From the NCBI RefSeq assembly GCF_014696435.1, contig NZ_JACJQG010000013.1, positions 1 to 64,000 on the forward strand: DNA of 64,000 nt. The letters run 5' to 3'. This stretch comes from Calothrix anomala FACHB-343. GTDB lineage: Bacteria; Cyanobacteriota; Cyanobacteriia; Cyanobacteriales; Nostocaceae. This document shows positions 1 through 64,000 of this stretch, piece by piece (position 1 is the first letter of the stretch; each line of letters opens with the position of its first letter). Both the position numbers and the translations under genes were made by a program. The notes below the pieces were generated by a model that was not told the origin of the DNA, made no database searches, and saw only the letters and a list, made by a program, of their open reading frames with translations.

Positions 1-660
1 CACAATTAAACTACTCGCACCCTCAACTGTATTTTTAAAAGTAATATCGTTATTACCAGAGTTGAAAGTGGTGCTACTACCTGTTAATTTGACAGCACTA
101 TTAAATTCTTGAATACCCGTGGTATTAATGTTATTGGCAAGATTAATATTGCTAGTACCTGCATCCACAATTAAACTACTCGCACCCTCAACTGTATTTT
201 TAAAAGTAATATCGTTATTACCAGAGTTGAAAGTGGTGCTACTACCTGTTAATTTGACAGCACTATTAAATTCTTGAATACCCGTGGTATTAATGTTATT
301 GGCAAGATTAATATTGCTAGTACCTGCATCCACAATTAAACTACTCGCACCCTCAACTGTATTTTTAAAGGTAATATCGTTATTGTCAGAGTTGAAAATT
401 GTGCTAAGACCTGTTAATTTGACAGCACTATTAAATTCTTGAGTACCCGTGGTATTAATGTTATTGGCAAGATTAATTTTACCAATACCTGCATCCACAA
501 TTAAATTGCTTGCACCCTCAACGGTATTTTTAAAGGTAATATCGTTATTGTCAGAGTTGAAAATTGTGCTAAGACCTGTTAATTTGACAGCACTATTAAA
601 TTGTTGAATACCTGTGGTAGTAATATTGCTAGCAACATTGGTATTACTTGCAGTGATATC
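1..660. repeat. 165-bp direct tandem repeats coding for TpsA 55-residue units
   Basis: Units start at 1, 166, 331 and 496, exactly 165 bp apart. The first two are almost base-for-base identical; the later ones differ at a few sites. The array touches the left edge, so more units probably lie outside. The period is a multiple of three, so unit gain or loss keeps the reading frame. Confidence 0.9.
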
Positions 661-3600
661 TAAACTACTTAAACTGACTTCACCCTGGAATTTAATGTCA
701 CCTGCACTCAGAATTAAATTACCATTCTCACCTAATGTACTCTTGAAAGTGATGTCACTATTTCCTGCGTCGAGAGTAATATTAGTATTGTTATCTAATA
801 ATACTGCTTGATTAAAAGCGATCGCCTGATTATCAGTGGTAATCCCAGCTTTGAGAGTCGTCGTCTTAGCATCTAAGGTGACAGAAGCATTATCTATAGT
901 TGTAATTCCCGTCTCAACTGTGACTGTACCGCTAGGTGACTGAATTTTTACAGGATCTTGGAAGCTAACAGGGTTAAACCCCGCAGGATTAATTGTAATT
1001 GCACCACTACCATTACTCCGTCCGATGGTGATGCTACTAAAGCCATCAGCTAAGGCGCTGATATCTGTTGTCGTTAAATCTAAAGTTGTCGCACTGCTAT
1101 CACTAGCACCACCCAAGATAATATTGAGGCTGTCTGTGAAGGGTTGAAGTGTTAGCGTACCATTACCCGTGACTGAATTAGCTGTGGGTAAGTTAATTTC
1201 GTTTGCTGTCAGCTTTAGGTTATTGCTACCTGCTGTTAAACCATTATTAAAAGCGATCGCGCCTGTATCTGATGTAAATGTTTTATTTCCAGTACCAGTC
1301 AGGGTTACAGCACTATTAAATGTTTGATCGCCTGTGGTGGTAATGTCGCTAGCGATATTGGTATTACCAGCATTCAGGGTTAATTTACCATCTCCATCAA
1401 CAGTACTCTGAAAGGCGATCGCACCTGTAGTTGATGTAAATATTTTCTCTCCAGTACCAGTCAGGGTTACAGGACTATTAAATGTTTGATCGCCTGTGGT
1501 GGTAATGTCGCTAGCGATATTGGTATTACCAGCATTCAGAGTTAATTTACCATCTCCATCAACAGTACTCTGAAAGGCGATCGCACCTGTAGTTGATGTA
1601 AATATTTTCTCTCCAGTACCAGTCAGGGTTACAGGACTATTAAATGTTTGATCGCCTGTGGTGGTAATGTCGCTAGCGATATTGGTATTACCAGCATTCA
1701 GGGTTAATTTACCATCTCCATCAACAGTACTCTGAAAGGCGATCGCACCTGTATTTGATGTAAATATTTTATCCCCAGTACCAGTCAGGGTTACAGGACT
1801 ATTAAATGTTTGATCGCCTGTGGTAGTAATGTCGCTAGCGACATTGGTATTACTTGCAGTGATATCTAAACTACTTAAACTGACTTCACCCTGGAATTTA
1901 ATGTCACCTGCACTGAGAATTAAATTACCATTATCACCTAATGTACTCTTGAAAGTGATGTCACCATTTGCTGCGTCGAGAGTAATATTAGTATTGTTAT
2001 CCAATAATACTGGTTGATTAAAAGCGATCGCCTGATTATCAGTGGTAATCCCAGCTTTGAGAGTCGTCGTCTTACCATCTAAGGTGATAGAAGCATTATC
2101 TATAGTTGTAATTCCCGTCTCAACTGCGATTGTACCGCTAGGGGACTGAATTTTTACAGGATCTTGGAAGCTAACAGGGTTAAACCCCGCAGGATTAATT
2201 GTAATTGCACCACTACCATCACTACGTCCAATGGTAATGAGATCAAAACCGTTTTTTAAAGTAGCGATTTCTGCTGCTGTCAAGTCTAAAGTATCGGCAT
2301 TACTATTGGTATCACCACCCAGAATAATATTTTGGTTAGGTTTGAAGGGTTGAAGTGTCAGCTTACCAGTACCGGTGACTGAATCATTTACCAATGCGAA
2401 GTCAATCTTATTCGCTGTCAGCGTCAGGTTATTGCTACCTGCTGTTAAACCATTATTAAAAGCGATCGCACCTGTATTGGATGTAAATGTTTTATTTTCA
2501 CTACCAGTCAGGGTTACAGCACTATTAAATGTTTGATCGCCTGTGGTAGTGATATTACCAGCAACATTAATATCTCCTGTTCCTGCATCTGCGGTTAAAG
2601 TATCTCCACCAACAATTCCACCAATGGTAATGTTACCGCTTGTTGTTGTCAGAGCGATCGCCCCTGCTTTACCCGTACTAGCGGAAGCATCTAAAGTACC
2701 TGTAGTAATGTCACCTGTTGCAGTCAGTTTAATCTTCCCAGTCTCATCGGTTATTGTTGATGTGGTTTTGATATTTCTTACTTGAATACTGCCATCGTTT
2801 AAGGGAGGTGTGATTTTTTTGAAGTCTGTATCTCCCTCAGTTATTGGGAGATTATCTGTTCCGACTGAAGCTAGACCAGCACTTATAATTAAAGCGCTAG
2901 TTGTTTTCAATGCATTTAAATCTTCATCTGGTACAGAAATATTAACATTCTGATCTTTGCCCGTAATGGTAATATCTCCTCCCTGGACACTCCCTGTCGC
3001 CCGTATCATTAAGGCTGCACCTTTGTAATCGCCAAACTTAACATCGCTGTTAGCTGTGATAATCGGATCGAAGTAACTGACAAAATTACCTGCACCGCCT
3101 GATAGATTGCGAATGCTAAATTGTCCACCACTGCGAAAATGGGCGTCACCAGAAACATTACCATCACTAACTAAACTCAGGTTATTACCACTGACAAAGG
3201 GTGTCTGGGGATGATTCAAAGCGAGAATATCAATACTTTGATTTCCCTGGATGTAAAGATTTCCCCCAGCTTGGGCTAAAAAAGGATTGGCGACAGTATC
3301 CCGTGCTAAGACTGTGTTTTTTGCTAATAAATTTAAATCGCCAGTGGTGCGCAGTTGACTTTCTGGCAAAATTAAATTTTGGGCGGCGTTGAGGGTAGCT
3401 GTTTTTGCTGTCACTCCTGTGGCGACTACATCCCCAGCATTTACAGGGATACCTGATGCAGCTAGTTGCACCTGTCCATTATTAACTGTCAAACTCTGAT
3501 TATTTGCCGTACCTCTACCAGTTAATAATTTTGGTAATGAGGCTACAGAAACATTTCCCGATACTGCTGCGTTGGTGGGAATTTCTAAACTGAGTAAATG

Positions 3601-4302
3601 TCCTGCTTGACTAATACGGATCAAACTTTGCCCCGGTACGGAGGCGACGGTAACATTACCAGCTGGTGCAGATAGCTGTCCGGTGCTAACTACTGTACCA
3701 CCCAGTAAATTTAAATTACCTGTATTTACAGTCAAGTTACCCAGGTTAATAATACTCCCTGGTTGATCTGTGTTGAAACTAAAGCTTGTGGGGTTACCGA
3801 TTAAAGCCGCGTAGTTATTATTACCTGATGCTAGAAACCAATTGCCACCAATACCAATAGCATTAGCAGTACTGACGGTAAAATCAGCCGGTACATTTAA
3901 GCTGGCGTTGGCACCAAACATAAAGCCAGCCGGGTTGAGCAAAAATAGATTAGAATTCCCGCCAGTAACTTGAATTAAACCGTTAATAATGGAAGGATCG
4001 CCGCCAACTACCCGCCCTAAGATATTTTGCACGTTGGGCTGAGAAAGAAAATTGGCGATTTGGTTGTTATCTAAGCCAAATTGTTGAAAACTGTGGAAAA
4101 GATTGGCTTTATCGCCCGAAAGGGTACCCCCGCTAATATCTAACTGGTTACCGTTAGGCGTAACTATAGTATTTGTACCGTCAACTGCTGGTGTAATTGA
4201 CTGCCCTTTAGCTGGGGCGATCGCGCTTAAAGAAAATATCTGCGCGATCGCTTGACTCACGATCAGTATTAATAGGTTAATCTTTTGCGCTAGTGAATTC
4301 AT
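1..4302 (-). CDS. TpsA-type filamentous haemagglutinin-like exoprotein (partial, C-terminus beyond window)
   Basis: Large secreted beta-helix protein expected to be exported by the TpsB transporter encoded divergently. The frame is open from the ATG at 4302 to the window edge (1434 codons); I spot-checked it at several points and found it continuous. Residues 1-33 look like a signal peptide. A haemagglutinin-activity (TPS) domain follows, with the typical GGDPSIINGLIQVTGG, FLLNPAGFMFGANA and GNWFLASG motifs. The rest is Asn/Thr/Gly/Leu-rich, as in right-handed beta-helices. The last ~850 residues seen are built from near-identical repeats: 55-residue units (165 bp) at 1-660, 54-residue units (162 bp) at about 1250-1800, and a higher-order duplication of about 1.2 kb. 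The ligand or adhesion target is unknown. The trypsin-fold gene lies 208 bp upstream on the same strand. Confidence 0.9.
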   Translation of the reverse strand, partial: MNSLAQKINLLILIVSQAIAQIFSLSAIAPAKGQSITPAVDGTNTIVTPNGNQLDISGGTLSGDKANLFHSFQQFGLDNNQIANFLSQPNVQNILGRVVGGDPSIINGLIQVTGGNSNLFLLNPAGFMFGANASLNVPADFTVSTANAIGIGGNWFLASGNNNYAALIGNPTSFSFNTDQPGSIINLGNLTVNTGNLNLLGGTVVSTGQLSAPAGNVTVASVPGQSLIRISQAGHLLSLEIPTNAAVSGNVSVASLPKLLTGRGTANNQSLTVNNGQVQLAASGIPVNAGDVVATGVTAKTATLNAAQNLILPESQLRTTGDLNLLAKNTVLARDTVANPFLAQAGGNLYIQGNQSIDILALNHPQTPFVSGNNLSLVSDGNVSGDAHFRSGGQFSIRNLSGGAGNFVSYFDPIITANSDVKFGDYKGAALMIRATGSVQGGDITITGKDQNVNISVPDEDLNALKTTSALIISAGLASVGTDNLPITEGDTDFKKITPPLNDGSIQVRNIKTTSTITDETGKIKLTATGDITTGTLDASASTGKAGAIALTTTSGNITIGGIVGGDTLTADAGTGDINVAGNITTTGDQTFNSAVTLTGSENKTFTSNTGAIAFNNGLTAGSNNLTLTANKIDFALVNDSVTGTGKLTLQPFKPNQNIILGGDTNSNADTLDLTAAEIATLKNGFDLITIGRSDGSGAITINPAGFNPVSFQDPVKIQSPSGTIAVETGITTIDNASITLDGKTTTLKAGITTDNQAIAFNQPVLLDNNTNITLDAANGDITFKSTLGDNGNLILSAGDIKFQGEVSLSSLDITASNTNVASDITTTGDQTFNSPVTLTGTGDKIFTSNTGAIAFQSTVDGDGKLTLNAGNTNIASDITTTGDQTFNSPVTLTGTGEKIFTSTTGAIAFQSTVDGDGKLTLNAGNTNIASDITTTGDQTFNSPVTLTGTGEKIFTSTTGAIAFQSTVDGDGKLTLNAGNTNIASDITTTGDQTFNSAVTLTGTGNKTFTSDTGAIAFNNGLTAGSNNLKLTANEINLPTANSVTGNGTLTLQPFTDSLNIILGGASDSSATTLDLTTTDISALADGFSSITIGRSNGSGAITINPAGFNPVSFQDPVKIQSPSGTVTVETGITTIDNASVTLDAKTTTLKAGITTDNQAIAFNQAVLLDNNTNITLDAGNSDITFKSTLGENGNLILSAGDIKFQGEVSLSSLDITASNTNVASNITTTGIQQFNSAVKLTGLSTIFNSDNNDITFKNTVEGASNLIVDAGIGKINLANNINTTGTQEFNSAVKLTGLSTIFNSDNNDITFKNTVEGASSLIVDAGTSNINLANNINTTGIQEFNSAVKLTGSSTTFNSGNNDITFKNTVEGASSLIVDAGTSNINLANNINTTGIQEFNSAVKLTGSSTTFNSGNNDITFKNTVEGASSLIV
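600..2540. repeat. Higher-order direct duplication (~1.2 kb period) in tpsA
   Basis: The stretch from about 600 to 1330 recurs at about 1806 to 2540. Matching points are offset by 1206 bp at 614/1820 and by 1209 bp at 1232/2441, so the copies differ by a one-codon indel as well as substitutions. The 162-bp array sits between the copies. Confidence 0.82.
1250..1810. repeat. 162-bp direct tandem repeats coding for TpsA 54-residue units
   Basis: Equivalent points fall at 1411, 1573 and 1735, 162 bp apart and nearly identical in sequence; each unit carries a HIP1-like GGCGATCGC. An earlier, more diverged unit begins near 1250. The units are in frame with the exoprotein gene. Confidence 0.88.
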
Positions 4303-4510
4303 AGTATTTTCCGCTATAGAGGTAACTCAGTTACTTTGGTATGAGGGTATAAAAAAGCAGCAAGAAATTCCCCCATCCCAGCAGATAGGGGAATTGTTGA
4401 CCACTCAAAACCTTGGTGGATGTGCTATCTTCACCTCAATTCGATTCAGAGTGTCAGACAGCGCCTTATTAATACTGATTTTTCCTCAGAGCTTTTACTT
4501 AATTGCCAAG

Positions 4511-5380
4511 TTACCGATTCACAGCCTCAATATCTGTCTCGAAAATTTCTTGTTGGAAATTAAATGGTGTGTTGCCTCTCAAGGACATAGTTAATAATGG
4601 CGGTGTCAGGTCTAATCTAACACGCATTCTCGAATAATTACGCAATTGGCTAAACCCCCTTCTTTTGCCAAATGCCTTGCTCTGGTTTTGATTTTTGTCG
4701 AATAGCGTCACCACACGCCCCGAAGTATCAAACACCGGGCCACCCGCTAATCCTGATAAATTATACCGAGAAGGTAAGTTAGTGTAAGTCCGGGATTTAT
4801 CTTTTTTCTGTAATTCTGTGACATGAAACATCCGGTTTTTACCGCTAGGAGGGTTAGCAAATCCACCGACGTATGCACCATTACATAGCTGTGGATCTGC
4901 TTGTAGACAATCTTGCGGATCTTCTGTTTCTACTAGTTTGGCAATTTCATAAGTGCGATCGCTTTTAAAACGCACAATGGCTAAATCTTCACCCGGAATT
5001 TCTTCAATGTCTGCGGCAGAAATTCTGATTTTTTGGCGCTTATTGCCCCCTACACCGGAAGATAAGGGTGTAATAATGTCATATTGAATATTTTTGTCTT
5101 GTACTACCTTCTTGGTTGTGAGTACGGCGTAAACGTTGGTTCCTCCTTCTTGATAGGCACCGCTAATTACCCCCGAACCCGCAGCACCCACACTTGGCTC
5201 AATCCTGACTACCGTTGCTTGGGCGATCGCTGCTATTTCTTTTGGCTGCAATTCCTTAGCTTTGTCTGACTTTTGATTGATTGCTGGCGATTGTACAGGC
5301 TTTTGTGCCAGCGTCGGTACAACTCCTGTGAGTATAGTGACACTAGCGAGACAAGTTGCTACTAAAGATTTATTTAACAT
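4511..5380 (-). CDS. Secreted trypsin-fold protein with degenerate catalytic triad
   Basis: A 289-residue exported protein: residues 1-26 form a signal peptide ending TLAQ, followed by an S1-type serine protease domain. The catalytic residues are changed. The usual T-[NA]-x-H-V-V block reads LTTKKVV (residues 87-93), so the histidine is lost. The Asp block GEDLAIV (D132) is kept. The nucleophile block GNSGGPV reads GLAGGPV, placing Ala212 where serine should be. I infer a pseudo-protease that may act as a binding or chaperone partner. A strong purine-rich ribosome binding site lies just upstream of the ATG. Trypsin-like genes beside cyanobacterial TPS exoproteins are familiar to me; the inactive form is the odd point. 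Confidence 0.85.
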   Translation of the reverse strand: MLNKSLVATCLASVTILTGVVPTLAQKPVQSPAINQKSDKAKELQPKEIAAIAQATVVRIEPSVGAAGSGVISGAYQEGGTNVYAVLTTKKVVQDKNIQYDIITPLSSGVGGNKRQKIRISAADIEEIPGEDLAIVRFKSDRTYEIAKLVETEDPQDCLQADPQLCNGAYVGGFANPPSGKNRMFHVTELQKKDKSRTYTNLPSRYNLSGLAGGPVFDTSGRVVTLFDKNQNQSKAFGKRRGFSQLRNYSRMRVRLDLTPPLLTMSLRGNTPFNFQQEIFETDIEAVNR

Positions 5381-5795
5381 TTACTTTCCTTTCCCTTGGA
5401 TGCTAATCTGCCTCAGTTGTTGATTCAGACGTAGATAAGAACAATCTGCTTGGTTATCGCTACTAAATACAAATTTTGGTGAATTTGTCTTCATTTTCTG
5501 CTGCTATCATGCTTTAGCCTTATTTTTAGTATCTAAACCATGCCTATAAAAAAACACACAAGAAATACCTAAATTTTAACCGATCACATATCAATCTAAT
5601 ATAAAACCGAGTAATTACTGATATTTTTACAGAAAAAATACATAAAATATAAGAATTCTCCAAAAAAGCTCAAAATCACCCATCTCATGGGGCGATCGGT
5701 TTTTATAGCTTTATAAAGATTCTGTAAAATGTGATATTTATTACGTATGATTGGGTATTAGTGCTTAAGTAAAGTTTTTATTGCGTAACTCAAAA
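5381..5795. other. Divergent intergenic region of the TPS locus
   Basis: This AT-rich 415-bp gap must hold the promoters of the leftward protease/exoprotein genes and of the rightward transporter gene. I see no clear operator, NtcA box or long hairpin. Confidence 0.5.
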
Positions 5796-7586
5796 ATGTA
5801 TTTTTTATTACAGAAATTTGTTGCTGGGATTGTATTGTTATTTTCTAGCAGCCTTGTGATTGCTGGGATATTCCCTAATTATGCTGATGCCAAATTAGCC
5901 ACAGCAATATCAACGGCAGCTAGCAATACATCTTTGCATCCCAACAGTCAACGAGAGGAAAAGGGACAGGGTGCAGGGGGCTTAGTCCTTCCCTATAGAG
6001 ATCCTTTTGTGCCTAACTCTGCTGGGGAATTAGAGATGGCGCAAGCAACACCCACCCCAGAAGCTTCACCAACGCCAGATTCTCCGCCGATTACCGTCAC
6101 GAAAATCGATTTACAAGGTAGTAGTTTTGCCGAATCAGCCGCCATCCAATCTATCTTGAAGACTGTAGAAGGACAGACAGTCAGTTTAGCCCGGTTAAAG
6201 AATATTGCAGACCAAATTACTGGTTGGTATTTTCAGCAAGGCTACATTACCTCAGAAGCAATTGTAGACGAGTCATCTATTAAAGATGGCGTAGTGAGAA
6301 TTCAGGTAATTGAAGGTACTATCGAAGAAATTCAATTTGACCCACCAACAAAACGCATTCATCCTGATTATGTGCGATCGCGGTTGGGAATGGGCACTCA
6401 TAAACCTTTTTCTCCATCTAAGCTAGAAGAACAATTAAGGTTATTGCAAATTGACCCGTTATTTAGCAAAGTAGAAGCTAGTGTTCGTCCGGGAACCAAT
6501 CGAGGTCAAAGTATTGTAGTAGTGCGCCTCACCGAAGCCGAACCCTTTGATTTAAATTTGAGTGCAGATAACTATTCTCCCCCTAGTTTGGGTTCGGAAA
6601 GATTGGGTATTGGTGCTATTTATCGCAACCTGACCGGAATTGGCGACCAAATCAGCGCAAATTATTACTTTACTACTAAAAGTGGCGGTTCCAATCTTTA
6701 CGACTTTAGCTATCAAGTACCGCTAAATCCGATGAATGGGACTTTGCAATTAAGAACTGCAATTAACAAAGTCAAAGTAGTTCAAGCACCATTCGATATT
6801 TTTGATATTCGCGGTGAATCTACTTTGTATGAAATTACCTACCGTCAGCCAATAGTGCGATCGCTTGCGCAAGAATTTGCTCTATCCTTAGGTTTTAGCG
6901 TCCAAAACGGTCAAACATTCACCTTTGCAGGGCCAACCCCCTTCGGTATCGGGCCTGACAATGATGGTAATAGCCAAACCCGAACAATTAGATTTAGCCA
7001 AGATTACGTACAACGCAGTCTTGAGGGTGTTTGGGGATTGCGATCGCAATTTAACTTTGGCATAGGTGCTTTTGATGCTACCATTAACGACGACCCCAAA
7101 CCCGATGGTCGGTTTTTTAGTTGGTTATTGCAACTACAGCGACAGCAAAAATTAAGTCAAAATCATCTGTTAATCGCCCAACTTGACCTGCAACTCACAC
7201 CCAACGGTTTATTACCCTCCCAACAGTTTGTCATTGGTGGCGGTCAATCAGTGCGTGGCTATCGTCAAAATGTCCGCGCAGGTGATAATGGATTGCGATT
7301 ATCTATAGAAAACCGCATAGGTTTACAAAAAAACCCCGACAACGGTCAAGATGTGCTGCAATTAGCGCCATTTTTTGATTTAGGATATATCTGGAATGTC
7401 GATAGCAACCCCAACCTAATCCAAAGACAAAAGTTTATCAGTGGTTTAGGGCTAGGCGTTTTATGGAAACCCCTACCAGATTTTAACTTGCGTCTAGATT
7501 ATGCCGTTCCCCTAATTGAGCTAGACGATCGCGGAACAAATGCGCAAGATGACGGCTTGTACTTTAGCGTTGGCTTACATCTTTGA
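5796..7586 (+). CDS. TpsB / ShlB-FhaC-HecB family outer-membrane secretion protein
   Basis: Outer-membrane pore that exports the TpsA partner. A signal peptide comes first (FVAGIVLLFSSSLVIAG), then a Pro-rich linker, one POTRA-type domain starting ITVTKIDLQGSSF, a second POTRA-like stretch, and a C-terminal beta-barrel. The Omp85-superfamily loop motif is visible as GGGQSVRGY followed by GDNGLRLS, and the chain ends in an alternating strand with terminal aromatic and Leu residues (YFSVGLHL). I chose the ATG at 5796; an in-frame TTG lies 15 bp upstream at 5781. Length (596-601 residues) fits the family. It is divergent from the exoprotein and protease genes. Confidence 0.92.
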   Translation: MYFLLQKFVAGIVLLFSSSLVIAGIFPNYADAKLATAISTAASNTSLHPNSQREEKGQGAGGLVLPYRDPFVPNSAGELEMAQATPTPEASPTPDSPPITVTKIDLQGSSFAESAAIQSILKTVEGQTVSLARLKNIADQITGWYFQQGYITSEAIVDESSIKDGVVRIQVIEGTIEEIQFDPPTKRIHPDYVRSRLGMGTHKPFSPSKLEEQLRLLQIDPLFSKVEASVRPGTNRGQSIVVVRLTEAEPFDLNLSADNYSPPSLGSERLGIGAIYRNLTGIGDQISANYYFTTKSGGSNLYDFSYQVPLNPMNGTLQLRTAINKVKVVQAPFDIFDIRGESTLYEITYRQPIVRSLAQEFALSLGFSVQNGQTFTFAGPTPFGIGPDNDGNSQTRTIRFSQDYVQRSLEGVWGLRSQFNFGIGAFDATINDDPKPDGRFFSWLLQLQRQQKLSQNHLLIAQLDLQLTPNGLLPSQQFVIGGGQSVRGYRQNVRAGDNGLRLSIENRIGLQKNPDNGQDVLQLAPFFDLGYIWNVDSNPNLIQRQKFISGLGLGVLWKPLPDFNLRLDYAVPLIELDDRGTNAQDDGLYFSVGLHL

Positions 7587-7611
7587 CAAACTTCGCTACG
7601 AAGTGACATAA

Positions 7612-7645
7612 ATGTTGGGTTTCGTTCCTCAACCCAACCTACCCA
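7612..7645. repeat. Dispersed palindromic repeat (GTTGGGTTTCG...CAACCCAAC type)
   Basis: GTTGGGTTTCGTTCCTCAACCCAAC-like hairpin just after tpsB. A close relative in opposite orientation lies near 33700-33732. I recall this kind of element as very common in Nostocales genomes. It may also work as a transcription stop. Confidence 0.7.
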
Positions 7646-7701
7646 TATTCCCTCACCTCTCGCTTCGTTCACAATAAAGATAAAGATATCTAACTTGAGC
7701 C

Positions 7702-8274
7702 GTGACAGCAAACCTAGTTAATCCTTCAACCTCTGTTTTTCGCCTCTCACCGTTAATTCGGATTACACTGTTGAGTCTATATATCGCACTCACAGTTCCC
7801 TTACCTTTTTTAGCCCAAGTTACAGCTGCACCTATCCCACCGTCATTATTATGGGTAGGAATTGGTATCGGTTTGGTTGCTTTATATGCAGTGTTGACCG
7901 AAAGAGTTATTGTAGACGACCAAGGAATACAAGTCGCCTATCCTCTATGGGTACCGCGATTTTTTCGTAAAGGTTGGTCTTTGGCTTGGTCAGATGTGAA
8001 AGAATTAAAACCCCGTACCACTGGTCAAGGAGGTATTGTATATTATTTCCTGAGTCAGTCTGGACAAGCTTATTTATTGCCGATGCGTGTAGTAGGATTT
8101 GCTCAACTCGTTAGGCAAGTACAAGCAAAAACAGGTATCGACACCACAGATGTGCGTCCTTTAGCACAACCTTGGATGTATTTTATATTGCTGGGTTTCA
8201 CGTTATTGTTGCTGTTGGTAGATGCTTGGACTATCTCTACAGCTTTAACTCACCCAATAATTACTAATTCGTAA
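7702..8274 (+). CDS. Membrane protein with PH-like domain, function unknown
   Basis: A 190-residue protein starting at GTG. Two hydrophobic helices come early (about residues 20-40 and 50-66). A central soluble part with ERVIVDDQGIQVAYPLW and SLAWSDVKELKPRTTG resembles small bacterial PH-like membrane-anchored domains. A last membrane segment follows near residues 155-175. No catalytic motif is visible. It ends 47 bp before the ABC ATPase gene on the same strand, so the two may be co-transcribed. I do not know its role. Confidence 0.75.
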   Translation: MTANLVNPSTSVFRLSPLIRITLLSLYIALTVPLPFLAQVTAAPIPPSLLWVGIGIGLVALYAVLTERVIVDDQGIQVAYPLWVPRFFRKGWSLAWSDVKELKPRTTGQGGIVYYFLSQSGQAYLLPMRVVGFAQLVRQVQAKTGIDTTDVRPLAQPWMYFILLGFTLLLLLVDAWTISTALTHPIITNS

Positions 8275-8294
8275 TTCGTAATTCGTAATTACGA
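8264..8294. repeat. AATTCGTAATTCGT tandem repeat
   Basis: Short head-to-tail copies of ATTCGTA overlap the 3' end of the preceding gene and the gap. The same unit recurs at 34963-34990 and 35148-35176. Confidence 0.75.
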
Positions 8295-8321
8295 TTGATT
8301 TTGACCAATTCTTAAAGAAAG

Positions 8322-9110
8322 TTGAACTTGGATACTGTCACCCCAAAAGCCATACTCGAATTAGAGCAAGTTAATCTGTTTACAAAGCTCAAAACCCAAC
8401 TATCAGCCAATCACCAAGGATATCCCATATTGCAGGATATTTCCTTTGAGGTTTACCCAGGCGATCGCATTGTCATTGTCGGGCCATCAGGAGCGGGAAA
8501 AACAGCCTTATTTAAGCTGATTAACCGCCTGATGGAACCAACTAGCGGCAAAATTATTCTAGAAGATAGGGAATATCGCCAAATCCCCATCGTCCAGTTA
8601 CGCCAGGTAGTCACGCTGGGATTACAAGAGTCTAAGCTTTTGGGGATGACAGTCCAACAAGCATTGGCTTATCCACTGGTATTGCGTGGTTTATCCAAAC
8701 AGACAATACAGCAACGAGTCAGTTATTGGATGGAACAACTGCATATACCCAATGATTGGTTAGGACGCACTGAAGTACAACTTTCTCTGGGACAGCGCCA
8801 ACTAATTGCGATCGCCAGAGCTTTAGTCATCCAACCAAAAATATTATTATTAGATGAGCCAACTTCCGCCTTAGATTTTGGTATTGCCACCCATGTAATA
8901 GAAATCTTAATTCAGCTGGCTGCCAGCCATCACACCACAATTTTAACAATTAATAACCAGCTAGAATTAGCACAGGTATTTGGTACAAGACTCTTCCACC
9001 TCCAGCAAGGTCAATTGTTAACAGATAGAACAACTGCTGAGGTAGACTGGTCTAATTTACGCGCCAGCTTGCAACAAGCAGAAGCTCAAGCCTCCCAAGA
9101 GTGGATTTAG
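8322..9110 (+). CDS. ABC transporter ATP-binding protein (orphan, FetA/YbbL-like)
   Basis: A 262-residue single nucleotide-binding domain. Walker A is GPSGAGKT, the Q-loop Gln lies in GLQESKL, the signature is LSLGQRQ (variant of LSGGQ), Walker B is ILLLDEPTSALD with D-loop. The H-loop, normally THD or similar, reads TINNQ, so the switch histidine seems replaced by Asn. No permease gene is adjacent; the preceding PH-like membrane protein is the only membrane partner in reach. It starts at TTG (8322). The FetA/YbbL resemblance is inferred from size and general sequence only, so the substrate is unknown. It is convergent with nrrA. Confidence 0.85.
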   Translation: MNLDTVTPKAILELEQVNLFTKLKTQLSANHQGYPILQDISFEVYPGDRIVIVGPSGAGKTALFKLINRLMEPTSGKIILEDREYRQIPIVQLRQVVTLGLQESKLLGMTVQQALAYPLVLRGLSKQTIQQRVSYWMEQLHIPNDWLGRTEVQLSLGQRQLIAIARALVIQPKILLLDEPTSALDFGIATHVIEILIQLAASHHTTILTINNQLELAQVFGTRLFHLQQGQLLTDRTTAEVDWSNLRASLQQAEAQASQEWI

Positions 9111-9136
9111 TCAACAGTCAACAGTCAACAGTCAAC
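9111..9136. repeat. TCAACAG heptamer tandem repeat
   Basis: Nearly four copies of TCAACAG fill the gap between the convergent ABC ATPase and nrrA genes. Confidence 0.8.
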
Positions 9137-9141
9137 ACCCC

Positions 9142-9912
9142 CTACACCCTTTGCGTACTCAGGGTTGAGCGTTGATTGCTAAATCTCTCTTTGGGCAATT
9201 TTGCTGGTGATTGCGGTAAGTTGGAATTTAAAATTTCCATGTTAAACCGGTATCCTACATTCCGGATAGTTTGAATTAAACTGGGTTGCCGAGGATCTAG
9301 TTCAACTTTTTTCCGCAGCGATAAAACGTGAGTATCAATAGTGCGTGGATTATCAATGGCGTCAGGCCAAGCTCTTCTGAGCAATTCTGACCTAGACAGA
9401 GGTACTCCTCCAGCTTGTGCTAAAACGTATAGTAAACTGAATTCTTGAGGTGTTAAATCAATAAATTCTCCCTGAAATCTCACCCGGCGTTGCACTAAAT
9501 CAATTTGCAAGGCACCATAATCTAAGTAAGCTGGTGCAACAGGTGTGCGGTTGCGACGAATTAGCGCTTCTACTCTGGCTAAAAACTCTTGCATCCCAAA
9601 TGGTTTGCTCAAGTAATCATCTGCTCCCGCCCTTAAACCGACTACAACATCACTTTCATTCGCACGGGCAGATAGCATTAAAATTAACGGCTGTTGCTGA
9701 CGATGCAGCCAACGGCAAAATTCAATGCCATCACCATCAGGTAAATCAGCATCTAGAATCACCAGTGTTGGTTGCTGGCTTAAAAACACTTCCCTTGCTT
9801 GATATATGCTGGCGGCTTGATGTACGCGATATTCGAGCTGCTGCAAGTGCCAACCGAGCAACGACCTCAGATGGGGATTCCCCTCAACGATTTCAATACA
9901 AACCGAACCCAC
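9142..9912 (-). CDS. nrrA: OmpR-family response regulator NrrA (nitrogen-responsive)
   Basis: A 256-residue receiver plus winged-helix DNA-binding protein. Receiver: phospho-acceptor D54 in VILDADLPDGDG, S81 at the Thr/Ser site, K103 in YLSKPF. The usual N-terminal acidic pair is E10-G11, so one acidic Mg-binding residue is missing. The DNA-binding part carries DLTPQEFSLLYVL and RTIDTHVLSLRKKVE...IRNVGYRF. The name rests on the protein, the ABC-ATPase/DUF6761 neighbours as I recall them for PCC 7120, and a perfect NtcA promoter just upstream. NrrA (Rre37 in Synechocystis) is known to be NtcA-activated and to promote hetR expression and glycogen catabolism. Another OmpR paralogue remains possible. 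Confidence 0.78.
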   Translation of the reverse strand: MGSVCIEIVEGNPHLRSLLGWHLQQLEYRVHQAASIYQAREVFLSQQPTLVILDADLPDGDGIEFCRWLHRQQQPLILMLSARANESDVVVGLRAGADDYLSKPFGMQEFLARVEALIRRNRTPVAPAYLDYGALQIDLVQRRVRFQGEFIDLTPQEFSLLYVLAQAGGVPLSRSELLRRAWPDAIDNPRTIDTHVLSLRKKVELDPRQPSLIQTIRNVGYRFNMEILNSNLPQSPAKLPKERFSNQRSTLSTQRV

Positions 9913-9944
9913 GGTGGCAAGACCCCTTAGCGTTGATGACTTTC

Positions 9945-9986
9945 AAATTAACAAGCCCATGCCCAAGGTTTTGTAGTCTTTGTTAC
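9945..9986 (-). promoter_or_regulatory. Canonical NtcA-activated promoter of nrrA
   Basis: Reading the minus strand, GTAACAAAGACTAC (GTA-N8-TAC, 9986-9973) is followed by exactly 22 nt and then TAATTT (9950-9945), matching the NtcA class-II consensus GTA-N8-TAC-N22-TA-N3-T. The -10 box ends 33 bp upstream of the nrrA start codon. Confidence 0.88.
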
Positions 9987-10001
9987 TCCAATTATGATTA
10001 A

Positions 10002-10466
10002 CTTGACATTTTCTGATGACAATATTAGCTAAAAGTTTAACTTATGCTTTAACTTCAGCCGATTAGTAATATTCTTAAATTTTTGTTAGACTTATGAAAA
10101 TTATTTCTGGCTACACATCCTAGCTCCATCGAAGGGGGTAAAGCACCAACAAGCGATCGCTAAACTCGCCGATCCTGCCCAAAGGTATATCCTGACTTCA
10201 TTCCCAAAGCAGATCGCACCCGGCAAAACTTAGTTTTAAGATAGTCTAAAAACGCAGGAAGTTACAAAAGCAAATTATAAAAATAACTTACTTACTTGAC
10301 TTATTTTGTGCTTTCTGGAATAGGATCAGAATACGTTGTAGCTGCTGGAGGGTAACGCCCAAAAGAGAGAAATTGATTTTGACTCCTGCATAGGGGGAAA
10401 GTCACACTTCACATTTTTGCCCGAATCATTTACAATTCTCATTCCAAAGAGATTTATTCAGCAGTT
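10002..10466. other. Divergent intergenic region nrrA / DUF6761
   Basis: Apart from the NtcA promoter just left of it, this gap holds no ORF or hairpin I can support. It should contain the DUF6761 promoter. Confidence 0.4.
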
Positions 10467-10721
10467 ATGCTCCAAGACACACAAACCATCCGCTATTACC
10501 AAAGAATTACCGACGCCTTCGTCGAGTTATGGAATCGCGGTTATCGTATGGACGATATGCGGATGTATTTGGATGGATATTTAGCCGCGCTGAGACATGG
10601 GAACGCCATTGAACCCTATTTGATTCATCGCCTCGAAGAGGAAGCCAGCCGCTACCTATACGATGCCTCAAACTTTGCAATGGTGCAACCAGAACCAGAA
10701 CCACAACACGATTACTACTAA
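10467..10721 (+). CDS. DUF6761 family small protein
   Basis: An 84-residue soluble, mostly helical protein with the motif TIRYYQRITDAFVELWNRGY, then MRMYLDGYLAALRHGNAIEPYLIHRLEEEASRYL (split here by helix breaks) and an acidic Pro/Glu tail. It is a highly conserved cyanobacterial family without known function, divergent from nrrA. The strong hairpin at 10843-10882 probably ends its transcript. Confidence 0.85.
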   Translation: MLQDTQTIRYYQRITDAFVELWNRGYRMDDMRMYLDGYLAALRHGNAIEPYLIHRLEEEASRYLYDASNFAMVQPEPEPQHDYY

Positions 10722-10842
10722 TGCCCTGCTGGGGTCAATGGTAGTTACCACTAATCAACGCAGATGATTATAGCATATTACCTGCTTTGATCAAGGGGTC
10801 GTGTGGTATGGAATTTTGAAGATATTTTTGATAAAACATTTT

Positions 10843-10886
10843 CCCCCAGTCATCTAATCTTTTTGTCGAGACTACTGGGGGGATTT
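10843..10886 (+). terminator. Terminator after DUF6761 gene
   Basis: CCCCCAGT (10843-10850) pairs with ACTGGGGG (10874-10881), followed by GATTTTAGTTT. It lies 120 bp past the stop codon. Confidence 0.65.
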
Positions 10887-10902
10887 TAGTTTAGGGGTAA
10901 TT

Positions 10903-11010
10903 GTTGACCGTTGACAGTTGACCGTTGACAGTTGACCGTTGACTGTGCATAACTCAGCAATGCCCAATGCCCAATGCCCCATGCCCCATGCCCAATGCCC
11001 CATGCCCCAT
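10903..11010. repeat. Two adjacent heptamer tandem arrays
   Basis: GTTGACC/GTTGACA units (10903-10945) are followed by ATGCCCA/ATGCCCC units (10958-11010). These are typical cyanobacterial short tandem repeats with no spacers. Confidence 0.85.
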
Positions 11011-11097
11011 AACAAAATGTAAACTTCTGCGGGAACTGCATAAAACTCTAAACAATCTCCGATAGGTGGATGCAGATCTTAGCTAGGAATATTTTAT

Positions 11098-12471
11098 GTG
11101 ACAGTCATAGAGTTAAGTTTTGAGCAAGCAATGCTGGTTTTAGACAAAGCATTGCAAAAGAAGCATCTGAGTAATATCCAAGAGATGGTGCTTAGATTGT
11201 GCTGGAGTGGATATACTTATGCAGAAATTGCCGAAAGCTCGGGTTACGATGATGATTACATCCGAGATGTAGGCTTTCGGTTATGGCAAATGCTCTCAAA
11301 AGCGCTGGGGGAAAATATTGCTAAAAGTAATGTCAAAACAGTCTTGCGCCGCCATTATTCCAGCCTGAAGCAAGTAGATTCACAAGTATCTACTATCGCC
11401 GCATTTCCCACCCCGAAAATCCAACAGCAGCAAGATTGGGGAGAGGCGATTGATGTTTCTGTGTTCTATGGACGCCAGAAAGAACAAGAATTGCTGCAAC
11501 GCTGGATTATTGATGAAAAATGCCGTTTGCTCATGTTGTTAGGAATGGGGGGGATTGGTAAGACGGCTTTGTCTGTGAAAGTTGCAGAAAAGTTACAAAG
11601 TAAGTTTGATTTTGTTTTTTGGCGCAGTCTGCGCAATAGTCCAGCAATTTCTGATTTGATGCGAGAGTTAATTTCTTTCGTCTCCCAGCAATCAGCAGCA
11701 AGTTTACCAGAAAACCTGGATGTACAAATTTCTTACTTAATGAAGTATTTGCGCTCTCGACGCTGCCTCATTTTATTGGATAATATCGAATCGCTTTTGC
11801 AAAGTGGAGAGACATCCGGACATTATTGCACTGGATATGAAGGATACGGTCAACTTCTCAGAAGGATAGGAGATGAAGTCCATCAAAGTTGTCTAGTTTT
11901 TACTACCAGAGAAACCCCTAGTGGGTTTACAGCTAGAGAAGGTGACGCTTTACCGGTGCGATCGCTCCAACTTACTGGTTTATCTGCGGTAGAATCACAG
12001 CAAATCCTCGCAACTAAAGGATTAGTAGATTCTACAGATGAATGTCAGCAGTTAATTCAGCGTTATGCAGGTAATCCTTTAGCTTTGAAAATTGTCGCTA
12101 CGACAATTCAGCATTTGTTTGATGGCAATATTTGCCAATTTTTACAGCAAGGCTCGGTGATTTTTGGCGATATTTGGGAAATATTAGAGCAACAGTTTAA
12201 CCGCTTATCTGCTAACGAAAAGCAGGTGATGTATTCCCTAGCAGTTAAGCAAGATTGGGTAAGTTTACAACATTTACAACAGTATGTGATTCCGCAAATC
12301 TCAGAGCGAGAATTACTAGAAGCACTTTTTTCTTTACAAAGGCGATCGCTAATTGAACAGCGCTCGGCTAGTTATACTCAACCAACTGTAGTCATGGAAT
12401 ATGTGAGTGAAAACCTGATTGGTAAAGTGTGCTGTGAAATACCTACAGCAGAGAATTATTCATTAGCTTAA
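11098..12471 (+). CDS. STAND NTPase: vMAP-type HTH plus NB-ARC, sensor repeats absent
   Basis: A 457-residue protein starting at GTG. Residues 1-90 form an effector-like helical/HTH domain (QEMVLRLCWSGYTYAEIAESSGYDDDYIRDVG when read in pieces) seen at the N-terminus of cyanobacterial NB-ARC proteins. Then an NB-ARC ATPase: FYGRQKE, Walker A LGMGGIGKT (about 148-156), Walker B LILLDN (D228), TTRE sensor, and GNPLALKIVA. A winged-helix part follows to VVMEYVSENLI. Long relatives continue with WD40 or TPR sensor repeats; this one stops within 20 residues of that point. STAND proteins act in signalling or phage defence. The stop is ~70 bp from the left end of an IS607-type element, so loss of the sensor by rearrangement is possible. 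Confidence 0.85.
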   Translation: MTVIELSFEQAMLVLDKALQKKHLSNIQEMVLRLCWSGYTYAEIAESSGYDDDYIRDVGFRLWQMLSKALGENIAKSNVKTVLRRHYSSLKQVDSQVSTIAAFPTPKIQQQQDWGEAIDVSVFYGRQKEQELLQRWIIDEKCRLLMLLGMGGIGKTALSVKVAEKLQSKFDFVFWRSLRNSPAISDLMRELISFVSQQSAASLPENLDVQISYLMKYLRSRRCLILLDNIESLLQSGETSGHYCTGYEGYGQLLRRIGDEVHQSCLVFTTRETPSGFTAREGDALPVRSLQLTGLSAVESQQILATKGLVDSTDECQQLIQRYAGNPLALKIVATTIQHLFDGNICQFLQQGSVIFGDIWEILEQQFNRLSANEKQVMYSLAVKQDWVSLQHLQQYVIPQISERELLEALFSLQRRSLIEQRSASYTQPTVVMEYVSENLIGKVCCEIPTAENYSLA

Positions 12472-12598
12472 TCATTTTGGTTTCCTTCATACTTATTTTT
12501 TCAGCTAACTAGCGCGATCGCATTTGGGGAGGGCTAGTCAATAGCTAGTATTTTGCTAACAATAGATTATGTTTCCTCACAAATGTTAATATAGTGGT

Positions 12599-13192
12599 AT
12601 GGCTTACGTACCACTACGAGAAGCGGTTAAAGCGCTGGGATTACACCCAAATACTTTAAGGAAATACGCCGACAATGGGAAAATCGAGAGCATCAAAAAC
12701 GAAGCAGGGCAAAGACTTTTTAACGTCGAGTCCTACCTTCGCGGTGCAACATATCGCTCCCTTGTTTGCTACTGCCGAGTTAGTTCAACTAAACAACGAG
12801 ACGACCTTGGTAGACAAATTGCCTACATGCAATCACTCTACCCGGAAGCCGAAATCATCAAAGATATCGGCAGTGGAATCAACTTCAAGCGTAAAGGACT
12901 GCAAACCTTACTGGACAGACTTCTGCGCGGAGATAAGCTCACGCTTGTTGTTGCCTGTCGTGACCGACTCGCACGGTTTGGATTTGAGCTTATTCAGTAC
13001 ATGGTCGAGCAAAACGGTGGACAAATCGTGGTTCTCGACAACACTGTACACTGCCCCGAATCAGAGCTTAGGGCGGATCTTCTCTCCATCCTCCATGTCT
13101 TCTCTTGTAGAATGCACGGACTTAGGAAATACAGTAAAAAAATCAAGGAAGATCCGGATATTCCTAACAGCAACCCAAAGACAGACGATTAA
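12599..13192 (+). CDS. tnpA: IS607-family serine transposase TnpA
   Basis: A 197-residue recombinase. N-terminal MerR-like helix-turn-helix (YVPLREAVKALGLHPNTLRKYADNGKI), then a serine-resolvase domain: CYCRVSSTKQRDDLGRQ holds the nucleophile Ser, and ACRDRLARFG holds the conserved Arg residues. It ends with MHGLRKYSKKIKEDP, as is usual for this family. Length is normal, so it is probably intact. Its last 98 bp overlap the start of tnpB. Confidence 0.93.
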   Translation: MAYVPLREAVKALGLHPNTLRKYADNGKIESIKNEAGQRLFNVESYLRGATYRSLVCYCRVSSTKQRDDLGRQIAYMQSLYPEAEIIKDIGSGINFKRKGLQTLLDRLLRGDKLTLVVACRDRLARFGFELIQYMVEQNGGQIVVLDNTVHCPESELRADLLSILHVFSCRMHGLRKYSKKIKEDPDIPNSNPKTDD

Positions 13193-14243
13193 ACAGTGGT
13201 TTGGTGTTTCTAGGTTTGTCTATAACACCACAGTCAAACTACTGCAAGATTCAACTGTTAAGGCGAATTGGAAAGCAATTAAGACAGATATATTGAATGG
13301 ACTACCTGATTTTTGCAAATCAGTACCTTATCAAATCAAGTCAATTGCCATCAAAGATTCCTGCAAGGCTGTTAGTAATGCTAAGAAAAAGTTTAAAAAT
13401 GGTGGTGCTATTAGCTTTTGTAAGTTTAGGTCTAGAAAAGCCCCTATTCAATCTTGCTATATTCCTAAATCTGCGGTGTCAGACAAAGGAATTTACCACA
13501 CTATTTTGGGTGAGGTAGTATTCAAGGAAGCCTTACCTCAGAGCTTTGGTGACTGTCGATTAGTGTTTGCTTATGGCGACTACTATCTGACAACACCTAT
13601 GGTAGTGTCACGACAACAGTTCGATAACCAAGGGCGTGTCGTGGCACTAGATCCAGGCATCAGAACATTTATTACATTCTTTTCAGAATCTAATTTTGGT
13701 GAAATCGGAACTTCAGCTAATATCCAAATTCAAAAACTCTGTTTTCGGTTGGATAAGTTAATTTCTAAAATCACCAAAGCCAAGTGTAAGCAGAAGAGAA
13801 GATTAAAATTTGCTGCAACAAAACTACGAGATAAAATCAAAAACCTTGTAGATGAATTGCACAAAAAGACCGCCCGATTTTTGGTTGATAACTTTGACAT
13901 TATTCTGTTACCGACCTTTGAAACATCTCAAATGTCGAAAAAGGCAAAACGGCGAATTAGATCAAAGTCAGTACGTCAGATGTTGACACTATCTCATTAC
14001 CGTTTTAAGCAGTTTCTTAAGCACAAAGCTTTTGAAAACAGCAAGTTGGTAATGGATGTTAATGAGGCGTATACATCCAAGACAGTTAGTTGGACTGGTG
14101 AAATAATCCACAATCTTGGTGGAGGTAAATTCATTAAGTCACTAACTGACGGGCGAGTGATGCCAAGGGATCTAAATGGTGCGCGAGGGATTTTCCTTCG
14201 TGCATTGGTTGATACGCCCTCACTTCGTGAGTGTATTTGTTAA
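13095..14243 (+). CDS. tnpB: TnpB RNA-guided nuclease (IS607-associated, IS1341/OrfB family)
   Basis: A 382-residue protein from the ATG at 13095, chosen because the open frame upstream of it only shadows tnpA. RuvC-like catalytic residues are present: D186 in VALDPGIRTF, E276 in LLPTFETSQM, D359 in PRDLNGARGIF. The zinc ribbon between E and the last D is degenerate: YTSKTVSWTGE...LGGGKFIKSLTDGRV lacks the four expected cysteines. TnpB proteins are guided by an RNA from the 3' end of the gene and cut DNA at the donor site; here that RNA would start inside tnpB and run to about 14256. Whether the zinc-less form is active is unknown. Confidence 0.88.
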   Translation: MSSLVECTDLGNTVKKSRKIRIFLTATQRQTIKQWFGVSRFVYNTTVKLLQDSTVKANWKAIKTDILNGLPDFCKSVPYQIKSIAIKDSCKAVSNAKKKFKNGGAISFCKFRSRKAPIQSCYIPKSAVSDKGIYHTILGEVVFKEALPQSFGDCRLVFAYGDYYLTTPMVVSRQQFDNQGRVVALDPGIRTFITFFSESNFGEIGTSANIQIQKLCFRLDKLISKITKAKCKQKRRLKFAATKLRDKIKNLVDELHKKTARFLVDNFDIILLPTFETSQMSKKAKRRIRSKSVRQMLTLSHYRFKQFLKHKAFENSKLVMDVNEAYTSKTVSWTGEIIHNLGGGKFIKSLTDGRVMPRDLNGARGIFLRALVDTPSLRECIC

Positions 14244-14245
14244 TG

Positions 14246-14292
14246 AATGTTAGCAAAAAAGTATCGGTAGCATCAAGTGCGATCGCGCTTTT
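14246..14292 (+). ncRNA. Putative omega-RNA 3' region / guide and terminator of tnpB
   Basis: Inferred only from the known organisation of TnpB elements: the right-end motif TGTTAGCAAAA is followed by AGTATCGGTAGCATCAAG, which would be the guide if the border lies at the motif. AAGTGCGATCGCGCTTTTT next to it could end the transcript. Confidence 0.3.
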
Positions 14293-14430
14293 TAATTGTT
14301 TGTCTGACAAACCCGCTCATAGTCAAGCCTGCAAGAATTAAGCAATACTTGTATATATCTAGTTGTGATTGTGAATGAGATATGGTGGCGTGAGTATTTC
14401 AGTCACTATAGACTATGAGGTGATGTCAAA

Positions 14431-14817
14431 ATGCCCAAATGGAAATTAGTTACAGAATTCACCTTTGATAGCGCTCACTATATCAAAGATTATGATGGCC
14501 CTTGTGGTCGAATGCACGGACATACTTATAAAGTGAGACTCGAAGCTACATCATCAACGTTGCACTCTTCAGAATATTGCCCGCATCCAGTTATGGTAGC
14601 TGATTTTAAAACCTTAAAATGGGCTAAACAAGATGTAACCAAAGGCGGACTCGATCATTGCGTTCTCAATGAAGTCTTACCTCCAGAATACGAAACAACT
14701 GCGGAGATGATCGCCAAGTATATTTACGATCAAACTAAGCAGAAGTTACCCGCAGAGGTACAGCTCAAAGTTCGAGTTTCCGAAACACCGAATAGTTGGG
14801 TAGAGTATCAAGATTGA
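14431..14817 (+). CDS. queD: 6-carboxy-5,6,7,8-tetrahydropterin synthase QueD (6-pyruvoyl-THP synthase family)
   Basis: Converts dihydroneopterin triphosphate to 6-carboxytetrahydropterin in queuosine/7-deazaguanine synthesis. A 128-residue protein with zinc ligands H16 (FDSAH), H29 and H31 (GRMHGH), catalytic C25 in GPCGRMHGH, the VADFKTLK motif, the LDHCVLNE block and the C-terminal VSETPNSW Glu. All key residues are present. No other queuosine gene is in the window. A very strong hairpin at 15031-15080 ends the unit. Confidence 0.92.
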   Translation: MPKWKLVTEFTFDSAHYIKDYDGPCGRMHGHTYKVRLEATSSTLHSSEYCPHPVMVADFKTLKWAKQDVTKGGLDHCVLNEVLPPEYETTAEMIAKYIYDQTKQKLPAEVQLKVRVSETPNSWVEYQD

Positions 14818-14821
14818 AGAT

Positions 14822-14862
14822 GGTCATTGGTCAATAGTCAATAGTCAATAGTCAATAGTCAG
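14822..14862. repeat. TCAATAG heptamer tandem repeat
   Basis: About five head-to-tail TCAATAG units directly after queD. Confidence 0.85.
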
Positions 14863-14924
14863 TAGGGGCGGGTTTATTTGGATCTTTGTTAATAAATGAG
14901 GATATCGGTGAACCCGCCCGTACA
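14863..14924. repeat. Dispersed palindrome with GGGGCGGGTTT / AACCCGCCC ends
   Basis: GGCGGGTTT near 14866 and AACCCGCC near 14910 are inverted ends around about 35 bp. It looks like a small mobile-type palindrome; a shorter GGGCGGGG/CCCCGCCC hairpin occurs at 18323. Confidence 0.65.
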
Positions 14925-15030
14925 GTGGTCATTTGCCATTATGTAGGAAAATTTGGCTAAAATAACTTTCTTCGTCTCTTATTCGCCAATTATTCGGGTA
15001 ATTTATCGTAATTTGACGCAATAATCATCT

Positions 15031-15080
15031 AAAAATTAATCCGATCGCTCGTTTATAAGTCGGCGATCGGATTAATTTTT
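15031..15080 (+). terminator. Very strong terminator hairpin after queD
   Basis: Perfect 18-bp stem: AAAAATTAATCCGATCGC (15031-15048) pairs with GCGATCGGATTAATTTTT (15063-15080), loop 14 nt, T-run inside the 3' arm. It can work on both strands. Confidence 0.85.
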
Positions 15081-15174
15081 GTTGAAGCAAAAATTTTCAT
15101 AAAAAAATTAGCCGAATAAAAAGTATATAGTTATACTTTTTATAATCAAATTCCTTTGAGTTTACAAGCGAAAA

Positions 15175-15696
15175 ATGACGAAATTTAAACATATACTCAC
15201 TAGCATAGCTTTATGCTCGCTTTCTTTGGGTGGTGTTGTTGGTAGTAGTTTTGCTCAATATAAAGTATCAAATCAATCTAGCCCGCAGACACAAACCACT
15301 GCGCCTGATTGTCCTTTACCTGTAGAAATTGCAGTCACTTTCTTAGACTCTAAATGTCAGGAAATTAAACTCCAAGAAGACAAAACTTACTACCGCTACT
15401 TCAGTACCGATAAAAATAAATTTGGCAGATATCTGACTACTAATCTCTATAAGAAAAATGTTGATGTCATCAGGAATTTAGCTTTAAAGCAAGAATGGGG
15501 TAACCAAGCGACGATGATGTTAACTGTGACGGTACCTGCGGGAACGACAGTTTATGAAGGGGTAGTAGCTCCCCAAGACCCAGCACAATGTTACCCTGGT
15601 GGTGGACAGCAAACCTTTATTCAAGATTCCAAAGATCCCAATTTAAAATGGTCTGAAGGGACTCCAATGAAAGTTAAGAAATTTACTTGTCCCTAA
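15175..15696 (+). CDS. Secreted protein of unknown function
   Basis: A 173-residue protein with a clear signal peptide (residues 1-28, ending SSFAQ), then a mature part with four cysteines (near PDCPLP, SKCQEI, AQCYPG and the C-terminal FTCP), suggesting two disulfides in the periplasm or outside. No family recognised. It stands alone between the strong terminator and a heptamer repeat. Confidence 0.75.
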   Translation: MTKFKHILTSIALCSLSLGGVVGSSFAQYKVSNQSSPQTQTTAPDCPLPVEIAVTFLDSKCQEIKLQEDKTYYRYFSTDKNKFGRYLTTNLYKKNVDVIRNLALKQEWGNQATMMLTVTVPAGTTVYEGVVAPQDPAQCYPGGGQQTFIQDSKDPNLKWSEGTPMKVKKFTCP

Positions 15697-15719
15697 GCAA
15701 GGGGCTAGCTAGAAAATAG

Positions 15720-15742
15720 CGTTGACTGTTGACTGTTGACTG
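15720..15742. repeat. GTTGACT heptamer tandem repeat
   Basis: Three copies of GTTGACT between two small genes. Confidence 0.8.
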
Positions 15743-15804
15743 GGAAGAGACATTTTCATGCACTCTTTGTGTGATTTATCACATGATCGTCTAACTTAAA
15801 AAAG

Positions 15805-16086
15805 ATGGAAGCAAAAAAACAAGAATTTCTCCAACTGGTAGATACAGCGCTAGAAGTCGGGAAAGGTATGCTTGCTGCTGACGATTCACCTTCAGAACGA
15901 TTAAATACGTTGATTGCGCAATTACAGCAGATCAAAGCTAATACAATTAGCGATCGCCTCCAACCATCTGATGGACATGTGACGCTAGGATTGGCGCGTG
16001 AAGTAGCTGATTGGATTGAGAATTTAGATTCTCCGTTACTGAAAGCTGTAGGTGCAATCGAGATCTATTACCAACAGCAACTCTAG
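15805..16086 (+). CDS. Small conserved-looking hypothetical protein
   Basis: A 93-residue soluble helical protein, acidic, with no membrane segment or signal peptide (MEAKKQEFLQLVDTALEVGK...). Codon use and HIP1 content match its neighbours. No function can be read from it. An inverted repeat TGTGAT-TT-ATCACA lies 22 bp upstream, and a terminator follows. Confidence 0.7.
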   Translation: MEAKKQEFLQLVDTALEVGKGMLAADDSPSERLNTLIAQLQQIKANTISDRLQPSDGHVTLGLAREVADWIENLDSPLLKAVGAIEIYYQQQL

Positions 16087-16188
16087 AGATAAAAGTTATA
16101 CCAATTGTTGGGTAATGGCGTTAAGTATTAGCAATCTGTCCCATGAATTTTTTGCTCTTGTCTGAAGACGAGTAAAAACTTTTACCAG

Positions 16189-16228
16189 TGGTAGAGGTTA
16201 AACAATTAACTTCTACCATTATTTTTAA
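16189..16228 (+). terminator. Terminator after the 93-residue protein gene
   Basis: TGGTAGAGGTTAA (16189-16201) pairs with TTAACTTCTACCA (16206-16218), one G-T pair, followed by TTATTTTTAAT. Confidence 0.8.
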
Positions 16229-16769
16229 TAACTTACTGCTAGCTGATGAATAAAGATTGCAAAGTTATTGAGTAATTTGTTATACTCCACATGACCAATA
16301 AATCTTAATATTTTTCTTCCTCCTTAAGGTATAGAAATCTTTAAGGGCAAGTAAAATAAATGCTATTAATAATTCTTTTTATTGTGTTTTTGCCGGACAT
16401 TAATCTCTAATCCTCGTATTAATAACGTTTCTCTAGCAATAAATGGCAATATCGCAATTAAAATCTGTGGTTTATGTTGGCGGTAAGCCCTGCTAGAGCG
16501 AGATTTGGAGTTAACTGAATAATATTATTATTTCTTCCACTGAAAGCAGTAAGTTTTAGGGTAATATTAAGTATATATACTTGAAAAACAAGTAAAACTA
16601 GCCCAACAATTAGCCGATAGCGATTGATAATTCTTAACCTTCATAAAGTTATAAATCGCTTTATTAAGCTTTTGATAATAGTTATCTCAGGTTCTACATT
16701 CATGCCGCAATCTGTTGCCAGAATTGTGTAATCTGAAAACAGCGAAGCTAATAATTAAATTGAGGTCTG
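16229..16769. other. Long AT-rich gap
   Basis: About 540 bp with no ORF that looks coding and no RNA gene I can recognise. It must hold the promoter of the 71-residue protein gene. Confidence 0.4.
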
Positions 16770-16985
16770 ATGACTCCTAAGATTATGCGTCAGCTTTGGT
16801 CGGTGGTGGAAACTGCCCAGACCAAGACTTTATTACAACTAGACGATGCTAGCTTGGTGCAATGGTTAGTCAAGCAAACCAACACCGAAGCATTGTTAGA
16901 ACAGAAAGAGACTGATTTTCTGTGTGATTATATTCAATCGCGCCTGTCTCTGATTCGCGATTTAGCTTATGAACGACAGTGTTAA
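16770..16985 (+). CDS. Small hypothetical protein
   Basis: A 71-residue soluble helical protein (MTPKIMRQLWSVVETAQTKT...). It has regular amphipathic helices and no known motif. It is convergent with ribD (38 bp between stops). Judged real from its clean frame and cyanobacterial-style composition; function unknown. Confidence 0.6.
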   Translation: MTPKIMRQLWSVVETAQTKTLLQLDDASLVQWLVKQTNTEALLEQKETDFLCDYIQSRLSLIRDLAYERQC

Positions 16986-17023
16986 GAGCGATCGCTCTTT
17001 GCTTTTGTAATATTGAAGATTAA

Positions 17024-18229
17024 TTAAGTATGTCGCTTAAGATAACCTTCTACCAAGCAATCAGAACCAATTACACGCCAACGAACATTTTCGAGGGGTA
17101 ACGCTTCAGTCATGGTGGTAAAGCCCAAATCGCCTACGGGTGTAGGAGCATTACTACCACCAACGATTTTTGGAGCAATAAAAGCAAGAATTTTTTGGAC
17201 TGCTCTGTTGGCGATCGCACTCGCAGCTAAAGTTCCACCACATTCCCACAATACGCTACAAAAACCCCGTTCATACAAGTGCGCCATAACATTATCTGGT
17301 GTCAAGGAAGTGAACTCTACCACTTCCACCCCCCGTTGTCGTAACATTTCTTGAACATTAGGGTTAGCAGCTACTTCTGTCAAAACTAAGGTAGGAGCCT
17401 CAGATGTTTGCCATAGGCGAGCATTTTCTGGCAAGTTGAGATGGCGACTCATCACGACTCGTAAAGGATTATGAACCCCTACCTGATGGCTGGTTAAATA
17501 AGGATTATCCTGTCGCACAGTATTTCCGCCGACAATCACAGCATCACAAGCAGCCCGTAGCTGATGTACTTCACTGCGGGCTGCTTGATTTGTCACCCAA
17601 GCACTATGACCGGAAGTTGTAGCAATTTTGCCATCTAAAGTCATAGCATACTTCAAAATACCTAAAGGGCGTTTGTAGAGAATGCGATGGACAAAAGCTT
17701 CGTTGAGTTGCTGACAGGCAGCTTCTTCTACCCCTACTAAAACTTCTATACCAGCAGCACGTAAACGGGCAATCCCGCCCCCAGCGACTAGGGGATTTGG
17801 ATCTACCATCCCCACTACTACTTTTGCGACTCCCGCATTAATTAAACCTTCCGAACAAGGTGGAGTACGCCCGTAATGGTTACAAGGTTCCAGATTTACG
17901 TAAACAGTAGCACCACGAGCAGCTTCTCCTGCGGCTCTGAGGGCAAAAACTTCTGCATGAGGTTCGCCCGCACGGGGATGAAACCCTTCGCCCACAATCT
18001 CCCCATCTTTGACAACCACTGCACCCACTAACGGATTGGGGGAAGTGCGCCCCAAAGCGCGACGGGCGAGTTCTATACACCGCAGCATCATTAGGGAATC
18101 AAAATCACTCCCTACCCGGTTCTCTGTTGAATTCATGGGCGGGGTATTTTCTAGATTGTAGTTAGGTAGAGAGCCATCTATTTGAGCAAGCACAGGGGAG
18201 TTATCCATAATTTTGGGGAACACTCTCAA
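17024..18229 (-). CDS. ribD: RibD: bifunctional pyrimidine deaminase/reductase of riboflavin synthesis
   Basis: Catalyses deamination and reduction of the pyrimidine intermediate in riboflavin synthesis. N-terminal CMP/dCMP-deaminase fold with zinc ligands H91 and catalytic E93 (HAEVFALRA), C116 (EPCNHYGRTPPC) and C125. C-terminal DHFR-like reductase domain with KYAMTLDGKIAT, GGNTVRQDNPYLT and ECGGTLAASA. The first ~30 residues are unusual, so translation may start at the internal Met32 (PMNSTENRVG) instead. No other rib gene is adjacent. Confidence 0.92.
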   Translation of the reverse strand: MRVFPKIMDNSPVLAQIDGSLPNYNLENTPPMNSTENRVGSDFDSLMMLRCIELARRALGRTSPNPLVGAVVVKDGEIVGEGFHPRAGEPHAEVFALRAAGEAARGATVYVNLEPCNHYGRTPPCSEGLINAGVAKVVVGMVDPNPLVAGGGIARLRAAGIEVLVGVEEAACQQLNEAFVHRILYKRPLGILKYAMTLDGKIATTSGHSAWVTNQAARSEVHQLRAACDAVIVGGNTVRQDNPYLTSHQVGVHNPLRVVMSRHLNLPENARLWQTSEAPTLVLTEVAANPNVQEMLRQRGVEVVEFTSLTPDNVMAHLYERGFCSVLWECGGTLAASAIANRAVQKILAFIAPKIVGGSNAPTPVGDLGFTTMTEALPLENVRWRVIGSDCLVEGYLKRHT

Positions 18230-18373
18230 TATTTTCCACGCTAGCTGGTCTTTTGCGCGATTTTTTAATAGTAATATTCAGCTTTTACTTTTGGCGATCT
18301 TAACTTACAGGGAAACTCACAAGGGCGGGGTTTCCCCGCCCAGAGAAATTATTTTTTTAATTGGTAGTGTTAG

Positions 18374-19246
18374 TTAACCACCACCGCCACAACCACCACC
18401 ACAACCACCGCCGCAGCCACCACCACCGCCGCCACAGCTACCACCGCTACCGCTACCGCCACCAGTGCGATCGCTACTGCTGTTACTACCAAAGATCATG
18501 CCGTATAAGAATATAAGACCAAAAAATCCCCAAAATATCCAGCTAAACCAATTACCAGAAGATGAAGAAGATCCTGAACTTTGCCATCGTGATGGTTTGA
18601 TATCAGTACCAGTGCTATCAAAGTTTACCTGAACTCCTAGCTCTTTTCCTGGTTCGATGGCTGTTGATGCGATCGCTTCAATAGTTTTAGCATCAACTTT
18701 GCGAATATTGGCTTCTGTACCCCAGGTTTGAAAAGCTTTAATTTTTGTAGCGAATTGTTCCGGAAACCGAACTATGACTTTTGCTTGTTTAACAGCAGCT
18801 TTTCGCTCAGGAAATATAGCTTTCCAATAGACTTGTGCATCATTTTCATTGACTTCCAATCCACCAATAACACGATATTTCAGTACAAACGTATGACTTT
18901 CTGGTGCTTTTAATGGATGTTCCCAATTAATCCAAAATTTATTATTTTCTATTTTGGTGGCACTGGGAAATATTTGCCCGTTTTCTGATACTGTTACTTC
19001 CTGAATTTCGTCTATTTTATCTATAAGAATGTAGCGATAACGTTGATTTGTGTAATCGCCAGTAAAAGTATATTTTTGGGTTTCAGTAATTAACATGTCA
19101 CCATTAGTTTGTACGGCAACATCTACATTAATAAAGTCCCAATAAAAGGGTATTGATTCAGCTTGGACATGATGGATAGAAAATGTGATACTGAAAATTA
19201 GAGCAATCGAAAAGAGAATTAGCCTTTGAATTATTTTGCTGTACAT
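18374..19246 (-). CDS. DUF2207 membrane protein with Gly/Cys-rich tail
   Basis: A 290-residue protein: signal peptide/first membrane helix (residues 8-28), extracytoplasmic DUF2207 domain (VDVAVQTNGDMLITETQKYTF...; FVLKYRV), one membrane helix near residues 232-252, then a tail of about 30 residues made of Gly repeats with spaced Cys. DUF2207 proteins commonly end in such a Gly-rich tail. Function unknown. It is the last gene of the leftward signalling block. Confidence 0.85.
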   Translation of the reverse strand: MYSKIIQRLILFSIALIFSITFSIHHVQAESIPFYWDFINVDVAVQTNGDMLITETQKYTFTGDYTNQRYRYILIDKIDEIQEVTVSENGQIFPSATKIENNKFWINWEHPLKAPESHTFVLKYRVIGGLEVNENDAQVYWKAIFPERKAAVKQAKVIVRFPEQFATKIKAFQTWGTEANIRKVDAKTIEAIASTAIEPGKELGVQVNFDSTGTDIKPSRWQSSGSSSSSGNWFSWIFWGFFGLIFLYGMIFGSNSSSDRTGGGSGSGGSCGGGGGGCGGGCGGGCGGGG

Positions 19247-19409
19247 AAATCGTTTTACTCATTAATATTATTGGATATGGCTATAGTTTGAATTAGTGCC
19301 GCTTCTCAAAGTTGAGAAATTAAATTTGTAGTAATAACTTCAGTTCTCACTACAAATTTACTTATTTTGTACTGAAAATGTTACCCATACCAGCTTGATA
19401 ATTTATCGA

Positions 19410-20165
19410 TCAATCAATTAATCCTGCTGCTCTCGCTCGAATTTTTGTAAAAACTCTGATGTTTATCCCTTGATTTCTTAATTCATGACAATCAATACCT
19501 AAAGCTGCTTGCAATGTCTCCCAATGTTTACGTACAGTACGTTCAGATACGCAAATATGTGCAGCAATTGCTTTATCTTGCAATCCTTCATTAAAAGCTA
19601 GGCTTAGTAGTTTTAATATTTCTGGTTTCAGGTTTAATTTCTCATAAATATCTGGATATATATAGATATCTGTAATTCCTTTAATGCGAGTAAATCCTTT
19701 TAATGCTCCATCTATTATTGAGAGCATTTCTTGACTAGTAACATTTTTATCAGCAATGACAAAGCCGCCTTGATGTTTAACAATTGCAGGTTTAATTTGC
19801 ACTAGTCTTTTAACATAAGGACTTTGGACAAATATATTCAATTTAGGATATTTTTGCATTACCTGTTGTAAGAAATCCAGACCTGTCTTAGTTTGTGCTA
19901 TTTCTCCTAATTTTTCTGGTAGGTAAATATCCATGATAATTAGATCTGGTTGCCAATTTACGATTTTATTAATAGCGTCATTTGCTGTTCGCGTACTGAT
20001 AATATTTCCATCAGGATATTGAGTCTTTACCAATTGGGCTGTTGCATTGAGAGCAATATCATAACTATCAACTAGCAAAATTTGCAGTGATACTTTTTTT
20101 GCTAAACATTGGTTCATAGGAGTAAATTCTTCTGGAAAATAGACCATTAAGCGATCGCTTTTCAC
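19410..20165 (-). CDS. LuxR/NarL-type response regulator
   Basis: A 251-residue regulator. Receiver domain (about 26-150): LQILLVDSYD with D33, phospho-acceptor D79 in LIIMDIYLPE, and Lys in FVIADKNVT. C-terminal LuxR-type helix-turn-helix with EILKLLSLAFNEGLQDKAIAA and CVSERTVRKHWETLQ. The N-terminal ~25 residues are probably an over-long start; Met17 is an alternative. No histidine kinase is adjacent. It lies 195 bp downstream of the CHAT gene in the same direction, so it may belong to that pathway (inference). Confidence 0.85.
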   Translation of the reverse strand: MKSDRLMVYFPEEFTPMNQCLAKKVSLQILLVDSYDIALNATAQLVKTQYPDGNIISTRTANDAINKIVNWQPDLIIMDIYLPEKLGEIAQTKTGLDFLQQVMQKYPKLNIFVQSPYVKRLVQIKPAIVKHQGGFVIADKNVTSQEMLSIIDGALKGFTRIKGITDIYIYPDIYEKLNLKPEILKLLSLAFNEGLQDKAIAAHICVSERTVRKHWETLQAALGIDCHELRNQGINIRVFTKIRARAAGLID

Positions 20166-20360
20166 CCCGCTAAAGGAATATCTACAGTTAGAGTCACAAT
20201 TTCCGCAATTGTTACTAAAATTTACACAATCTAGGTTACCCTACGCATGTTTTGCATAAAAAATAGAAATCTTATACCAATTTAAATAGAGTGGCACATA
20301 AATATATACTAGAGGGCATGGCACTGCCATAACCCTATTATCTGTCGCATTGTTTCTCAC

Positions 20361-23042
20361 CTATTGACAAGGAATATCTTTGGCGAGATCAAACTTCAAT
20401 TGCTGATTATGCTCTTTAACAGTTAATATGGGTTGGGTGTCAATTCCTTCGCGATCGCCTGTTGCTTTAAAAATAATCTTCCAACCTTTCAGCACATCAC
20501 TAGAGGCTGCTTTATCTGGGTGAATACCTGTCTCAGTCAATTTCTGTTGAATTGTTTTTCTATCAATAGGTTTACCTACATCTTGATTTTTAATAGCTTG
20601 GACAATTGCTTGCACAGCCTCGTATGATAGGGCGACTCTTCTATTTAAATCACCACCCCAATATTGACGAATCTGTTCAGCGAAGTCTTGCGCACCACAC
20701 TGTTTTGGATGCCATTCACTTTGTAAAAATAAGCTTTTTGTAGCTGTTTTAGCTTGAGTAAGTACTTGTTGAAGATAAAGAGTATTGGCTCCTAAAATAG
20801 GTTTTTTACCATTATTTAACTTGATAATTTTAATCGCATTTTCCAATGTTTTATTACCATCAGTTCCGCCATCAGGTAATAGTACCAAAGCATCTGCCTC
20901 TTGAACCTCGGACGGAAGTTTACTAGCATCAAAGTTTGGATCGGATAAGTCAACTTTAAGAAGTATTTTTCCTTGATATGATTGGATTACCTTCTCAAAT
21001 TCGTCAGTCAAATCTCGGCTAAACCATTCTTTACTGTAAAAAATGACTACTTTTGGTTGATTTCTTCGCAAATCACTAACTAAATATTGCACCAAACTTT
21101 TTGCTTCGTCTCGAGTAGATGTAGTTGTGCGGAAGAATACTTTATTGGCAGTAGCACAACTTTGTAAATTCAATACAGTGCTGGTGGGAGAAATTAAGAC
21201 AAGTTCGTTTGGTGAATAAACTTTTAAAGCTTCACAGGTATTAGGTGAGGTGTAATGTCCTACTACAGCGAGAATTTTTTGATTTTGGGATAGTTTTGTA
21301 GCAATTTGTTGAGCTTGCTTTTGTTGATTGAGATCGTTAGCAATGACAACTTGTAAATTTATACCGTTTTTAACTGCTACATCTTGAGCTTGAGCCACGC
21401 CAAATAAGATATCTAATCCAGAATTAACATTTAAGGGTGCTGCTACAGCAATGGTGTAAATTGGAAAGATAGGATTTTGTTTATGTCGCGTATTTACGAA
21501 AGCATTGTTACGATAAATTAGCACTTCTGGATCTTGCAATGCTGCTAAAGCTGTTTGACGTAAACCTTGAACTTTTTTATTGTTTCCTGCTTGAAAGCGG
21601 AGACTATCAAAAGTTTTGTATGCACTATCATAGTCACCTTGAGCAAATTCTTTAATTCCTTGCTCTTTTAATCCAAGATATGGTTGACTCAATTTGACTG
21701 TGCTATCAGCAATTGCTTTTTCACCCAAGCTCATAAAGTTGTCTATTTTAGGTTGAATTGTTTCATCATTTCCTGGGGGTTTACAGCTTGAAGAGAAAAT
21801 TGAACAGCGATTAATATAAATTAAAGTGGCTGCAATAATTCCTACGACAGCAGCCAAACCTAAGATTTTCTTAAGCAGTGGGAAAGGTGGAGGGGGAGGA
21901 GAGGGATTTGGTATCATTTCTGAGGTTTGAGTAGGCCAAACAAATTCTGGTTGATTGGGATTGAGACAAACGACAGGTAGCCAAGAAGCAGTGGGAAAAG
22001 TAGCCTTTAAAGCATCTAGGCGATCGCGTGCTTCCCTAACTGCTAAACACAGGGGTATACCTTGCGAAAATTCTCGTAAAAAATAGAGTAAAAATTGACC
22101 AGCAATTCTATCTGGTACGGGTTCCCGCATCACTATTGAGGCTGGAACGTTTAACTGTGTCAAAAAATCTGCAATTCCTAAGCCATCACAGGAATTGAAA
22201 ATTGCTAACTTTAAACCTTTATTTACTGCTCGCTTTAAGCTGGGAGTTAATGCTTCTAAAGGTAAAAATTTATCCTGACTAATTTGAATTTGTCCACCTA
22301 TTACTTTACTGGAACTATGACCAGCAAAAAACAGAATATCCCAAACATTATCAAATAATAAATGAGCAATATCTTCTTCTGTTGGCTCCACTTTCCAAGT
22401 AATTCTTGCTCCTCTTGCTTCCAAAAGTTCGAGAGCTTTTCTATCGGCTTCTAGTTGTAAATTTCCCTGAGAACTGCCGAATATAGCTAAAACTTTGACT
22501 GGTGTTGTAAAGGTAGCTACTTGATTGTGAAATCTAGTAAATAAGGCAAATTCAGTGTTAGGGAGTTTAGAAAATAAATCCCAGATATGCCAAGGTAGTC
22601 TCCGTAAAACATCATTATGCCGATGATTTGCAGTATGACATCTAATGATAATCGGCACAGATTGATCGGCTTTGACTTTGATATTGGCTTGAATGCGATC
22701 GCGTAAACTTTTAAAGGCTGGATTTTGAAACCAGTTCTTACAGTAATTCTCTAGCTCTTCGGCTCTTTGTTTCCAACTATCTAAAGCTACGTTTGTTACC
22801 TGTCCGGGAACAGCTTGTAGGGTGCGACTATTCTCCAGTAATATATCTTGCCAATTTTCGTATAACTTTGGTATCGGCGACGCTGGGGGAATCTCAGTTA
22901 AATCATAGTGTTCATCAATAATTTTACCGTCTTCAAAAATTTGCACTCTGACACAAAAGCCGTCATCAAAGCTACCGCTACTAATCTCAAGTACAACAGC
23001 GACATTTTGAGGAGGTTGAAGACTAGAGGAGGATAGCACCAT
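20361..23042 (-). CDS. CHAT protease - transmembrane - periplasmic binding domain fusion
   Basis: An 893-residue fusion. Residues ~180-370 are a CHAT caspase-like peptidase: catalytic H242 in FFAGHSS and C285 in FNSCDGLG. The first 170 residues include a conserved helper region (RRLPWHIWDLF). After a Pro-rich linker, one membrane helix lies at about 392-411. Residues ~430-500 resemble TPR helices. Residues ~525-890 form a type-1 periplasmic binding fold of the branched-chain amino-acid receptor kind (YTIAVAAPLN, AVVGHYTSPNT, LISPTSTV). The predicted topology puts the protease in the cytoplasm and the ligand sensor in the periplasm. I infer ligand-controlled proteolysis. The DUF1822 and sigma-like genes lie directly upstream. 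Confidence 0.88.
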   Translation of the reverse strand: MVLSSSSLQPPQNVAVVLEISSGSFDDGFCVRVQIFEDGKIIDEHYDLTEIPPASPIPKLYENWQDILLENSRTLQAVPGQVTNVALDSWKQRAEELENYCKNWFQNPAFKSLRDRIQANIKVKADQSVPIIIRCHTANHRHNDVLRRLPWHIWDLFSKLPNTEFALFTRFHNQVATFTTPVKVLAIFGSSQGNLQLEADRKALELLEARGARITWKVEPTEEDIAHLLFDNVWDILFFAGHSSSKVIGGQIQISQDKFLPLEALTPSLKRAVNKGLKLAIFNSCDGLGIADFLTQLNVPASIVMREPVPDRIAGQFLLYFLREFSQGIPLCLAVREARDRLDALKATFPTASWLPVVCLNPNQPEFVWPTQTSEMIPNPSPPPPPFPLLKKILGLAAVVGIIAATLIYINRCSIFSSSCKPPGNDETIQPKIDNFMSLGEKAIADSTVKLSQPYLGLKEQGIKEFAQGDYDSAYKTFDSLRFQAGNNKKVQGLRQTALAALQDPEVLIYRNNAFVNTRHKQNPIFPIYTIAVAAPLNVNSGLDILFGVAQAQDVAVKNGINLQVVIANDLNQQKQAQQIATKLSQNQKILAVVGHYTSPNTCEALKVYSPNELVLISPTSTVLNLQSCATANKVFFRTTTSTRDEAKSLVQYLVSDLRRNQPKVVIFYSKEWFSRDLTDEFEKVIQSYQGKILLKVDLSDPNFDASKLPSEVQEADALVLLPDGGTDGNKTLENAIKIIKLNNGKKPILGANTLYLQQVLTQAKTATKSLFLQSEWHPKQCGAQDFAEQIRQYWGGDLNRRVALSYEAVQAIVQAIKNQDVGKPIDRKTIQQKLTETGIHPDKAASSDVLKGWKIIFKATGDREGIDTQPILTVKEHNQQLKFDLAKDIPCQ

Positions 23043-23122
23043 AAACGACCTAGCGAGGATATTGGGAATTCAAGGGTTTATTATTAGATAAGCATGATTC
23101 CGCAAAACTACGCAAGAGTTAG

Positions 23123-24229
23123 CTAAATTATAAAATCTTCGCTAAAGCTGGCATCATTGAGAACAACAAGGGCACGGAAGCGATCGCCTGCATCGGCTGT
23201 AAACTTAAACTGAATATAATCATCTTTCTGGCGTGATTCTATAGAAAAAAACGGCCTACCATTTTCATCTAACCCCATGAGCTTTAATCCTGATGGTAAA
23301 TGAGACGATTTTTCTAAGGGATAAACTCGCAATAAAATTAACATTTTGCTATCTAATTTAGGCAAAATTCCTACCATTAAGACTATGGAATATCCCAGGA
23401 GATAAATACCTAAATCTTTAGCATTAATTACTGGACATGATGGATGCTTTGGTTCTATTTCCCACAATAACTCAGCAGCTTGCCAACGAATTTCATCATC
23501 CTCAGTTGTTTGGATAAGTTTTACCAAAGCTTCTTGGGGAGTGAGATATAAATCACAATAACTTCCGCGATAAAGTTGTTCAACTCGTTGGCGAATTACA
23601 TCGTTACCTCGATTTTGCAGTTGCTGTTGTGGCTGCTCAATTAACGTTTTCATGCTGCGAAAATTGCTGAGTAATGTTGGTGCAGGTTGCCAATCAGATT
23701 CAAATTTATGTTGTAGCCATTGTGTTAGTTTTACAATTGGTTCTGCTGCTGGTTCTAAGGTTAAACGCTCTAACAATAAATCCAATGATTGAAAATAGCT
23801 ACGCGGTAGTTCTGTTACTGATATAGATTCAACAAATCCTAAAATGTGCCCTTCTTGGTAAGGTTCATCGAGTTGCACGATCGCGTAACCAATGCGTTCT
23901 GTCCAAACTTCTTGTGGGATGTGACATTTGCGATCGCGCTGACGCAAGCACCGACATTCTAAAAAGCCTTCCAAACTAGGAATATACAAGTCCGCAATAT
24001 TTTCAATCAGGCGTTCTAGGGGATTCCAGCTATGACTGAGTTCTAAATCGCTGTCGATACCTAATAGTTGTAAATAACGCCGCATGACTAATACAGCCAA
24101 GGTATTGCGGTAAACTTGTTGCGATCGCTCTTCGGTTAATTGCTGTTGCGCAAATTTGTAAGCTTGTATTCGATCCGTTGCTGTAATTGCAATTGCAATC
24201 TGCGGAAATCTTTCTGCGGTATTTATCAT
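23123..24229 (-). CDS. DUF1822 family protein
   Basis: A 368-residue soluble protein, a cyanobacterial family without known function. Near the N-terminus it has a YRNTLAVLVMRRYLQLLGID block and a Cys/Arg-rich stretch ECRCLRQRDRKC. The C-terminal part is beta-rich (ILLRVYPLEKSS, YIQFKFTADAGDRFRALVVL). No membrane segment or catalytic motif is seen. It sits 80 bp upstream of the CHAT fusion gene and 98 bp downstream of the sigma-like gene, so co-transcription is likely. It may be a regulator, adaptor or substrate in that module (inference). Confidence 0.8.
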   Translation of the reverse strand: MINTAERFPQIAIAITATDRIQAYKFAQQQLTEERSQQVYRNTLAVLVMRRYLQLLGIDSDLELSHSWNPLERLIENIADLYIPSLEGFLECRCLRQRDRKCHIPQEVWTERIGYAIVQLDEPYQEGHILGFVESISVTELPRSYFQSLDLLLERLTLEPAAEPIVKLTQWLQHKFESDWQPAPTLLSNFRSMKTLIEQPQQQLQNRGNDVIRQRVEQLYRGSYCDLYLTPQEALVKLIQTTEDDEIRWQAAELLWEIEPKHPSCPVINAKDLGIYLLGYSIVLMVGILPKLDSKMLILLRVYPLEKSSHLPSGLKLMGLDENGRPFFSIESRQKDDYIQFKFTADAGDRFRALVVLNDASFSEDFII

Positions 24230-24253
24230 GATTTGTTCGTTGTCAGTTGTCAG

Positions 24254-24306
24254 AGACGCGATGAATCGCGTCTGTTCAGTTGTCAGAGACGCGATTCATC
24301 GCGTCT
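24254..24306. repeat. Two inverted copies of the AGACGCGAT/ATCGCGTCT palindrome
   Basis: Palindromes at 24254-24273 and 24287-24306 are in opposite orientation around the TC/GA centre and could fold together. They lie between the sigma-like and DUF1822 genes. Single copies occur at 25202, 54543 and 62431. Confidence 0.88.
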
Positions 24307-24327
24307 GTACAATTGTCCCCCTAGCCC

Positions 24328-25059
24328 CTAGTCCAACAACTGTTTTAAATGCGAGAAACATCTTGTGCGACAAAATCTCCTCAGTGCTGATGGTTCGATT
24401 GCATATTCTTGAGCGATCGCATTCCAAGAAAAATTTCCGGAATCTTGTAACACCTTTAAAATATGAATCAACAAAATTTGACAGTTAACCTGGGGATAAC
24501 TCTGCATTCGACAATTTTTGAAGGCTTGGGGATGATTTTGCAATAAATCTAGCCATTCTTGGATAGTTTCATCCCAGCGATCCGGATCTGGCGCTGGTGG
24601 TTCCATCCACTGATGATTTTCTGCATCTGTAACAGCATTTAACCGTCTTCTTTCTTCATCAGCTTTTTGGCGAATTACATCATGAATGATCCAGCGCAGT
24701 TTTTGGTTAAACCAGGTGACAAAACTAGCCGTTGTTGGCTGATACTGCCCCAGATTTTCCATAAACCATACCCAAGTTCTTGATAAAGCTTCACTATATA
24801 CATCTGGTGATATTCTTGCGCCGTTCCAAATTAACCGGGAAGACTTCATCATCGCGATAATGAAATCCTTCACCCGCTCTGGATTCTCGGCTTGAGATAA
24901 TTGTGCAAATAACCATTGACGCGCCGGAATATCATTCATAATTTCCTGGAGCGTTTTTTGTTGCTGTAATAACCTGCTTCTGGCCATTGAGTTATTTAAA
25001 GCAGCTTCCAGCAAGCCAATCAAAGGAGATTCCTTCAAGTCATTAGACATAAAAGTCAT
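24328..25059 (-). CDS. Sigma-70-like (ECF-related) transcription factor
   Basis: A 243-residue protein. Region-2-like helices are seen in DVYSEALSRTWVWFMENL, ASFVTWFNQKLRWIIHDVIRQ, followed by a basic EERRRL stretch. A short HTH-like C-terminus (FSWNAIAQEYAIEPSALRRFCRTRC) could be region 4. It is divergent from classical sigma factors, so the call is sigma-like. First gene of a probable three-gene unit with DUF1822 and the CHAT fusion. If active it might direct its own operon; I cannot identify its promoter. Confidence 0.75.
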   Translation of the reverse strand: MTFMSNDLKESPLIGLLEAALNNSMARSRLLQQQKTLQEIMNDIPARQWLFAQLSQAENPERVKDFIIAMMKSSRLIWNGARISPDVYSEALSRTWVWFMENLGQYQPTTASFVTWFNQKLRWIIHDVIRQKADEERRRLNAVTDAENHQWMEPPAPDPDRWDETIQEWLDLLQNHPQAFKNCRMQSYPQVNCQILLIHILKVLQDSGNFSWNAIAQEYAIEPSALRRFCRTRCFSHLKQLLD

Positions 25060-25201
25060 CCAGACCCAATTAATATAGGTTGGAATATCATGACAATTGC
25101 GAACCTCCTTTCACCTGTTTGATAGCTTATCGGCGTTACAGGTAGGAATAATTCAAATTATTTACAAAACTTTATAAAAAAGAAAACGGAGACAATTGTA
25201 G

Positions 25202-25221
25202 AGACGCGATTCATCGCGTCT
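25202..25221. repeat. AGACGCGATTCATCGCGTCT palindrome
   Basis: 20-bp element preceded by ACAATTGTAG, as at the other copies in the window. Confidence 0.9.
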
Positions 25222-25228
25222 CCGAGAA

Positions 25229-25278
25229 ATGCCCAATACCCAATGCCCAATGCCCAATGCCCAATGCCCAATGCCCCA
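25229..25278. repeat. ATGCCCA heptamer tandem repeat
   Basis: About seven ATGCCCA-like units running right up to the stop codon of the kinase gene. Confidence 0.88.
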
Positions 25279-27090
25279 TTACGGCTGAAGTTGTTGAATA
25301 AAAGATTGGGCTAGCTTGGCACAATTCGTCAGTCCTTGTTGACTACAAAGTGTATCAGCTTTCTCAAAATCTTGAATGGCCTCTTCCCTAGAGCCAAGTG
25401 CAGCGTAAACCCGGCCGCGATTAAAGTAAGCTTGGGCAAAATCTTTTTTGTGTTCGATTGCTTGAGTAAAATCGTCAATCGCTCCTTGTAATTTATTTTG
25501 GGCGGCTAAAGCGTTACCTCGGCCATCATAGGCGATCGCGGCGATATCTGGTTTATTAGTGGTTAATTGTAGAGCTTGGTTATAATCAGCGATCGCCTTA
25601 TTGTAATCTTGAAATTGTTCAATATATAAAACACCCCGGTTAATATAAGCCTGAGGATCGTTGAGATTTAAGTCTATTAACTTAGTAAAATCTGCCAATG
25701 CTCCGTCTTTATTTTTTAAATTACGCCGCGCATTAGCTCGATTTAAGTAAGCATCACCATACATAGCATTAAGCTTAATGGCTTGCGTGCATTGCTCTTC
25801 GGCTTTCTGGGGTTGTTGTAGCAGCAAAAGTGCAGCACAGTGACGACTATAAGCTTCAAAATAATTTTTATTTAATTCAATCGCTTTGCTTGCATCTTCC
25901 GCCGCACGTTGAAAGTTACTCGCCAAAAAGTGAGCATTTGCTCGTTCATAATATGCTTCCGCATACTTAGGATTAAGCTTGATAGCTTGAGTGAATTCTT
26001 TAATCGCTTCTGACTTATCTTTTTTCTCTAATTTTTCTCGTCCCCGTTCATAAAATGCTACTGCTTGGGTTATCGGTAGCTGACGATATACAGCAAAACC
26101 AATTCCGGAAACTGCAATTAATCCGATTACCCCAATGACAATAGATGGTTTGACGGGAATTTTTAACGGTATTGGATTATTTTTACTAATTTTTGTGGGC
26201 AGTGGTGAAAAACCTGGAGAATAAGCCGCGATTTTACTTAAATCTGCCAGTACTTCACTAGCTGCTTGGTAACGGCTGCGCCAATCAGCCACAACCATTT
26301 TATCAATCACATCTGCCAAAGCCGGACTAACTTTAACTTGGTTGCGCCAAACTATTTCGCCAGGTGTAGGACTGCTGTTACCGCGCAGCTTGGTTAAATC
26401 ATGGGCTGGTAAACCCAACAGCGCTTGGATAGCAATCATTCCCAAAGCATAAATATCACTGTTGAATTGGGGAAAACCATGAAATTGTTCCATTGGCATA
26501 TAAGCCGCAGTTCCAACAGCCGCAGTGGGTGTCAATTGTCCATGCGGAATTTGCGCGTTGATTTCTTTAACTGCACCAAAATCAATTAATACTAATCTTC
26601 TATCAGTAGAGCGGCGCATTAAATTAGATGGTTTAATATCGCGGTGAATCACTCCCTGACTATGTACAAATACTAAAATGCTTAAAACTTCTGTTAATAG
26701 CTGGGTAACTTGCTGTTCATGCCAAGGTTGATGTGGTTGTATTTCTTGGTGTAAAGGATGACCATCAATTAATTGCTGAACTAAGTAAAATTCTTTATCT
26801 TGCTCAAATTCTGCTAATAAAGTGGGTATTTGGTCATGTCTACCCAATTTTTCTAATATTTCTGCTTCTTTTTTAAATAATCGGCGCGCCGCACTTAAGG
26901 CTAAAGGGTCTTGGCTTGAGTAGCTCAGCTGCTTAACCACGCATTGCGGATGAGTTGGACGCTTGAGATCTTTTGCCAAAAAGGTTTTTCCAAAGGCCCC
27001 TCCGCCCAAGACTTGAACTATTTCATAACGTCCGTCCAAGAGTTGACCGATCATGGTATTTTTGCTGCTACTGTTAGCTAATTTTAACAC
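25279..27090 (-). CDS. Membrane-bound Ser/Thr protein kinase with TPR repeats
   Basis: A 603-residue Hanks-type kinase. Kinase domain residues ~15-290: Gly-rich loop LGGGAFGKTF, ATP-binding K53 (CVVKQL), catalytic HRDIKPSN with D151, and DFG motif D170 (LIDFGAVKE). One membrane helix lies near 312-332 (VIGVIGLIAVSGIGFAV). Residues ~340-595 are tandem TPRs (AIKEFTQAIKLNPKYAEAYYERANAH type), predicted outside the cytoplasm. Met13 (MIGQLLDGRYEI) is a possible alternative start. It lies 219 bp upstream of the sigma-like gene in the same direction. Confidence 0.92.
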   Translation of the reverse strand: MLKLANSSSKNTMIGQLLDGRYEIVQVLGGGAFGKTFLAKDLKRPTHPQCVVKQLSYSSQDPLALSAARRLFKKEAEILEKLGRHDQIPTLLAEFEQDKEFYLVQQLIDGHPLHQEIQPHQPWHEQQVTQLLTEVLSILVFVHSQGVIHRDIKPSNLMRRSTDRRLVLIDFGAVKEINAQIPHGQLTPTAAVGTAAYMPMEQFHGFPQFNSDIYALGMIAIQALLGLPAHDLTKLRGNSSPTPGEIVWRNQVKVSPALADVIDKMVVADWRSRYQAASEVLADLSKIAAYSPGFSPLPTKISKNNPIPLKIPVKPSIVIGVIGLIAVSGIGFAVYRQLPITQAVAFYERGREKLEKKDKSEAIKEFTQAIKLNPKYAEAYYERANAHFLASNFQRAAEDASKAIELNKNYFEAYSRHCAALLLLQQPQKAEEQCTQAIKLNAMYGDAYLNRANARRNLKNKDGALADFTKLIDLNLNDPQAYINRGVLYIEQFQDYNKAIADYNQALQLTTNKPDIAAIAYDGRGNALAAQNKLQGAIDDFTQAIEHKKDFAQAYFNRGRVYAALGSREEAIQDFEKADTLCSQQGLTNCAKLAQSFIQQLQP

Positions 27091-27424
27091 TGATAATAAT
27101 ATTTCGTACTGAAATAAAAATCAGCGATCGCGATCGCATTCATCTTATTTTTCCAGCATAAGTGAGAAAATAAGATATTTGGACTATCTTATCCGTAATG
27201 TGCCAAAAGCTGCCACAAATTCAGTATTTTACAACAACCAAACATTTGACAGCTTCATGTACCAGTGTATCTTCTGAGACTGGGCTTGCTGCTGCAAGGT
27301 TGTAAATAAGCTAATACGCATCTAAATTGCGTAACTACTAATAAGGGCTGTCAACAGTCAACAGTCAACAGCCCTCACAATGGATTGTGCAACTTCAAAG
27401 CAGATTAGCTTAATCAATAAATAA
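27091..27424. other. Gap between kinase and DUF4079 genes
   Basis: Holds the kinase promoter region, overlapping HIP1 sites near 27124 and a TCAACAG heptamer repeat at 27347-27373. No gene seen. Confidence 0.4.
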
Positions 27425-27886
27425 TTAAGGTAAATATTTTTGCACGACAATCCAACCGGTGAGTGATACCCAAGCAAAACCGATAAATAAAATAATATTG
27501 AGAGTGACATGTAAATTTCTTACCCAAGGTCTCTCAGGGCTGATTTGCGTAGCGCTGAAAGCCGAAAGCAAAACTAAGACAACTACTAATAATCCAGCAA
27601 CCAAGTGTGATGAGTGACCCAGGGAACCAAAATGACCCAAAGTACCGATAATGCCAATGGCCAGCAGTAGCAGTACTAAGCTGACCATAGTAATACCCAT
27701 AGTAAAGTGAAGCGATCGCATTCTCCCAAGTCCGCGTTGAAACATCGGTAAACTCGGAGGCTGTTGCAAATTTCTCGCCTTATACATCCAAAAGCCAGTC
27801 GTCGCCAACATTACGTATGCCAGCAAGGATAACCCCATCGACCAAGCCGCTATTTTCCACAACCAAAGAAAAGAAGGCAAATTCAT
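27425..27886 (-). CDS. DUF4079 family membrane protein
   Basis: A 153-residue protein with four predicted membrane helices (about residues 8-30, 58-82, 88-110 and 124-147) and short loops. A His pair near the second helix (LHFTMG) and GHSSHL recall cytochrome-b561-like haem ligands, but this is only inference. The family is cyanobacterial and uncharacterised. Confidence 0.8.
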   Translation of the reverse strand: MNLPSFLWLWKIAAWSMGLSLLAYVMLATTGFWMYKARNLQQPPSLPMFQRGLGRMRSLHFTMGITMVSLVLLLLAIGIIGTLGHFGSLGHSSHLVAGLLVVVLVLLSAFSATQISPERPWVRNLHVTLNIILFIGFAWVSLTGWIVVQKYLP

Positions 27887-27936
27887 ACATTGATTGTAGA
27901 GTACAACGCGGATTAGGAGGCAGGGGGCAGGGGGAC

Positions 27937-28055
27937 AAACAATTCAAAATTCAAAATTCAAAATTCAAAATTCAAAATTAAGAATTCTATTTGACTGTTG
28001 ACTGTTGACCATTGACAGTTGACTCTTCCCCAATGCCCAATGCCCAATGCCCAAT
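27937..28055. repeat. Three short tandem arrays in a row
   Basis: ATTCAAA units (about 27941-27980), GTTGACT/CATTGACA units (about 27990-28025) and AATGCCC units (28031-28055) stand side by side between the DUF4079 and DUF1830 genes. Confidence 0.85.
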
Positions 28056-28057
28056 CA

Positions 28058-28085
28058 ACAAAAAAGGCTGCTGAACCCAGCAACC
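28058..28085 (-). terminator. Terminator of the DUF1830 gene
   Basis: On the minus strand GGTTGCTG pairs with CAGCAGCC (plus positions 28066-28085), followed by a T-run (28059-28065). It lies 25 bp past the stop codon. Confidence 0.85.
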
Positions 28086-28109
28086 CTAAAATTTGAGAAA
28101 AAAATTTTT

Positions 28110-28505
28110 TTAATCAATTGATGCTAAACCAGCTACTGATAATGGTTTTGTTGTATCTTCAATTTTTGTATTAATTGGCTGCACCAGTGGATTTTTATGA
28201 ATAGAGCCTATTGTTACATCTGAGTTGTTACTTGACTCATAAGTACCATGCTCATTAATTGCTAGGCGTATGCAAGGTATAGTATCCGATAAAATTGCAC
28301 TTGCCATCATCCCCGTATGAATTTCCATTTGACCTTCTCTAGGGGCTTCAAACACGAGCCTTTGCCCAGGAAAAACAACCCTTTCAAAATACCAATTGGG
28401 AATATTTGTGATGCGGGCAACCTGGATTTTGCTCGTGGCATTTACGTAGCAGCAGAGAATTGTCCCCGATTGCTCAGGTGGTAGTGGATCTAGTATTTGA
28501 GCCAT
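28110..28505 (-). CDS. DUF1830 family protein
   Basis: A 131-residue soluble protein with the family core ILCCYVNATSKIQVARI, TNIPNWYFERVVFPGQR and FEAPREGQMEIH. Small beta-rich cyanobacterial family of unknown function. Single gene with its own terminator. Confidence 0.85.
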   Translation of the reverse strand: MAQILDPLPPEQSGTILCCYVNATSKIQVARITNIPNWYFERVVFPGQRLVFEAPREGQMEIHTGMMASAILSDTIPCIRLAINEHGTYESSNNSDVTIGSIHKNPLVQPINTKIEDTTKPLSVAGLASID

Positions 28506-29120
28506 AACTGCTGAGGAGCTTTACGCCACAATTTTACATTACACTAGCAAAACTAACACTTGGCGATCCCCACAAGCTGTAACTCCGACTACCAACTGCA
28601 TATTTCTGCATTATTTCTATCTAAAGATAGGTGTCTAATATAAAATTTTTGTAAATATTTTTTATTTCTGTACAATTATACACTATAACAGAAGTTTTTC
28701 ATATTGATTTTTTGACAAATGCTTTGCCAATTCTCAATCCCAGTCTTGAAGAATATGGCATGGCGACGATCCCCTCACCTTTGCTTCGCCGCCACAAAAA
28801 TTTTTGCTGTCATCTCTAAAAACAGCAAAACATGACGATTCATCGCTTAATGAAGAAGGTGAATGTTATGGTAAAGCTATATGAAATATATCTTTATAAA
28901 ACCGATCTCATGGATGTCATAGCTATGAGATGCGCAGCAATTATAGCTATTTCCCCGGTTACCACGAGAGGGTTGACTTTGAGCGGACGGTAGCTGAAAT
29001 CTCCAGCGCGATCGCCATCAAAGAAAACAAGCACAACTTACACAGACAGTTTAATACTGGATGTCTCTTTCACTTTAGTTTCTCCACACAAACGGCAAGA
29101 TGGCAGTTGACGCAAGCACA
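28506..29120. other. Long gap upstream of the radical SAM gene
   Basis: AT-rich at 28600-28720. A 9-bp stem TTTTGCTGT/ACAGCAAAA lies at 28802-28830, minus-strand terminator-like. ORFs here look non-coding. The radical SAM promoter should lie at about 28850-29050. Confidence 0.4.
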
Positions 29121-30689
29121 ATGGAAAATCGAATTCTTTACGTTCGCCTTCCCTGTAACCCCATCTTTCCCATTGGGGTTGTCTACCTAAGCGATCACGT
29201 TCACAAACAGTTTCCCAATATCGAACAACGTATTTTTGATTTGGGATCTGTACCACCTTTAGATTACACATCAGCTCTAGAGCGATGTATAGATGAATTT
29301 CAACCCACACTATTAGTATTTTCTTGGCGAGATATCCAAATATACGCTCCTGTTGGTGGTCGTGGTGGTAACCCTCTACAAAATGCTTTTGAATTTTACT
29401 ATGCGAAGAATCCCCTAGTAAAATTACGCGGCGCTTTGGGAGGATTGCGAATTTTTATTGCTTACTACGTAGAATTATGGCGGAATTTGGGATTAATTAA
29501 ACGCGGTTTAAAACGCGCTCAAAAATATCAGCAATCGGCGCGAGCAATTGTTGGTGGTGGTGCAGTTAGCGTCTTCTACGAACAGTTGGGTAAAAGTTTA
29601 CCGTCAGGGACAATTATCTCTGTCGGTGAAGGGGAAACTCTGTTAGAAAAATTTTTAAGTGGAAAAGAGTTTCGGGATGAACGCTGTTATGTCGTGGGTG
29701 AAAATCAACCCCGACAACGGCTAATTCACGAACAACCCACCCCACTGGAAAAATCTGCCTGTAACTACGACTATATCGAAAGCATCTGGCCGGAATTTAA
29801 CTATTATCTCCAAAGCCAAGACTTTTATATCGGCGTGCAAACCAAGCGCGGCTGTCCCCATAACTGCTGTTATTGTGTATACACCGTAGTCGAAGGTAAA
29901 CAGGTACGGATTAATCCCGCAGATGAAGTTGTAGCCGAGATGCGCCAATTGTACGATCGCGGAATTCGCAATTTCTGGTTTACTGATGCTCAATTCATCC
30001 CTGCTAAGAGATTTATCGATGATGCAGTAGAACTTTTACAGAAAATCGTCGATTCTGGGATGACAGACATCCATTGGGCAGCATACATCAGAGCCGACAA
30101 CCTCACACCCCAGTTGTGCGACTTGATGGCGAAAACCGGGATGAATTACTTTGAAATCGGGATTACCAGTGGTTCTCAAGAACTCGTGCGGAAAATGCGC
30201 ATGGGCTATAACCTGCGTACTGTCTTACAAAACTGTCGCGATTTAAAAGCTGCTGGTTTTAATGACTTAGTTTCCGTCAACTACTCCTTTAACGTCATTG
30301 ACGAACGTCCCGAAACCATCCGCCAAACCATCGCTTATCACCGCGAACTCGAACGGATTTTTGGCGCAGATAAAGTTGAACCGGCGATTTTCTTTATTGG
30401 CTTACAACCCCATACCCACTTAGAAGAATATGCCTTTAAAAAAGGTATTCTCAAACCAGGGTATAATCCCATGAGCTTGATGCCTTGGACAGCCAAAAAA
30501 CTTTTGTGGAATCCAGAACCCCTTGGTTCCTTCTTTGGCGAAGTCTGCTTACAAGCTTGGCGACAAAACCCCAATGACTTTGGGCGCGAAGTCATGAACA
30601 TCTTAGAAGAGAAATTGGGTTGTGCTGATTTAGAGGAAGCACTATCTGCACCAATTGAGAAAAACGAGAAACAGTTGGTAGGTGTTTAA
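29121..30689 (+). CDS. B12-binding-type radical SAM protein (PSII high-light acclimation family likely)
   Basis: About 522 residues from ATG 29121 (MENRILYVRLPCNP); an in-frame ATG lies 21 bp upstream at 29100. The N-terminal half has a cobalamin-binding-like Rossmann part (AIVGGGAVSVFYEQLG, ISVGEGETLLEKFL). The radical SAM domain follows, with the cluster motif RGCPHNCCYC (CxxxCxxC) and the downstream ITSGSQELVRKMRMGY. I recall this cyanobacterial family being named photosystem II high light acclimation radical SAM protein, but I cannot verify it here. Single gene, with a terminator at 30799. Confidence 0.85.
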   Translation: MENRILYVRLPCNPIFPIGVVYLSDHVHKQFPNIEQRIFDLGSVPPLDYTSALERCIDEFQPTLLVFSWRDIQIYAPVGGRGGNPLQNAFEFYYAKNPLVKLRGALGGLRIFIAYYVELWRNLGLIKRGLKRAQKYQQSARAIVGGGAVSVFYEQLGKSLPSGTIISVGEGETLLEKFLSGKEFRDERCYVVGENQPRQRLIHEQPTPLEKSACNYDYIESIWPEFNYYLQSQDFYIGVQTKRGCPHNCCYCVYTVVEGKQVRINPADEVVAEMRQLYDRGIRNFWFTDAQFIPAKRFIDDAVELLQKIVDSGMTDIHWAAYIRADNLTPQLCDLMAKTGMNYFEIGITSGSQELVRKMRMGYNLRTVLQNCRDLKAAGFNDLVSVNYSFNVIDERPETIRQTIAYHRELERIFGADKVEPAIFFIGLQPHTHLEEYAFKKGILKPGYNPMSLMPWTAKKLLWNPEPLGSFFGEVCLQAWRQNPNDFGREVMNILEEKLGCADLEEALSAPIEKNEKQLVGV

Positions 30690-30798
30690 TGAAAGCGGCG
30701 GGAAACTCCGATCCGTGGGTGGAGAGGGACAACCGCCCCGCCGCTTGGGGCATAGGGCATTGGGCATTGGTAATTTCTTTGCCCCATTCCCCTTGCCC

Positions 30799-30835
30799 AA
30801 AAACTCCATCCCCTGGTGGGTGGAGTTTTTCATTT
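30799..30835 (+). terminator. Terminator after the radical SAM gene
   Basis: AAAAACTCCA (30799-30808) pairs with TGGAGTTTTT (30821-30830), followed by CATTTTTG. Confidence 0.8.
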
Positions 30836-30995
30836 TTGAACCGCAGAGAACACAGAGAACACAGAGTTAAGAGCAAAGAATTTTACCGCCAACGCTTGAT
30901 ATACTGTTGATTTTCTTGATTGAGACAATCTTAATTAACAGATTTTTTGTACTAGTGGACTGTCTAGAATAAAGTAGTGCATTAGTCAAACTCTT

Positions 30996-31044
30996 GTGGG
31001 ATGGGCGTCTCGCCCGTCCTGGGCGGACAAGATGTCCACCCCAC
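30996..31044. repeat. Dispersed GGGCGGACAAGATG palindrome
   Basis: TGTGGGATGGGCGTCTCGCC and GGCGGACAAGATGTCCACCC are imperfect inverted arms ending in CCCCACA. I recall related sequences as common repeats in filamentous cyanobacteria. Confidence 0.65.
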
Positions 31045-31318
31045 AAAAAAATCACTCTTTCCCATGCCCAATGCCCAATGCCCCATGCCCATTTTCTAGC
31101 TAGAGTGAGTCAGAATAGCGATCGCGTAAAATAATTAGCCAGCCAATTTCTGCTGTTTTTGGCAGATAAAGTTGTTCTCGCTCCATAGCAGCAACTTGAG
31201 CAATAATTTCTGCTATATAGCGTAATTCGTACCTCAAAAAGTAAACTTAAAAGAGTTATAGATACAAATTTACAATTCTTTACTTTATCCGCCTTGGCGG
31301 TGAAATTAAATAAACCTC
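31045..31318. other. Gap before the DICT gene
   Basis: Starts with an ATGCCCA repeat (31063-31092). A 45-codon minus-strand frame with a TTG start (31237 to the stop at 31100) encodes ELRYIAEIIAQVAAMEREQL and looks protein-like; it may be a gene remnant. Confidence 0.35.
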
Positions 31319-32710
31319 ATGTTAGAAGGCTCAATACTCCAACAATTAGAAAGTATTCATCGCCGTAGTACTCGACCAATTCGGTTTGGCGTGTACTACA
31401 AAAATACCCTAGTTGCCTTGTGTCATGCCCTAGAAGACCATATCCTCAAAGATGATGGTCAACCTTTAGTCATAACTGCCTTCCAACGAGGTAAATGGTA
31501 TCTCCAAGAAGCAGAAAGATACGCAGACATCGCTCAACACAGCCGCCAGATAGTAATTATGGCAGCCCCTGATGGTGGCTTTGGCGAACATCCTACCAGT
31601 CAATTAGCTAATGTAGACTTAGTTGCCTTAGATCCAGGCGATGCCGTAGCGCAAGAGTGGCATTTAATTATTCTTTCACCTAAATACACAGCAATGGTAA
31701 TTTGTCAAGAATTATCAGAAGCTGATTATGGTGGTGGCGGGTTACCTGCATCGGACTTAGAGCGCAAATTCTACGGTTTATGGACATTTGAACCAGAGTT
31801 AGTTAGAGAGACAGCAGAATTAGCGATCGCTCATATTAAACCATACAACCCCGAACTCGCAGACAAACTCACCGCCCAGAAAAATTCCATTCAGCCCAGC
31901 TTTGTCACCCCAGAAGATTTGAGTACTGTTGTCTCCCTGGTGGTACATTACCTGCAAGATGGGCAGGAACATTTACCCGTTCCCACAGCCCCGCGTCAAA
32001 AAGTCCTAGATAACAACTTGGTTTCTAACGAAATTCAAGCATTCTTGCGGATGGCGCAATTAATTGATTTAGCAGATATTAATAACCCAATGGCGGCGGC
32101 GGAAGTCGTAGCCCTCTCAGAAACAATGGGGCAACTGTTAAATCTTCCCGCATGGCAAATTAAAAGATTGCGCCTAGCCGCCCTACTACACCGCATAGAT
32201 CCTTTACAAAAAGCCGAAAGCGTTCTCGTAGCTGGTAGTTCTAGACGTTACCCAGAAGAATCCGCCAATCCTCCAAGCTGTCCCCTAGTACCTGGCGCAC
32301 AAGTATTGCGCACCATGCCCAGATTACGCGCAATTGCCCAAATTATTACCCATCAAACCGAATGGTGGGATGGTACAGGCGAACCAGCAGGTTTAGCCGG
32401 AGATGAAATTCCCCTAGAATCGCGAATTTTATCCTTAGTCGCAGACTTTCAATGGCGAGTTAATCAGAAAAAATTAGCCCAAATCAGCCGCGAAGAAATT
32501 TTTACTCAAGCTTTAGATGAGTGCAAACAACAAGCAAACCGCTTTGACCCTAAACTAATAGATACCCTAACTTTGTTAGTCATGGGTTTGCAACAAGGAC
32601 TCGACTTAACCCTAATAGAAACCAAAGTCAGTGCCGGTATGTGGCTTATAGATTCCCGATGGGATAGCCAAAGCAAGACTAGTCAGGAAATTGGTAGTTA
32701 CCCGCAATGA
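31319..32710 (+). CDS. DICT sensor protein with degenerate HD-GYP-like domain
   Basis: 463 residues. The N-terminal ~195 match a DICT sensory domain (STRPIRFGVYYKNTLVALCHALEDHI; WHLIILSPKYTAMVICQE; FYGLWTFEPELV). The C-terminal part resembles HD-GYP (LAALLHRID and HQTEWWDGTGEPAGLAGDEIPLESRILSLVADF), but the HD pair reads HR and several metal ligands are missing, so it is probably a binding or scaffold domain rather than a c-di-GMP phosphodiesterase. It overlaps the next gene by 4 bp (ATGA), indicating translational coupling. Confidence 0.85.
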   Translation: MLEGSILQQLESIHRRSTRPIRFGVYYKNTLVALCHALEDHILKDDGQPLVITAFQRGKWYLQEAERYADIAQHSRQIVIMAAPDGGFGEHPTSQLANVDLVALDPGDAVAQEWHLIILSPKYTAMVICQELSEADYGGGGLPASDLERKFYGLWTFEPELVRETAELAIAHIKPYNPELADKLTAQKNSIQPSFVTPEDLSTVVSLVVHYLQDGQEHLPVPTAPRQKVLDNNLVSNEIQAFLRMAQLIDLADINNPMAAAEVVALSETMGQLLNLPAWQIKRLRLAALLHRIDPLQKAESVLVAGSSRRYPEESANPPSCPLVPGAQVLRTMPRLRAIAQIITHQTEWWDGTGEPAGLAGDEIPLESRILSLVADFQWRVNQKKLAQISREEIFTQALDECKQQANRFDPKLIDTLTLLVMGLQQGLDLTLIETKVSAGMWLIDSRWDSQSKTSQEIGSYPQ

Positions 32711-33342
32711 ATATTGAAGCGATTAAATTAGGAAACCTCAAACAACTTTCAGGGGCAAATTTAGAAGACGAAGAACTCTGTCAACTAGATTTAAGCCGGA
32801 TTAATCTTGCAGGCGCTACCCTTGTTGGTACAAATTTCACAGGTTCCAAACTCGAAGGCGGGCATTTAGAAGGCGCAAATTTGATGGGCGCAAACCTCCA
32901 AGCCACCGACTTGCGGGCAAATCTTATGGGCGCAAACCTGATGCAAGCAGATTTAACTGGTGCTGACTTGCGTGGTAGCAATTTACGCGGCGCTAACTTC
33001 ATGGGTGCAACACTTGCTGATGTATCCTTGGCTGGTGCTTTCTTGAGTGGTGCTAATTTAATGAACGTCAATTTGCAAGGCGTTGATTTACGTGGCGCTG
33101 ATTTACGCGGTGCTAACCTAACGGGTGCTAATCTCAAAGGTGCAGATTTAAGCCGCGCTGATTTGCAAGGGGCGTTATTAAGTCAAGCCAATCTCGAAGA
33201 AGCCGATTTACGCGGTGCCAACCTCGCCGGGGCTAATTTTACAGGCGCAAATTTATTATGTGCTGAATTAGAAGGAGCAAATTTAAATGGCGTAAATTTA
33301 GATAAAGCTTGCGTAGTCGGCACAGTTGTGGAGAAAATTTAA
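32707..33342 (+). CDS. Pentapeptide repeat protein
   Basis: 211 residues. Nearly all of it from about residue 25 consists of A(D/N)LxG-type pentapeptides (GANLMGANLQATDLRANLMG), forming a right-handed quadrilateral beta-helix. Start overlaps the stop of the DICT gene. Function unknown; pairing with the DICT protein suggests a joint signalling role (inference). A 12-bp hairpin follows at 33357-33389. Confidence 0.92.
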   Translation: MNIEAIKLGNLKQLSGANLEDEELCQLDLSRINLAGATLVGTNFTGSKLEGGHLEGANLMGANLQATDLRANLMGANLMQADLTGADLRGSNLRGANFMGATLADVSLAGAFLSGANLMNVNLQGVDLRGADLRGANLTGANLKGADLSRADLQGALLSQANLEEADLRGANLAGANFTGANLLCAELEGANLNGVNLDKACVVGTVVEKI

Positions 33343-33356
33343 CTTAACTACAAATA

Positions 33357-33389
33357 TTTTCAGGTAAATACACTACGTTTACCTGAAAA
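33357..33389. terminator. Perfect hairpin between convergent units
   Basis: TTTTCAGGTAAA (33357-33368) pairs with TTTACCTGAAAA (33378-33389). No long T-run outside the stem, but the arms carry T/A-rich ends and could stop transcripts from both sides. Confidence 0.6.
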
Positions 33390-33447
33390 CTCTACAATTG
33401 AAATCTAATCAACTATTTTAATGAAAAACAGGAATTTTTTGGCTTTT

Positions 33448-33570
33448 TCATAACCAGATGCGCGTAATAGAATAGGCATCAAAAGCCGAATCGCGGCTCA
33501 CTAAAACCAGGCGATGATTCATCACTTGCGCTACCAAAATCCGATCAAATGGATCTCGATGATGTATAGC
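33448..33570 (-). pseudogene. VapC-type PIN toxin remnant (C-terminal ~40 residues)
   Basis: The minus strand reads IHHRDPFDRILVAQVMN..LVLVSRDSAFDAYSITRIWL and a stop. This is the C-terminal part of a PIN-domain VapC toxin (HHRDPFDRLL and the conserved Asp in SRD are typical). The frame breaks at 33571, where TTGACAG repeats begin, and the N-terminal two thirds are absent. The antitoxin gene lies on the far side of the inserted DNA. Confidence 0.75.
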
Positions 33571-33828
33571 TGTTGACAGTTGACAGTTGACAGACTTAAA
33601 AGCCTTTTATTGTCAGGGTTTTATCTTAGGTTGATGTCCTAATCTATCTGGCTACAGCTATAGCAGTATGGTTCAGTTAGCGTCAGACAACTGATTTAGC
33701 GTAGGTTGGGTTGAGGGACGAAACCCAACATTTTCGGCGCTTTGTTGGGTTTCACTCCGTTCAAACGCCAGTTGCTACAACGGGGGAACCCCCGCAACGC
33801 ACTGGCTCCCCAACCTACATTTATCCTT
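33571..33828. repeat. Inserted repeat cluster separating vapB from the vapC remnant
   Basis: About 258 bp holding TTGACAG heptamers, a TAGGTTGGGTTGAGGGACGA palindrome (33700-33732), a second GTTGGGTTTC arm and a GGGGGAACCCCCG hairpin near 33781. Left and right edges are set by where the vapC and vapB coding similarity stop. Confidence 0.65.
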
Positions 33829-34047
33829 ATATTCTTTCATATCCTCAAGTGGCTCATCAAAGTCATCAGGTAGCGGTAAAACAAACATATCTTTCATTGT
33901 TCCCGCAACACGAAATTTCTTTGTCAGTTGTTCTTGGGTAGACTGTTTAGCGTGCTTCTCTAACAAAAACTCAATATAATGAAGCACTTCTGTCTGAAGA
34001 GATTCAGGGAGTTCTTCTAGTTTTTGTAAAATTAATGGCTCTATCAT
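33775..34047 (-). CDS. DUF2281-type antitoxin (VapB-like), altered C-terminus
   Basis: A 90-residue frame. Residues 1-73 match the DUF2281 antitoxin pattern: MIEPLILQKLEELPESLQTE, VLHYIEFLLEKHA, then VLPLPDDFDEPLEDMKEY. The final ~17 residues (KDKCRLGSQC...) come from the inserted repeat, where the native protein would end and vapC begin. Probably an orphan antitoxin after loss of its toxin. Confidence 0.75.
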   Translation of the reverse strand: MIEPLILQKLEELPESLQTEVLHYIEFLLEKHAKQSTQEQLTKKFRVAGTMKDMFVLPLPDDFDEPLEDMKEYKDKCRLGSQCVAGVPPL

Positions 34048-34116
34048 TATGTATTTTCCTGATTAATCTTTACTCAAAAAATCATAGCTGTCTATGTTGT
34101 CTAATATTAAAAATTA

Positions 34117-34938
34117 TTAATTTTTCTTCTTCCACATCCACGCTGCCAAGATACTCATAAACAATACTCCCATTACACCTTGCAAAGGATTATTATTCAC
34201 CCCAGTTACCCAATCAGGAACTTGACCAGAATATTTAATTAATTGACCGACATTAATAATGTAATATCCCCCAACCAAACCCCCATGCAATCCGATTGGT
34301 AAGCCCAGCCTTCCTCTACGCCAACGTTTCCCCCACACTTGGGTTAACCCCAATAATACTAAAGCAGGAAATTGTGGCAGAGTATGAATAATTGCTGCTA
34401 ATGGCTTAATAAAATGCAATCCTGCAAATATAATCGCATCTGTCCATAGAGAAATATTGGTTTTGTAATTTCGCTCTAATTCATTCAACAACCAACCGCG
34501 AAATAATAATTCCTCAGCAAAACCTACGCCTATACCAACAATACAACCTTCTAAAACAATTTTTAGTAAAAATACCTGGGATTGTTGCCAAATTAACCAG
34601 CCAAAAGCCCCTTGTAAGCCAAATAATATTAAAACGCTACTAATACCAATAGCCAAACCCCATACTAAGTCTACGCCGTTATTGCGAGAAAACTCCAAAC
34701 CATAATGCTGTAGTATATGCGGTTCTTGATAAACATATTTACCCCATATTCTTAATAAGAAAATAAACTCTACATAGAGCAATACCATTGTTAATATACT
34801 TACTAAATTAGCATCCTTGACTAGTAAGTATATTGGTGCAGCAAATGGCAACCATAGCAATAATAAGGCTAATATAAAACAACCCAGCCTTATAGGGGCA
34901 GGGCGTTGAGCTAAATGATGAATAAATTGAATTTTCAT
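34117..34938 (-). CDS. CPBP family intramembrane glutamic endopeptidase
   Basis: A 273-residue protein with about seven to eight membrane helices. The Abi/CPBP motifs are present: EELLFRGWLLNELE (EExxxR), FAGLHFIKP, and GLHGGLVGGYYI. The family includes CAAX-type prenyl-protein proteases and bacteriocin-immunity proteins; the cyanobacterial substrate is unknown. Single gene, with an ATTCGTA repeat upstream. Confidence 0.88.
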   Translation of the reverse strand: MKIQFIHHLAQRPAPIRLGCFILALLLLWLPFAAPIYLLVKDANLVSILTMVLLYVEFIFLLRIWGKYVYQEPHILQHYGLEFSRNNGVDLVWGLAIGISSVLILFGLQGAFGWLIWQQSQVFLLKIVLEGCIVGIGVGFAEELLFRGWLLNELERNYKTNISLWTDAIIFAGLHFIKPLAAIIHTLPQFPALVLLGLTQVWGKRWRRGRLGLPIGLHGGLVGGYYIINVGQLIKYSGQVPDWVTGVNNNPLQGVMGVLFMSILAAWMWKKKN

Positions 34939-34956
34939 AAAAGCAAAGCCATAAAT

Positions 34957-35180
34957 AATTTGTAATTCGTAATTCGTAATTCGTAATTCATTATTAAAGA
35001 TAAGTCTAGACTTAATCTTTGAGGATAGAAACCCACACGGATTTTTAGTAAGTAGGCAATGTTACCACAGCATATTACAAAATGTAAAAAGCTGGTAACT
35101 TTAATTAAAGACAAAAATTATCTTGCAATTGTGCCTACCTACTTGATTACGAATTACGAATTATCAATTACGAATTATTT
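34957..35180. repeat. AATTCGTAATTCGTAATT arrays, two inverted copies
   Basis: GTAATTCGTAATTC units at 34963-34990 and the complementary ATTACGAATTA units at 35145-35176 form inverted ends about 155 bp apart between the CPBP and clpS genes. They could be a small foldback element. Confidence 0.6.
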
Positions 35181-35462
35181 TTATTCATCAGGTTCAATTG
35201 TGCTACTTAAACCATGACTTTTTAAAGTTTCACAGTAGAACTCAGCATGTTCTTGCGCACAAGTAATCACTAAAGCTAGCCCGTTATGATGGGCTTCCAT
35301 CATAATGCTCACAGCTTGGGGCTGGCTGAGGCTCGGCACTGTAGTCATTAGTACCTGCACCACGTACTCCATAGAGTTGTAGTCGTCGTTATGGAGCAAA
35401 ACGCGATACTGAGGCGCGAGCTTGCGGGATGTGGAACGCTTCTCAATGGTTTCGACTGACAC
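35181..35462 (-). CDS. clpS: ClpS, ATP-dependent Clp protease adaptor
   Basis: Delivers N-degron substrates to ClpAP/ClpC. 93 residues with the conserved YRVLLHNDDYNSMEYVV core (NDD substrate pocket), HHNGLALVITCAQEHAEFY. It starts at GTG; the frame is open further upstream but has no ATG. Single gene. Confidence 0.92.
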   Translation of the reverse strand: MSVETIEKRSTSRKLAPQYRVLLHNDDYNSMEYVVQVLMTTVPSLSQPQAVSIMMEAHHNGLALVITCAQEHAEFYCETLKSHGLSSTIEPDE

Positions 35463-35698
35463 GGTTCTTTGCTCTTTCAGGTTTGCTTTACTACAACAAA
35501 ATGACTGTCAAGCGATCGCTTCACAGTTATTCACTTATTTTATAGCATTTATATTCAGATGCCTGCCCAGAAAAATTTTTGCTTTTAAAAGCCGATGATG
35601 ACAATCCCGTTTCCAACAAGGTAGGTGTAATAGTGCTAACCTAATGGTTGCAGCCGTTTTTCCTTGACAAGATTACCGCCTGCTACAAGCGGCAGATT

Positions 35699-36061
35699 AT
35701 GGACATGAGCCTAGACTTTCAACCAGGACAAATTGTCTCTTTAAAGCATCGCGACATAATTCTTTATGCAGAAGTCATTCAAGTTGTGCTTTCCCGTCAA
35801 TTGTGCTGGGTACGTCCTGTAGTGCTAGTTGATTACATGCTTGAACCACCCCATCTCACCGATTTGCGAGATGCTTCGGATTTACTCTGGCCTGTAAATT
35901 TATTTCAACCCGCCCTAGATACCGAAGTTATTGCGATATTAAGTCAAGTATTAGCCAAAGAACCGAAAACTGAACCCGACTCAGGCGCTAAACAGAAACT
36001 CCATCAGTTTATGCACTTAGTTTGGCAGGAATATCAGCAGGAGCTAGGGGCTAGGGACTAG
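35699..36061 (+). CDS. Conserved-looking hypothetical protein
   Basis: About 120 residues from ATG 35699 (MDMSLDFQPGQIVSLKH); an upstream TTG at 35648 or ATG 35705 are alternatives. Small beta-rich start (GQIVSLKHRDIILYAEVIQVVLSRQLCWVRPVVL), then helices. No known domain is recognised. Convergent with the aminotransferase gene. Confidence 0.7.
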   Translation: MDMSLDFQPGQIVSLKHRDIILYAEVIQVVLSRQLCWVRPVVLVDYMLEPPHLTDLRDASDLLWPVNLFQPALDTEVIAILSQVLAKEPKTEPDSGAKQKLHQFMHLVWQEYQQELGARD

Positions 36062-36168
36062 GAATTTTAGATTTTAGATTTTGGATTTTAGATTCAAATA
36101 CAATCCAAAATCGCAAATCCAAAATCCAAAATTGTTTCAATGCCCAATGCCCAATGCCCAATGCCCAT
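36060..36168. repeat. ATTTTAG/ATCCAAA and AATGCCC tandem arrays
   Basis: Degenerate ATTTTAG units (36063-36095), ATCCAAA units (36102-36132) and AATGCCC units (36139-36167) fill the gap between convergent genes. Confidence 0.85.
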
Positions 36169-37340
36169 CATTCATACCTAATCCCCGCATCCTTGAGGCG
36201 TTGAATTGCTTCGTGCATTCGCTCGTCAGATATGGTGAGGGCGATGCGGAAAAAGCCTTCTCCGGCGGCACCGTAACCGTTGCCTGGAGGCACAAGAATG
36301 CCGCATTTGTCAAGGAGAAGGTTGACAAATTCTGTGGAGGTATATCCTGAGGGTACTGGAACCCAGACGTAAAGAGTCGCTTTTGGCGCTTGAATCGGCC
36401 AGCCTAAAGATTGTAGCCCTTTAACGATAATATCTCGGCGATTTTGGTATACAGAAATGACAGATTGCAGTTCTGATTCATCGGTAGAATAAGCAGCGAT
36501 CGCACTCACTTGAATGGCTTTAAATACCCCAGAATCAACGTTACTTTTCACCTGTGTTAAGCCTTTAATCCCCATAGCATTACCGACGACAAAACCAATC
36601 CGCCAGCCGGTCATATTGTAAGACTTAGATAAACTGTGAAATTCAATGGCTACATCCTTAGCACCGGGGATTTGGAGAATACTCGGCGGTTTATAGCCAT
36701 CGTATGCCATTTCTGAGTAAGCATTGTCATGGCATAGCAAAATACCGTATTGCTTACAAAAAGCTACCAATTCCTCAAAAAACTCTATTGTTGCTAATGC
36801 TCCTGTGGGATTATTTGGATAGTTAATCCACAACAGTTTTGCTTGGCGGGCTACTTCTTCGGGAATCGCCGTCAAATCGGGTAAAAATTGATTCTCTGCC
36901 TTTAAGGGCATAGTATAGGGTTCGCCACCCGCAAATAATGTTGCAGTTCGGTAAACAGGATAACCAGGATCGGGTATGAGCGTGTAATCTCCTGCTTCTA
37001 CAAAGGCGAGGAAGGTATTATGAATTGCTTCTTTAGAACCAATAGAAGACACAACTTCTGTATTGGGATTTAACCCAGCTACTCCAAACCGTCGTTCCAT
37101 CCACTTAGCTGCTGCTTCCCGGAATGCTTGAGTACCTTGATAGGGGGGATAGTTGTGGGTGGAGGGATTATCTATCGCCTCATGCATTACTTGGAGTATA
37201 TGGGCTGGAGTCGGTCTATCTGGATCGCCCACCGCTAAATTGATGATATCAACTCCCTGAGCTACGAGTTCATTTCCTTTGCGATTAATCTCAGCGAACA
37301 GATAGGGAGGAATTTTTTCTAGGCGTTTAGCGAAGTGCAT
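36168..37340 (-). CDS. Class I/II aminotransferase (LL-diaminopimelate / aspartate type)
   Basis: 390-residue PLP enzyme, full length. The N-terminus ..INLAVGDPDRPTP, YPPYQGTQAFREAAA, and WINYPNNPTGA (Asn contacts PLP), YSEMAYDG, the PLP lysine in SLSKSYNMTGWRIGF (about residue 237), and FFRIALTISDERM at the end. It belongs to the group annotated as DapL-like or AspC-like; true cyanobacterial DapL proteins differ at the N-terminus, so I leave the substrate open. Confidence 0.88.
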   Translation of the reverse strand: MHFAKRLEKIPPYLFAEINRKGNELVAQGVDIINLAVGDPDRPTPAHILQVMHEAIDNPSTHNYPPYQGTQAFREAAAKWMERRFGVAGLNPNTEVVSSIGSKEAIHNTFLAFVEAGDYTLIPDPGYPVYRTATLFAGGEPYTMPLKAENQFLPDLTAIPEEVARQAKLLWINYPNNPTGALATIEFFEELVAFCKQYGILLCHDNAYSEMAYDGYKPPSILQIPGAKDVAIEFHSLSKSYNMTGWRIGFVVGNAMGIKGLTQVKSNVDSGVFKAIQVSAIAAYSTDESELQSVISVYQNRRDIIVKGLQSLGWPIQAPKATLYVWVPVPSGYTSTEFVNLLLDKCGILVPPGNGYGAAGEGFFRIALTISDERMHEAIQRLKDAGIRYE

Positions 37341-37548
37341 GGCGAATTATTAATAGTGCAAATGTTAATGCTCATTAGCACAGTTTACGCCAGAGGAGGG
37401 ATCTAAATATTTAACTCACCCAAAATTGCCCTAGATGAGAGCAGTGGAGTTATTGGTGCAAGAGTTTTCCGAAATGAATGTTGAGAATGCTGAAGTTATA
37501 TAGCTCTAGGTAGAGAAAAAAAATGCCAATTCGCACAATAATTGATTG

Positions 37549-37746
37549 TTATCCCCAGCTCGGAACTAATTTAATTCTTCCGGCATCCATCTCTGCCATT
37601 AATAATTCCAGAGCTTCATAATCAACATCAGATATATAACCCATTTGTGTTAATTCTGAGTTGATTTCATTTTCAATTTCTGGGGTTAACTTTTTAATAT
37701 CCAGAGCCTTTTCTACTAATTGCCGAATAACATGTTTAGTTCCCAT
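37549..37746 (-). CDS. Small hypothetical protein
   Basis: 65 residues, soluble, helical and acidic (MGTKHVIRQLVEKALDIKKL, YEALELLMAEMDAGRIKLVP). Looks like the short regulatory or antitoxin-size proteins common in cyanobacteria, but no family is recognised. A perfect CRP-type palindrome lies 81 bp upstream of its start. Confidence 0.6.
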   Translation of the reverse strand: MGTKHVIRQLVEKALDIKKLTPEIENEINSELTQMGYISDVDYEALELLMAEMDAGRIKLVPSWG

Positions 37747-37826
37747 AAAGTGTAAGCCAAATTTTATTTGATCTTAATTATCCAAGATAAAGTTTGGTAT
37801 AAAAAGTGATCTGAAACCATAATACG

Positions 37827-37844
37827 TTGTGATCTAGATCACAA
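37827..37844. promoter_or_regulatory. Perfect CRP/SyCRP-type operator
   Basis: TTGTGATCTAGATCACAA is a perfect 18-bp palindrome containing TGTGA-N6-TCACA, the consensus of cAMP receptor proteins. It lies 81 bp before the leftward 65-residue gene and 376 bp before the STAS gene. Confidence 0.75.
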
Positions 37845-38219
37845 TGATATACCAAGGGACTTCACAATTAAACTCAGTATTTACCGATGTTCAGCAGAAA
37901 ATTACCGGATTTTCACGGAAAGGCTAACCCGATTATAAATCAACTTCAACAGCAGACAAAGTAACTTTCTCAGCATAGTTACTTATGTTAATCTGCTGTT
38001 ATAGTTGGCTATGTTGATTGTTTTTTAACTTTGAATAAAAAAAAGTATATATACATACAATTTCCCATGTATTTAGGACAATCTTTAAAAGACTACGTAA
38101 GTGAATAAAGATTCAGCAAAGGAACATCAGACAATTGGCCGATGTAATGGAAAAAAGTTTATGTTCTAATACATCTCAGCTAGAGTTTACTGTTCAATAA
38201 CTTTAATTAGGATTTGATT
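37845..38219. other. Gap upstream of the STAS gene
   Basis: AT-rich; includes GTATATATACATAC at 38045-38058 (GTA-N8-TAC by chance in a TA-rich run). No ORF or RNA gene is supported. Confidence 0.4.
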
Positions 38220-38522
38220 ATGCAAGCGGTACTTACGTGTCCACAAATTACAGTTATTCGTCCCCAAGGTTGTCTCAATGCTACCAATGCGTTGGAATTT
38301 GAGCGGGAGATGACTACCGCTTTGGCAAAGGACGATACCTCCACTTTGGTAGTGGACTTAGCAAAGGTAGAATCGTTAGACAGCGCAGGTTTGATGGCTT
38401 TAGTATCGGCTTTGAGGCTAGCGGGAACTTTAGGCCGAAGTTTGCGTCTGACCTCTGTTTCTGCGTCAATAAGAATTATTTTTGAATTGACACAATTAGA
38501 CCAAGTATTTGAAATTTTTTAA
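38220..38522 (+). CDS. STAS-domain anti-sigma factor antagonist
   Basis: 101 residues from ATG 38220. One STAS domain: VIRPQGCLNATNALEFEREM, LVVDLAKVESLDSAGLMALVSALR with phosphorylatable S55 in DSAG, ending VFEIF. SpoIIAA-like proteins control sigma factors by partner switching. No anti-sigma kinase is adjacent. Confidence 0.9.
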   Translation: MQAVLTCPQITVIRPQGCLNATNALEFEREMTTALAKDDTSTLVVDLAKVESLDSAGLMALVSALRLAGTLGRSLRLTSVSASIRIIFELTQLDQVFEIF

Positions 38523-38782
38523 ATTAAATCTGGATAAACAGCAATATCGCTGAGGGAGATGGCAAAATATGAGAAACAAGGCAGTAGTTTCGGTCTTGAA
38601 TCCGTAATTTACCAGATCTCCCTCATAAAGGCTTCAACAAGCTGGCGGTTTGCTCTTCAAACTTTAATTTTCTCTGTATGTAACAGAATTGTAAGTTGCA
38701 GCGGATGTTTCTGTGAAATGACCTAATCAATGCTATGTTTAGAGGTGAGTAGCTGTAATTAAGGTAGCTAGAAGATAGCACA

Positions 38783-41455
38783 GTGGCTGTTGCAGTTGAA
38801 AAATTAATCACACCGGATATTTTTAAGCCAGCGCGTTACTTAGGTAATGAGCGTTTAGCAATACACAAACCTTGGGAAACGGCAACAATACGCTGGGTGC
38901 TTACCTATCCAGAAGTATATGAAGTCGGCTCGTCCAACTTAGGACATATCATTCTCTATAACATCTTAAATGCCCAGCCGCGACAGTTATGCGATCGCGC
39001 TTACCTACCCGGCCCGGATTTATCAGCGAAACTCCGACAAACAAATACACCGTTATTTGCTGTCGAATCGAAGCGATCGCTGAATGAATTTGATATTTTG
39101 GGCTTTAGTCTCAGTTACGAGCTGGGAGCCACCAACATTTTAGAAATGTTGGATTTGGCAGGCATACCCCTAACCTGGCAAGAACGAACAGAGGGCAATT
39201 ACCCCCTAATTTTTGCCGGTGGGCAGACAGCAACATCCAATCCCGAACCTTACACCGACTTCTTTGACTTTATCGCCCTTGGCGATGGAGAAGAACTATT
39301 ACCAGAAATTGGCTTAGTTTTAGAAGAAGGTAAACAAGTCGGGTTGAGCCGGAAAGAATTGTTGCTGGACTTAGCTCAAATCCCAGGTGTATATGTACCC
39401 CAGTTTTATCAAATGGCAGAGGATGGTTCGGTACATCCGATAGAGCCAAATGTTCCCAAACGCATTTTGCGCCGGGTGGCTACCCCCATCCCGGCTTATT
39501 CCATTGGGCTAGTCCCCTACGTCGAGACAGTACACGATCGCCTAACCATTGAAATTCGCCGGGGTTGCACTCGTGGTTGTCGCTTTTGTCAACCAGGAAT
39601 GCTCACCCGTCCCGCCAGAGATGTCGCCCCCGAAAAAGTCGTCGAAGCCATTGAAGCGGGAATGCGGGCGACAGGTTACAATGAATTTTCCTTGCTCTCC
39701 CTGAGCTGTTCTGATTATTTAGCCCTCCCAGCCGTGGGGATGGAAATTAAAAATCGGTTAAAAAATGAAAATATTACCCTCTCTCTCCCTAGCCAAAGGG
39801 TAGATAGATTTGACGAAAATATTGCCAATATCCTGGGCGGTACCAGACAAGGCGGGCTAACCTTTGCCCCAGAAGCGGGAACCCAGAGAATGCGAGATAT
39901 TGTCAATAAAGGACTGACCAATGAAGAATTGCTCAGAGGGGTAAAAACAGCTTGGGAAAATGGCTGGGATAAAATCAAGTTGTACTTTATGATTGGTTTA
40001 CCGGGTGAAACCGATGCCGATGTCGTCGGTATTGCCGAAACCGTCAGCTGGTTACAGCGTGAATGTCGAGGACAAGGTAGAAGACCGCTCAACTTTAATA
40101 TTACGATTTCTAACTTTACACCCAAACCCCATACCCCCTTCCAATGGCACTCAGTGGCGACAGCAGAATTTGCCCGCAAACAGCAGCTATTGCGGCAAGA
40201 ATTTCGCCGGATTAGAGGAGTCAAGCTAAACTTTACTGATATCCGGATTTCTGCAATGGAAGACTTTATAGGCAGAGGCGATCGCTCTTTAGGCAAAGTC
40301 CTCCGCCGCGCGTGGGAGTTAGGAGCAGGAATGGATTCTTGGTATGACAGTGTAGATAAAGCTTTTGCCGCTTGGGGGGAAGCGATCGCCGAAGCAGGTC
40401 TAGACTGGAAATACCGTCAAGTAGAACAGGGTGAATGGAACCTGTTTCATCAACAAGACAATCAATTAGAGAAGGCGGCAACGCTAAAAGACAACGACAA
40501 GGAAAATTCCCTGTCAGCAACTTCCACCGTTTCCCCTTCCCAGACAACCGCCCTTGATGTACCCTTACCTTGGGATCACATTGATACCGGAATTGATAAA
40601 AAGTGGCTGAAAGAAGATTTACAACGCGCCCTAGAAGCCGCAATTGTTCCAGACTGTTCTTTTGATGGCTGTTCTCATTGCGGTGTCTGTGGCACCGATT
40701 TTGGTCACAATATCGTCATCGAGCCACCGCCCATCCCGGAATTTGCTGGTGAGTTTGTGCCTAATACTACTAAAGTCCAACGCTTGCGCGTCTGGTTTGG
40801 CAAGCAAGGCGACATGGCTTTAGTCAGCCACTTAGATTTACTCCGCCTGTTCGATCGCGTGGTGCGCCGCGCTGGTTTACCCATAGCCTTTACTGGCGGG
40901 TTTCATCCCTCTCCGCGTATTTCCGTAGCTAATGCCTTAGCTTTGGGAGTAACAAGCAATGGTGAAATAGTAGATTTTGAATTAACGCAGTTAATGGCAG
41001 TGGAAACTTTCCGCGAACATTTAACTCAAGAATTACCCAAAGACATCCCTATATACGATGTCCAACAAGTGGATTTAAAAGCTCCTTCAGCTAGTCAAGC
41101 AATTGTCGCCGCAGAATATTTCATTACTGTGTCTACAATGACAGAAGTTACGCCTAGTCAATGGCAAAACTGGATTGAGCAAATTCAAGCTCAAACCGAA
41201 ATTACTTACGAGCAAACCAGCAAATCTGGGAAAACACAGGTAGTAAATCTGCGCGATCGCTTATTTGCACTGGAATTGATTGCTAGCGACAACAGCCCCA
41301 CCGAGTCTACAGCCAAACTACGTTATTTAGGCAGCTGTCGTCCTGATGGCGTGTCGTTGCGTCCCGAACAAATTCTATTTATGTTAGAAATAGTAACAGG
41401 CTCAGAATTTGTTCTGTTGCACATCCAGCGCAATCGGCTAGTTTTAGGTATATAA
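38783..41455 (+). CDS. TIGR03960-type radical SAM protein fused to DUF2344
   Basis: 890 residues, GTG start. The N-terminal half is a B12-binding-like/radical SAM enzyme with cluster motif RRGCTRGCRFCQPGMLTRPAR, APEAGTQRMRDIVNKG and FMIGLPGET. The C-terminal ~250 residues are DUF2344 (VQRLRVWFGKQGDMALVSHL, FTGGFHPSPRISVANALALG), linked after a Cys-rich CSHCGVC block. The substrate is unknown; in some bacteria the two parts are separate genes next to rne/rng. Here it lies directly upstream of rne. Confidence 0.9.
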   Translation: MAVAVEKLITPDIFKPARYLGNERLAIHKPWETATIRWVLTYPEVYEVGSSNLGHIILYNILNAQPRQLCDRAYLPGPDLSAKLRQTNTPLFAVESKRSLNEFDILGFSLSYELGATNILEMLDLAGIPLTWQERTEGNYPLIFAGGQTATSNPEPYTDFFDFIALGDGEELLPEIGLVLEEGKQVGLSRKELLLDLAQIPGVYVPQFYQMAEDGSVHPIEPNVPKRILRRVATPIPAYSIGLVPYVETVHDRLTIEIRRGCTRGCRFCQPGMLTRPARDVAPEKVVEAIEAGMRATGYNEFSLLSLSCSDYLALPAVGMEIKNRLKNENITLSLPSQRVDRFDENIANILGGTRQGGLTFAPEAGTQRMRDIVNKGLTNEELLRGVKTAWENGWDKIKLYFMIGLPGETDADVVGIAETVSWLQRECRGQGRRPLNFNITISNFTPKPHTPFQWHSVATAEFARKQQLLRQEFRRIRGVKLNFTDIRISAMEDFIGRGDRSLGKVLRRAWELGAGMDSWYDSVDKAFAAWGEAIAEAGLDWKYRQVEQGEWNLFHQQDNQLEKAATLKDNDKENSLSATSTVSPSQTTALDVPLPWDHIDTGIDKKWLKEDLQRALEAAIVPDCSFDGCSHCGVCGTDFGHNIVIEPPPIPEFAGEFVPNTTKVQRLRVWFGKQGDMALVSHLDLLRLFDRVVRRAGLPIAFTGGFHPSPRISVANALALGVTSNGEIVDFELTQLMAVETFREHLTQELPKDIPIYDVQQVDLKAPSASQAIVAAEYFITVSTMTEVTPSQWQNWIEQIQAQTEITYEQTSKSGKTQVVNLRDRLFALELIASDNSPTESTAKLRYLGSCRPDGVSLRPEQILFMLEIVTGSEFVLLHIQRNRLVLGI

Positions 41456-42003
41456 TCCGTCAAGGGTAACTGGCTAGTAGTTGCCCTAACTTGGTACATC
41501 GTGGGAATTGATTTTTGGCAAGGTTGCGTTAGAATGGGATGAAGAGAAATTTTCTGGCGCTGCATTGAATCAGCTGATTCACTACCCGATTCAGGGTCAA
41601 AAGCAAAAATATTAGAGTGCAACTTCTAGGATAGTATCCCGGAAAAACTGAGGCAGGTTAAAGAACACTCTCTCTATAGCTACTTAGTGAATTAGTCATT
41701 AATAACAGGCTCGTCGGCAACTCTTCCTCCATGCTTTTAAAACAACTGCTGAATACCTAATACTTCAACGTTAAAGGTATAGCATCAAAAATCAACCATA
41801 GATGGTTGATTCAATTGCTTAAACATATGCAGCCTTTTTGGAATAATAGCGCGTGGAAACGCCATCACACCTTCCCTAGCTCTTTAACTCAGAGCTTAGA
41901 TTCACAAATTTTATTACCAGCAGCACCTTTTAAGGATTGCAGGGGCGAGAGGCATAATAAACCTCCTTTACCAGTTAGTGCTGCAAATTTTTGAGGAAAT
42001 TGA
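41456..42003 (+). promoter_or_regulatory. rne leader / promoter region
   Basis: 548 bp before rne. Long rne 5' UTRs are used for RNase E autoregulation in cyanobacteria and enterobacteria; this is inference from position. A 62-codon ORF inside (41806-41994) does not look like a protein. Confidence 0.4.
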
Positions 42004-44148
42004 ATGCCAAAGCAAATTATTATCGCGGAACAGCATCAAATCGCGGCTGTCTTTTCGGAAGATCAAATACAAGAACTGGTGGTAGCCACAGGTCATCACC
42101 AAATTGGTGATATCTACCTGGGTGTAGTCGAAAATGTATTACCAGGTATTGATGCAGCCTTTGTGAATATTGGCGATCCAGAACGTAACGGTTTTATTCA
42201 TGTTACTGATTTGGGGCCTTTAAAGCTCAAGCGTACCGCCGCCGCCATTACAGAATTATTAGCACCACAACAAAAAGTACTGGTGCAAGTGATGAAAGAG
42301 CCAACGGGAACCAAAGGCCCCAGGCTCACTGGTAACATTACCTTACCGGGGCGTTATGTAGTGCTGATGCCCTATGGTAGAGGTGTCAACTTATCGCGGC
42401 GAATTAAAAGTGAAAGCGAACGTAACCGTTTGCGCGCACTAGCAATTTTAATTAAACCTGCGGGAATGGGCTTACTAGTCCGCACAGAAGCAGAAGGTAA
42501 ACCAGAAGAAGCAATCATTGAAGATTTAGAAGTATTGCAGAAACAGTGGGAAGCAATTCAACAAGAAGCTCAATCTACCCGCGCGCCAGCCTTACTGAAT
42601 CGAGATGATGACTTTATTCAACGTGTCCTGCGGGATATGTACGGTGCAGATGTGAATCGGATTGTTGTCGATTCCAGTACCGGTTTGAAGCGAGTCAAAC
42701 AGTATTTGCAAAACTGGAGCGGGGGTCAAACACCGCAGGGATTGTTAATCGATCACCATCGCGATCGCTCGCCAATTTTAGAATACTTCCGCATTAATGC
42801 TGCTATTAGAGAAGCCCTCAAACCAAGAGTAGACTTACCTTCTGGGGGATACATCATCATTCAGCCTACTGAGGCATTAACAGTTATAGATGTTAACTCC
42901 GGCTCCTTTACACGTTCTGCTACAGCTAGAGAAACAGTGTTGTGGACAAACTGTGAAGCCGCCACAGAAATTGCCCGCCAAATGCGTCTACGTAATATTG
43001 CTGGGGTAATTGTAGTCGATTTCATTGATATGGAATCGCGCCGCGACCAATTGCAAGTTCTGGAACACTTTAATAAAGCCCTGAAAGCAGATAAAGCGCG
43101 CCCGCAAATCGCCCAACTCACCGAGTTAGGTTTGGTCGAACTTACCCGGAAACGCCAAGGTCAAAATATTTACGAACTATTTGGTGAAACTTGTTCCCAC
43201 TGCGGTGGTTTAGGGCATACAGTGCGTCTCCCTGGAGAAAGCGAAAGCAGAATGCCGACACCCCCAGCAGAAATTCCCGATCGCTTTGTCTTACCCCATA
43301 GAGAGCCAAGAGAAGCAAGAGAACCCAGAGAAATCCGCGAAACCAGAGAAATCCGCGAAACCAGAGAACCACGGCTACCAGTAGCCCGGATTCCCGAACC
43401 CAGGGAAACATACGATGGCTTTGGCGAACCATTTGATACAGACTCAGACTTAAGTGCCCTGAATCTGATGAATCATCCCAGCTATCAAGAAATGAGCGAT
43501 CGCGATAAGCGCCGCACCCGTACTCGTCGCAGTCGCATTGGTATCGGTACTCCCAATGGCAAAGATGAACCCAGAGTAATTAACAGTCCACTCACTTATA
43601 GTAGCGAAGCCGACTTAGATCTTGATGCTGATAACGAACTAGCAACAACATCAGAGATACCTGCACCTACCCTCAACAAACAAAGTTGGGGCGAACGTGG
43701 AGAACGGACAAAAATTACCAAAGTCGAGCCAGTCAAACCAGTGGTAGAACCACCGGAAATTAGGACTGTAGAAATGACCATAGAAGAGCAGGATGTTTTC
43801 GCTTTAATGGGTATTTCGCCTTTGGTGAAATTAGAGCGGGAAGTCAAAAATCCCAAATCTGTGATTATCAACATTGTCCAACCCGGACAAGCGCCAACTG
43901 CATCCCCCGAACCAGTTTTAGAGCCAATTCCTGCTCCCCAGAAAACTAAAACTGAAGTTAGCGCCGTTAAATTAGCTGCACCACCAGTTGAAGTTGAACC
44001 ACAACCTGTTTTACCCCAACCAGTCATCGAACCATCAGGATTTACTGACATTGCTGATGAAGGGGAAGTAACTACTTCCACCGCCAGCCGTCGCCGTCGT
44101 CGCCGTTCTTCCGCCACTGACGGCAGTAGCTCCACCGAAGAAAGTTAA
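42004..44148 (+). CDS. rne: Ribonuclease E (cyanobacterial type)
   Basis: 714-residue endoribonuclease for mRNA decay and rRNA processing. Catalytic N-terminal region: S1 domain (HHQIGDIYLGVVENVLPGIDAAFVNIG), RNase H-like and 5'-sensor parts, the DNase-I-like active site TVIDVNSGSFT and VVDFIDME, and Zn-link cysteines C397 and C400 (CSHCGG). The C-terminal tail is non-catalytic: REPRE/REIRET repeats near residues 433-458 and a final SRRRRRRSSA, the arginine-rich motif reported to bind PNPase in cyanobacteria. Followed 7 bp later by rnhB. Confidence 0.95.
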   Translation: MPKQIIIAEQHQIAAVFSEDQIQELVVATGHHQIGDIYLGVVENVLPGIDAAFVNIGDPERNGFIHVTDLGPLKLKRTAAAITELLAPQQKVLVQVMKEPTGTKGPRLTGNITLPGRYVVLMPYGRGVNLSRRIKSESERNRLRALAILIKPAGMGLLVRTEAEGKPEEAIIEDLEVLQKQWEAIQQEAQSTRAPALLNRDDDFIQRVLRDMYGADVNRIVVDSSTGLKRVKQYLQNWSGGQTPQGLLIDHHRDRSPILEYFRINAAIREALKPRVDLPSGGYIIIQPTEALTVIDVNSGSFTRSATARETVLWTNCEAATEIARQMRLRNIAGVIVVDFIDMESRRDQLQVLEHFNKALKADKARPQIAQLTELGLVELTRKRQGQNIYELFGETCSHCGGLGHTVRLPGESESRMPTPPAEIPDRFVLPHREPREAREPREIRETREIRETREPRLPVARIPEPRETYDGFGEPFDTDSDLSALNLMNHPSYQEMSDRDKRRTRTRRSRIGIGTPNGKDEPRVINSPLTYSSEADLDLDADNELATTSEIPAPTLNKQSWGERGERTKITKVEPVKPVVEPPEIRTVEMTIEEQDVFALMGISPLVKLEREVKNPKSVIINIVQPGQAPTASPEPVLEPIPAPQKTKTEVSAVKLAAPPVEVEPQPVLPQPVIEPSGFTDIADEGEVTTSTASRRRRRRSSATDGSSSTEES

Positions 44149-44155
44149 TCTAAGT

Positions 44156-44821
44156 ATGGTGAAAACCAGACAAGCTGCTGCAGATATTTGCTCCGTACCA
44201 TCCCCCAGCACATTCAATTGGCTGGAGTTATCTGACTTTTCAGGTACTTCAGCCATAGCGGGTGTAGATGAAGTGGGGCGAGGGGCATTATTTGGCCCTG
44301 TAGTTGCAGCAGCAGTGTTACTACCTGCTGATGCTTTGCCGGAACTGATCGCAGCTAAAATTAACGATAGTAAAAAGCTGTCTAGTTCCCGCAGAGCGCA
44401 ACTAGCAAAGCAAATTTGTACCCTAGCAATAGACTGGAAAATTGGCTTCGCTGCCACTGCGGAAATCGATCGCCTAAATATTTTGCAAGCTACATTGTTG
44501 GCAATGAAGCGGGCTGTGCTGAAATTGAAGGTACAGCCTGCTTTGTGCTTAATTGATGGTAATCAGGCAATCAAAGACTTATTGCTACCACAACAAACAA
44601 TCGTTAAGGGAGATGAGCGATCGCTAAATATAGCCGCAGCTAGTATAGTGGCTAAAGTTTGGCGTGACGATTTGGTGCTGCGTCTAGCATCCAAATACCC
44701 CATGTACGACCTCACAAGTAACAAGGGTTATGGTAGCCAAAAACATTTACTAGCTCTGCAAAAATACGGCCCTTCGCCCCTGCACCGCAAATCTTTTCGT
44801 CCTTGTCAAATCTCGTGCTGA
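44156..44821 (+). CDS. rnhB: Ribonuclease HII
   Basis: 221 residues. Removes RNA from RNA-DNA hybrids. Catalytic acidic residues in AGVDEVGRGALFGPV (D, E) and LCLIDGNQ, plus the DERSLNIAAASIVAKVWRD block. Co-transcribed with rne (7 bp gap). The hairpin at 44817-44844 (GCTGAAGAAC/GTTCTTCGGC) overlaps its stop. Confidence 0.95.
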   Translation: MVKTRQAAADICSVPSPSTFNWLELSDFSGTSAIAGVDEVGRGALFGPVVAAAVLLPADALPELIAAKINDSKKLSSSRRAQLAKQICTLAIDWKIGFAATAEIDRLNILQATLLAMKRAVLKLKVQPALCLIDGNQAIKDLLLPQQTIVKGDERSLNIAAASIVAKVWRDDLVLRLASKYPMYDLTSNKGYGSQKHLLALQKYGPSPLHRKSFRPCQISC

Positions 44822-44870
44822 AGAACCATTGTGTTCTTCGGCTTGCTGATTGGGAATAGGGAAAAGACGT

Positions 44871-45458
44871 TTATTCCGGATTGAGAATTGGTAATTCTCC
44901 AGTGCGATCGCTCAGTCCTTGTTCTTTTGTTTGTACACTCACCCAACGGCGATAATCTGCCAAAAGTTGATGTAGCAATCTTTGCTTCACAGTCAACAGC
45001 ACACTCTTGAGTAAACCATTACCAGTAGCTTCTAAAATTGGTTTAGGAGTAAAACAAAATGGTGGTGGTAGCTCTACCTGTACTGCTAAATCCGCTTTGC
45101 CTTGTAGGCGAGTTTCTGTATTGTGTTGTAATGGAGAGAGATAGCCTTTCAAATTTAGTGCAAAGCGTTGATTAATATAGTCAACACCCAGAATTTCACA
45201 ACCTACAGAACGTAAATAAAGAGTTCCCTGAGAATCTGCCCATACTCTCATGTCTACAGTAGGTTGAATACTGAGTGACATAAAACTTAAAGGACGCATT
45301 TTCAAACGAAATACTTCTTCAGAAATTTGCTGAATGCGATTATTATCTACCAACGCATAAACTAGTCGCTGGGGTTGACGCAAGTAGTGCTGAATGGGAA
45401 TAGGCTGCTTGGGAACAACTATTTCCACCGATTGAGAAGCAGTAAACTGGGTCGTCAT
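44871..45458 (-). CDS. DUF1997 family protein
   Basis: 195 residues. Contains the family pattern YLRQPQRLVYALVDNNRIQQISEEVFRLKMRPLSFMSLSIQPTV when read across, a beta-rich START-like fold, without catalytic motif. Conserved in cyanobacteria and plastids; function unknown. Convergent with rnhB. Confidence 0.85.
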   Translation of the reverse strand: MTTQFTASQSVEIVVPKQPIPIQHYLRQPQRLVYALVDNNRIQQISEEVFRLKMRPLSFMSLSIQPTVDMRVWADSQGTLYLRSVGCEILGVDYINQRFALNLKGYLSPLQHNTETRLQGKADLAVQVELPPPFCFTPKPILEATGNGLLKSVLLTVKQRLLHQLLADYRRWVSVQTKEQGLSDRTGELPILNPE

Positions 45459-46146
45459 GGGTAGTTATATATAATTTGTCATTTAATCTTTTTAGTTCTT
45501 TAAAAAAATTAAATTGACTGGTAAAAAGTTTAAACTTATTTGATTATAAAAATAATTGTTGCTCAAAAACTATCGCCTATGGGTAAAAACTTGATAATCT
45601 GATTACTAACTTTAGATAGAAAAATATATGCGTAGTCATTGAAATTAATGATTGACAAAAGAGAGAAACTATGTAAAGCCTGATAATTAATGAATAGTAA
45701 AATTACTCATTAATTCAGTGCAAGATTAAATCACAGGTTAAGAATTATCTATTTCTAGAAAATAGTTTTGGCAACCTAATTTACCCTTAGTAAAAATCCT
45801 TACTCTCGGCAAGTATTTTATGGGTAGTAAGAGTTGAGCAAATAAAATTCATCCTCAGTAGTTTTCAGTCACAAATAATATATGTAGCACTATTCCCAGC
45901 TATTCAAAATGAACTATAACATCGATGTTGAGCATTTTTTGTCAATGTGTAATTCATATTAACTACTGACAAATTACAATTGAATTTCGGGAACTCTAAA
46001 AAATAAATTATTCCATTCAAGTCGTTGACTGTTGACGTTTTACAGTTAACAGTCAACCGTTAACAATGACTTCGGGAATATTTTTTTAGTTGCAAGTCCC
46101 TTCTCAGTCTATTTCTCACTTTAAATCGCATTTTACAGCTAAAAAC
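45459..46146. other. Divergent gap DUF1997 / pheA
   Basis: 688 bp, AT-rich, with a GTTGACT-like repeat at 46023-46065 that can form a hairpin (TTAACAGTCAACCGTTAAC). No gene is seen. Confidence 0.4.
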
Positions 46147-47016
46147 ATGACATTATCCATCGCACATTTAGGCCCGCCAGGTACTTACGCAGAGCAAGCA
46201 GCTGTTATTTATGCTAACTGGTTAAAGCAAAATACAGGAATTGAAGCTACTTTATGTCCTTATCCTAGCATTGCCCAATCACTCCAAGCTGTTGCCCAAG
46301 GAAATACTCAATTAACAGTTGTACCGGTAGAAAATTCCATTGAAGGTAGCGTCACCATGACAATGGATGCGCTGTGGATGTTGGATAGTTTGCGAATTCA
46401 GTTAGCGTTGATATTACCAATTACTCATACTTTAATTTCTTGCGCTACTAGTTTAGATGAAATCAAAACTGTTTATTCACACCCACAAGCTTTAGCACAA
46501 TGTCAAGGATGGTTAGAGCAGTTTCTCCCAAACGTACAGTTAATTCCTAGCAATTCGACCACCGAAGCATTAAAGTTACTTAAAGAAGATACTACATCAG
46601 CTGCGATCGCATCTATGAGAGCAGCTGAACTATACAATCTCCCCACATTAGCTACAGGTATCAACGATCGTCCAGAAAATTGCACGCGCTTTTGGGTAAT
46701 CAGTCAAGGTGAAACAGACAATTCATACCACAAATCTTCAGCCAGTCGGACTCATACATCCCTGGCTTTTAGTTTACCTGCTAATCTACCCGGCGCACTT
46801 GTCAAACCTTTGCAGATATTTGCACAATTAGACATCAATCTCAGTCGGATTGAATCTCGTCCCACAAAGCGATCGCTGGGAGAATATTTATTTTTCATGG
46901 ATTTAGAAGCAGATGCGGATACACCGAAAATGCAATCTGCTTTAGCAGAATTAAACAGCTACACAGAAATTCTGAAAATTTTTGGTAGCTATAATATTCT
47001 GCCAATAGAAATTTAA
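46147..47016 (+). CDS. pheA: Prephenate dehydratase
   Basis: 289 residues from ATG 46147; an in-frame TTG extension starts at 46090. Converts prephenate to phenylpyruvate for phenylalanine synthesis. Catalytic domain: AHLGPPGTYAEQAA, VVPVENSIEGSVTMT, and NCTRFWVI with the catalytic Thr-Arg-Phe. The C-terminal ACT domain has LPGALVKPLQIFAQLDINLSRIESRPTK, the phenylalanine allosteric site. Monofunctional, without chorismate mutase. Confidence 0.95.
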   Translation: MTLSIAHLGPPGTYAEQAAVIYANWLKQNTGIEATLCPYPSIAQSLQAVAQGNTQLTVVPVENSIEGSVTMTMDALWMLDSLRIQLALILPITHTLISCATSLDEIKTVYSHPQALAQCQGWLEQFLPNVQLIPSNSTTEALKLLKEDTTSAAIASMRAAELYNLPTLATGINDRPENCTRFWVISQGETDNSYHKSSASRTHTSLAFSLPANLPGALVKPLQIFAQLDINLSRIESRPTKRSLGEYLFFMDLEADADTPKMQSALAELNSYTEILKIFGSYNILPIEI

Positions 47017-47040
47017 CATGGGGCATGGGGCATGGGGCAT
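47017..47040. repeat. GGGGCAT tandem repeat
   Basis: Three GGGCATG units just after pheA. Confidence 0.8.
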
Positions 47041-47118
47041 TGATTATTTTTACACGCCATACCTTGATGAAGTCTTCCTCATCGCCCTGATTCAGCAATG
47101 CTATGGTTTGCTATTGCT

Positions 47119-47769
47119 CTATAACTTTTGGTTAAATGTGTCTTTGAGAACAGTCCGTGCTGCTAAATGATTTCTGGTAGAAGTTAAGATTTCCGATTCC
47201 CGTTCTAGACGAGCAGCAGTATCTCGCATTTCTAACAATGATTGCTGTTCTGCGGCTACCCCATAAAGGTTACTAGCTACCCAATAAGATAATTCTGTGG
47301 GTAAATCGGGGACATCTTCGGGTAATTCAATATTTTGTTCTGTTAACTTAGCGGAAAGACGCACAACATCACGCAGCAGTTGTTCAACTTCAGATGCTAA
47401 AGGCCGTAAATCTTTGGTTGGTGCTTGATCTTCAATCCACTCAACTAACGCTACGCGGTAAGGTTTTTCGCGCACATATTCTAAAATACGGAATCTTTGC
47501 TGACCTAAAGTTAACATCTTCATCCGGTCATCTGGCAGTCGCTGGTAATGAATAATTTCTGCACAGCAACCAACATTAGCAATGGTTCCTTTGACTGGAT
47601 CGACCATTAAAACGCCAAACCTGCGATCGCTTTCCAAAATCGTGTTCATCATGATTCGGTAGCGAAATTCAAATATGTGCAGAGGTAATGGTCTGCTGGG
47701 AAAAAGAACTACATCAGGCAACGGGAACACAGGTAGTTCGCGAACTGCAATTCTAGATGAGGATGTCAT
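47119..47769 (-). CDS. Lon substrate-binding (N-terminal) domain protein
   Basis: 216 residues. Matches the Lon N-terminal domain only: ELPVFPLPDVVLFPSRPLPLHIFEFRYR, FGVLMVDPVKGT, and a helical C-terminus. No AAA or protease domain, so not the Lon protease itself. Such stand-alone proteins are common beside the cyanobacterial str operon. Function unknown. Confidence 0.9.
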   Translation of the reverse strand: MTSSSRIAVRELPVFPLPDVVLFPSRPLPLHIFEFRYRIMMNTILESDRRFGVLMVDPVKGTIANVGCCAEIIHYQRLPDDRMKMLTLGQQRFRILEYVREKPYRVALVEWIEDQAPTKDLRPLASEVEQLLRDVVRLSAKLTEQNIELPEDVPDLPTELSYWVASNLYGVAAEQQSLLEMRDTAARLERESEILTSTRNHLAARTVLKDTFNQKL

Positions 47770-47860
47770 AGTTACTTTGGTATAAAGTTAATCTCTAAGA
47801 TTTAAAGTACTCTGCTTCTCCCGTAATTTGTTTTTATTCTATCATTTGTTTTGAATGCTA

Positions 47861-47893
47861 ATTAAAAAGCCCTGAGGTAGATTACATCAGGGC
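47861..47893 (-). terminator. Terminator of the str operon (after rpsJ)
   Basis: On the minus strand GCCCTGA pairs with TCAGGGC (plus 47869-47893) followed by TTTTTAAT. The rpsJ stop is 131 bp upstream. Confidence 0.9.
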
Positions 47894-47917
47894 AATGTCA
47901 ATGTGAATACAAGGGTC

Positions 47918-48018
47918 ATTGGTCATTGGTCATTTGTCAACGGTCAAGGTTAATGACTCCGGACTATGGACTTTGGACTATAGACTTTTGACTATGGACT
48001 TTTGACTATGGACTAATA
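47918..48018. repeat. Degenerate GGTCATT and GGACTTTTGACTAT tandem repeats
   Basis: GTCATTG units, then about five GGACTAT/GGACTTT/TTGACTAT units between the terminator and the rpsJ stop codon, within the rpsJ transcript's 3' end. Confidence 0.8.
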
Positions 48019-48023
48019 ACTAA

Positions 48024-48341
48024 TTAAAGCTTAACTTCGATATCTACACCTGATGGTAAATCCAACTTCATCAGCGCATCAATTGTTTTAGAAGAAGGTT
48101 GATAGATATCAATGATCCGGCGATGGGTGCGAGTTTCAAAATGTTCTCGGGAATCTTTATCTACGTGAGGCGATCGCAATACACAATAGATCTTACGTTT
48201 TGTCGGCAAAGGAATAGGCCCAATAGCTGTGGCGTTGGTGCGGTTAGCGGTGTCTACAATCTTCTCGCAAGATGTATCCAATAAGCGACGATCAAAAGCT
48301 TGTAAGCGGATTCTAATTTTCTGCTGCTGTAGAGTTGCCAT
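48024..48341 (-). CDS. rpsJ: 30S ribosomal protein S10
   Basis: 105 residues. [46 protein letters not shown] and [12 protein letters not shown] are diagnostic. Last gene of the str-type operon. A strong hairpin lies between it and tufA. Confidence 0.97.
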
Positions 48342-48433
48342 CTTTAGTTTTCTAGGTTCTGGTTAGTTAAGTTACTAGAAAGAACTGGAGACTGGGATTC
48401 CCAATTGCCAATCCTTTCAACAAAGGGAAGAGA

Positions 48434-48469
48434 AAGGAGCAGAGAATGATTGTGCTATCTCTGCTCCTT
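48434..48469 (-). terminator. Hairpin between tufA and rpsJ
   Basis: AAGGAGCAGAGA (48434-48445) pairs perfectly with TCTCTGCTCCTT (48458-48469). On the minus strand the following bases are TTCTCTTCCCTTTG, only weakly T-rich, so partial termination or attenuation is likely. Confidence 0.75.
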
Positions 48470-48495
48470 TTTAATGAGAGCTACAAACGGTGTTG

Positions 48496-49725
48496 CTATT
48501 TGAGAATCTTAGAAACAACACCTGCACCGATGGTACGACCACCTTCACGAATCGCAAAGCGCATCCCTTGCTCAATCGCGATTGGGTTGATCAATTCTAC
48601 AGTCATTTTGATGCGATCGCCTGGCATGACCATTTCTGCCGCAGCACCTTCATCGGAGGTAAAAGCTGTGATGGTGCCGGTTACATCAGTTGTCCGTACA
48701 TAGAACTGGGGACGGTAGCCAGGGAAAAATGGAGTTTTCCGGCCGCCTTCAGAGTCTTTGAGAACGTATACTTCACCTTCAAATTGAGTGTGAGGTGTAA
48801 TTGAACCGGGTTTAGCTAGCACCATACCGCGTTCAATATCTGTCTTTTGGATACCACGTAGGAGTACACCTGCGTTATCCCCAGCCATACCTTCTTCGAG
48901 ACTCTTCTTGAACATCTCGATCCCGGTGACGGTGGTGTTACGGGTGTCTTTAATACCCACTAACTCGACAGGATCACCGACTTTCACTTTACCGCGTTCA
49001 ATCCGGCCAGTAGCAACTGTACCACGACCTGTGATGGAGAATACGTCTTCTACCGCCATCAAGAAAGGCTTGTCTACATCGCGCTCAGGAGTAGGAATGT
49101 AGGAGTCTACAGCATCCATCAGGGCGTAGATTTTATCTACCCAGGGGTTTTCACCACGTTGGGTCTTAGGATTCTTGGTCATTGCTTCTAAAGCTTGCAG
49201 ACCAGAACCTCTAATAATGGGGATGTCATCACCGGGGAAATCGTAGCTGGAAAGCAATTCCCGCAATTCTAATTCCACTAGTTCCAACAGTTCTTCGTCT
49301 TCCATCATGTCTTCTTTGTTCAAGAAGACAACCAAGCTGGGAACCCCTACTTGTTTTGCTAACAGGATGTGTTCGCGGGTTTGGGGCATAGGGCCATCGG
49401 TAGCAGCTACTACCAGAATGGCTCCATCCATTTGTGCCGCACCAGTGATCATGTTTTTCACATAGTCAGCGTGTCCGGGACAGTCTACGTGAGCATAGTG
49501 GCGATTGGTGGTTTCATACTCAACGTGAGCTGTGTTGATCGTGATACCCCGGGCCTTTTCTTCGGGTGCGTTGTCGATTTGGTCGTAGCCTTTAGCTACT
49601 GCTTGGCCCAGGGCTGCCAAGGTCATGGTGATAGCTGCTGTTAATGTTGTTTTACCGTGGTCAACGTGGCCAACAGTACCGATGTTAACGTGGGGTTTAT
49701 TCCGTTCAAACTTTGCGCGTGCCAT
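48496..49725 (-). CDS. tufA: Elongation factor Tu
   Basis: 409 residues, full length. Delivers aminoacyl-tRNA to the ribosome. P-loop [30 protein letters not shown]. The cyanobacterial ten-residue insertion near [13 protein letters not shown] is present. 22 bp after fusA in the same operon, with an AGGAAAC ribosome site. Confidence 0.98.
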
Positions 49726-49747
49726 GAATGCTCGTTTCCTTTTTTAA

Positions 49748-51826
49748 TTAAGCGTTCCCTTTGCTTTTAGCGATGATTGCCTCAGCCACGTTGCGAGGCA
49801 CTTCTTCGTAGTGGCTAAACTCCATTGAGAAGATGCCCCGACCCTGGGTTTTAGACCGGATATCGGTGGCGTAGCCAAACATTTCTGCTAATGGGACTTT
49901 AGCAGTCACTTTAGCAAGACCTTGCTCAGATCCCATACCCTCAATTTGTCCGCGACGGGAATTGAGGTCACCCATGACATCGCCCAGGAAGTTCTCTGGA
50001 ACTTCGACTTCGACTTTCATCATAGGCTCTAAGAGGACAGGCGAAGCTTTGGTTACTGCTTCTTTCAACGCCATAGATCCGGCGATTTTGAAAGCCATTT
50101 CTGAAGAGTCTACATCATGGTAAGAGCCATCTACCAATGTAGCTTTTACATCAATGAGCGGATACCCAGCTAAAATACCAGATTCGCAGCATTCTTTCAT
50201 TCCTTGCTCTGCAGGGCCGATGTACTCTTTCGGTACGACACCACCGACAATTTTAGAAACAAATTCAAAGCCGCTTCCTGGTTCGCCTGGTTCCAAATCG
50301 ATCACTACGTGACCGTATTGACCCTTACCACCACTTTGGCGGATAAATTTACCTTCGATTTTGGAGACTGCTTTACGAATTGTTTCGCGGTAAGCTACTT
50401 GGGGCGCACCCACATTTGCTTCCACTTTAAATTCACGTAACATCCGGTCTACCAGAATTTCCAGGTGTAGCTCTCCCATCCCTGCAATCACTGTTTGGTT
50501 GGTTTCAGGATCGACGTGGACGCGGAAGGTCGGGTCTTCTTCTGAAAGCGATTGCAGTGCCTTGGATAATTTATCCATGTCATTCTTGGTTTTGGGTTCA
50601 ACCGCCACCGAGATTACAGGCTCAGGGATGAATAAAGATTCCAGAATTACTGGCGCGCCTTCATCAGTAATGGTGTCTCCTGTTAGGGTATCTTTCAAAC
50701 CCAACGCTGCACCTAGATCGCCAGCCCGCATTTCTTCGACATCTTGTCGTTCATCCGCTTTCAAAATTACGAGGCGGGAGATCCGTTCTTTCTTATTCTT
50801 GGTCGCGTTAAGAATGTAACTACCTTTCTTCAGGACACCTGAATAAACGCGCACGAAGGTTAGGCGACCGTATGGGTCAGCCATAATCTTGAATGCCAGA
50901 GCTGATAAAGGTTCGTTATCATCAGCACGACGCTCAACGGTATCGCCGTTGGGTAATGTACCTTGAATTGCGGGGACATCAATTGGTGCTGGTAGGTAAT
51001 CTACAACCGCATCCAGCATCAGCTGTACGCCTTTATTTTTGAAGGCTGAACCGCACAGCACAGGCACAATTGTACCCGCGATGGTTCCTTTGCGCAGAGC
51101 AGCTTGGATTTCCGCTTCTGTAAGTTCTTCACCCTCGAAGTACTTATTCATCAAATCGTCATCGGTTTCTGATACTGCTTCGATGAGTTTGGTGCGGTAT
51201 TCTGCTGCTTGCTCTTGCAATTCGGCGGGAATTTCAGTTTCCTGAATATCTGTTCCCTGATCGTTGTTGTAAATATAGGCACGCATCCGTACCAGGTCAA
51301 CGATACCTTTAAAGTCGGTTTCGCTACCAATTGGTAATTGAATGGCGATGGCGTTAGCTCGCAAGCGATCGCGCATTTGCTCGTGAACTCTATAGAAGTT
51401 CGCGCCTGTACGATCCATCTTGTTGATAAAGGCGATGCGCGGTACTTTATAGCGATCTGCTTGTCGCCATACTGTTTCTGACTGGGGTTGTACGCCACCT
51501 ACAGAACAGAACACGGCGATTACACCATCCAACACACGCATGGAGCGTTCAACTTCAATTGTGAAGTCAACGTGACCTGGAGTATCGATAATGTTTATTT
51601 GATGATCTTTCCAGCTGGTACTGATAGCTGCTGCGGTGATGGTAATTCCTCTTTCCCGCTCTTGCTCCATCCAGTCTGTGACGGCGGTTCCTTCATGGAC
51701 TTCGCCAATCTTATGAATTATCCCAGAGTAAAACAATATTCTCTCTGTTGTTGTTGTCTTGCCCGCATCTATATGCGCCGCAATGCCGATATTGCGTACT
51801 CTCTCTAGCGGGATCGTGCGTGCCAC
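49748..51826 (-). CDS. fusA: Elongation factor G
   Basis: 692-residue translocase. P-loop [37 protein letters not shown]. All five domains by length. Start codon is GTG (51826) with a strong TAGGAGG ribosome site 7 bp upstream. Between rpsG and tufA. Confidence 0.97.
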
Positions 51827-51924
51827 AGTAGCCTCCTATAGTTTTCGCCTCATGATATCTTGTATATTACTCTTTGTTAAGATTCTATACTTTTACGGAA
51901 AACCGTCTTTTTTTTGAAACCCGC

Positions 51925-51954
51925 GATATATCGTTACCATATAAACGATATACC
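51925..51954 (-). other. Hairpin between rpsG and fusA
   Basis: GATATATCGTT (51925-51935) pairs with AACGATATACC (51944-51954), one G-T pair. It is followed on the minus strand by A-rich DNA, not a T-run, so a processing or stability element is more likely than a terminator. Confidence 0.5.
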
Positions 51955-51964
51955 GCTTTTGGAT

Positions 51965-52435
51965 TTAGTAACGATAATGAGCAAAGGCTTTGTTGGCTTC
52001 TGCCATGCGGTGTGTTTCTTCCCGCTTACGAATAGCATTTCCGGTTTCGTTGGCTGCATCCATTAACTCATTGGCTAATTTGCCAGCCATTGTGCGTCCG
52101 GGTCGAGAACGAGAAAATTGTACCAGCCAACGTAGTGCTAGGGTAGTACCCCGTTCGGAACGCACTTCCATTGGTACTTGGTATGTAGCGCCACCTACTC
52201 GGCGGGCTTTGACTTCTACTAAAGGCGTTGCATTGCGCACTGCTCTTTCAAAGGTTTCTAACGCTGGATTACCAGTACGTTCTTCAATAGTTTTCATTGC
52301 ATCATAAACGATGCGTGCCGCTAGTGATTTTTTTCCATGACGCATTACGCGCCGCATCATCATGCTAACTAGGCGACTATTATAAACTGAGTCAGGCGGA
52401 ACTGGGCGCCTTTGACTAACACCACGACGAGACAT
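51965..52435 (-). CDS. rpsG: 30S ribosomal protein S7
   Basis: 156 residues. [55 protein letters not shown], and [21 protein letters not shown] are diagnostic. The gap to rpsL is unusually long (384 bp). Confidence 0.97.
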
Positions 52436-52819
52436 ACTTCACCCTTAATTCGGTTTTGGCAACGAAATTATATGCTATCAGACACCGGAAACTAAAAGCG
52501 GTACGAACCGCCGCTCAAACTTCCTGAATTTTTCTTTTACAGATGCAGCCAGGTCAACCTAATTCACTTGTTACCCGACTTCAGATAAACAAGGCGACAA
52601 CAGTAATAAACCTTAATATCTAGATTAAAGCGTTGCTGTCACTTTACTTTAGATTCTGGTCAAAAGTTCTGACACTTGCTCGCTTAGTGCAAAACTTGAT
52701 TTGTTGACACAGACAAAAGAAGTATAACTAATGCTGCGGCGAATGCCTTTTTTTGTTCGGTGCGTCTTTTGAAACCAGACGATTAATCGTATATTTTGAT
52801 GCGATTAACCGCCTAGTTA
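52436..52819 (-). other. Long rpsL-rpsG spacer
   Basis: 384 bp with no ORF. Contains a GCGGCGGTTCGTACCGC hairpin (near 52500-52516). It may hold a second promoter or a leader for S7 control; no standard motif is evident. Confidence 0.4.
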
Positions 52820-53203
52820 CTATTTTTTCGCTTCTTTGGGACGCTTGGTTCCATATTTGGAACGTCCTTGCTTGCGGTCTTTGACCCCTGCTGTATCTAA
52901 GGTGCCACGGATAATATGGTATCTCACGCCTGGGAGATCCTTAACCCGACCACCGCGAATCATCACAACAGAGTGTTCTTGGAGGTTGTGACCGATACCT
53001 GGAATGTAAGCTGTGACTTCAAATCCAGATGTTAGCCTGACTCTTGCCACTTTCCGGAGGGCTGAGTTAGGCTTTTTAGGAGTAGTCGTGTATACTCTGG
53101 TACATACGCCCCGGCGTTGGGGGCATTGCTTCAGAGCGGGAGACTTGGTTTTCTGACGCGCTTTTTCGCGTTCATTACGTATGAGCTGCTGTATAGTTGG
53201 CAT
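52820..53203 (-). CDS. rpsL: 30S ribosomal protein S12
   Basis: 127 residues. [39 protein letters not shown] (streptomycin-site Lys present), [27 protein letters not shown]. First gene of the operon. Confidence 0.98.
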
Positions 53204-53324
53204 GAGTTACAGCGCGTGAAGCTGCTTAGGGTCTAAGTTTTAACAAATCCTAATTATAACTTTTTTTAGGATTTCATGTCAATTGGTATTTTTGAGGGAT
53301 TTTTGGGTCTGGGAATGTTCTGAA

Positions 53325-53672
53325 TTATTGATTGTTGACTATAGATTCTGGATTCATTTCAAAAGAATTTCCACAACCACAAATAGCGATCGCCTGAGGA
53401 TTTTGGAAGCGAAAGCCCCCACCCATTAGATCTTCTGAATAATCTACTGTTAATTCATTAATATATTTTAAACTATCGGCATCGATAACTGAGGGAATGC
53501 CATTGAGGTCAAAAGTGCGATCGCTAACTTTGACAGTTTCATCAAAAGACAAATCGTAAAACCAGCCAGAACAACCACCAGACTTAATTGTTAATCGAAA
53601 TAAAACATTTTGTGGCTGTTTTAATTTTAGCCGCCTGATTTCACTGGCAGCTGCGGGACTCAACTGAATCAT
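53325..53672 (-). CDS. IscA/HesB-type iron-sulfur assembly accessory protein
   Basis: 115 residues. A-type carrier fold with the three cysteines C34 (IKSGGCSGW), C98 and C100 (ICGCGNSF). Family of SufA/IscA/ErpA/HesB. No suf or nif gene nearby, so partner is open. Preceded (right) by an ATGCCCA repeat. Confidence 0.9.
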   Translation of the reverse strand: MIQLSPAAASEIRRLKLKQPQNVLFRLTIKSGGCSGWFYDLSFDETVKVSDRTFDLNGIPSVIDADSLKYINELTVDYSEDLMGGGFRFQNPQAIAICGCGNSFEMNPESIVNNQ

Positions 53673-53720
53673 AGAATTTATTTTGAGACATTTTCAACCC
53701 GATCTTTAGAGTATTACAGA

Positions 53721-53789
53721 ATGGGGCATGGGGCATGGGGCATTGGGCATTGGGCATGGGGCATTGGGCATTGGGCATGGGGCATTGAG
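53721..53789. repeat. GGGGCAT/GGGCATT tandem repeat
   Basis: About nine GGGCATT or GGGCATG units, the longest array of this type in the window. Confidence 0.9.
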
Positions 53790-53900
53790 AGAAAAGGACT
53801 ATTGCCTTCTTAACAACTGACAACTGACAACTGACCATAACGCAAAATCCCACCCGACAAGCAGATGGGATGAGTGGAAATAATTTTAATTTAAGACAAT

Positions 53901-54350
53901 TTAACGGCTTGGTTCGCCAGTACGGGCGTAATCATCTTGATAGCGGATAATGTCGTCTTCACCCAGGTACTCGCCATTTTGGACTTCTATTAAAACCAAG
54001 GGAATCACACCAGGGTTTTCTAGACGGTGGGCTGTACACTGAGGTACATAGGTAGATTGATTATTGGTTAATAAAATTTCGCGATCGCCGCACAATACCC
54101 TAGCTGTACCACAGACAACAATCCAGTGTTCGCTGCGGTGATGGTGCATTTGCAGGCTGAGGCGGTGTCCTGGCTTAACTTCAATGCGTTTAATTTTATA
54201 TCCTCGTCCTTCTTCCAACACTGTGAAAGAACCCCAAGGGCGTAATTCTGTAGCTGCAACGCCTCTAGAAGTCACAGATGAAGGTAAAGGAAGAGTGTTA
54301 GTTTGGGTTGTTTCGGAAATTTGAACCATAGTAACCTCATTTAAAGACAT
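53901..54350 (-). CDS. Cupin protein (mannose-6-phosphate isomerase type II-like)
   Basis: 149 residues; a start at Met8 (54329) is equally possible. RPWGSFTVLEEGRGYKIKRIEVKPGHRLSLQMHHHRSEHWIVVCG and YVPQCTAHRLENPG are the cupin of GDP-mannose pyrophosphorylase/PMI-II proteins, with metal-binding His and Glu. No nucleotidyltransferase domain is present. Role in cell-envelope sugar metabolism is likely. Confidence 0.88.
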   Translation of the reverse strand: MSLNEVTMVQISETTQTNTLPLPSSVTSRGVAATELRPWGSFTVLEEGRGYKIKRIEVKPGHRLSLQMHHHRSEHWIVVCGTARVLCGDREILLTNNQSTYVPQCTAHRLENPGVIPLVLIEVQNGEYLGEDDIIRYQDDYARTGEPSR

Positions 54351-54490
54351 TAAAAACCGTCTGTACTCTAAGAACTATTGATGAGAACTCTGGTGTTACC
54401 TTGTAGTTGCGAACATCAAGAATTGAGTCGTACCTTGCCTACCATAACAAAGAGAAAAATATAGTGCAGGAAATGTGTTGAGTAGGCAGA

Positions 54491-54606
54491 GAGGGGACAA
54501 GGGGGACAAGGAAGACAAGGGGGACAAGGGAGACAATTGTAAAGACGCGATTAATCGCGTCTCTACCCAATGCCCAATGCCCCATGCCCCATGCCCAATG
54601 CCCAAT
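54491..54606. repeat. GGGACAA repeats, palindrome and ATGCCCA array
   Basis: GGGGACAA/GGGAGACAA units (54494-54535), the AGACGCGATTAATCGCGTCT palindrome (54543-54562, here a perfect 20-bp one) and AATGCCC units (54567-54606) directly precede the stop codon of the glycosidase gene on the opposite strand. Confidence 0.88.
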
Positions 54607-54609
54607 TCC

Positions 54610-56613
54610 TTACTTTTGTTCCAAGAAAATACCAATGCCGTTGTGAACGCGGGCAGCAGTATTAGGGGAACGGTCAAGCAATTGCCCACCTAGATAAAGA
54701 CTGGTGGAACTGCCACCGTCTAAATTGAGGGCATCTACACAACCTAGAAGTTGCATGAGTTGAGCATGTTCCGCTAAAGTTGGGCCGGGGCCGCCTGCAC
54801 GGTTGTGTGTGGCTGTAATCATCAATTGACCTGTACTATTGGTACAGATACCACTGCGAATTGCTTTTTCCGTAATAAAGGCATCGCTAAATTTTTCGGC
54901 TTTAGCATCGAGGACAATTTGACGATTTTTGATGAGTAGCGGCCCAGCACCGATAATGTTGGGATAACGACTAAATTCACTAGAAATTGTGGTGCTAGTA
55001 ATGTTTAGTGCGGTACCTATTGGTAATTGGGCAGCCGTATTGACAGCGTTACCTCGAAAAACAAGCAGGTAGCCATCAGGGGGAATAGGAAAGCTTGTTT
55101 GCCCAGCTTTACCACCCGGTAATTGAGTGATAACTTGCTCTTTCTGGACTGTCAAGATGATTTCGTTATCTGAAAGGGGGGTGTAAAACTGTCCCCAAAG
55201 GCTGGTGTAACGGGCTATACCAGTTTGAATATAGGCACTGTTAAGGAATAATATCGGCGATCGCAGATTATTCGCTGTTGTTAATGTTTCTTGTAAGGTG
55301 AGGCGATCGAAGTAAAATTCTCCGGCATCGTTCCAAGCGATCGCACCTCGGTTTAATATCGGCCCGGATATCCATTGACCATTTTGGCGAATTGCACCTA
55401 AAGGTAAGCGATTATTGCGGTTAAAGTAACCAGCATTAATCGCAGCTGCGGCTGAATATCTCGGTGCTATTTGCATTAAAGGGGCAGTTCCCTCCACTGC
55501 ATTAGGATTACTGCGAATCGGTTTGAGGGTTAGCCCAAAGGCGCGGGGATTAATTTCTAGCCAAACAACTGGAAAGCGTTCTTTTCCTAAATTAACTATC
55601 TGCTGTCGCCAGCGTAATCCCCTAGCCCAAGTAATATCTTTTGCTACTAGTGCATCCGGTCGCACATCAACGATCAGGCGATTAGGATTAGCAACAGTAG
55701 TAATTCTGGGTGACATCCCAAAAGGAATGCTCAAACTAATGACTGTTTGATTGTTGACTACCTCTACTTGTTGAATCAAAGGTTCTGGTGCAGGTAATAA
55801 CTGTTTAAGCAGATTTGGTACTGGTGCTGGTAAAGGCGCTGGTAAAGGAACTGGTGGTATAGGAGTATACTTTTGTATTAAAGCCGGGTCAGCTATTCCA
55901 TCGATAGTAATTTTCCAGATGCGATTGGGGATTTTGCTTGGTTTAGCAGTTGGCGTATCTGGATCTTGAGGACTTTTGACGGGTAACTCTTGTCTAACTT
56001 GCCAAGGTGCGGGACGATCGAGATTGACAGTCAACCGCTCGCCAAAATTTTCTCGAGTTTGTGAAATTTCTCTGACATTGGCAGATGGAGTAGAAATCAC
56101 CAAAATGTTGCCATTGGCTTGGATTTGCCATCCTGCTGTCTGCACTAAATTTGTAATTTCTAAATAGCGGTATCCTCTTTGCAGCCAAGCATTTAAAGAA
56201 ATTGGGGTGTTACTGGGTGAAAACCAATCTATTGGTTGTTCGACAGGATTGTTAGTATTTAATAAATCCACTCCGATTAATTGCCGGAGTACACCGTCAC
56301 TGATGTAAATTGTCGGTTGATCTGCGTTTCCCGGACGCTGTAACCAAGCGCCTGCAACAGTCCGACCATTAAGGGAAATTTGATTGCCATAGATGATACC
56401 CCAAGCTCCGGGTATTGTAGAAACCTCTGGTTTTACATTTGGTGCGGGGATATTGCTTGTCGGTAACTCTTGGGCCCTGGTAAGACTGGTAGTATATAAA
56501 CACAGTGCTGTGACAACTACAGGTGAGATATAAGTCAGAAACCATCTGCTATGACCCTGGTTGACAATAGCGTGACTGTATTTTTGGCGATCGCAATTCG
56601 GCATTTTTAACAT
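54610..56613 (-). CDS. Secreted phosphodiester glycosidase-family (NAGPA domain) protein
   Basis: 667 residues. N-terminal signal anchor (FLTYISPVVVTALCLYTTS), a stretch resembling AMIN/copper-amine-oxidase-like repeats (LPVKSPQDPD...; RITTVANPNRLIVDVRPD), a Pro-rich linker (PLPAPLPAPVP), and a C-terminal NAGPA domain: INAGYFNRNNRLPLGAIR, IGAGPLLI, MITATHNRAGGPGPTLAE, ALNLDGGSSTSLYLGG. The family hydrolyses GlcNAc-phosphodiesters; the wall or exopolysaccharide target is unknown. Convergent with nothing; next gene rightward is a doubtful small ORF. Confidence 0.88.
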   Translation of the reverse strand: MLKMPNCDRQKYSHAIVNQGHSRWFLTYISPVVVTALCLYTTSLTRAQELPTSNIPAPNVKPEVSTIPGAWGIIYGNQISLNGRTVAGAWLQRPGNADQPTIYISDGVLRQLIGVDLLNTNNPVEQPIDWFSPSNTPISLNAWLQRGYRYLEITNLVQTAGWQIQANGNILVISTPSANVREISQTRENFGERLTVNLDRPAPWQVRQELPVKSPQDPDTPTAKPSKIPNRIWKITIDGIADPALIQKYTPIPPVPLPAPLPAPVPNLLKQLLPAPEPLIQQVEVVNNQTVISLSIPFGMSPRITTVANPNRLIVDVRPDALVAKDITWARGLRWRQQIVNLGKERFPVVWLEINPRAFGLTLKPIRSNPNAVEGTAPLMQIAPRYSAAAAINAGYFNRNNRLPLGAIRQNGQWISGPILNRGAIAWNDAGEFYFDRLTLQETLTTANNLRSPILFLNSAYIQTGIARYTSLWGQFYTPLSDNEIILTVQKEQVITQLPGGKAGQTSFPIPPDGYLLVFRGNAVNTAAQLPIGTALNITSTTISSEFSRYPNIIGAGPLLIKNRQIVLDAKAEKFSDAFITEKAIRSGICTNSTGQLMITATHNRAGGPGPTLAEHAQLMQLLGCVDALNLDGGSSTSLYLGGQLLDRSPNTAARVHNGIGIFLEQK

Positions 56614-56879
56614 TATTTACGAGATACTTGGAAAAGTGTTCACCCAAGATATAGGTTCACTTATGATGCAGAATTATTAAACAATCACGAGCTGAGTTGG
56701 AAATAAAAGTGATAGTATATATAATGGCTCGTTATCTCTTGTAGACGAAAATAACCATTTCTTCATAAAACTACTGCAACTCAGTGTTTTAACTGGCACT
56801 TTCAGCAGCCCAAGACAATCGTCATGGTAATTAATGCTGGATTGAATTATTCCCTCCTCACCGATGTTTGCTACTGTTG

Positions 56880-57116
56880 CTACTTGAGTGAGGTATAGCT
56901 AGTAGTGACGCCAGTGGCAATCAATAAAATCAACAAAAATTTTAGATACCAAGAGCAATATTTAGGAAGTGTCAAATGGGCATATAGTGGAATAGGCTGA
57001 ATTTTCTGACTGTATTCAGGTAACTTCAGCAACTTTGCTGTCAGGTTGGTAATAACTACCTTTACCTGAAAAATCACTGTCATCGGGAAAAGAATTGAGA
57101 AAACACTTAGCTTCAC
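56880..57116 (-). CDS. Possible small hydrophobic protein
   Basis: 78-residue frame with two hydrophobic helices (about residues 3-26 and 58-74). No family known and composition is not decisive, so this may be chance. Confidence 0.3.
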   Translation of the reverse strand: MKLSVFSILFPMTVIFQVKVVITNLTAKLLKLPEYSQKIQPIPLYAHLTLPKYCSWYLKFLLILLIATGVTTSYTSLK

Positions 57117-57339
57117 GATATAAATATAAAGCTAATAGTTGAAAAGTAATTTAGCTAACTCAGCATAAACACATAAAAATAACGCGAATATTTTAACACG
57201 GGTAAACCTATAGATAGAACCGAAGTTAAATTTTTCCCCTAAATTTCGGTGTTGATATTTTTCCCCCATTGCTCAAGGTTGAGAAGTTTTTCTCACAAGC
57301 AGCAGCAAAATTCGTAACTCAGGATTTCAGGAACAGTCT

Positions 57340-60300
57340 ATGAATAATCAACCAAGGAAGCAAGTGCAGAATATGACATTTTCAGATACTGACTCACAGG
57401 GTAATTACCAAGGACAAAGGTGGTTAGTTGAGGAACGGGATGCTTGTGGTGTAGGGTTTATCGCCCATCGCCTAAATTCTGCCAGCCACGAAATTGTGGA
57501 CAAAGCTTTAACAGCTTTGACTTGCTTAGAACACCGGGGTGGTTGTAGTGCCGATCGAGATTCAGGGGATGGTGCAGGGATATTGACTGCTATACCTTGG
57601 GAGTTGTTCCAAGACTATATCCCCAGGGGGACAGAATCTAACTCTACCAGCAATTTAGCAGTAGGGATGATTTTCTTACCGCAAGACCCCGAAGCCGCGC
57701 AAAAATCGCGGGTAATGGTGGAAAAAATTGCGGCTGAAGAAAAATTTACTGTGCTGGGATGGCGAGTAGTCCCCGTACAGCCAGAGACATTGGGGATACA
57801 AGCGAAAGAAAATCAACCGCAAATTGAACAAGTCTTTTTAGCTGGGGCGACAAGCGGTGAAGAACTAGAAAGGGCGCTATATATCACCAGACGGCGGATT
57901 TTTAAAGTAGCTAAAAGTATTTCTGAAGACTTTTATATCTGCTCCTTGTCGAGTCGCACAATTGTTTATAAAGGGATGGTGCGTTCGGCGGTATTGGGAG
58001 AGTTTTATCTAGATTTAAAAAATCCGGCTTATAAAAGTGCTTTTGCTGTTTATCACCGCCGCTTTAGCACCAATACCATGCCCAAGTGGCCTTTAGCTCA
58101 ACCCATGCGGTTGTTGGGTCATAATGGCGAAATCAACACTTTGTTAGGCAATATTAACTGGATGATGGCGAGGGAAGCGACTTTAGCCCATCCAGTCTGG
58201 GGCGATCGCATTGAAGAATTCAAGCCCTTAGTTCATATTGACAATAGCGACTCAGCTACATTAGATAACGTCCTCGAACTCTTAGTGCGATCGGGACGCA
58301 GCCCCTTAGAAGGCTTGATGATGCTAGTTCCCGAAGCTTATCAAAATCAGCCTTCTTTGCAAGATTATCCAGAGATTACCGATTTTTACGAATATTACAG
58401 TGGTTTGCAAGAAGCGTGGGATGGCCCGGCATTATTAGTATTTAGTGATGGGCAAAAAGTAGGCGCAACCTTAGATCGTAACGGTTTAAGACCTGCACGT
58501 TACGTCATCACCAAAGATGATTACATCGTTGTGGCTTCTGAAGCTGGTGTAGTAGATCTCCCAGAAGCAAATATCGTAGAAAAAGGTAGACTCGGCCCGG
58601 GGCAAATGATCGCCGTGGATTTAACTACCAACGAAGTGCTAAAAAATTGGGAAATTAAACAACGGATTGCGAAGCAGCACCCCTATGGGGAATGGTTGCA
58701 ACAGCACCGTCAAGACCTGAAGACATTGGTAAACGGTGAGACAGCGCTGCGGGAGGGTTTCCCTCCGCAGGCGACTGCGAACCCGAAGGGGCATTATGCA
58801 ACCAGTAATGGCAATGGTAATGGCGTAGCTAGCAGCAATGGCAATGGGCATGTTGCTAATAACAACGGACACATCACCCCAGAAAAGACAATAGATAGAC
58901 AAACCTTGCTACAACATCAAGTAGCCTTTGGTTACACCACAGAAGATGTAGAAATGGTGATTCAGCCAATGGCGATGCAAGGTTCAGAACCCACCTTCTG
59001 TATGGGTGATGATATTCCTCTGGCGGTGTTGTCAGAAAAACCTCACTTGCTGTATGACTATTTCAAACAGCGCTTTGCGCAGGTAACTAACCCGGCGATT
59101 GACCCCTTAAGAGAAAAGCTAGTTATGTCTCTCAAGGTGGAACTAGGCGAACGGGGTAACTTATTAGAAATCAAGCCAGAATATGCAAAAAGAATCAAAC
59201 TCGATTCGCCTGTACTGACAGAAAAAGAATTAGCGGCGATTAAACTTTCCGGCTTTGCAACTGCAGAATTATCTACATTATTTGAAATTGCTTCCGGGCC
59301 AGAAGGCTTAAAAGCAGCCGTAGAGTCATTACAAGCCAAAGCGGCAGAATCAGTGCGGGCGGGTGCCAAGATTTTGATATTGAGCGATCGCTCTTCTTTA
59401 GGCACAGAATACAGCTATATTCCCCCACTGTTAGCAGTTGGCGCAGTCCACCATCACTTAATTAGTCAAGGCTTGCGGATGAAAGCCTCGCTGATTGTCG
59501 ATACAGCCCAATGTTGGAGTACTCATCACTTTGGTTGTTTGATTGGCTATGGTGCTGGTGCTGTTTGTCCTTACATGGCTTTAGATACTGTCCGCGATTG
59601 GTGGTCAGATCAGAAGACACAGCAGTTTATGACCAGAGGTCAAATTGCGACGATTACCTTAGAACAAGCGATCGCCAATTATCGCAAAGCTGTAGAATCT
59701 GGATTGCTGAAAATTCTCTCGAAAATGGGAATTTCTCTACTTTCCAGCTATCAAGCAGCCCAAATCTTTGAAGCCATCGGGATTGGTGGCGATTTATTAG
59801 CACTCGGATTCAAAGGTACAGCTTCCCGCATTGGTGGTTTGAGTGTTAGTGAATTGGCGCAGGAAATTCTCTCCTTCCACCACAAAGCTTTCCCCGAACT
59901 GACAACCAAGAAGTTAGAAAACTTAGGCTTTGTGCAGTATCGTCGTGGCGGCGAATACCACATGAACAGCCCCGAACTAGCCAAAGCATTGCATAAAGCT
60001 GTAGATGGGAAGCAATACGACCATTACGAAGTTTATAAAAAACACCTGCAAAATCGCCCAGTTACCGCCTTACGCGACTTGTTAGACTTCCAAAGCGATC
60101 GCCAATCCATTCCTTTAGAAGAAGTCGAGTCAGTTAGCGATATTGTCAAACGCTTCTGTACTGGGGGAATGTCTTTAGGTGCGTTGTCTAGAGAAGCCCA
60201 CGAAACTTTAGCGATCGCCATGAATCGCATCGGTGGTAAATCCAACTCCGGCGAAGGTGGCGAAGATCCAGTCCGTTATAACGTCTTGGATGATGTGGAT

Positions 60301-62094
60301 GAATCCGGTCATTCGCCCACCCTTCCCCACCTCAAGGGATTAAGGAATGGTGACACAGCTTCCAGTGCGATTAAACAAGTTGCATCCGGACGCTTTGGTG
60401 TGACACCCGGTTACCTAGCCAGCGCCCAGCAAATTGAAATTAAAATTGCTCAAGGTGCAAAACCAGGGGAAGGCGGACAATTACCAGGGCCAAAGGTAAG
60501 TCCTTATATCGCCATGTTGCGGCGTTCCAAGCCTGGTGTTACCTTGATTTCCCCACCACCGCACCATGATATTTACTCCATTGAAGACCTGGCCCAGTTA
60601 ATTTTTGACCTGCATCAAATTAACCCCAAAGCACAGGTATCTGTGAAGTTAGTCGCAGAAATTGGTATTGGTACCATCGCCGCAGGTGTAGCGAAAGCGA
60701 ACGCCGATATCATCCAAATTTCCGGTCATGATGGCGGTACAGGTGCTTCACCTCTGAGTTCGATTAAACACGCTGGTTCACCGTGGGAACTCGGATTAAG
60801 CGAAGTCCATCGCGTACTCATGGAGAACAGTTTGCGCGATCGCGTAATTCTGCGTGTTGATGGCGGTATCAAGAGTGGTTGGGATGTCCTCATTGGTGCC
60901 TTGATGGGCGGCGAAGAATTTGGTTTCGGTTCCATCGCCATGATTGCGGAAGGCTGTATTATGGCGCGGATCTGCCATACAAATAACTGTCCTGTGGGTG
61001 TCGCTTCCCAAAAAGAAGAACTCCGCAAGCGCTTCTCCGGTATGCCAGAACATGTTGTGAATTTCTTCTACTTTATCGCCGAAGAAGTACGCAGTCTATT
61101 GGCGAAGCTAGGCTATCGTTCCCTATCAGAAGTAGTTGGACGCGCAGACTTATTGAAAATGCGCGAAGACATCAAACTCACCAAAACCGAATCAATCAAT
61201 CTCAACTGCTTGCTTCAGTTACCAGATACTAAAGAAAATCGTAGCTGGTTGGTGCATGAAGAAGTTCACAGCAACGGTGCAGTGATCGATGATGAATTAC
61301 TCGCAGATCCAGACATTTTAGCGGCGATTTGTCATCAATCGACCATCTCCAAAACCGTGAAAATCGTCAACACCGATAGAACCGTGGGTGCGAGATTATC
61401 CGGCGCGATCGCTTCTAAATACGGTGATAGCGGCTTCGCAGGACAAATTCATCTCAACTTCCAAGGTAGTGTGGGTCAAAGTTTTGGCGCTTTCAACCTA
61501 CCCGGTATGATTCTCCGTCTCGAAGGCGAAGCCAACGACTATGTAGGTAAAGGAATGCATGGTGGTGAAATCATCATCAAACCCCCAGCTAATGCTAGCT
61601 ATGACCCAGCACAAAACGTCATCGTTGGCAATACCTGTCTCTATGGTGCTACTGGTGGCGTATTATTCGCCAACGGTTTAGCGGGAGAACGGTTTGCTGT
61701 GCGTAACTCCAAAGGTGTCGCCGTGATTGAAGGCGCTGGCGATCACTGCTGCGAATACATGACAGGTGGTGTAATTATCGTCCTCGGTAAAGTTGGACGC
61801 AACGTTGCTGCGGGGATGACAGGTGGATTAGCTTACTTCTTAGATGAAGATGGTTCTTTCCCTGAATTAGTGAACAAGGATATTGTCAAGATTCAACGAG
61901 TTAGCACCGAAGCAGGTGAGAAACAACTCAAAGACTTAATTCAAACACATTGCGATCGCACTGGTTCGCCTAAAGCGAAATTAATTCTCCAAAATTGGCA
62001 AGAATACTTACCTAAATTCTGGCAATTAGTACCACCTTCTGAGGCTGATGGCCCGGAAGCTAATCCCCAAATTAAACAATTGAGTGCAGTTTAA
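57340..62094 (+). CDS. gltS: Ferredoxin-dependent glutamate synthase (Fd-GOGAT)
   Basis: 1584 residues. Makes two glutamates from glutamine and 2-oxoglutarate with ferredoxin. Amidotransferase domain: nucleophile C36 in ERDACGVGF (exposed after processing), EHRGG and FSTNTMP. The synthase domain has [14 protein letters not shown] and [12 protein letters not shown], the loop 4 region, and the 3Fe-4S cysteines C1206, C1212 and C1217 ([15 protein letters not shown]). C-terminal GXGXG beta-helix domain ([11 protein letters not shown]). An internal Met12 (57373) may be the true start. A Gly/Asn-rich insert with a palindromic repeat lies at residues ~468-515. Confidence 0.95.
58747..58793. repeat. 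In-frame palindromic repeat inside gltS
   Basis: CTGCGGGAGGG-TTT-CCCTCCGCAG is a near-perfect hairpin followed by GCGACTGCGAACCCGAAGGGG, a sequence type I recall as a dispersed Nostoc repeat. It is translated as part of the linker [14 protein letters not shown]. Confidence 0.75.
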
Positions 62095-62137
62095 GGATTG
62101 AGTTTGTAGTCAGGACTAAGTTTCTGGCTACATTAAA

Positions 62138-62181
62138 AAGGGACACAGGTAATTAAATTTATCTGTGTCCCTTGATTTTTT
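62138..62181 (+). terminator. Terminator of gltS
   Basis: AAGGGACACAG (62138-62148) pairs with CTGTGTCCCTT (62163-62173), followed by GATTTTTTATTTT. Confidence 0.9.
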
Positions 62182-62458
62182 ATTTTGGATTTATGCAGAT
62201 TTGTGAGAAATCTCTAGGGTTTTATTTGGTTTGCAGAATTAACTACAGATTGTTTTCACCCTAAGATCATGATTTCAAAATCAAATAGTAACTCAATGGC
62301 TAATTGAGGTTTGAAATTTAAACGCAAAGAGGCGCAAAGGGAAGAGCAGAGGTACGCAGAGAATTAATGAAAGTTGTAATTAGCTAAATAAGGTCAAGAG
62401 ATTGTAACCAATGACAAATGACAATTGTACAGACGCGATTCATCGCGTCTCTGAGCAA
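62182..62458. other. Gap gltS / deacetylase with palindrome
   Basis: Holds another copy of the 20-bp palindrome AGACGCGATTCATCGCGTCT (62431-62450), again preceded by ACAATTGTAC. No gene is seen. Confidence 0.6.
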
Positions 62459-63367
62459 TCACTTTTTATTTGCTGCTATTTTTTGTTCTTTCTCTTGCAT
62501 TTCTAAGAGTTCTGGAACAGTGACAAAGCTGTAGCCTTCTTTGCGGAAGTTTTCAATTATAGTTGGTAAAGCTGCTACGGTTTGGGAACGATTACCACCG
62601 CCATCATGTAAGAGTACAATTCCACCAGGTTTAGCGGTTCTAAAGACATTATTGACTAAGTTTGGCACAGAGGGGCGCGAATAATCTTTAGAGTCAGAAG
62701 ACCACATGATAATAGCGTATTTGCTATTTCTGGCGTAAGCCGCTACACCATTGCGCATATTGCCTCCTGGTGGGCGAAATAAGTTAGTTTTCACCCCTGT
62801 CAGTTGATAAATTAAGCTAGTGGTATTCTCAATTTCATAAGCCGCAGTTTGGGGATTCATGTGATGATACCAGTGATGCCAAGTATGGTTGGCGATCGTG
62901 TGACCCTCAGCTACTACTCGCTTTGTTAAATCGGGAAAATTTTTGACGTTCTGTCCAACGACAAAAAATGTCCCCTTGATATCATTCTTTTTTAAGATAT
63001 CTAGTACTTGTGCAGTGCTTTCCGGCCAAGGGCCATCATCAAAAGTCAGCGCAATCACTTTCTTATCTGGACTGAGTTTCGCTGATTCAATGGTTGCACC
63101 GAGAAAACTTTGTGGTACAGCATAAGCAAAACCTTTAGCTGAAGCTTGTTTTTGCCAACTTGTCAGCATCGTGCTTCTTAAACCTTCAATTCGCGCCTGA
63201 GTCCCAGCTTTAGCAGATGTAGCGATTTCATTTATACTCTGCTGACTCTGTGCTTCTGAGGTATTCGGTTTAACAAGCAACATCAAGCCCAGACTAAAAC
63301 TACTGACTAAAGCAACCAGCGCAATTAATAGTCCTTGCGGCCAAAAAAACGACTTATGATTTTCCAC
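62459..63367 (-). CDS. Polysaccharide deacetylase (NodB, carbohydrate esterase 4)
   Basis: 302 residues, membrane-anchored by residues ~12-32. NodB motifs: TFDDGPWPES (D110, D111), HTWHH (metal H161 and H165), FRPPGG and VLLHDGG. Removes N-acetyl groups from peptidoglycan or exopolysaccharide, in the periplasm. Single gene, promoter in the long gap to its right. Confidence 0.92.
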   Translation of the reverse strand: MENHKSFFWPQGLLIALVALVSSFSLGLMLLVKPNTSEAQSQQSINEIATSAKAGTQARIEGLRSTMLTSWQKQASAKGFAYAVPQSFLGATIESAKLSPDKKVIALTFDDGPWPESTAQVLDILKKNDIKGTFFVVGQNVKNFPDLTKRVVAEGHTIANHTWHHWYHHMNPQTAAYEIENTTSLIYQLTGVKTNLFRPPGGNMRNGVAAYARNSKYAIIMWSSDSKDYSRPSVPNLVNNVFRTAKPGGIVLLHDGGGNRSQTVAALPTIIENFRKEGYSFVTVPELLEMQEKEQKIAANKK

Positions 63368-64000
63368 TTCATAGCTCCTTCAAGGGTCAAACCATCAAAC
63401 ACGTACATGGCAGTACGTTACCAGATATCTTTTTACACAATTAGATACAGTAATAATTACTGCTATTCTTGAAATTTTTAATCAAGATTAACAGAAATTT
63501 CGTGATTAGTCATATATGTAAAAAATTACAATGAAATCCAGGTTCTCTAGTTTCCAGAAAACCGATACATACACGATATTAGGTAATTATGTCAACTCAT
63601 AAATACCTAAGGCTTTGAACTTGCATTCATCATAATTAGTCAGCACAATTAGTCAACAGTAAAACTAGGTAATTTACTGCAACTTATGCAAATTATGTTA
63701 GTAACAGAACTAAATTGTCCGAGACCTCTTGCTTATTATTTGATAAATTAGGAAACCATTGACCTATACTGAACTTAGGCTGATTAATTCCCTAAGTTTT
63801 GGCAAATCTATCAGCTAACTAATTAGCTTGTTTAGAAATATCTAAGCAAAAGCATTGTACTAATTATTCAGTTTTGTTAGACGACTAGGTATATTGTACT
63901 GTTGACAGTTGATTTTTCTTTTTTAAGAAAAAGTTAAATTTTCAACTAGTAAACGATTAACCTTATCTTCCATAGAGTAGAGAGACTATATTGACTAAGA
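63368..64000. other. Long AT-rich gap to window edge
   Basis: 633 bp without a supported ORF, RNA gene or terminator. Contains the deacetylase promoter and may hold regulatory DNA of a gene beyond the edge. Confidence 0.4.

Follow-up and report, generated by a model that had tools for sequence, protein, structure and literature searches.

The window analysed here, a stretch of 64,000 nucleotides from Calothrix anomala FACHB-343, encodes on its minus strand, between positions 20361 and 25059, a divergent sigma factor, a DUF1822 protein, and a receptor in which a CHAT domain, a transmembrane helix, and a periplasmic-binding domain are joined in one chain (Table 1). The six open reading frames of the region, all on the minus strand, lie where the first-pass annotation of this DNA had placed them, and its DUF1822 assignment agrees with Pfam.

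Table 1. Features of the sigma–DUF1822–CHAT locus in window coordinates; aa, residues of the encoded protein.
Feature	Positions	Strand	Basis
CHAT–transmembrane–periplasmic-binding receptor protease, 893 aa	20361..23042	-	Pfam; AlphaFold2 pLDDT 82.3
Receptor: N-terminal alpha/beta domain in the EACC2 position, aa 14-119	22686..23003	-	AlphaFold2; named by position after Kaur 2021
Receptor: CHAT caspase-like domain, aa 129-360; H242 (22317-22319), C285 (22188-22190)	21963..22658	-	Pfam, AlphaFold2, alignment
Receptor: single transmembrane helix, aa 396-415	21798..21857	-	Hydropathy, AlphaFold2
Receptor: four helices between membrane and binding domain, aa 455-522, TPR-like by eye	21477..21680	-	AlphaFold2, alignment
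Receptor: type-1 periplasmic binding domain, aa 529-888, nearest to amino-acid binders	20379..21458	-	Foldseek, phmmer
DUF1822 protein, 368 aa; proposed to be an anti-sigma factor and the substrate of the protease	23123..24229	-	Pfam E 2e-77; AlphaFold2 pLDDT 84.7
DUF1822: N-terminal alpha/beta domain, aa 11-142; part common to distant membrane-bound relatives	23804..24199	-
DUF1822: C-terminal immunoglobulin-like beta-sandwich, aa 267-367	23129..23431	-
Divergent ECF-like sigma factor, 243 aa	24328..25059	-	TIGR02937, NF041236 (both below cut-off), hhalign of family
Leader block, ungapped 36 nt, reading MIFQPILIGSG*, after AAGGAGGT; stop overlaps sigma start	25056..25091	-
Conserved element TAAAGTTTTGTAAA-N28-CGATA, probably the operon's promoter/operator	25128..25174	-	Alignment of 16 upstream regions

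In terms of domain architecture, Pfam recognizes in the receptor only CHAT (E = 1.3e-10, aa 202–345) and periplasmic-binding/ANF domains (Peripla_BP_6, E = 6e-24, aa 559–839), and the AlphaFold2 model contains the membrane helix, which confirms the three-part fusion that had been read from the sequence. The best Foldseek matches of the binding domain are 4mlc, 4gnr, 4q6b (Leu), and 3ip5. The residues initially named as catalytic, H242 and C285, are invariant in 37 of 37 aligned proteins, the window protein included, and a His/Cys dyad is found at equivalent positions in 46 of 46 more (83 of 83 CHAT proteins); by this dyad the domain is classed as a CHAT cysteine protease and is predicted to be proteolytic. 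The single helix and the lack of an N-terminal signal are consistent with the proposed topology of CHAT inside and binding domain outside. The charge rule fits 28 of the 34 relatives that have the helix but not the window protein, whose charges about the helix are reversed (-1 inside, +1 outside). Among the 83 CHAT relatives the sensor is exchanged, being Peripla_BP_6 in 35 and CHASE2 in 29, with TPR, WD40, pentapeptide, kinase, and RelA/SpoT domains also present; the variation of the sensor around a constant protease suggests that the substrate of this constant part is a common one. HetF, a heterocyst and divisome factor for which we know of no sigma or DUF1822 partner, is only distantly similar, the NCBIfam HetF model reaching 22 bits on the window CHAT region against a cut-off of 1200 (E = 4e-5). 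It is a CHAT-matching protein of filamentous cyanobacteria (PMC8406250). A phage origin of the receptor was discarded, as it had no match in 50,697 phage records.

The sigma-70-like factor announced by the first-pass annotation stands at the level of the family, less so for the single protein. The window protein has no Pfam sigma match up to E 0.1, and it falls below the cut-offs of both TIGR02937 (E = 4e-5; 23.3 bits against 42.9) and NF041236, the type III-E CRISPR sigma model, which is its best-scoring specific family (E = 5e-4, aa 69–242; 20.0 bits against 100). The family, however, can be aligned with known sigma proteins along most of its length: hhalign matched it (18 sequences, L035 and L038 left out) to four smaller sigma proteins encoded in the same genome at 96.9% (E = 1.4e-10, columns 82–239) and with nine sigma proteins of that genome at 89.1% (E = 2.3e-6, last 40 columns only), and 11 of 20 members match TIGR02937 at E 0.01. 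The short and long sigma groups of the genome do not join by profile (17.7%). The sigma profile finds ECF sigma chains in the PDB over the sigma-2 part at E values of 0.01–0.09, with unrelated chains at similar values (0.014, 0.14). At the profile level, then, regions of ECF-type sigma-2 and sigma-4 can be recognized in the family.

AlphaFold2 models the DUF1822 protein as an alpha/beta N-terminal domain, a short helical middle, and an immunoglobulin-like domain, with poor order at aa 195–208 and 224–226. In the main text of Kaur et al. (2021, eLife; PMC8195603), DUF1822 is called a TPR protein and is given no role, and no printed role was found in the literature. We do not retain the TPR label, since the model contains four helices at 184–258, a stretch absent from several relatives. 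By sequence, nothing up to E 10 was found among solved proteins in a PDB copy that may not include Csx30, and fold matches, none with E < 0.001, lie mostly over the immunoglobulin-like C-terminal domain; those listed for the full-length model include neither Csx30 nor an anti-sigma domain, except for an RsgI4 anti-sigma sensor-domain row on the immunoglobulin-like part. These results lend no support to homology with Csx30 or with a solved anti-sigma factor, and no cleavage site could be identified. Anti-sigma factors of the RseA/FecR type combine a cytoplasmic sigma-binding domain, a transmembrane helix, and an outer domain in one protein. The window DUF1822 protein is not built in this way; its one hydrophobic stretch (aa 272 on) sits inside the modelled beta-sandwich and is unflagged in the relatives L069 and L071.

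The sigma, DUF1822, and CHAT genes had been proposed as a unit, and a neighbourhood survey of 80 loci establishes that they form a conserved one, far above chance. Of 78 loci that could be scored, 74 have a sigma gene no more than 1.5 kb upstream of DUF1822, and a CHAT gene is found within 2.5 kb downstream at 61 of 74 (missing in 13), contig ends having left 2 loci unscored for sigma and 6 for CHAT; L143 was counted as sigma-less, yet a sigma ORF overlaps it. The immediate upstream neighbour is a sigma gene for 79 of 84 DUF1822 genes compared with none of 370 other genes. The genes for the kinase, the response regulator, and the DUF2207 protein, first taken as further parts of the module, have relatives near the trio in 7, 3, and 3 of the 80 loci, so the flanks are not conserved; all three occur together only at L089 (95% DUF1822 identity), and some of the seven kinase loci may be paralogues because the kinase family is large. 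As for what these genes encode, Pfam clearly identifies DUF2207 (E = 4e-16) and the kinase with its TPR, whereas the putative LuxR response regulator is below cut-off (Response_reg 26.7 bits against 30.2; GerE E = 0.014).

Within the trio, sigma and DUF1822 are the tighter pair (median gap 37 nt, n = 74), which resembles the arrangement of sigma/anti-sigma genes. Partial distance correlations over 39 modules, a set thinned after the duplicates L099, L102, L141, and L151 had been removed, are 0.45 for DUF1822–CHAT, 0.32 for sigma–DUF1822, and 0.23 for sigma–CHAT. These values would place DUF1822 between sigma and CHAT, as weak evidence because a shared species history underlies all three protein trees, and sigma–DUF1822 exceeds sigma–CHAT in only 86% of subsamples. 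The Calothrix genome itself has 19 DUF1822 genes, with a sigma-family gene upstream of 17 and a CHAT receptor beside 11; the sigma assignment is by linkage only at L031 and L036, L031 giving no sigma match, and L034 scores E = 8e-10 against the long-sigma profile built here and 0.046 against TIGR02937. Sigma and DUF1822 without an adjoining CHAT gene occur at L086 and L151, on the same contig, and in the distant family f46. An annotated trio is carried by plasmid C of Trichormus variabilis ATCC 29413 (AVA_RS28195-28185). On one plasmid an M48 peptidase follows sigma–DUF1822, a single case and too little to argue that other proteases take the place of CHAT.

In f46, a family of the same phylum with small genomes, all 20 of 20 genomes encode a protein that begins with the DUF1822 N-terminal domain and has an acidic linker; one transmembrane helix and a directly following sigma gene are present in all 18 uncut cases, contig ends having cut the other 2 of the 20 loci. 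DUF1822 N-terminal domain, linker, and membrane helix, followed by sigma, is by its sequence features an anti-sigma architecture. A plain Pfam scan reports DUF1822 in one of the three f46 proteins scanned, the rest requiring profile methods without filters, and no CHAT gene was seen by eye among the neighbours (the third gene of L209 was scanned in part). Our own profiles did not recover two weak matches to DUF1822 in G159, of family f45, and these are excluded from the counts.

The first-pass annotation knew of no described system with this build. Neighbourhoods of a caspase, an ECF sigma, and DUF1822 with variable sensors were, however, predicted by Kaur et al. (2021; PMC8195603), and the module described here most likely belongs to their EACC2-caspase systems. 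The two share a variable C-terminal sensor and sigma and DUF1822 neighbours, and probably also a constant N-terminal alpha/beta domain with a caspase; in the window protein the caspase is CHAT by Pfam, and the alpha/beta domain modelled ahead of it is matched to EACC2 by position. The words "periplasmic" and "PBP" are absent from the main text of that paper (PMC8195603). Metacaspase–ANF_receptor and metacaspase–CHASE2 proteins, single sequences each, were reported by Asplund-Samuelsson (2012; PMC3501461), along with sigma genes in Myxococcus metacaspase operons; these proteins resemble the window receptor in pairing a caspase-like domain with an outer ligand domain, a topology stated there for CHASE2.

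Two characterized systems provide the logic. In CASP/Craspase (PMC10028731), which comprises Csx29 (TPR-CHAT), Csx30, and CASP-sigma, a relay of protease, sigma inhibitor, and sigma was shown; the window module likewise has a CHAT protease and an ECF-type sigma, and would have a sigma-inhibitor substrate if DUF1822 is one. The CASP trigger is target RNA on Cas7-11 whereas the module has a membrane receptor, and its sigma factor lies below the CASP-sigma cut-off given above. The same logic is stated for Calp (CalpL, CalpT, CalpS; PMC12751052), where a protease fused to a sensor cleaves an anti-sigma factor and sets sigma free, as we propose here. The Calp protease is, however, a Lon with a SAVED sensor for cyclic tetra-adenylate, and the Pfam domains of the window receptor include neither.

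By analogy, our best model for the module unites receptor and protease in one protein and couples this protein to a sigma/anti-sigma pair. It retains the early guess of DUF1822 cleavage or sigma release by the protease; taken as a whole, this relay seems to us evenly balanced between right and wrong. The type-1 binding domain outside would take a small ligand, judging from its fold most likely an amino acid or similar; the signal would travel along the four helices and the membrane helix, reach the N-terminal/CHAT part in the cytoplasm, and thereby activate the His242/Cys285 protease. The N-terminal domain of DUF1822 would hold sigma, as gene pairing and the membrane-tethered pair of f46 suggest, until active CHAT cuts DUF1822; the freed sigma would then drive transcription, probably that of its own operon included.

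The best-placed alternative, although unlikely, is that CHAT acts mainly on itself as an autopeptidase, the released part and DUF1822 being adaptors that carry or assist sigma. Self-cleavage is what Kaur et al. (2021; PMC8195603) proposed for EACC2 systems, CHAT and sensor form one chain, and aa 373–398 before the membrane helix are poorly ordered in the model (pLDDT < 50); this leaves unexplained why sigma is linked more tightly to DUF1822 than to any other partner and why the DUF1822 N-terminal domain stands beside sigma in f46, where no CHAT neighbour was seen. A conflict or cell-death device, with CHAT toxic to cell proteins and sigma–DUF1822 merely tuning its expression, would accord with the placement of EACC2 among immunity and apoptosis-like systems (PMC8195603), the plasmid-borne DUF1822 copies (18 records), and the 93 CHAT matches in the Calothrix genome. 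We consider it rather improbable, given that the receptor-type sensors suit environmental signalling and that sigma and DUF1822 also occur without adjoining CHAT (L086/L151, f46). Cleavage of sigma itself, as a pro-sigma presented on a DUF1822 scaffold, could act on the ~70 residues that precede the sigma-matching part of the window protein, but this extension varies strongly in length and sequence across the aligned sigma proteins and sigma–CHAT is the least correlated pair, which makes the idea quite improbable. A co-activator or targeting role for DUF1822, with proteolysis ending the response, is very improbable: gene pairing by itself cannot separate inhibitor from activator, but the tethered f46 form fits sequestration of sigma at the membrane, which is what known anti-sigma factors do.

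The trio itself was predicted earlier (Kaur et al. 2021; PMC8195603), and what is new here, the comparisons bearing on its unexplained middle protein, suggests an anti-sigma role for DUF1822. In a wider and more tentative reading, to which we lend a little less than even credence, DUF1822 would be a phylum-wide anti-sigma family in two forms, one soluble in photosynthetic cyanobacteria and destroyed by sensor-coupled CHAT, the other membrane-tethered in the distant small-genome family, and CRISPR CASP, triggered by RNA, would be related, through either descent or convergence, to a caspase–sigma signalling scheme general among bacteria. If the relay holds, multicellular cyanobacteria possess a large repertoire of membrane receptors of their own, each a single protein that signals by caspase-like proteolysis instead of phosphorylation and is connected to its own sigma; DUF1822 gains a function, which partly explains its 19 copies in one genome; and the CRISPR protease/anti-sigma/sigma relay becomes a general signalling design.

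Two sequence blocks precede the sigma gene. The leader block is ungapped in 17 sequences (12 distinct), but as a peptide it is a candidate only, with 9, 7, and 7 of 11 columns variable at codon positions 1, 2, and 3, and no ATG in 3 of the 17. The element farther upstream, which aligns with few changes across the 16 regions (window included), is probably the promoter or operator of the operon; it may resemble RpaB/HLR1. The composite pattern is present in 2 of 20 genomes, with one occurrence in the Calothrix genome and two in G223 (one a decayed copy); orthologues in which a base has changed, as in G077 and G111, escape this count. As a regulon marker the element was discarded. The 14-mer of the element occurs 4 times in the Calothrix genome and 17 times in four genomes, compared with 0 and 1 for the reversed control.

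All six genes named in the first-pass annotation lie on the (-) strand where it had placed them. Searches of the window with Pfam and NCBIfam identify DUF1822 (E 2e-77), DUF2207, a kinase-TPR protein, and a divergent sigma protein; the proposed response regulator is also identified, by a weak match only. The receptor gene product (893 aa) carries CHAT and Peripla_BP_6 in one protein. Because the pTM of its AlphaFold2 model is low (0.55; pLDDT 82.3), the model does not fix the placement of the domains relative to each other. By sequence and structure search, the nearest relatives of the outer domain are amino-acid binders, the top-row matches including 4mlc/4q6b (Leu complex), LivJ 4gnr, and the GABA receptor Atu2422 3ip5. 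Elsewhere in the window, an ORF of 522 aa at 12675-14243 (+) has, by eye, the look of a TnpB-type transposon protein.

Domains of the receptor protease and of DUF1822 in the predicted structures
Feature	Protein	Residues (aa)	Basis
alpha/beta domain	receptor	14-119	AlphaFold2
CHAT domain	receptor	129-360	AlphaFold2
membrane helix, single	receptor	396-415	AlphaFold2
four helices	receptor	455-522	AlphaFold2
type-1 binding domain	receptor	529-888	AlphaFold2
N-terminal alpha/beta domain	DUF1822	11-142	model
helical middle, poorly ordered at 195-208	DUF1822	149-258	model
immunoglobulin-like C-terminal domain	DUF1822	267-367	model

The trio of sigma, DUF1822, and CHAT genes is a real module and is widely conserved. 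A DUF1822 alignment was searched against named genomes and the best 80 of 318 loci were kept, 79 of them cyanobacterial by title and one a MAG labelled Gracilibacteria; the best match is Calothrix brevissima NIES-22 (95%). A survey of co-occurrence in these best 80 loci shows that the arrangement noted in the first-pass annotation recurs: 74 have a same-strand sigma gene no more than 1.5 kb upstream (absent in 4, cut in 2), with a median gap to DUF1822 of 37 nt (n = 74), and 61 have a same-strand CHAT gene no more than 2.5 kb downstream (absent in 13, cut in 6). In 7 of those 13 (L105-L110, L114), a CHAT gene adjoins on the opposite strand. Across loci from this set, a sigma gene is the immediate upstream same-strand neighbour of 79 of 84 DUF1822 genes and, as a control, of 0 of 370 other genes (≥250 aa).

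A CHAT protein of 1991 aa directly follows sigma-DUF1822 in Kamptonema sp. UHCC 0994 (L168) and is probably the single RelA/SpoT + TGS match in its alignment, and an M48 metallopeptidase comes after sigma-DUF1822 in place of the CHAT protease on the Pseudanabaena plasmid ABRG53c (L198). On two annotated plasmids (L199, L201), the gene after a CHASE2-type module encodes a DUF928 protein and the one beyond it a CHAT or S-layer protein; similar-looking secreted proteins, judged by eye, follow CHASE2-type modules at L024, L034, and L036 of the window's own genome. The genes after CHASE2-type modules are a possible regulon of surface proteins.

The receptor is matched at E 1e-60 in 67 of 148 genomes of the order, and at least 18 matches in at least 15 genomes span both the CHAT and binding domains (query start ≤50, end ≥816; these are lower bounds, since scoring was limited to six candidates per genome); both genome counts include the window's own. 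DUF1822 adjoins the receptor in all 14 spanning loci compared (L069, L070, L073-L084), in pieces in L077, with a short sigma gene, of the window's family, in 7 and an upstream ORF of 414-543 aa, counted by size and not as sigma, in 6. At L079 (G091:C21), four tandem CHAT-TM-binding-protein receptors stand behind a single DUF1822 gene. Behind the constant part of 83 proteins, the sensors are Peripla_BP_6 in 35 (32 + 3) and CHASE2 in 29 (2 + 27), along with TPR, WD40, pentapeptide repeats, one kinase, and one RelA/SpoT. The dyad His and Cys (H242/C285 in the window) are retained in 37/37 and 46/46 aligned proteins, so the protease seems, from these alignments, to be under selection whichever sensor is attached.

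The window's own genome (9.24 Mb) holds 20 DUF1822 matches in 19 genes, since one ORF (L033) holds two. By our own profiles, a sigma-family ORF lies upstream of 17 of the 19, comprising 5 of the short type, 11 of a 390-532-aa type (L031 and L036 being tied to this group only via other members), and L035; the upstream ORF of L038 gave no match of any kind, and L027 is without an upstream sigma ORF. A same-type CHAT gene adjoins 11 of the 19, one divergently. The genome contains 93 CHAT-domain matches, compared with only 11 DUF1822 genes with an adjoining CHAT gene.

In profile-profile comparison, the short sigma family (18 sequences) matches L190-L193, four smaller sigma proteins from the window's own genome, over columns 82-239 (probability 96.9, E 1.4e-10) and a profile of nine sigma proteins over its last 40 columns (89.1, E 2.3e-6). 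The long sigma group reaches 98.0 against the same nine; short and long groups reach 17.7 against each other. At E 0.01, TIGR02937 finds 11 of 20 short members and NF041236 finds 4 of 20; the latter, a type III-E CRISPR sigma model, is the best specific model for the window's sigma protein, far under its cut-off. PDB matches of the family are to the sigma-2 part of ECF sigma chains (E 0.01-0.09), with unrelated chains at similar E.

For DUF1822 (model pLDDT 84.7), sequence and fold searches found no solved relative, and searches of open-access papers turned up no role for it. Across 74 modules, divergence correlates at 0.71 for sigma-DUF, 0.76 for DUF-CHAT, 0.64 for sigma-CHAT, and 0.38-0.61 for the sensor. 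In 39 thinned modules, the rank correlations are 0.48, 0.57, and 0.44 for the first three pairs and the partial correlations 0.32, 0.45, and 0.23; the partial for sigma-CHAT is lower than that for DUF-CHAT in 97% of 70% subsamples and lower than that for sigma-DUF in 86%. This co-divergence fits a placement of DUF1822 in the middle, the correlations still containing shared history.

A distant DUF1822 form occurs in f46, a distant family of the same phylum with genomes of 1.8-2.2 Mb. Each of 20 f46 genomes searched has exactly one DUF1822 match at E 0.01, 18 exceeding the Pfam cut-off. A plain Pfam scan of three f46 proteins recovers DUF1822 in one, L208 (E 3.5e-10), and misses it in L209 and L210; the kinship therefore depends on profile methods, by which four sequences match the N-terminal domain only (97.2%, E 4.3e-11, 137 columns), and a joint alignment of the N-domains shows positions in common. 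The domain heads a protein of ~940-1290 aa; this protein has a linker that is 25-34% acidic and, in 18/18 uncut cases (2/20 are cut by ends), one membrane helix. A resemblance to TonB_C is seen at the outer end of L209 (E 1.7e-7) and, just under cut-off, of L210 (3e-4); the Pfam scan gave no TonB_C match in L208. In all 18 uncut loci, the DUF1822-N gene is followed directly, after 14-70 bp and in the same orientation, by a sigma factor gene (four of the sigma proteins match TIGR02937 at E 4e-17 to 1e-19), and this by a third ORF, 980-996 aa wherever its complete length is covered. In the single copy scanned, a partial one, the third ORF looks zinc-ribbon- and NTPase-like, mostly under cut-off.

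Membrane anti-sigma factors consist of a cytoplasmic domain, a tether, and an outer domain, with an adjoining sigma gene. The f46 protein and its neighbouring sigma gene share this build, and the f46 loci (L208-L211, L234-L249) look like an undescribed membrane anti-sigma system. DUF1822-N and sigma are thus paired in two lineages with differing gene order and partners, and this pairing is the chief new reason to think that DUF1822-N handles sigma; by analogy, the tethered f46 pair points to a putative anti-sigma role for DUF1822.

The first-pass annotation knew of no described system of this kind; the module had in fact been predicted in print. Kaur et al. 2021 (PMC8195603) predict a system in which a caspase carries EACC2 and a variable C-terminus, place an ECF sigma and DUF1822 in most TRADD-N-independent neighbourhoods, and propose activation by autopeptidase. 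Caspase-ANF_receptor and caspase-CHASE2 proteins have been on record since 2012 (PMC3501461). Two further papers describe related cleavage: in CRISPR CASP, a CHAT protease has been shown to cleave the sigma inhibitor Csx30 (PMC10028731), and in Calp, the anti-sigma factor CalpT is stated to be cleaved (PMC12751052). The suggestion that the receptor protease cuts DUF1822 or releases sigma may be called a good guess. New here are the quantification, the dyad census, the structure-based correction of DUF1822, and the membrane-tethered DUF1822-sigma pair.

In sixteen upstream regions, the window's included, TAAAGTTTTGTAAA recurs with few changes, followed after ~28 nt by CGATA; the same regions share, again with few changes, a 36-nt block that aligns without gaps and runs up to the start of the sigma gene. 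Farther upstream they have diverged. The composite pattern occurs once in the window's own genome. The leader block may encode a peptide or act as an RNA/DNA signal. At window 25056-25174 and 15 related loci, a purine-rich AAGGAGGT precedes the block. L174 (G223:C49) is a decayed second operon start, with the upstream element and leader partly retained and the sigma frame broken after ~20 codons.
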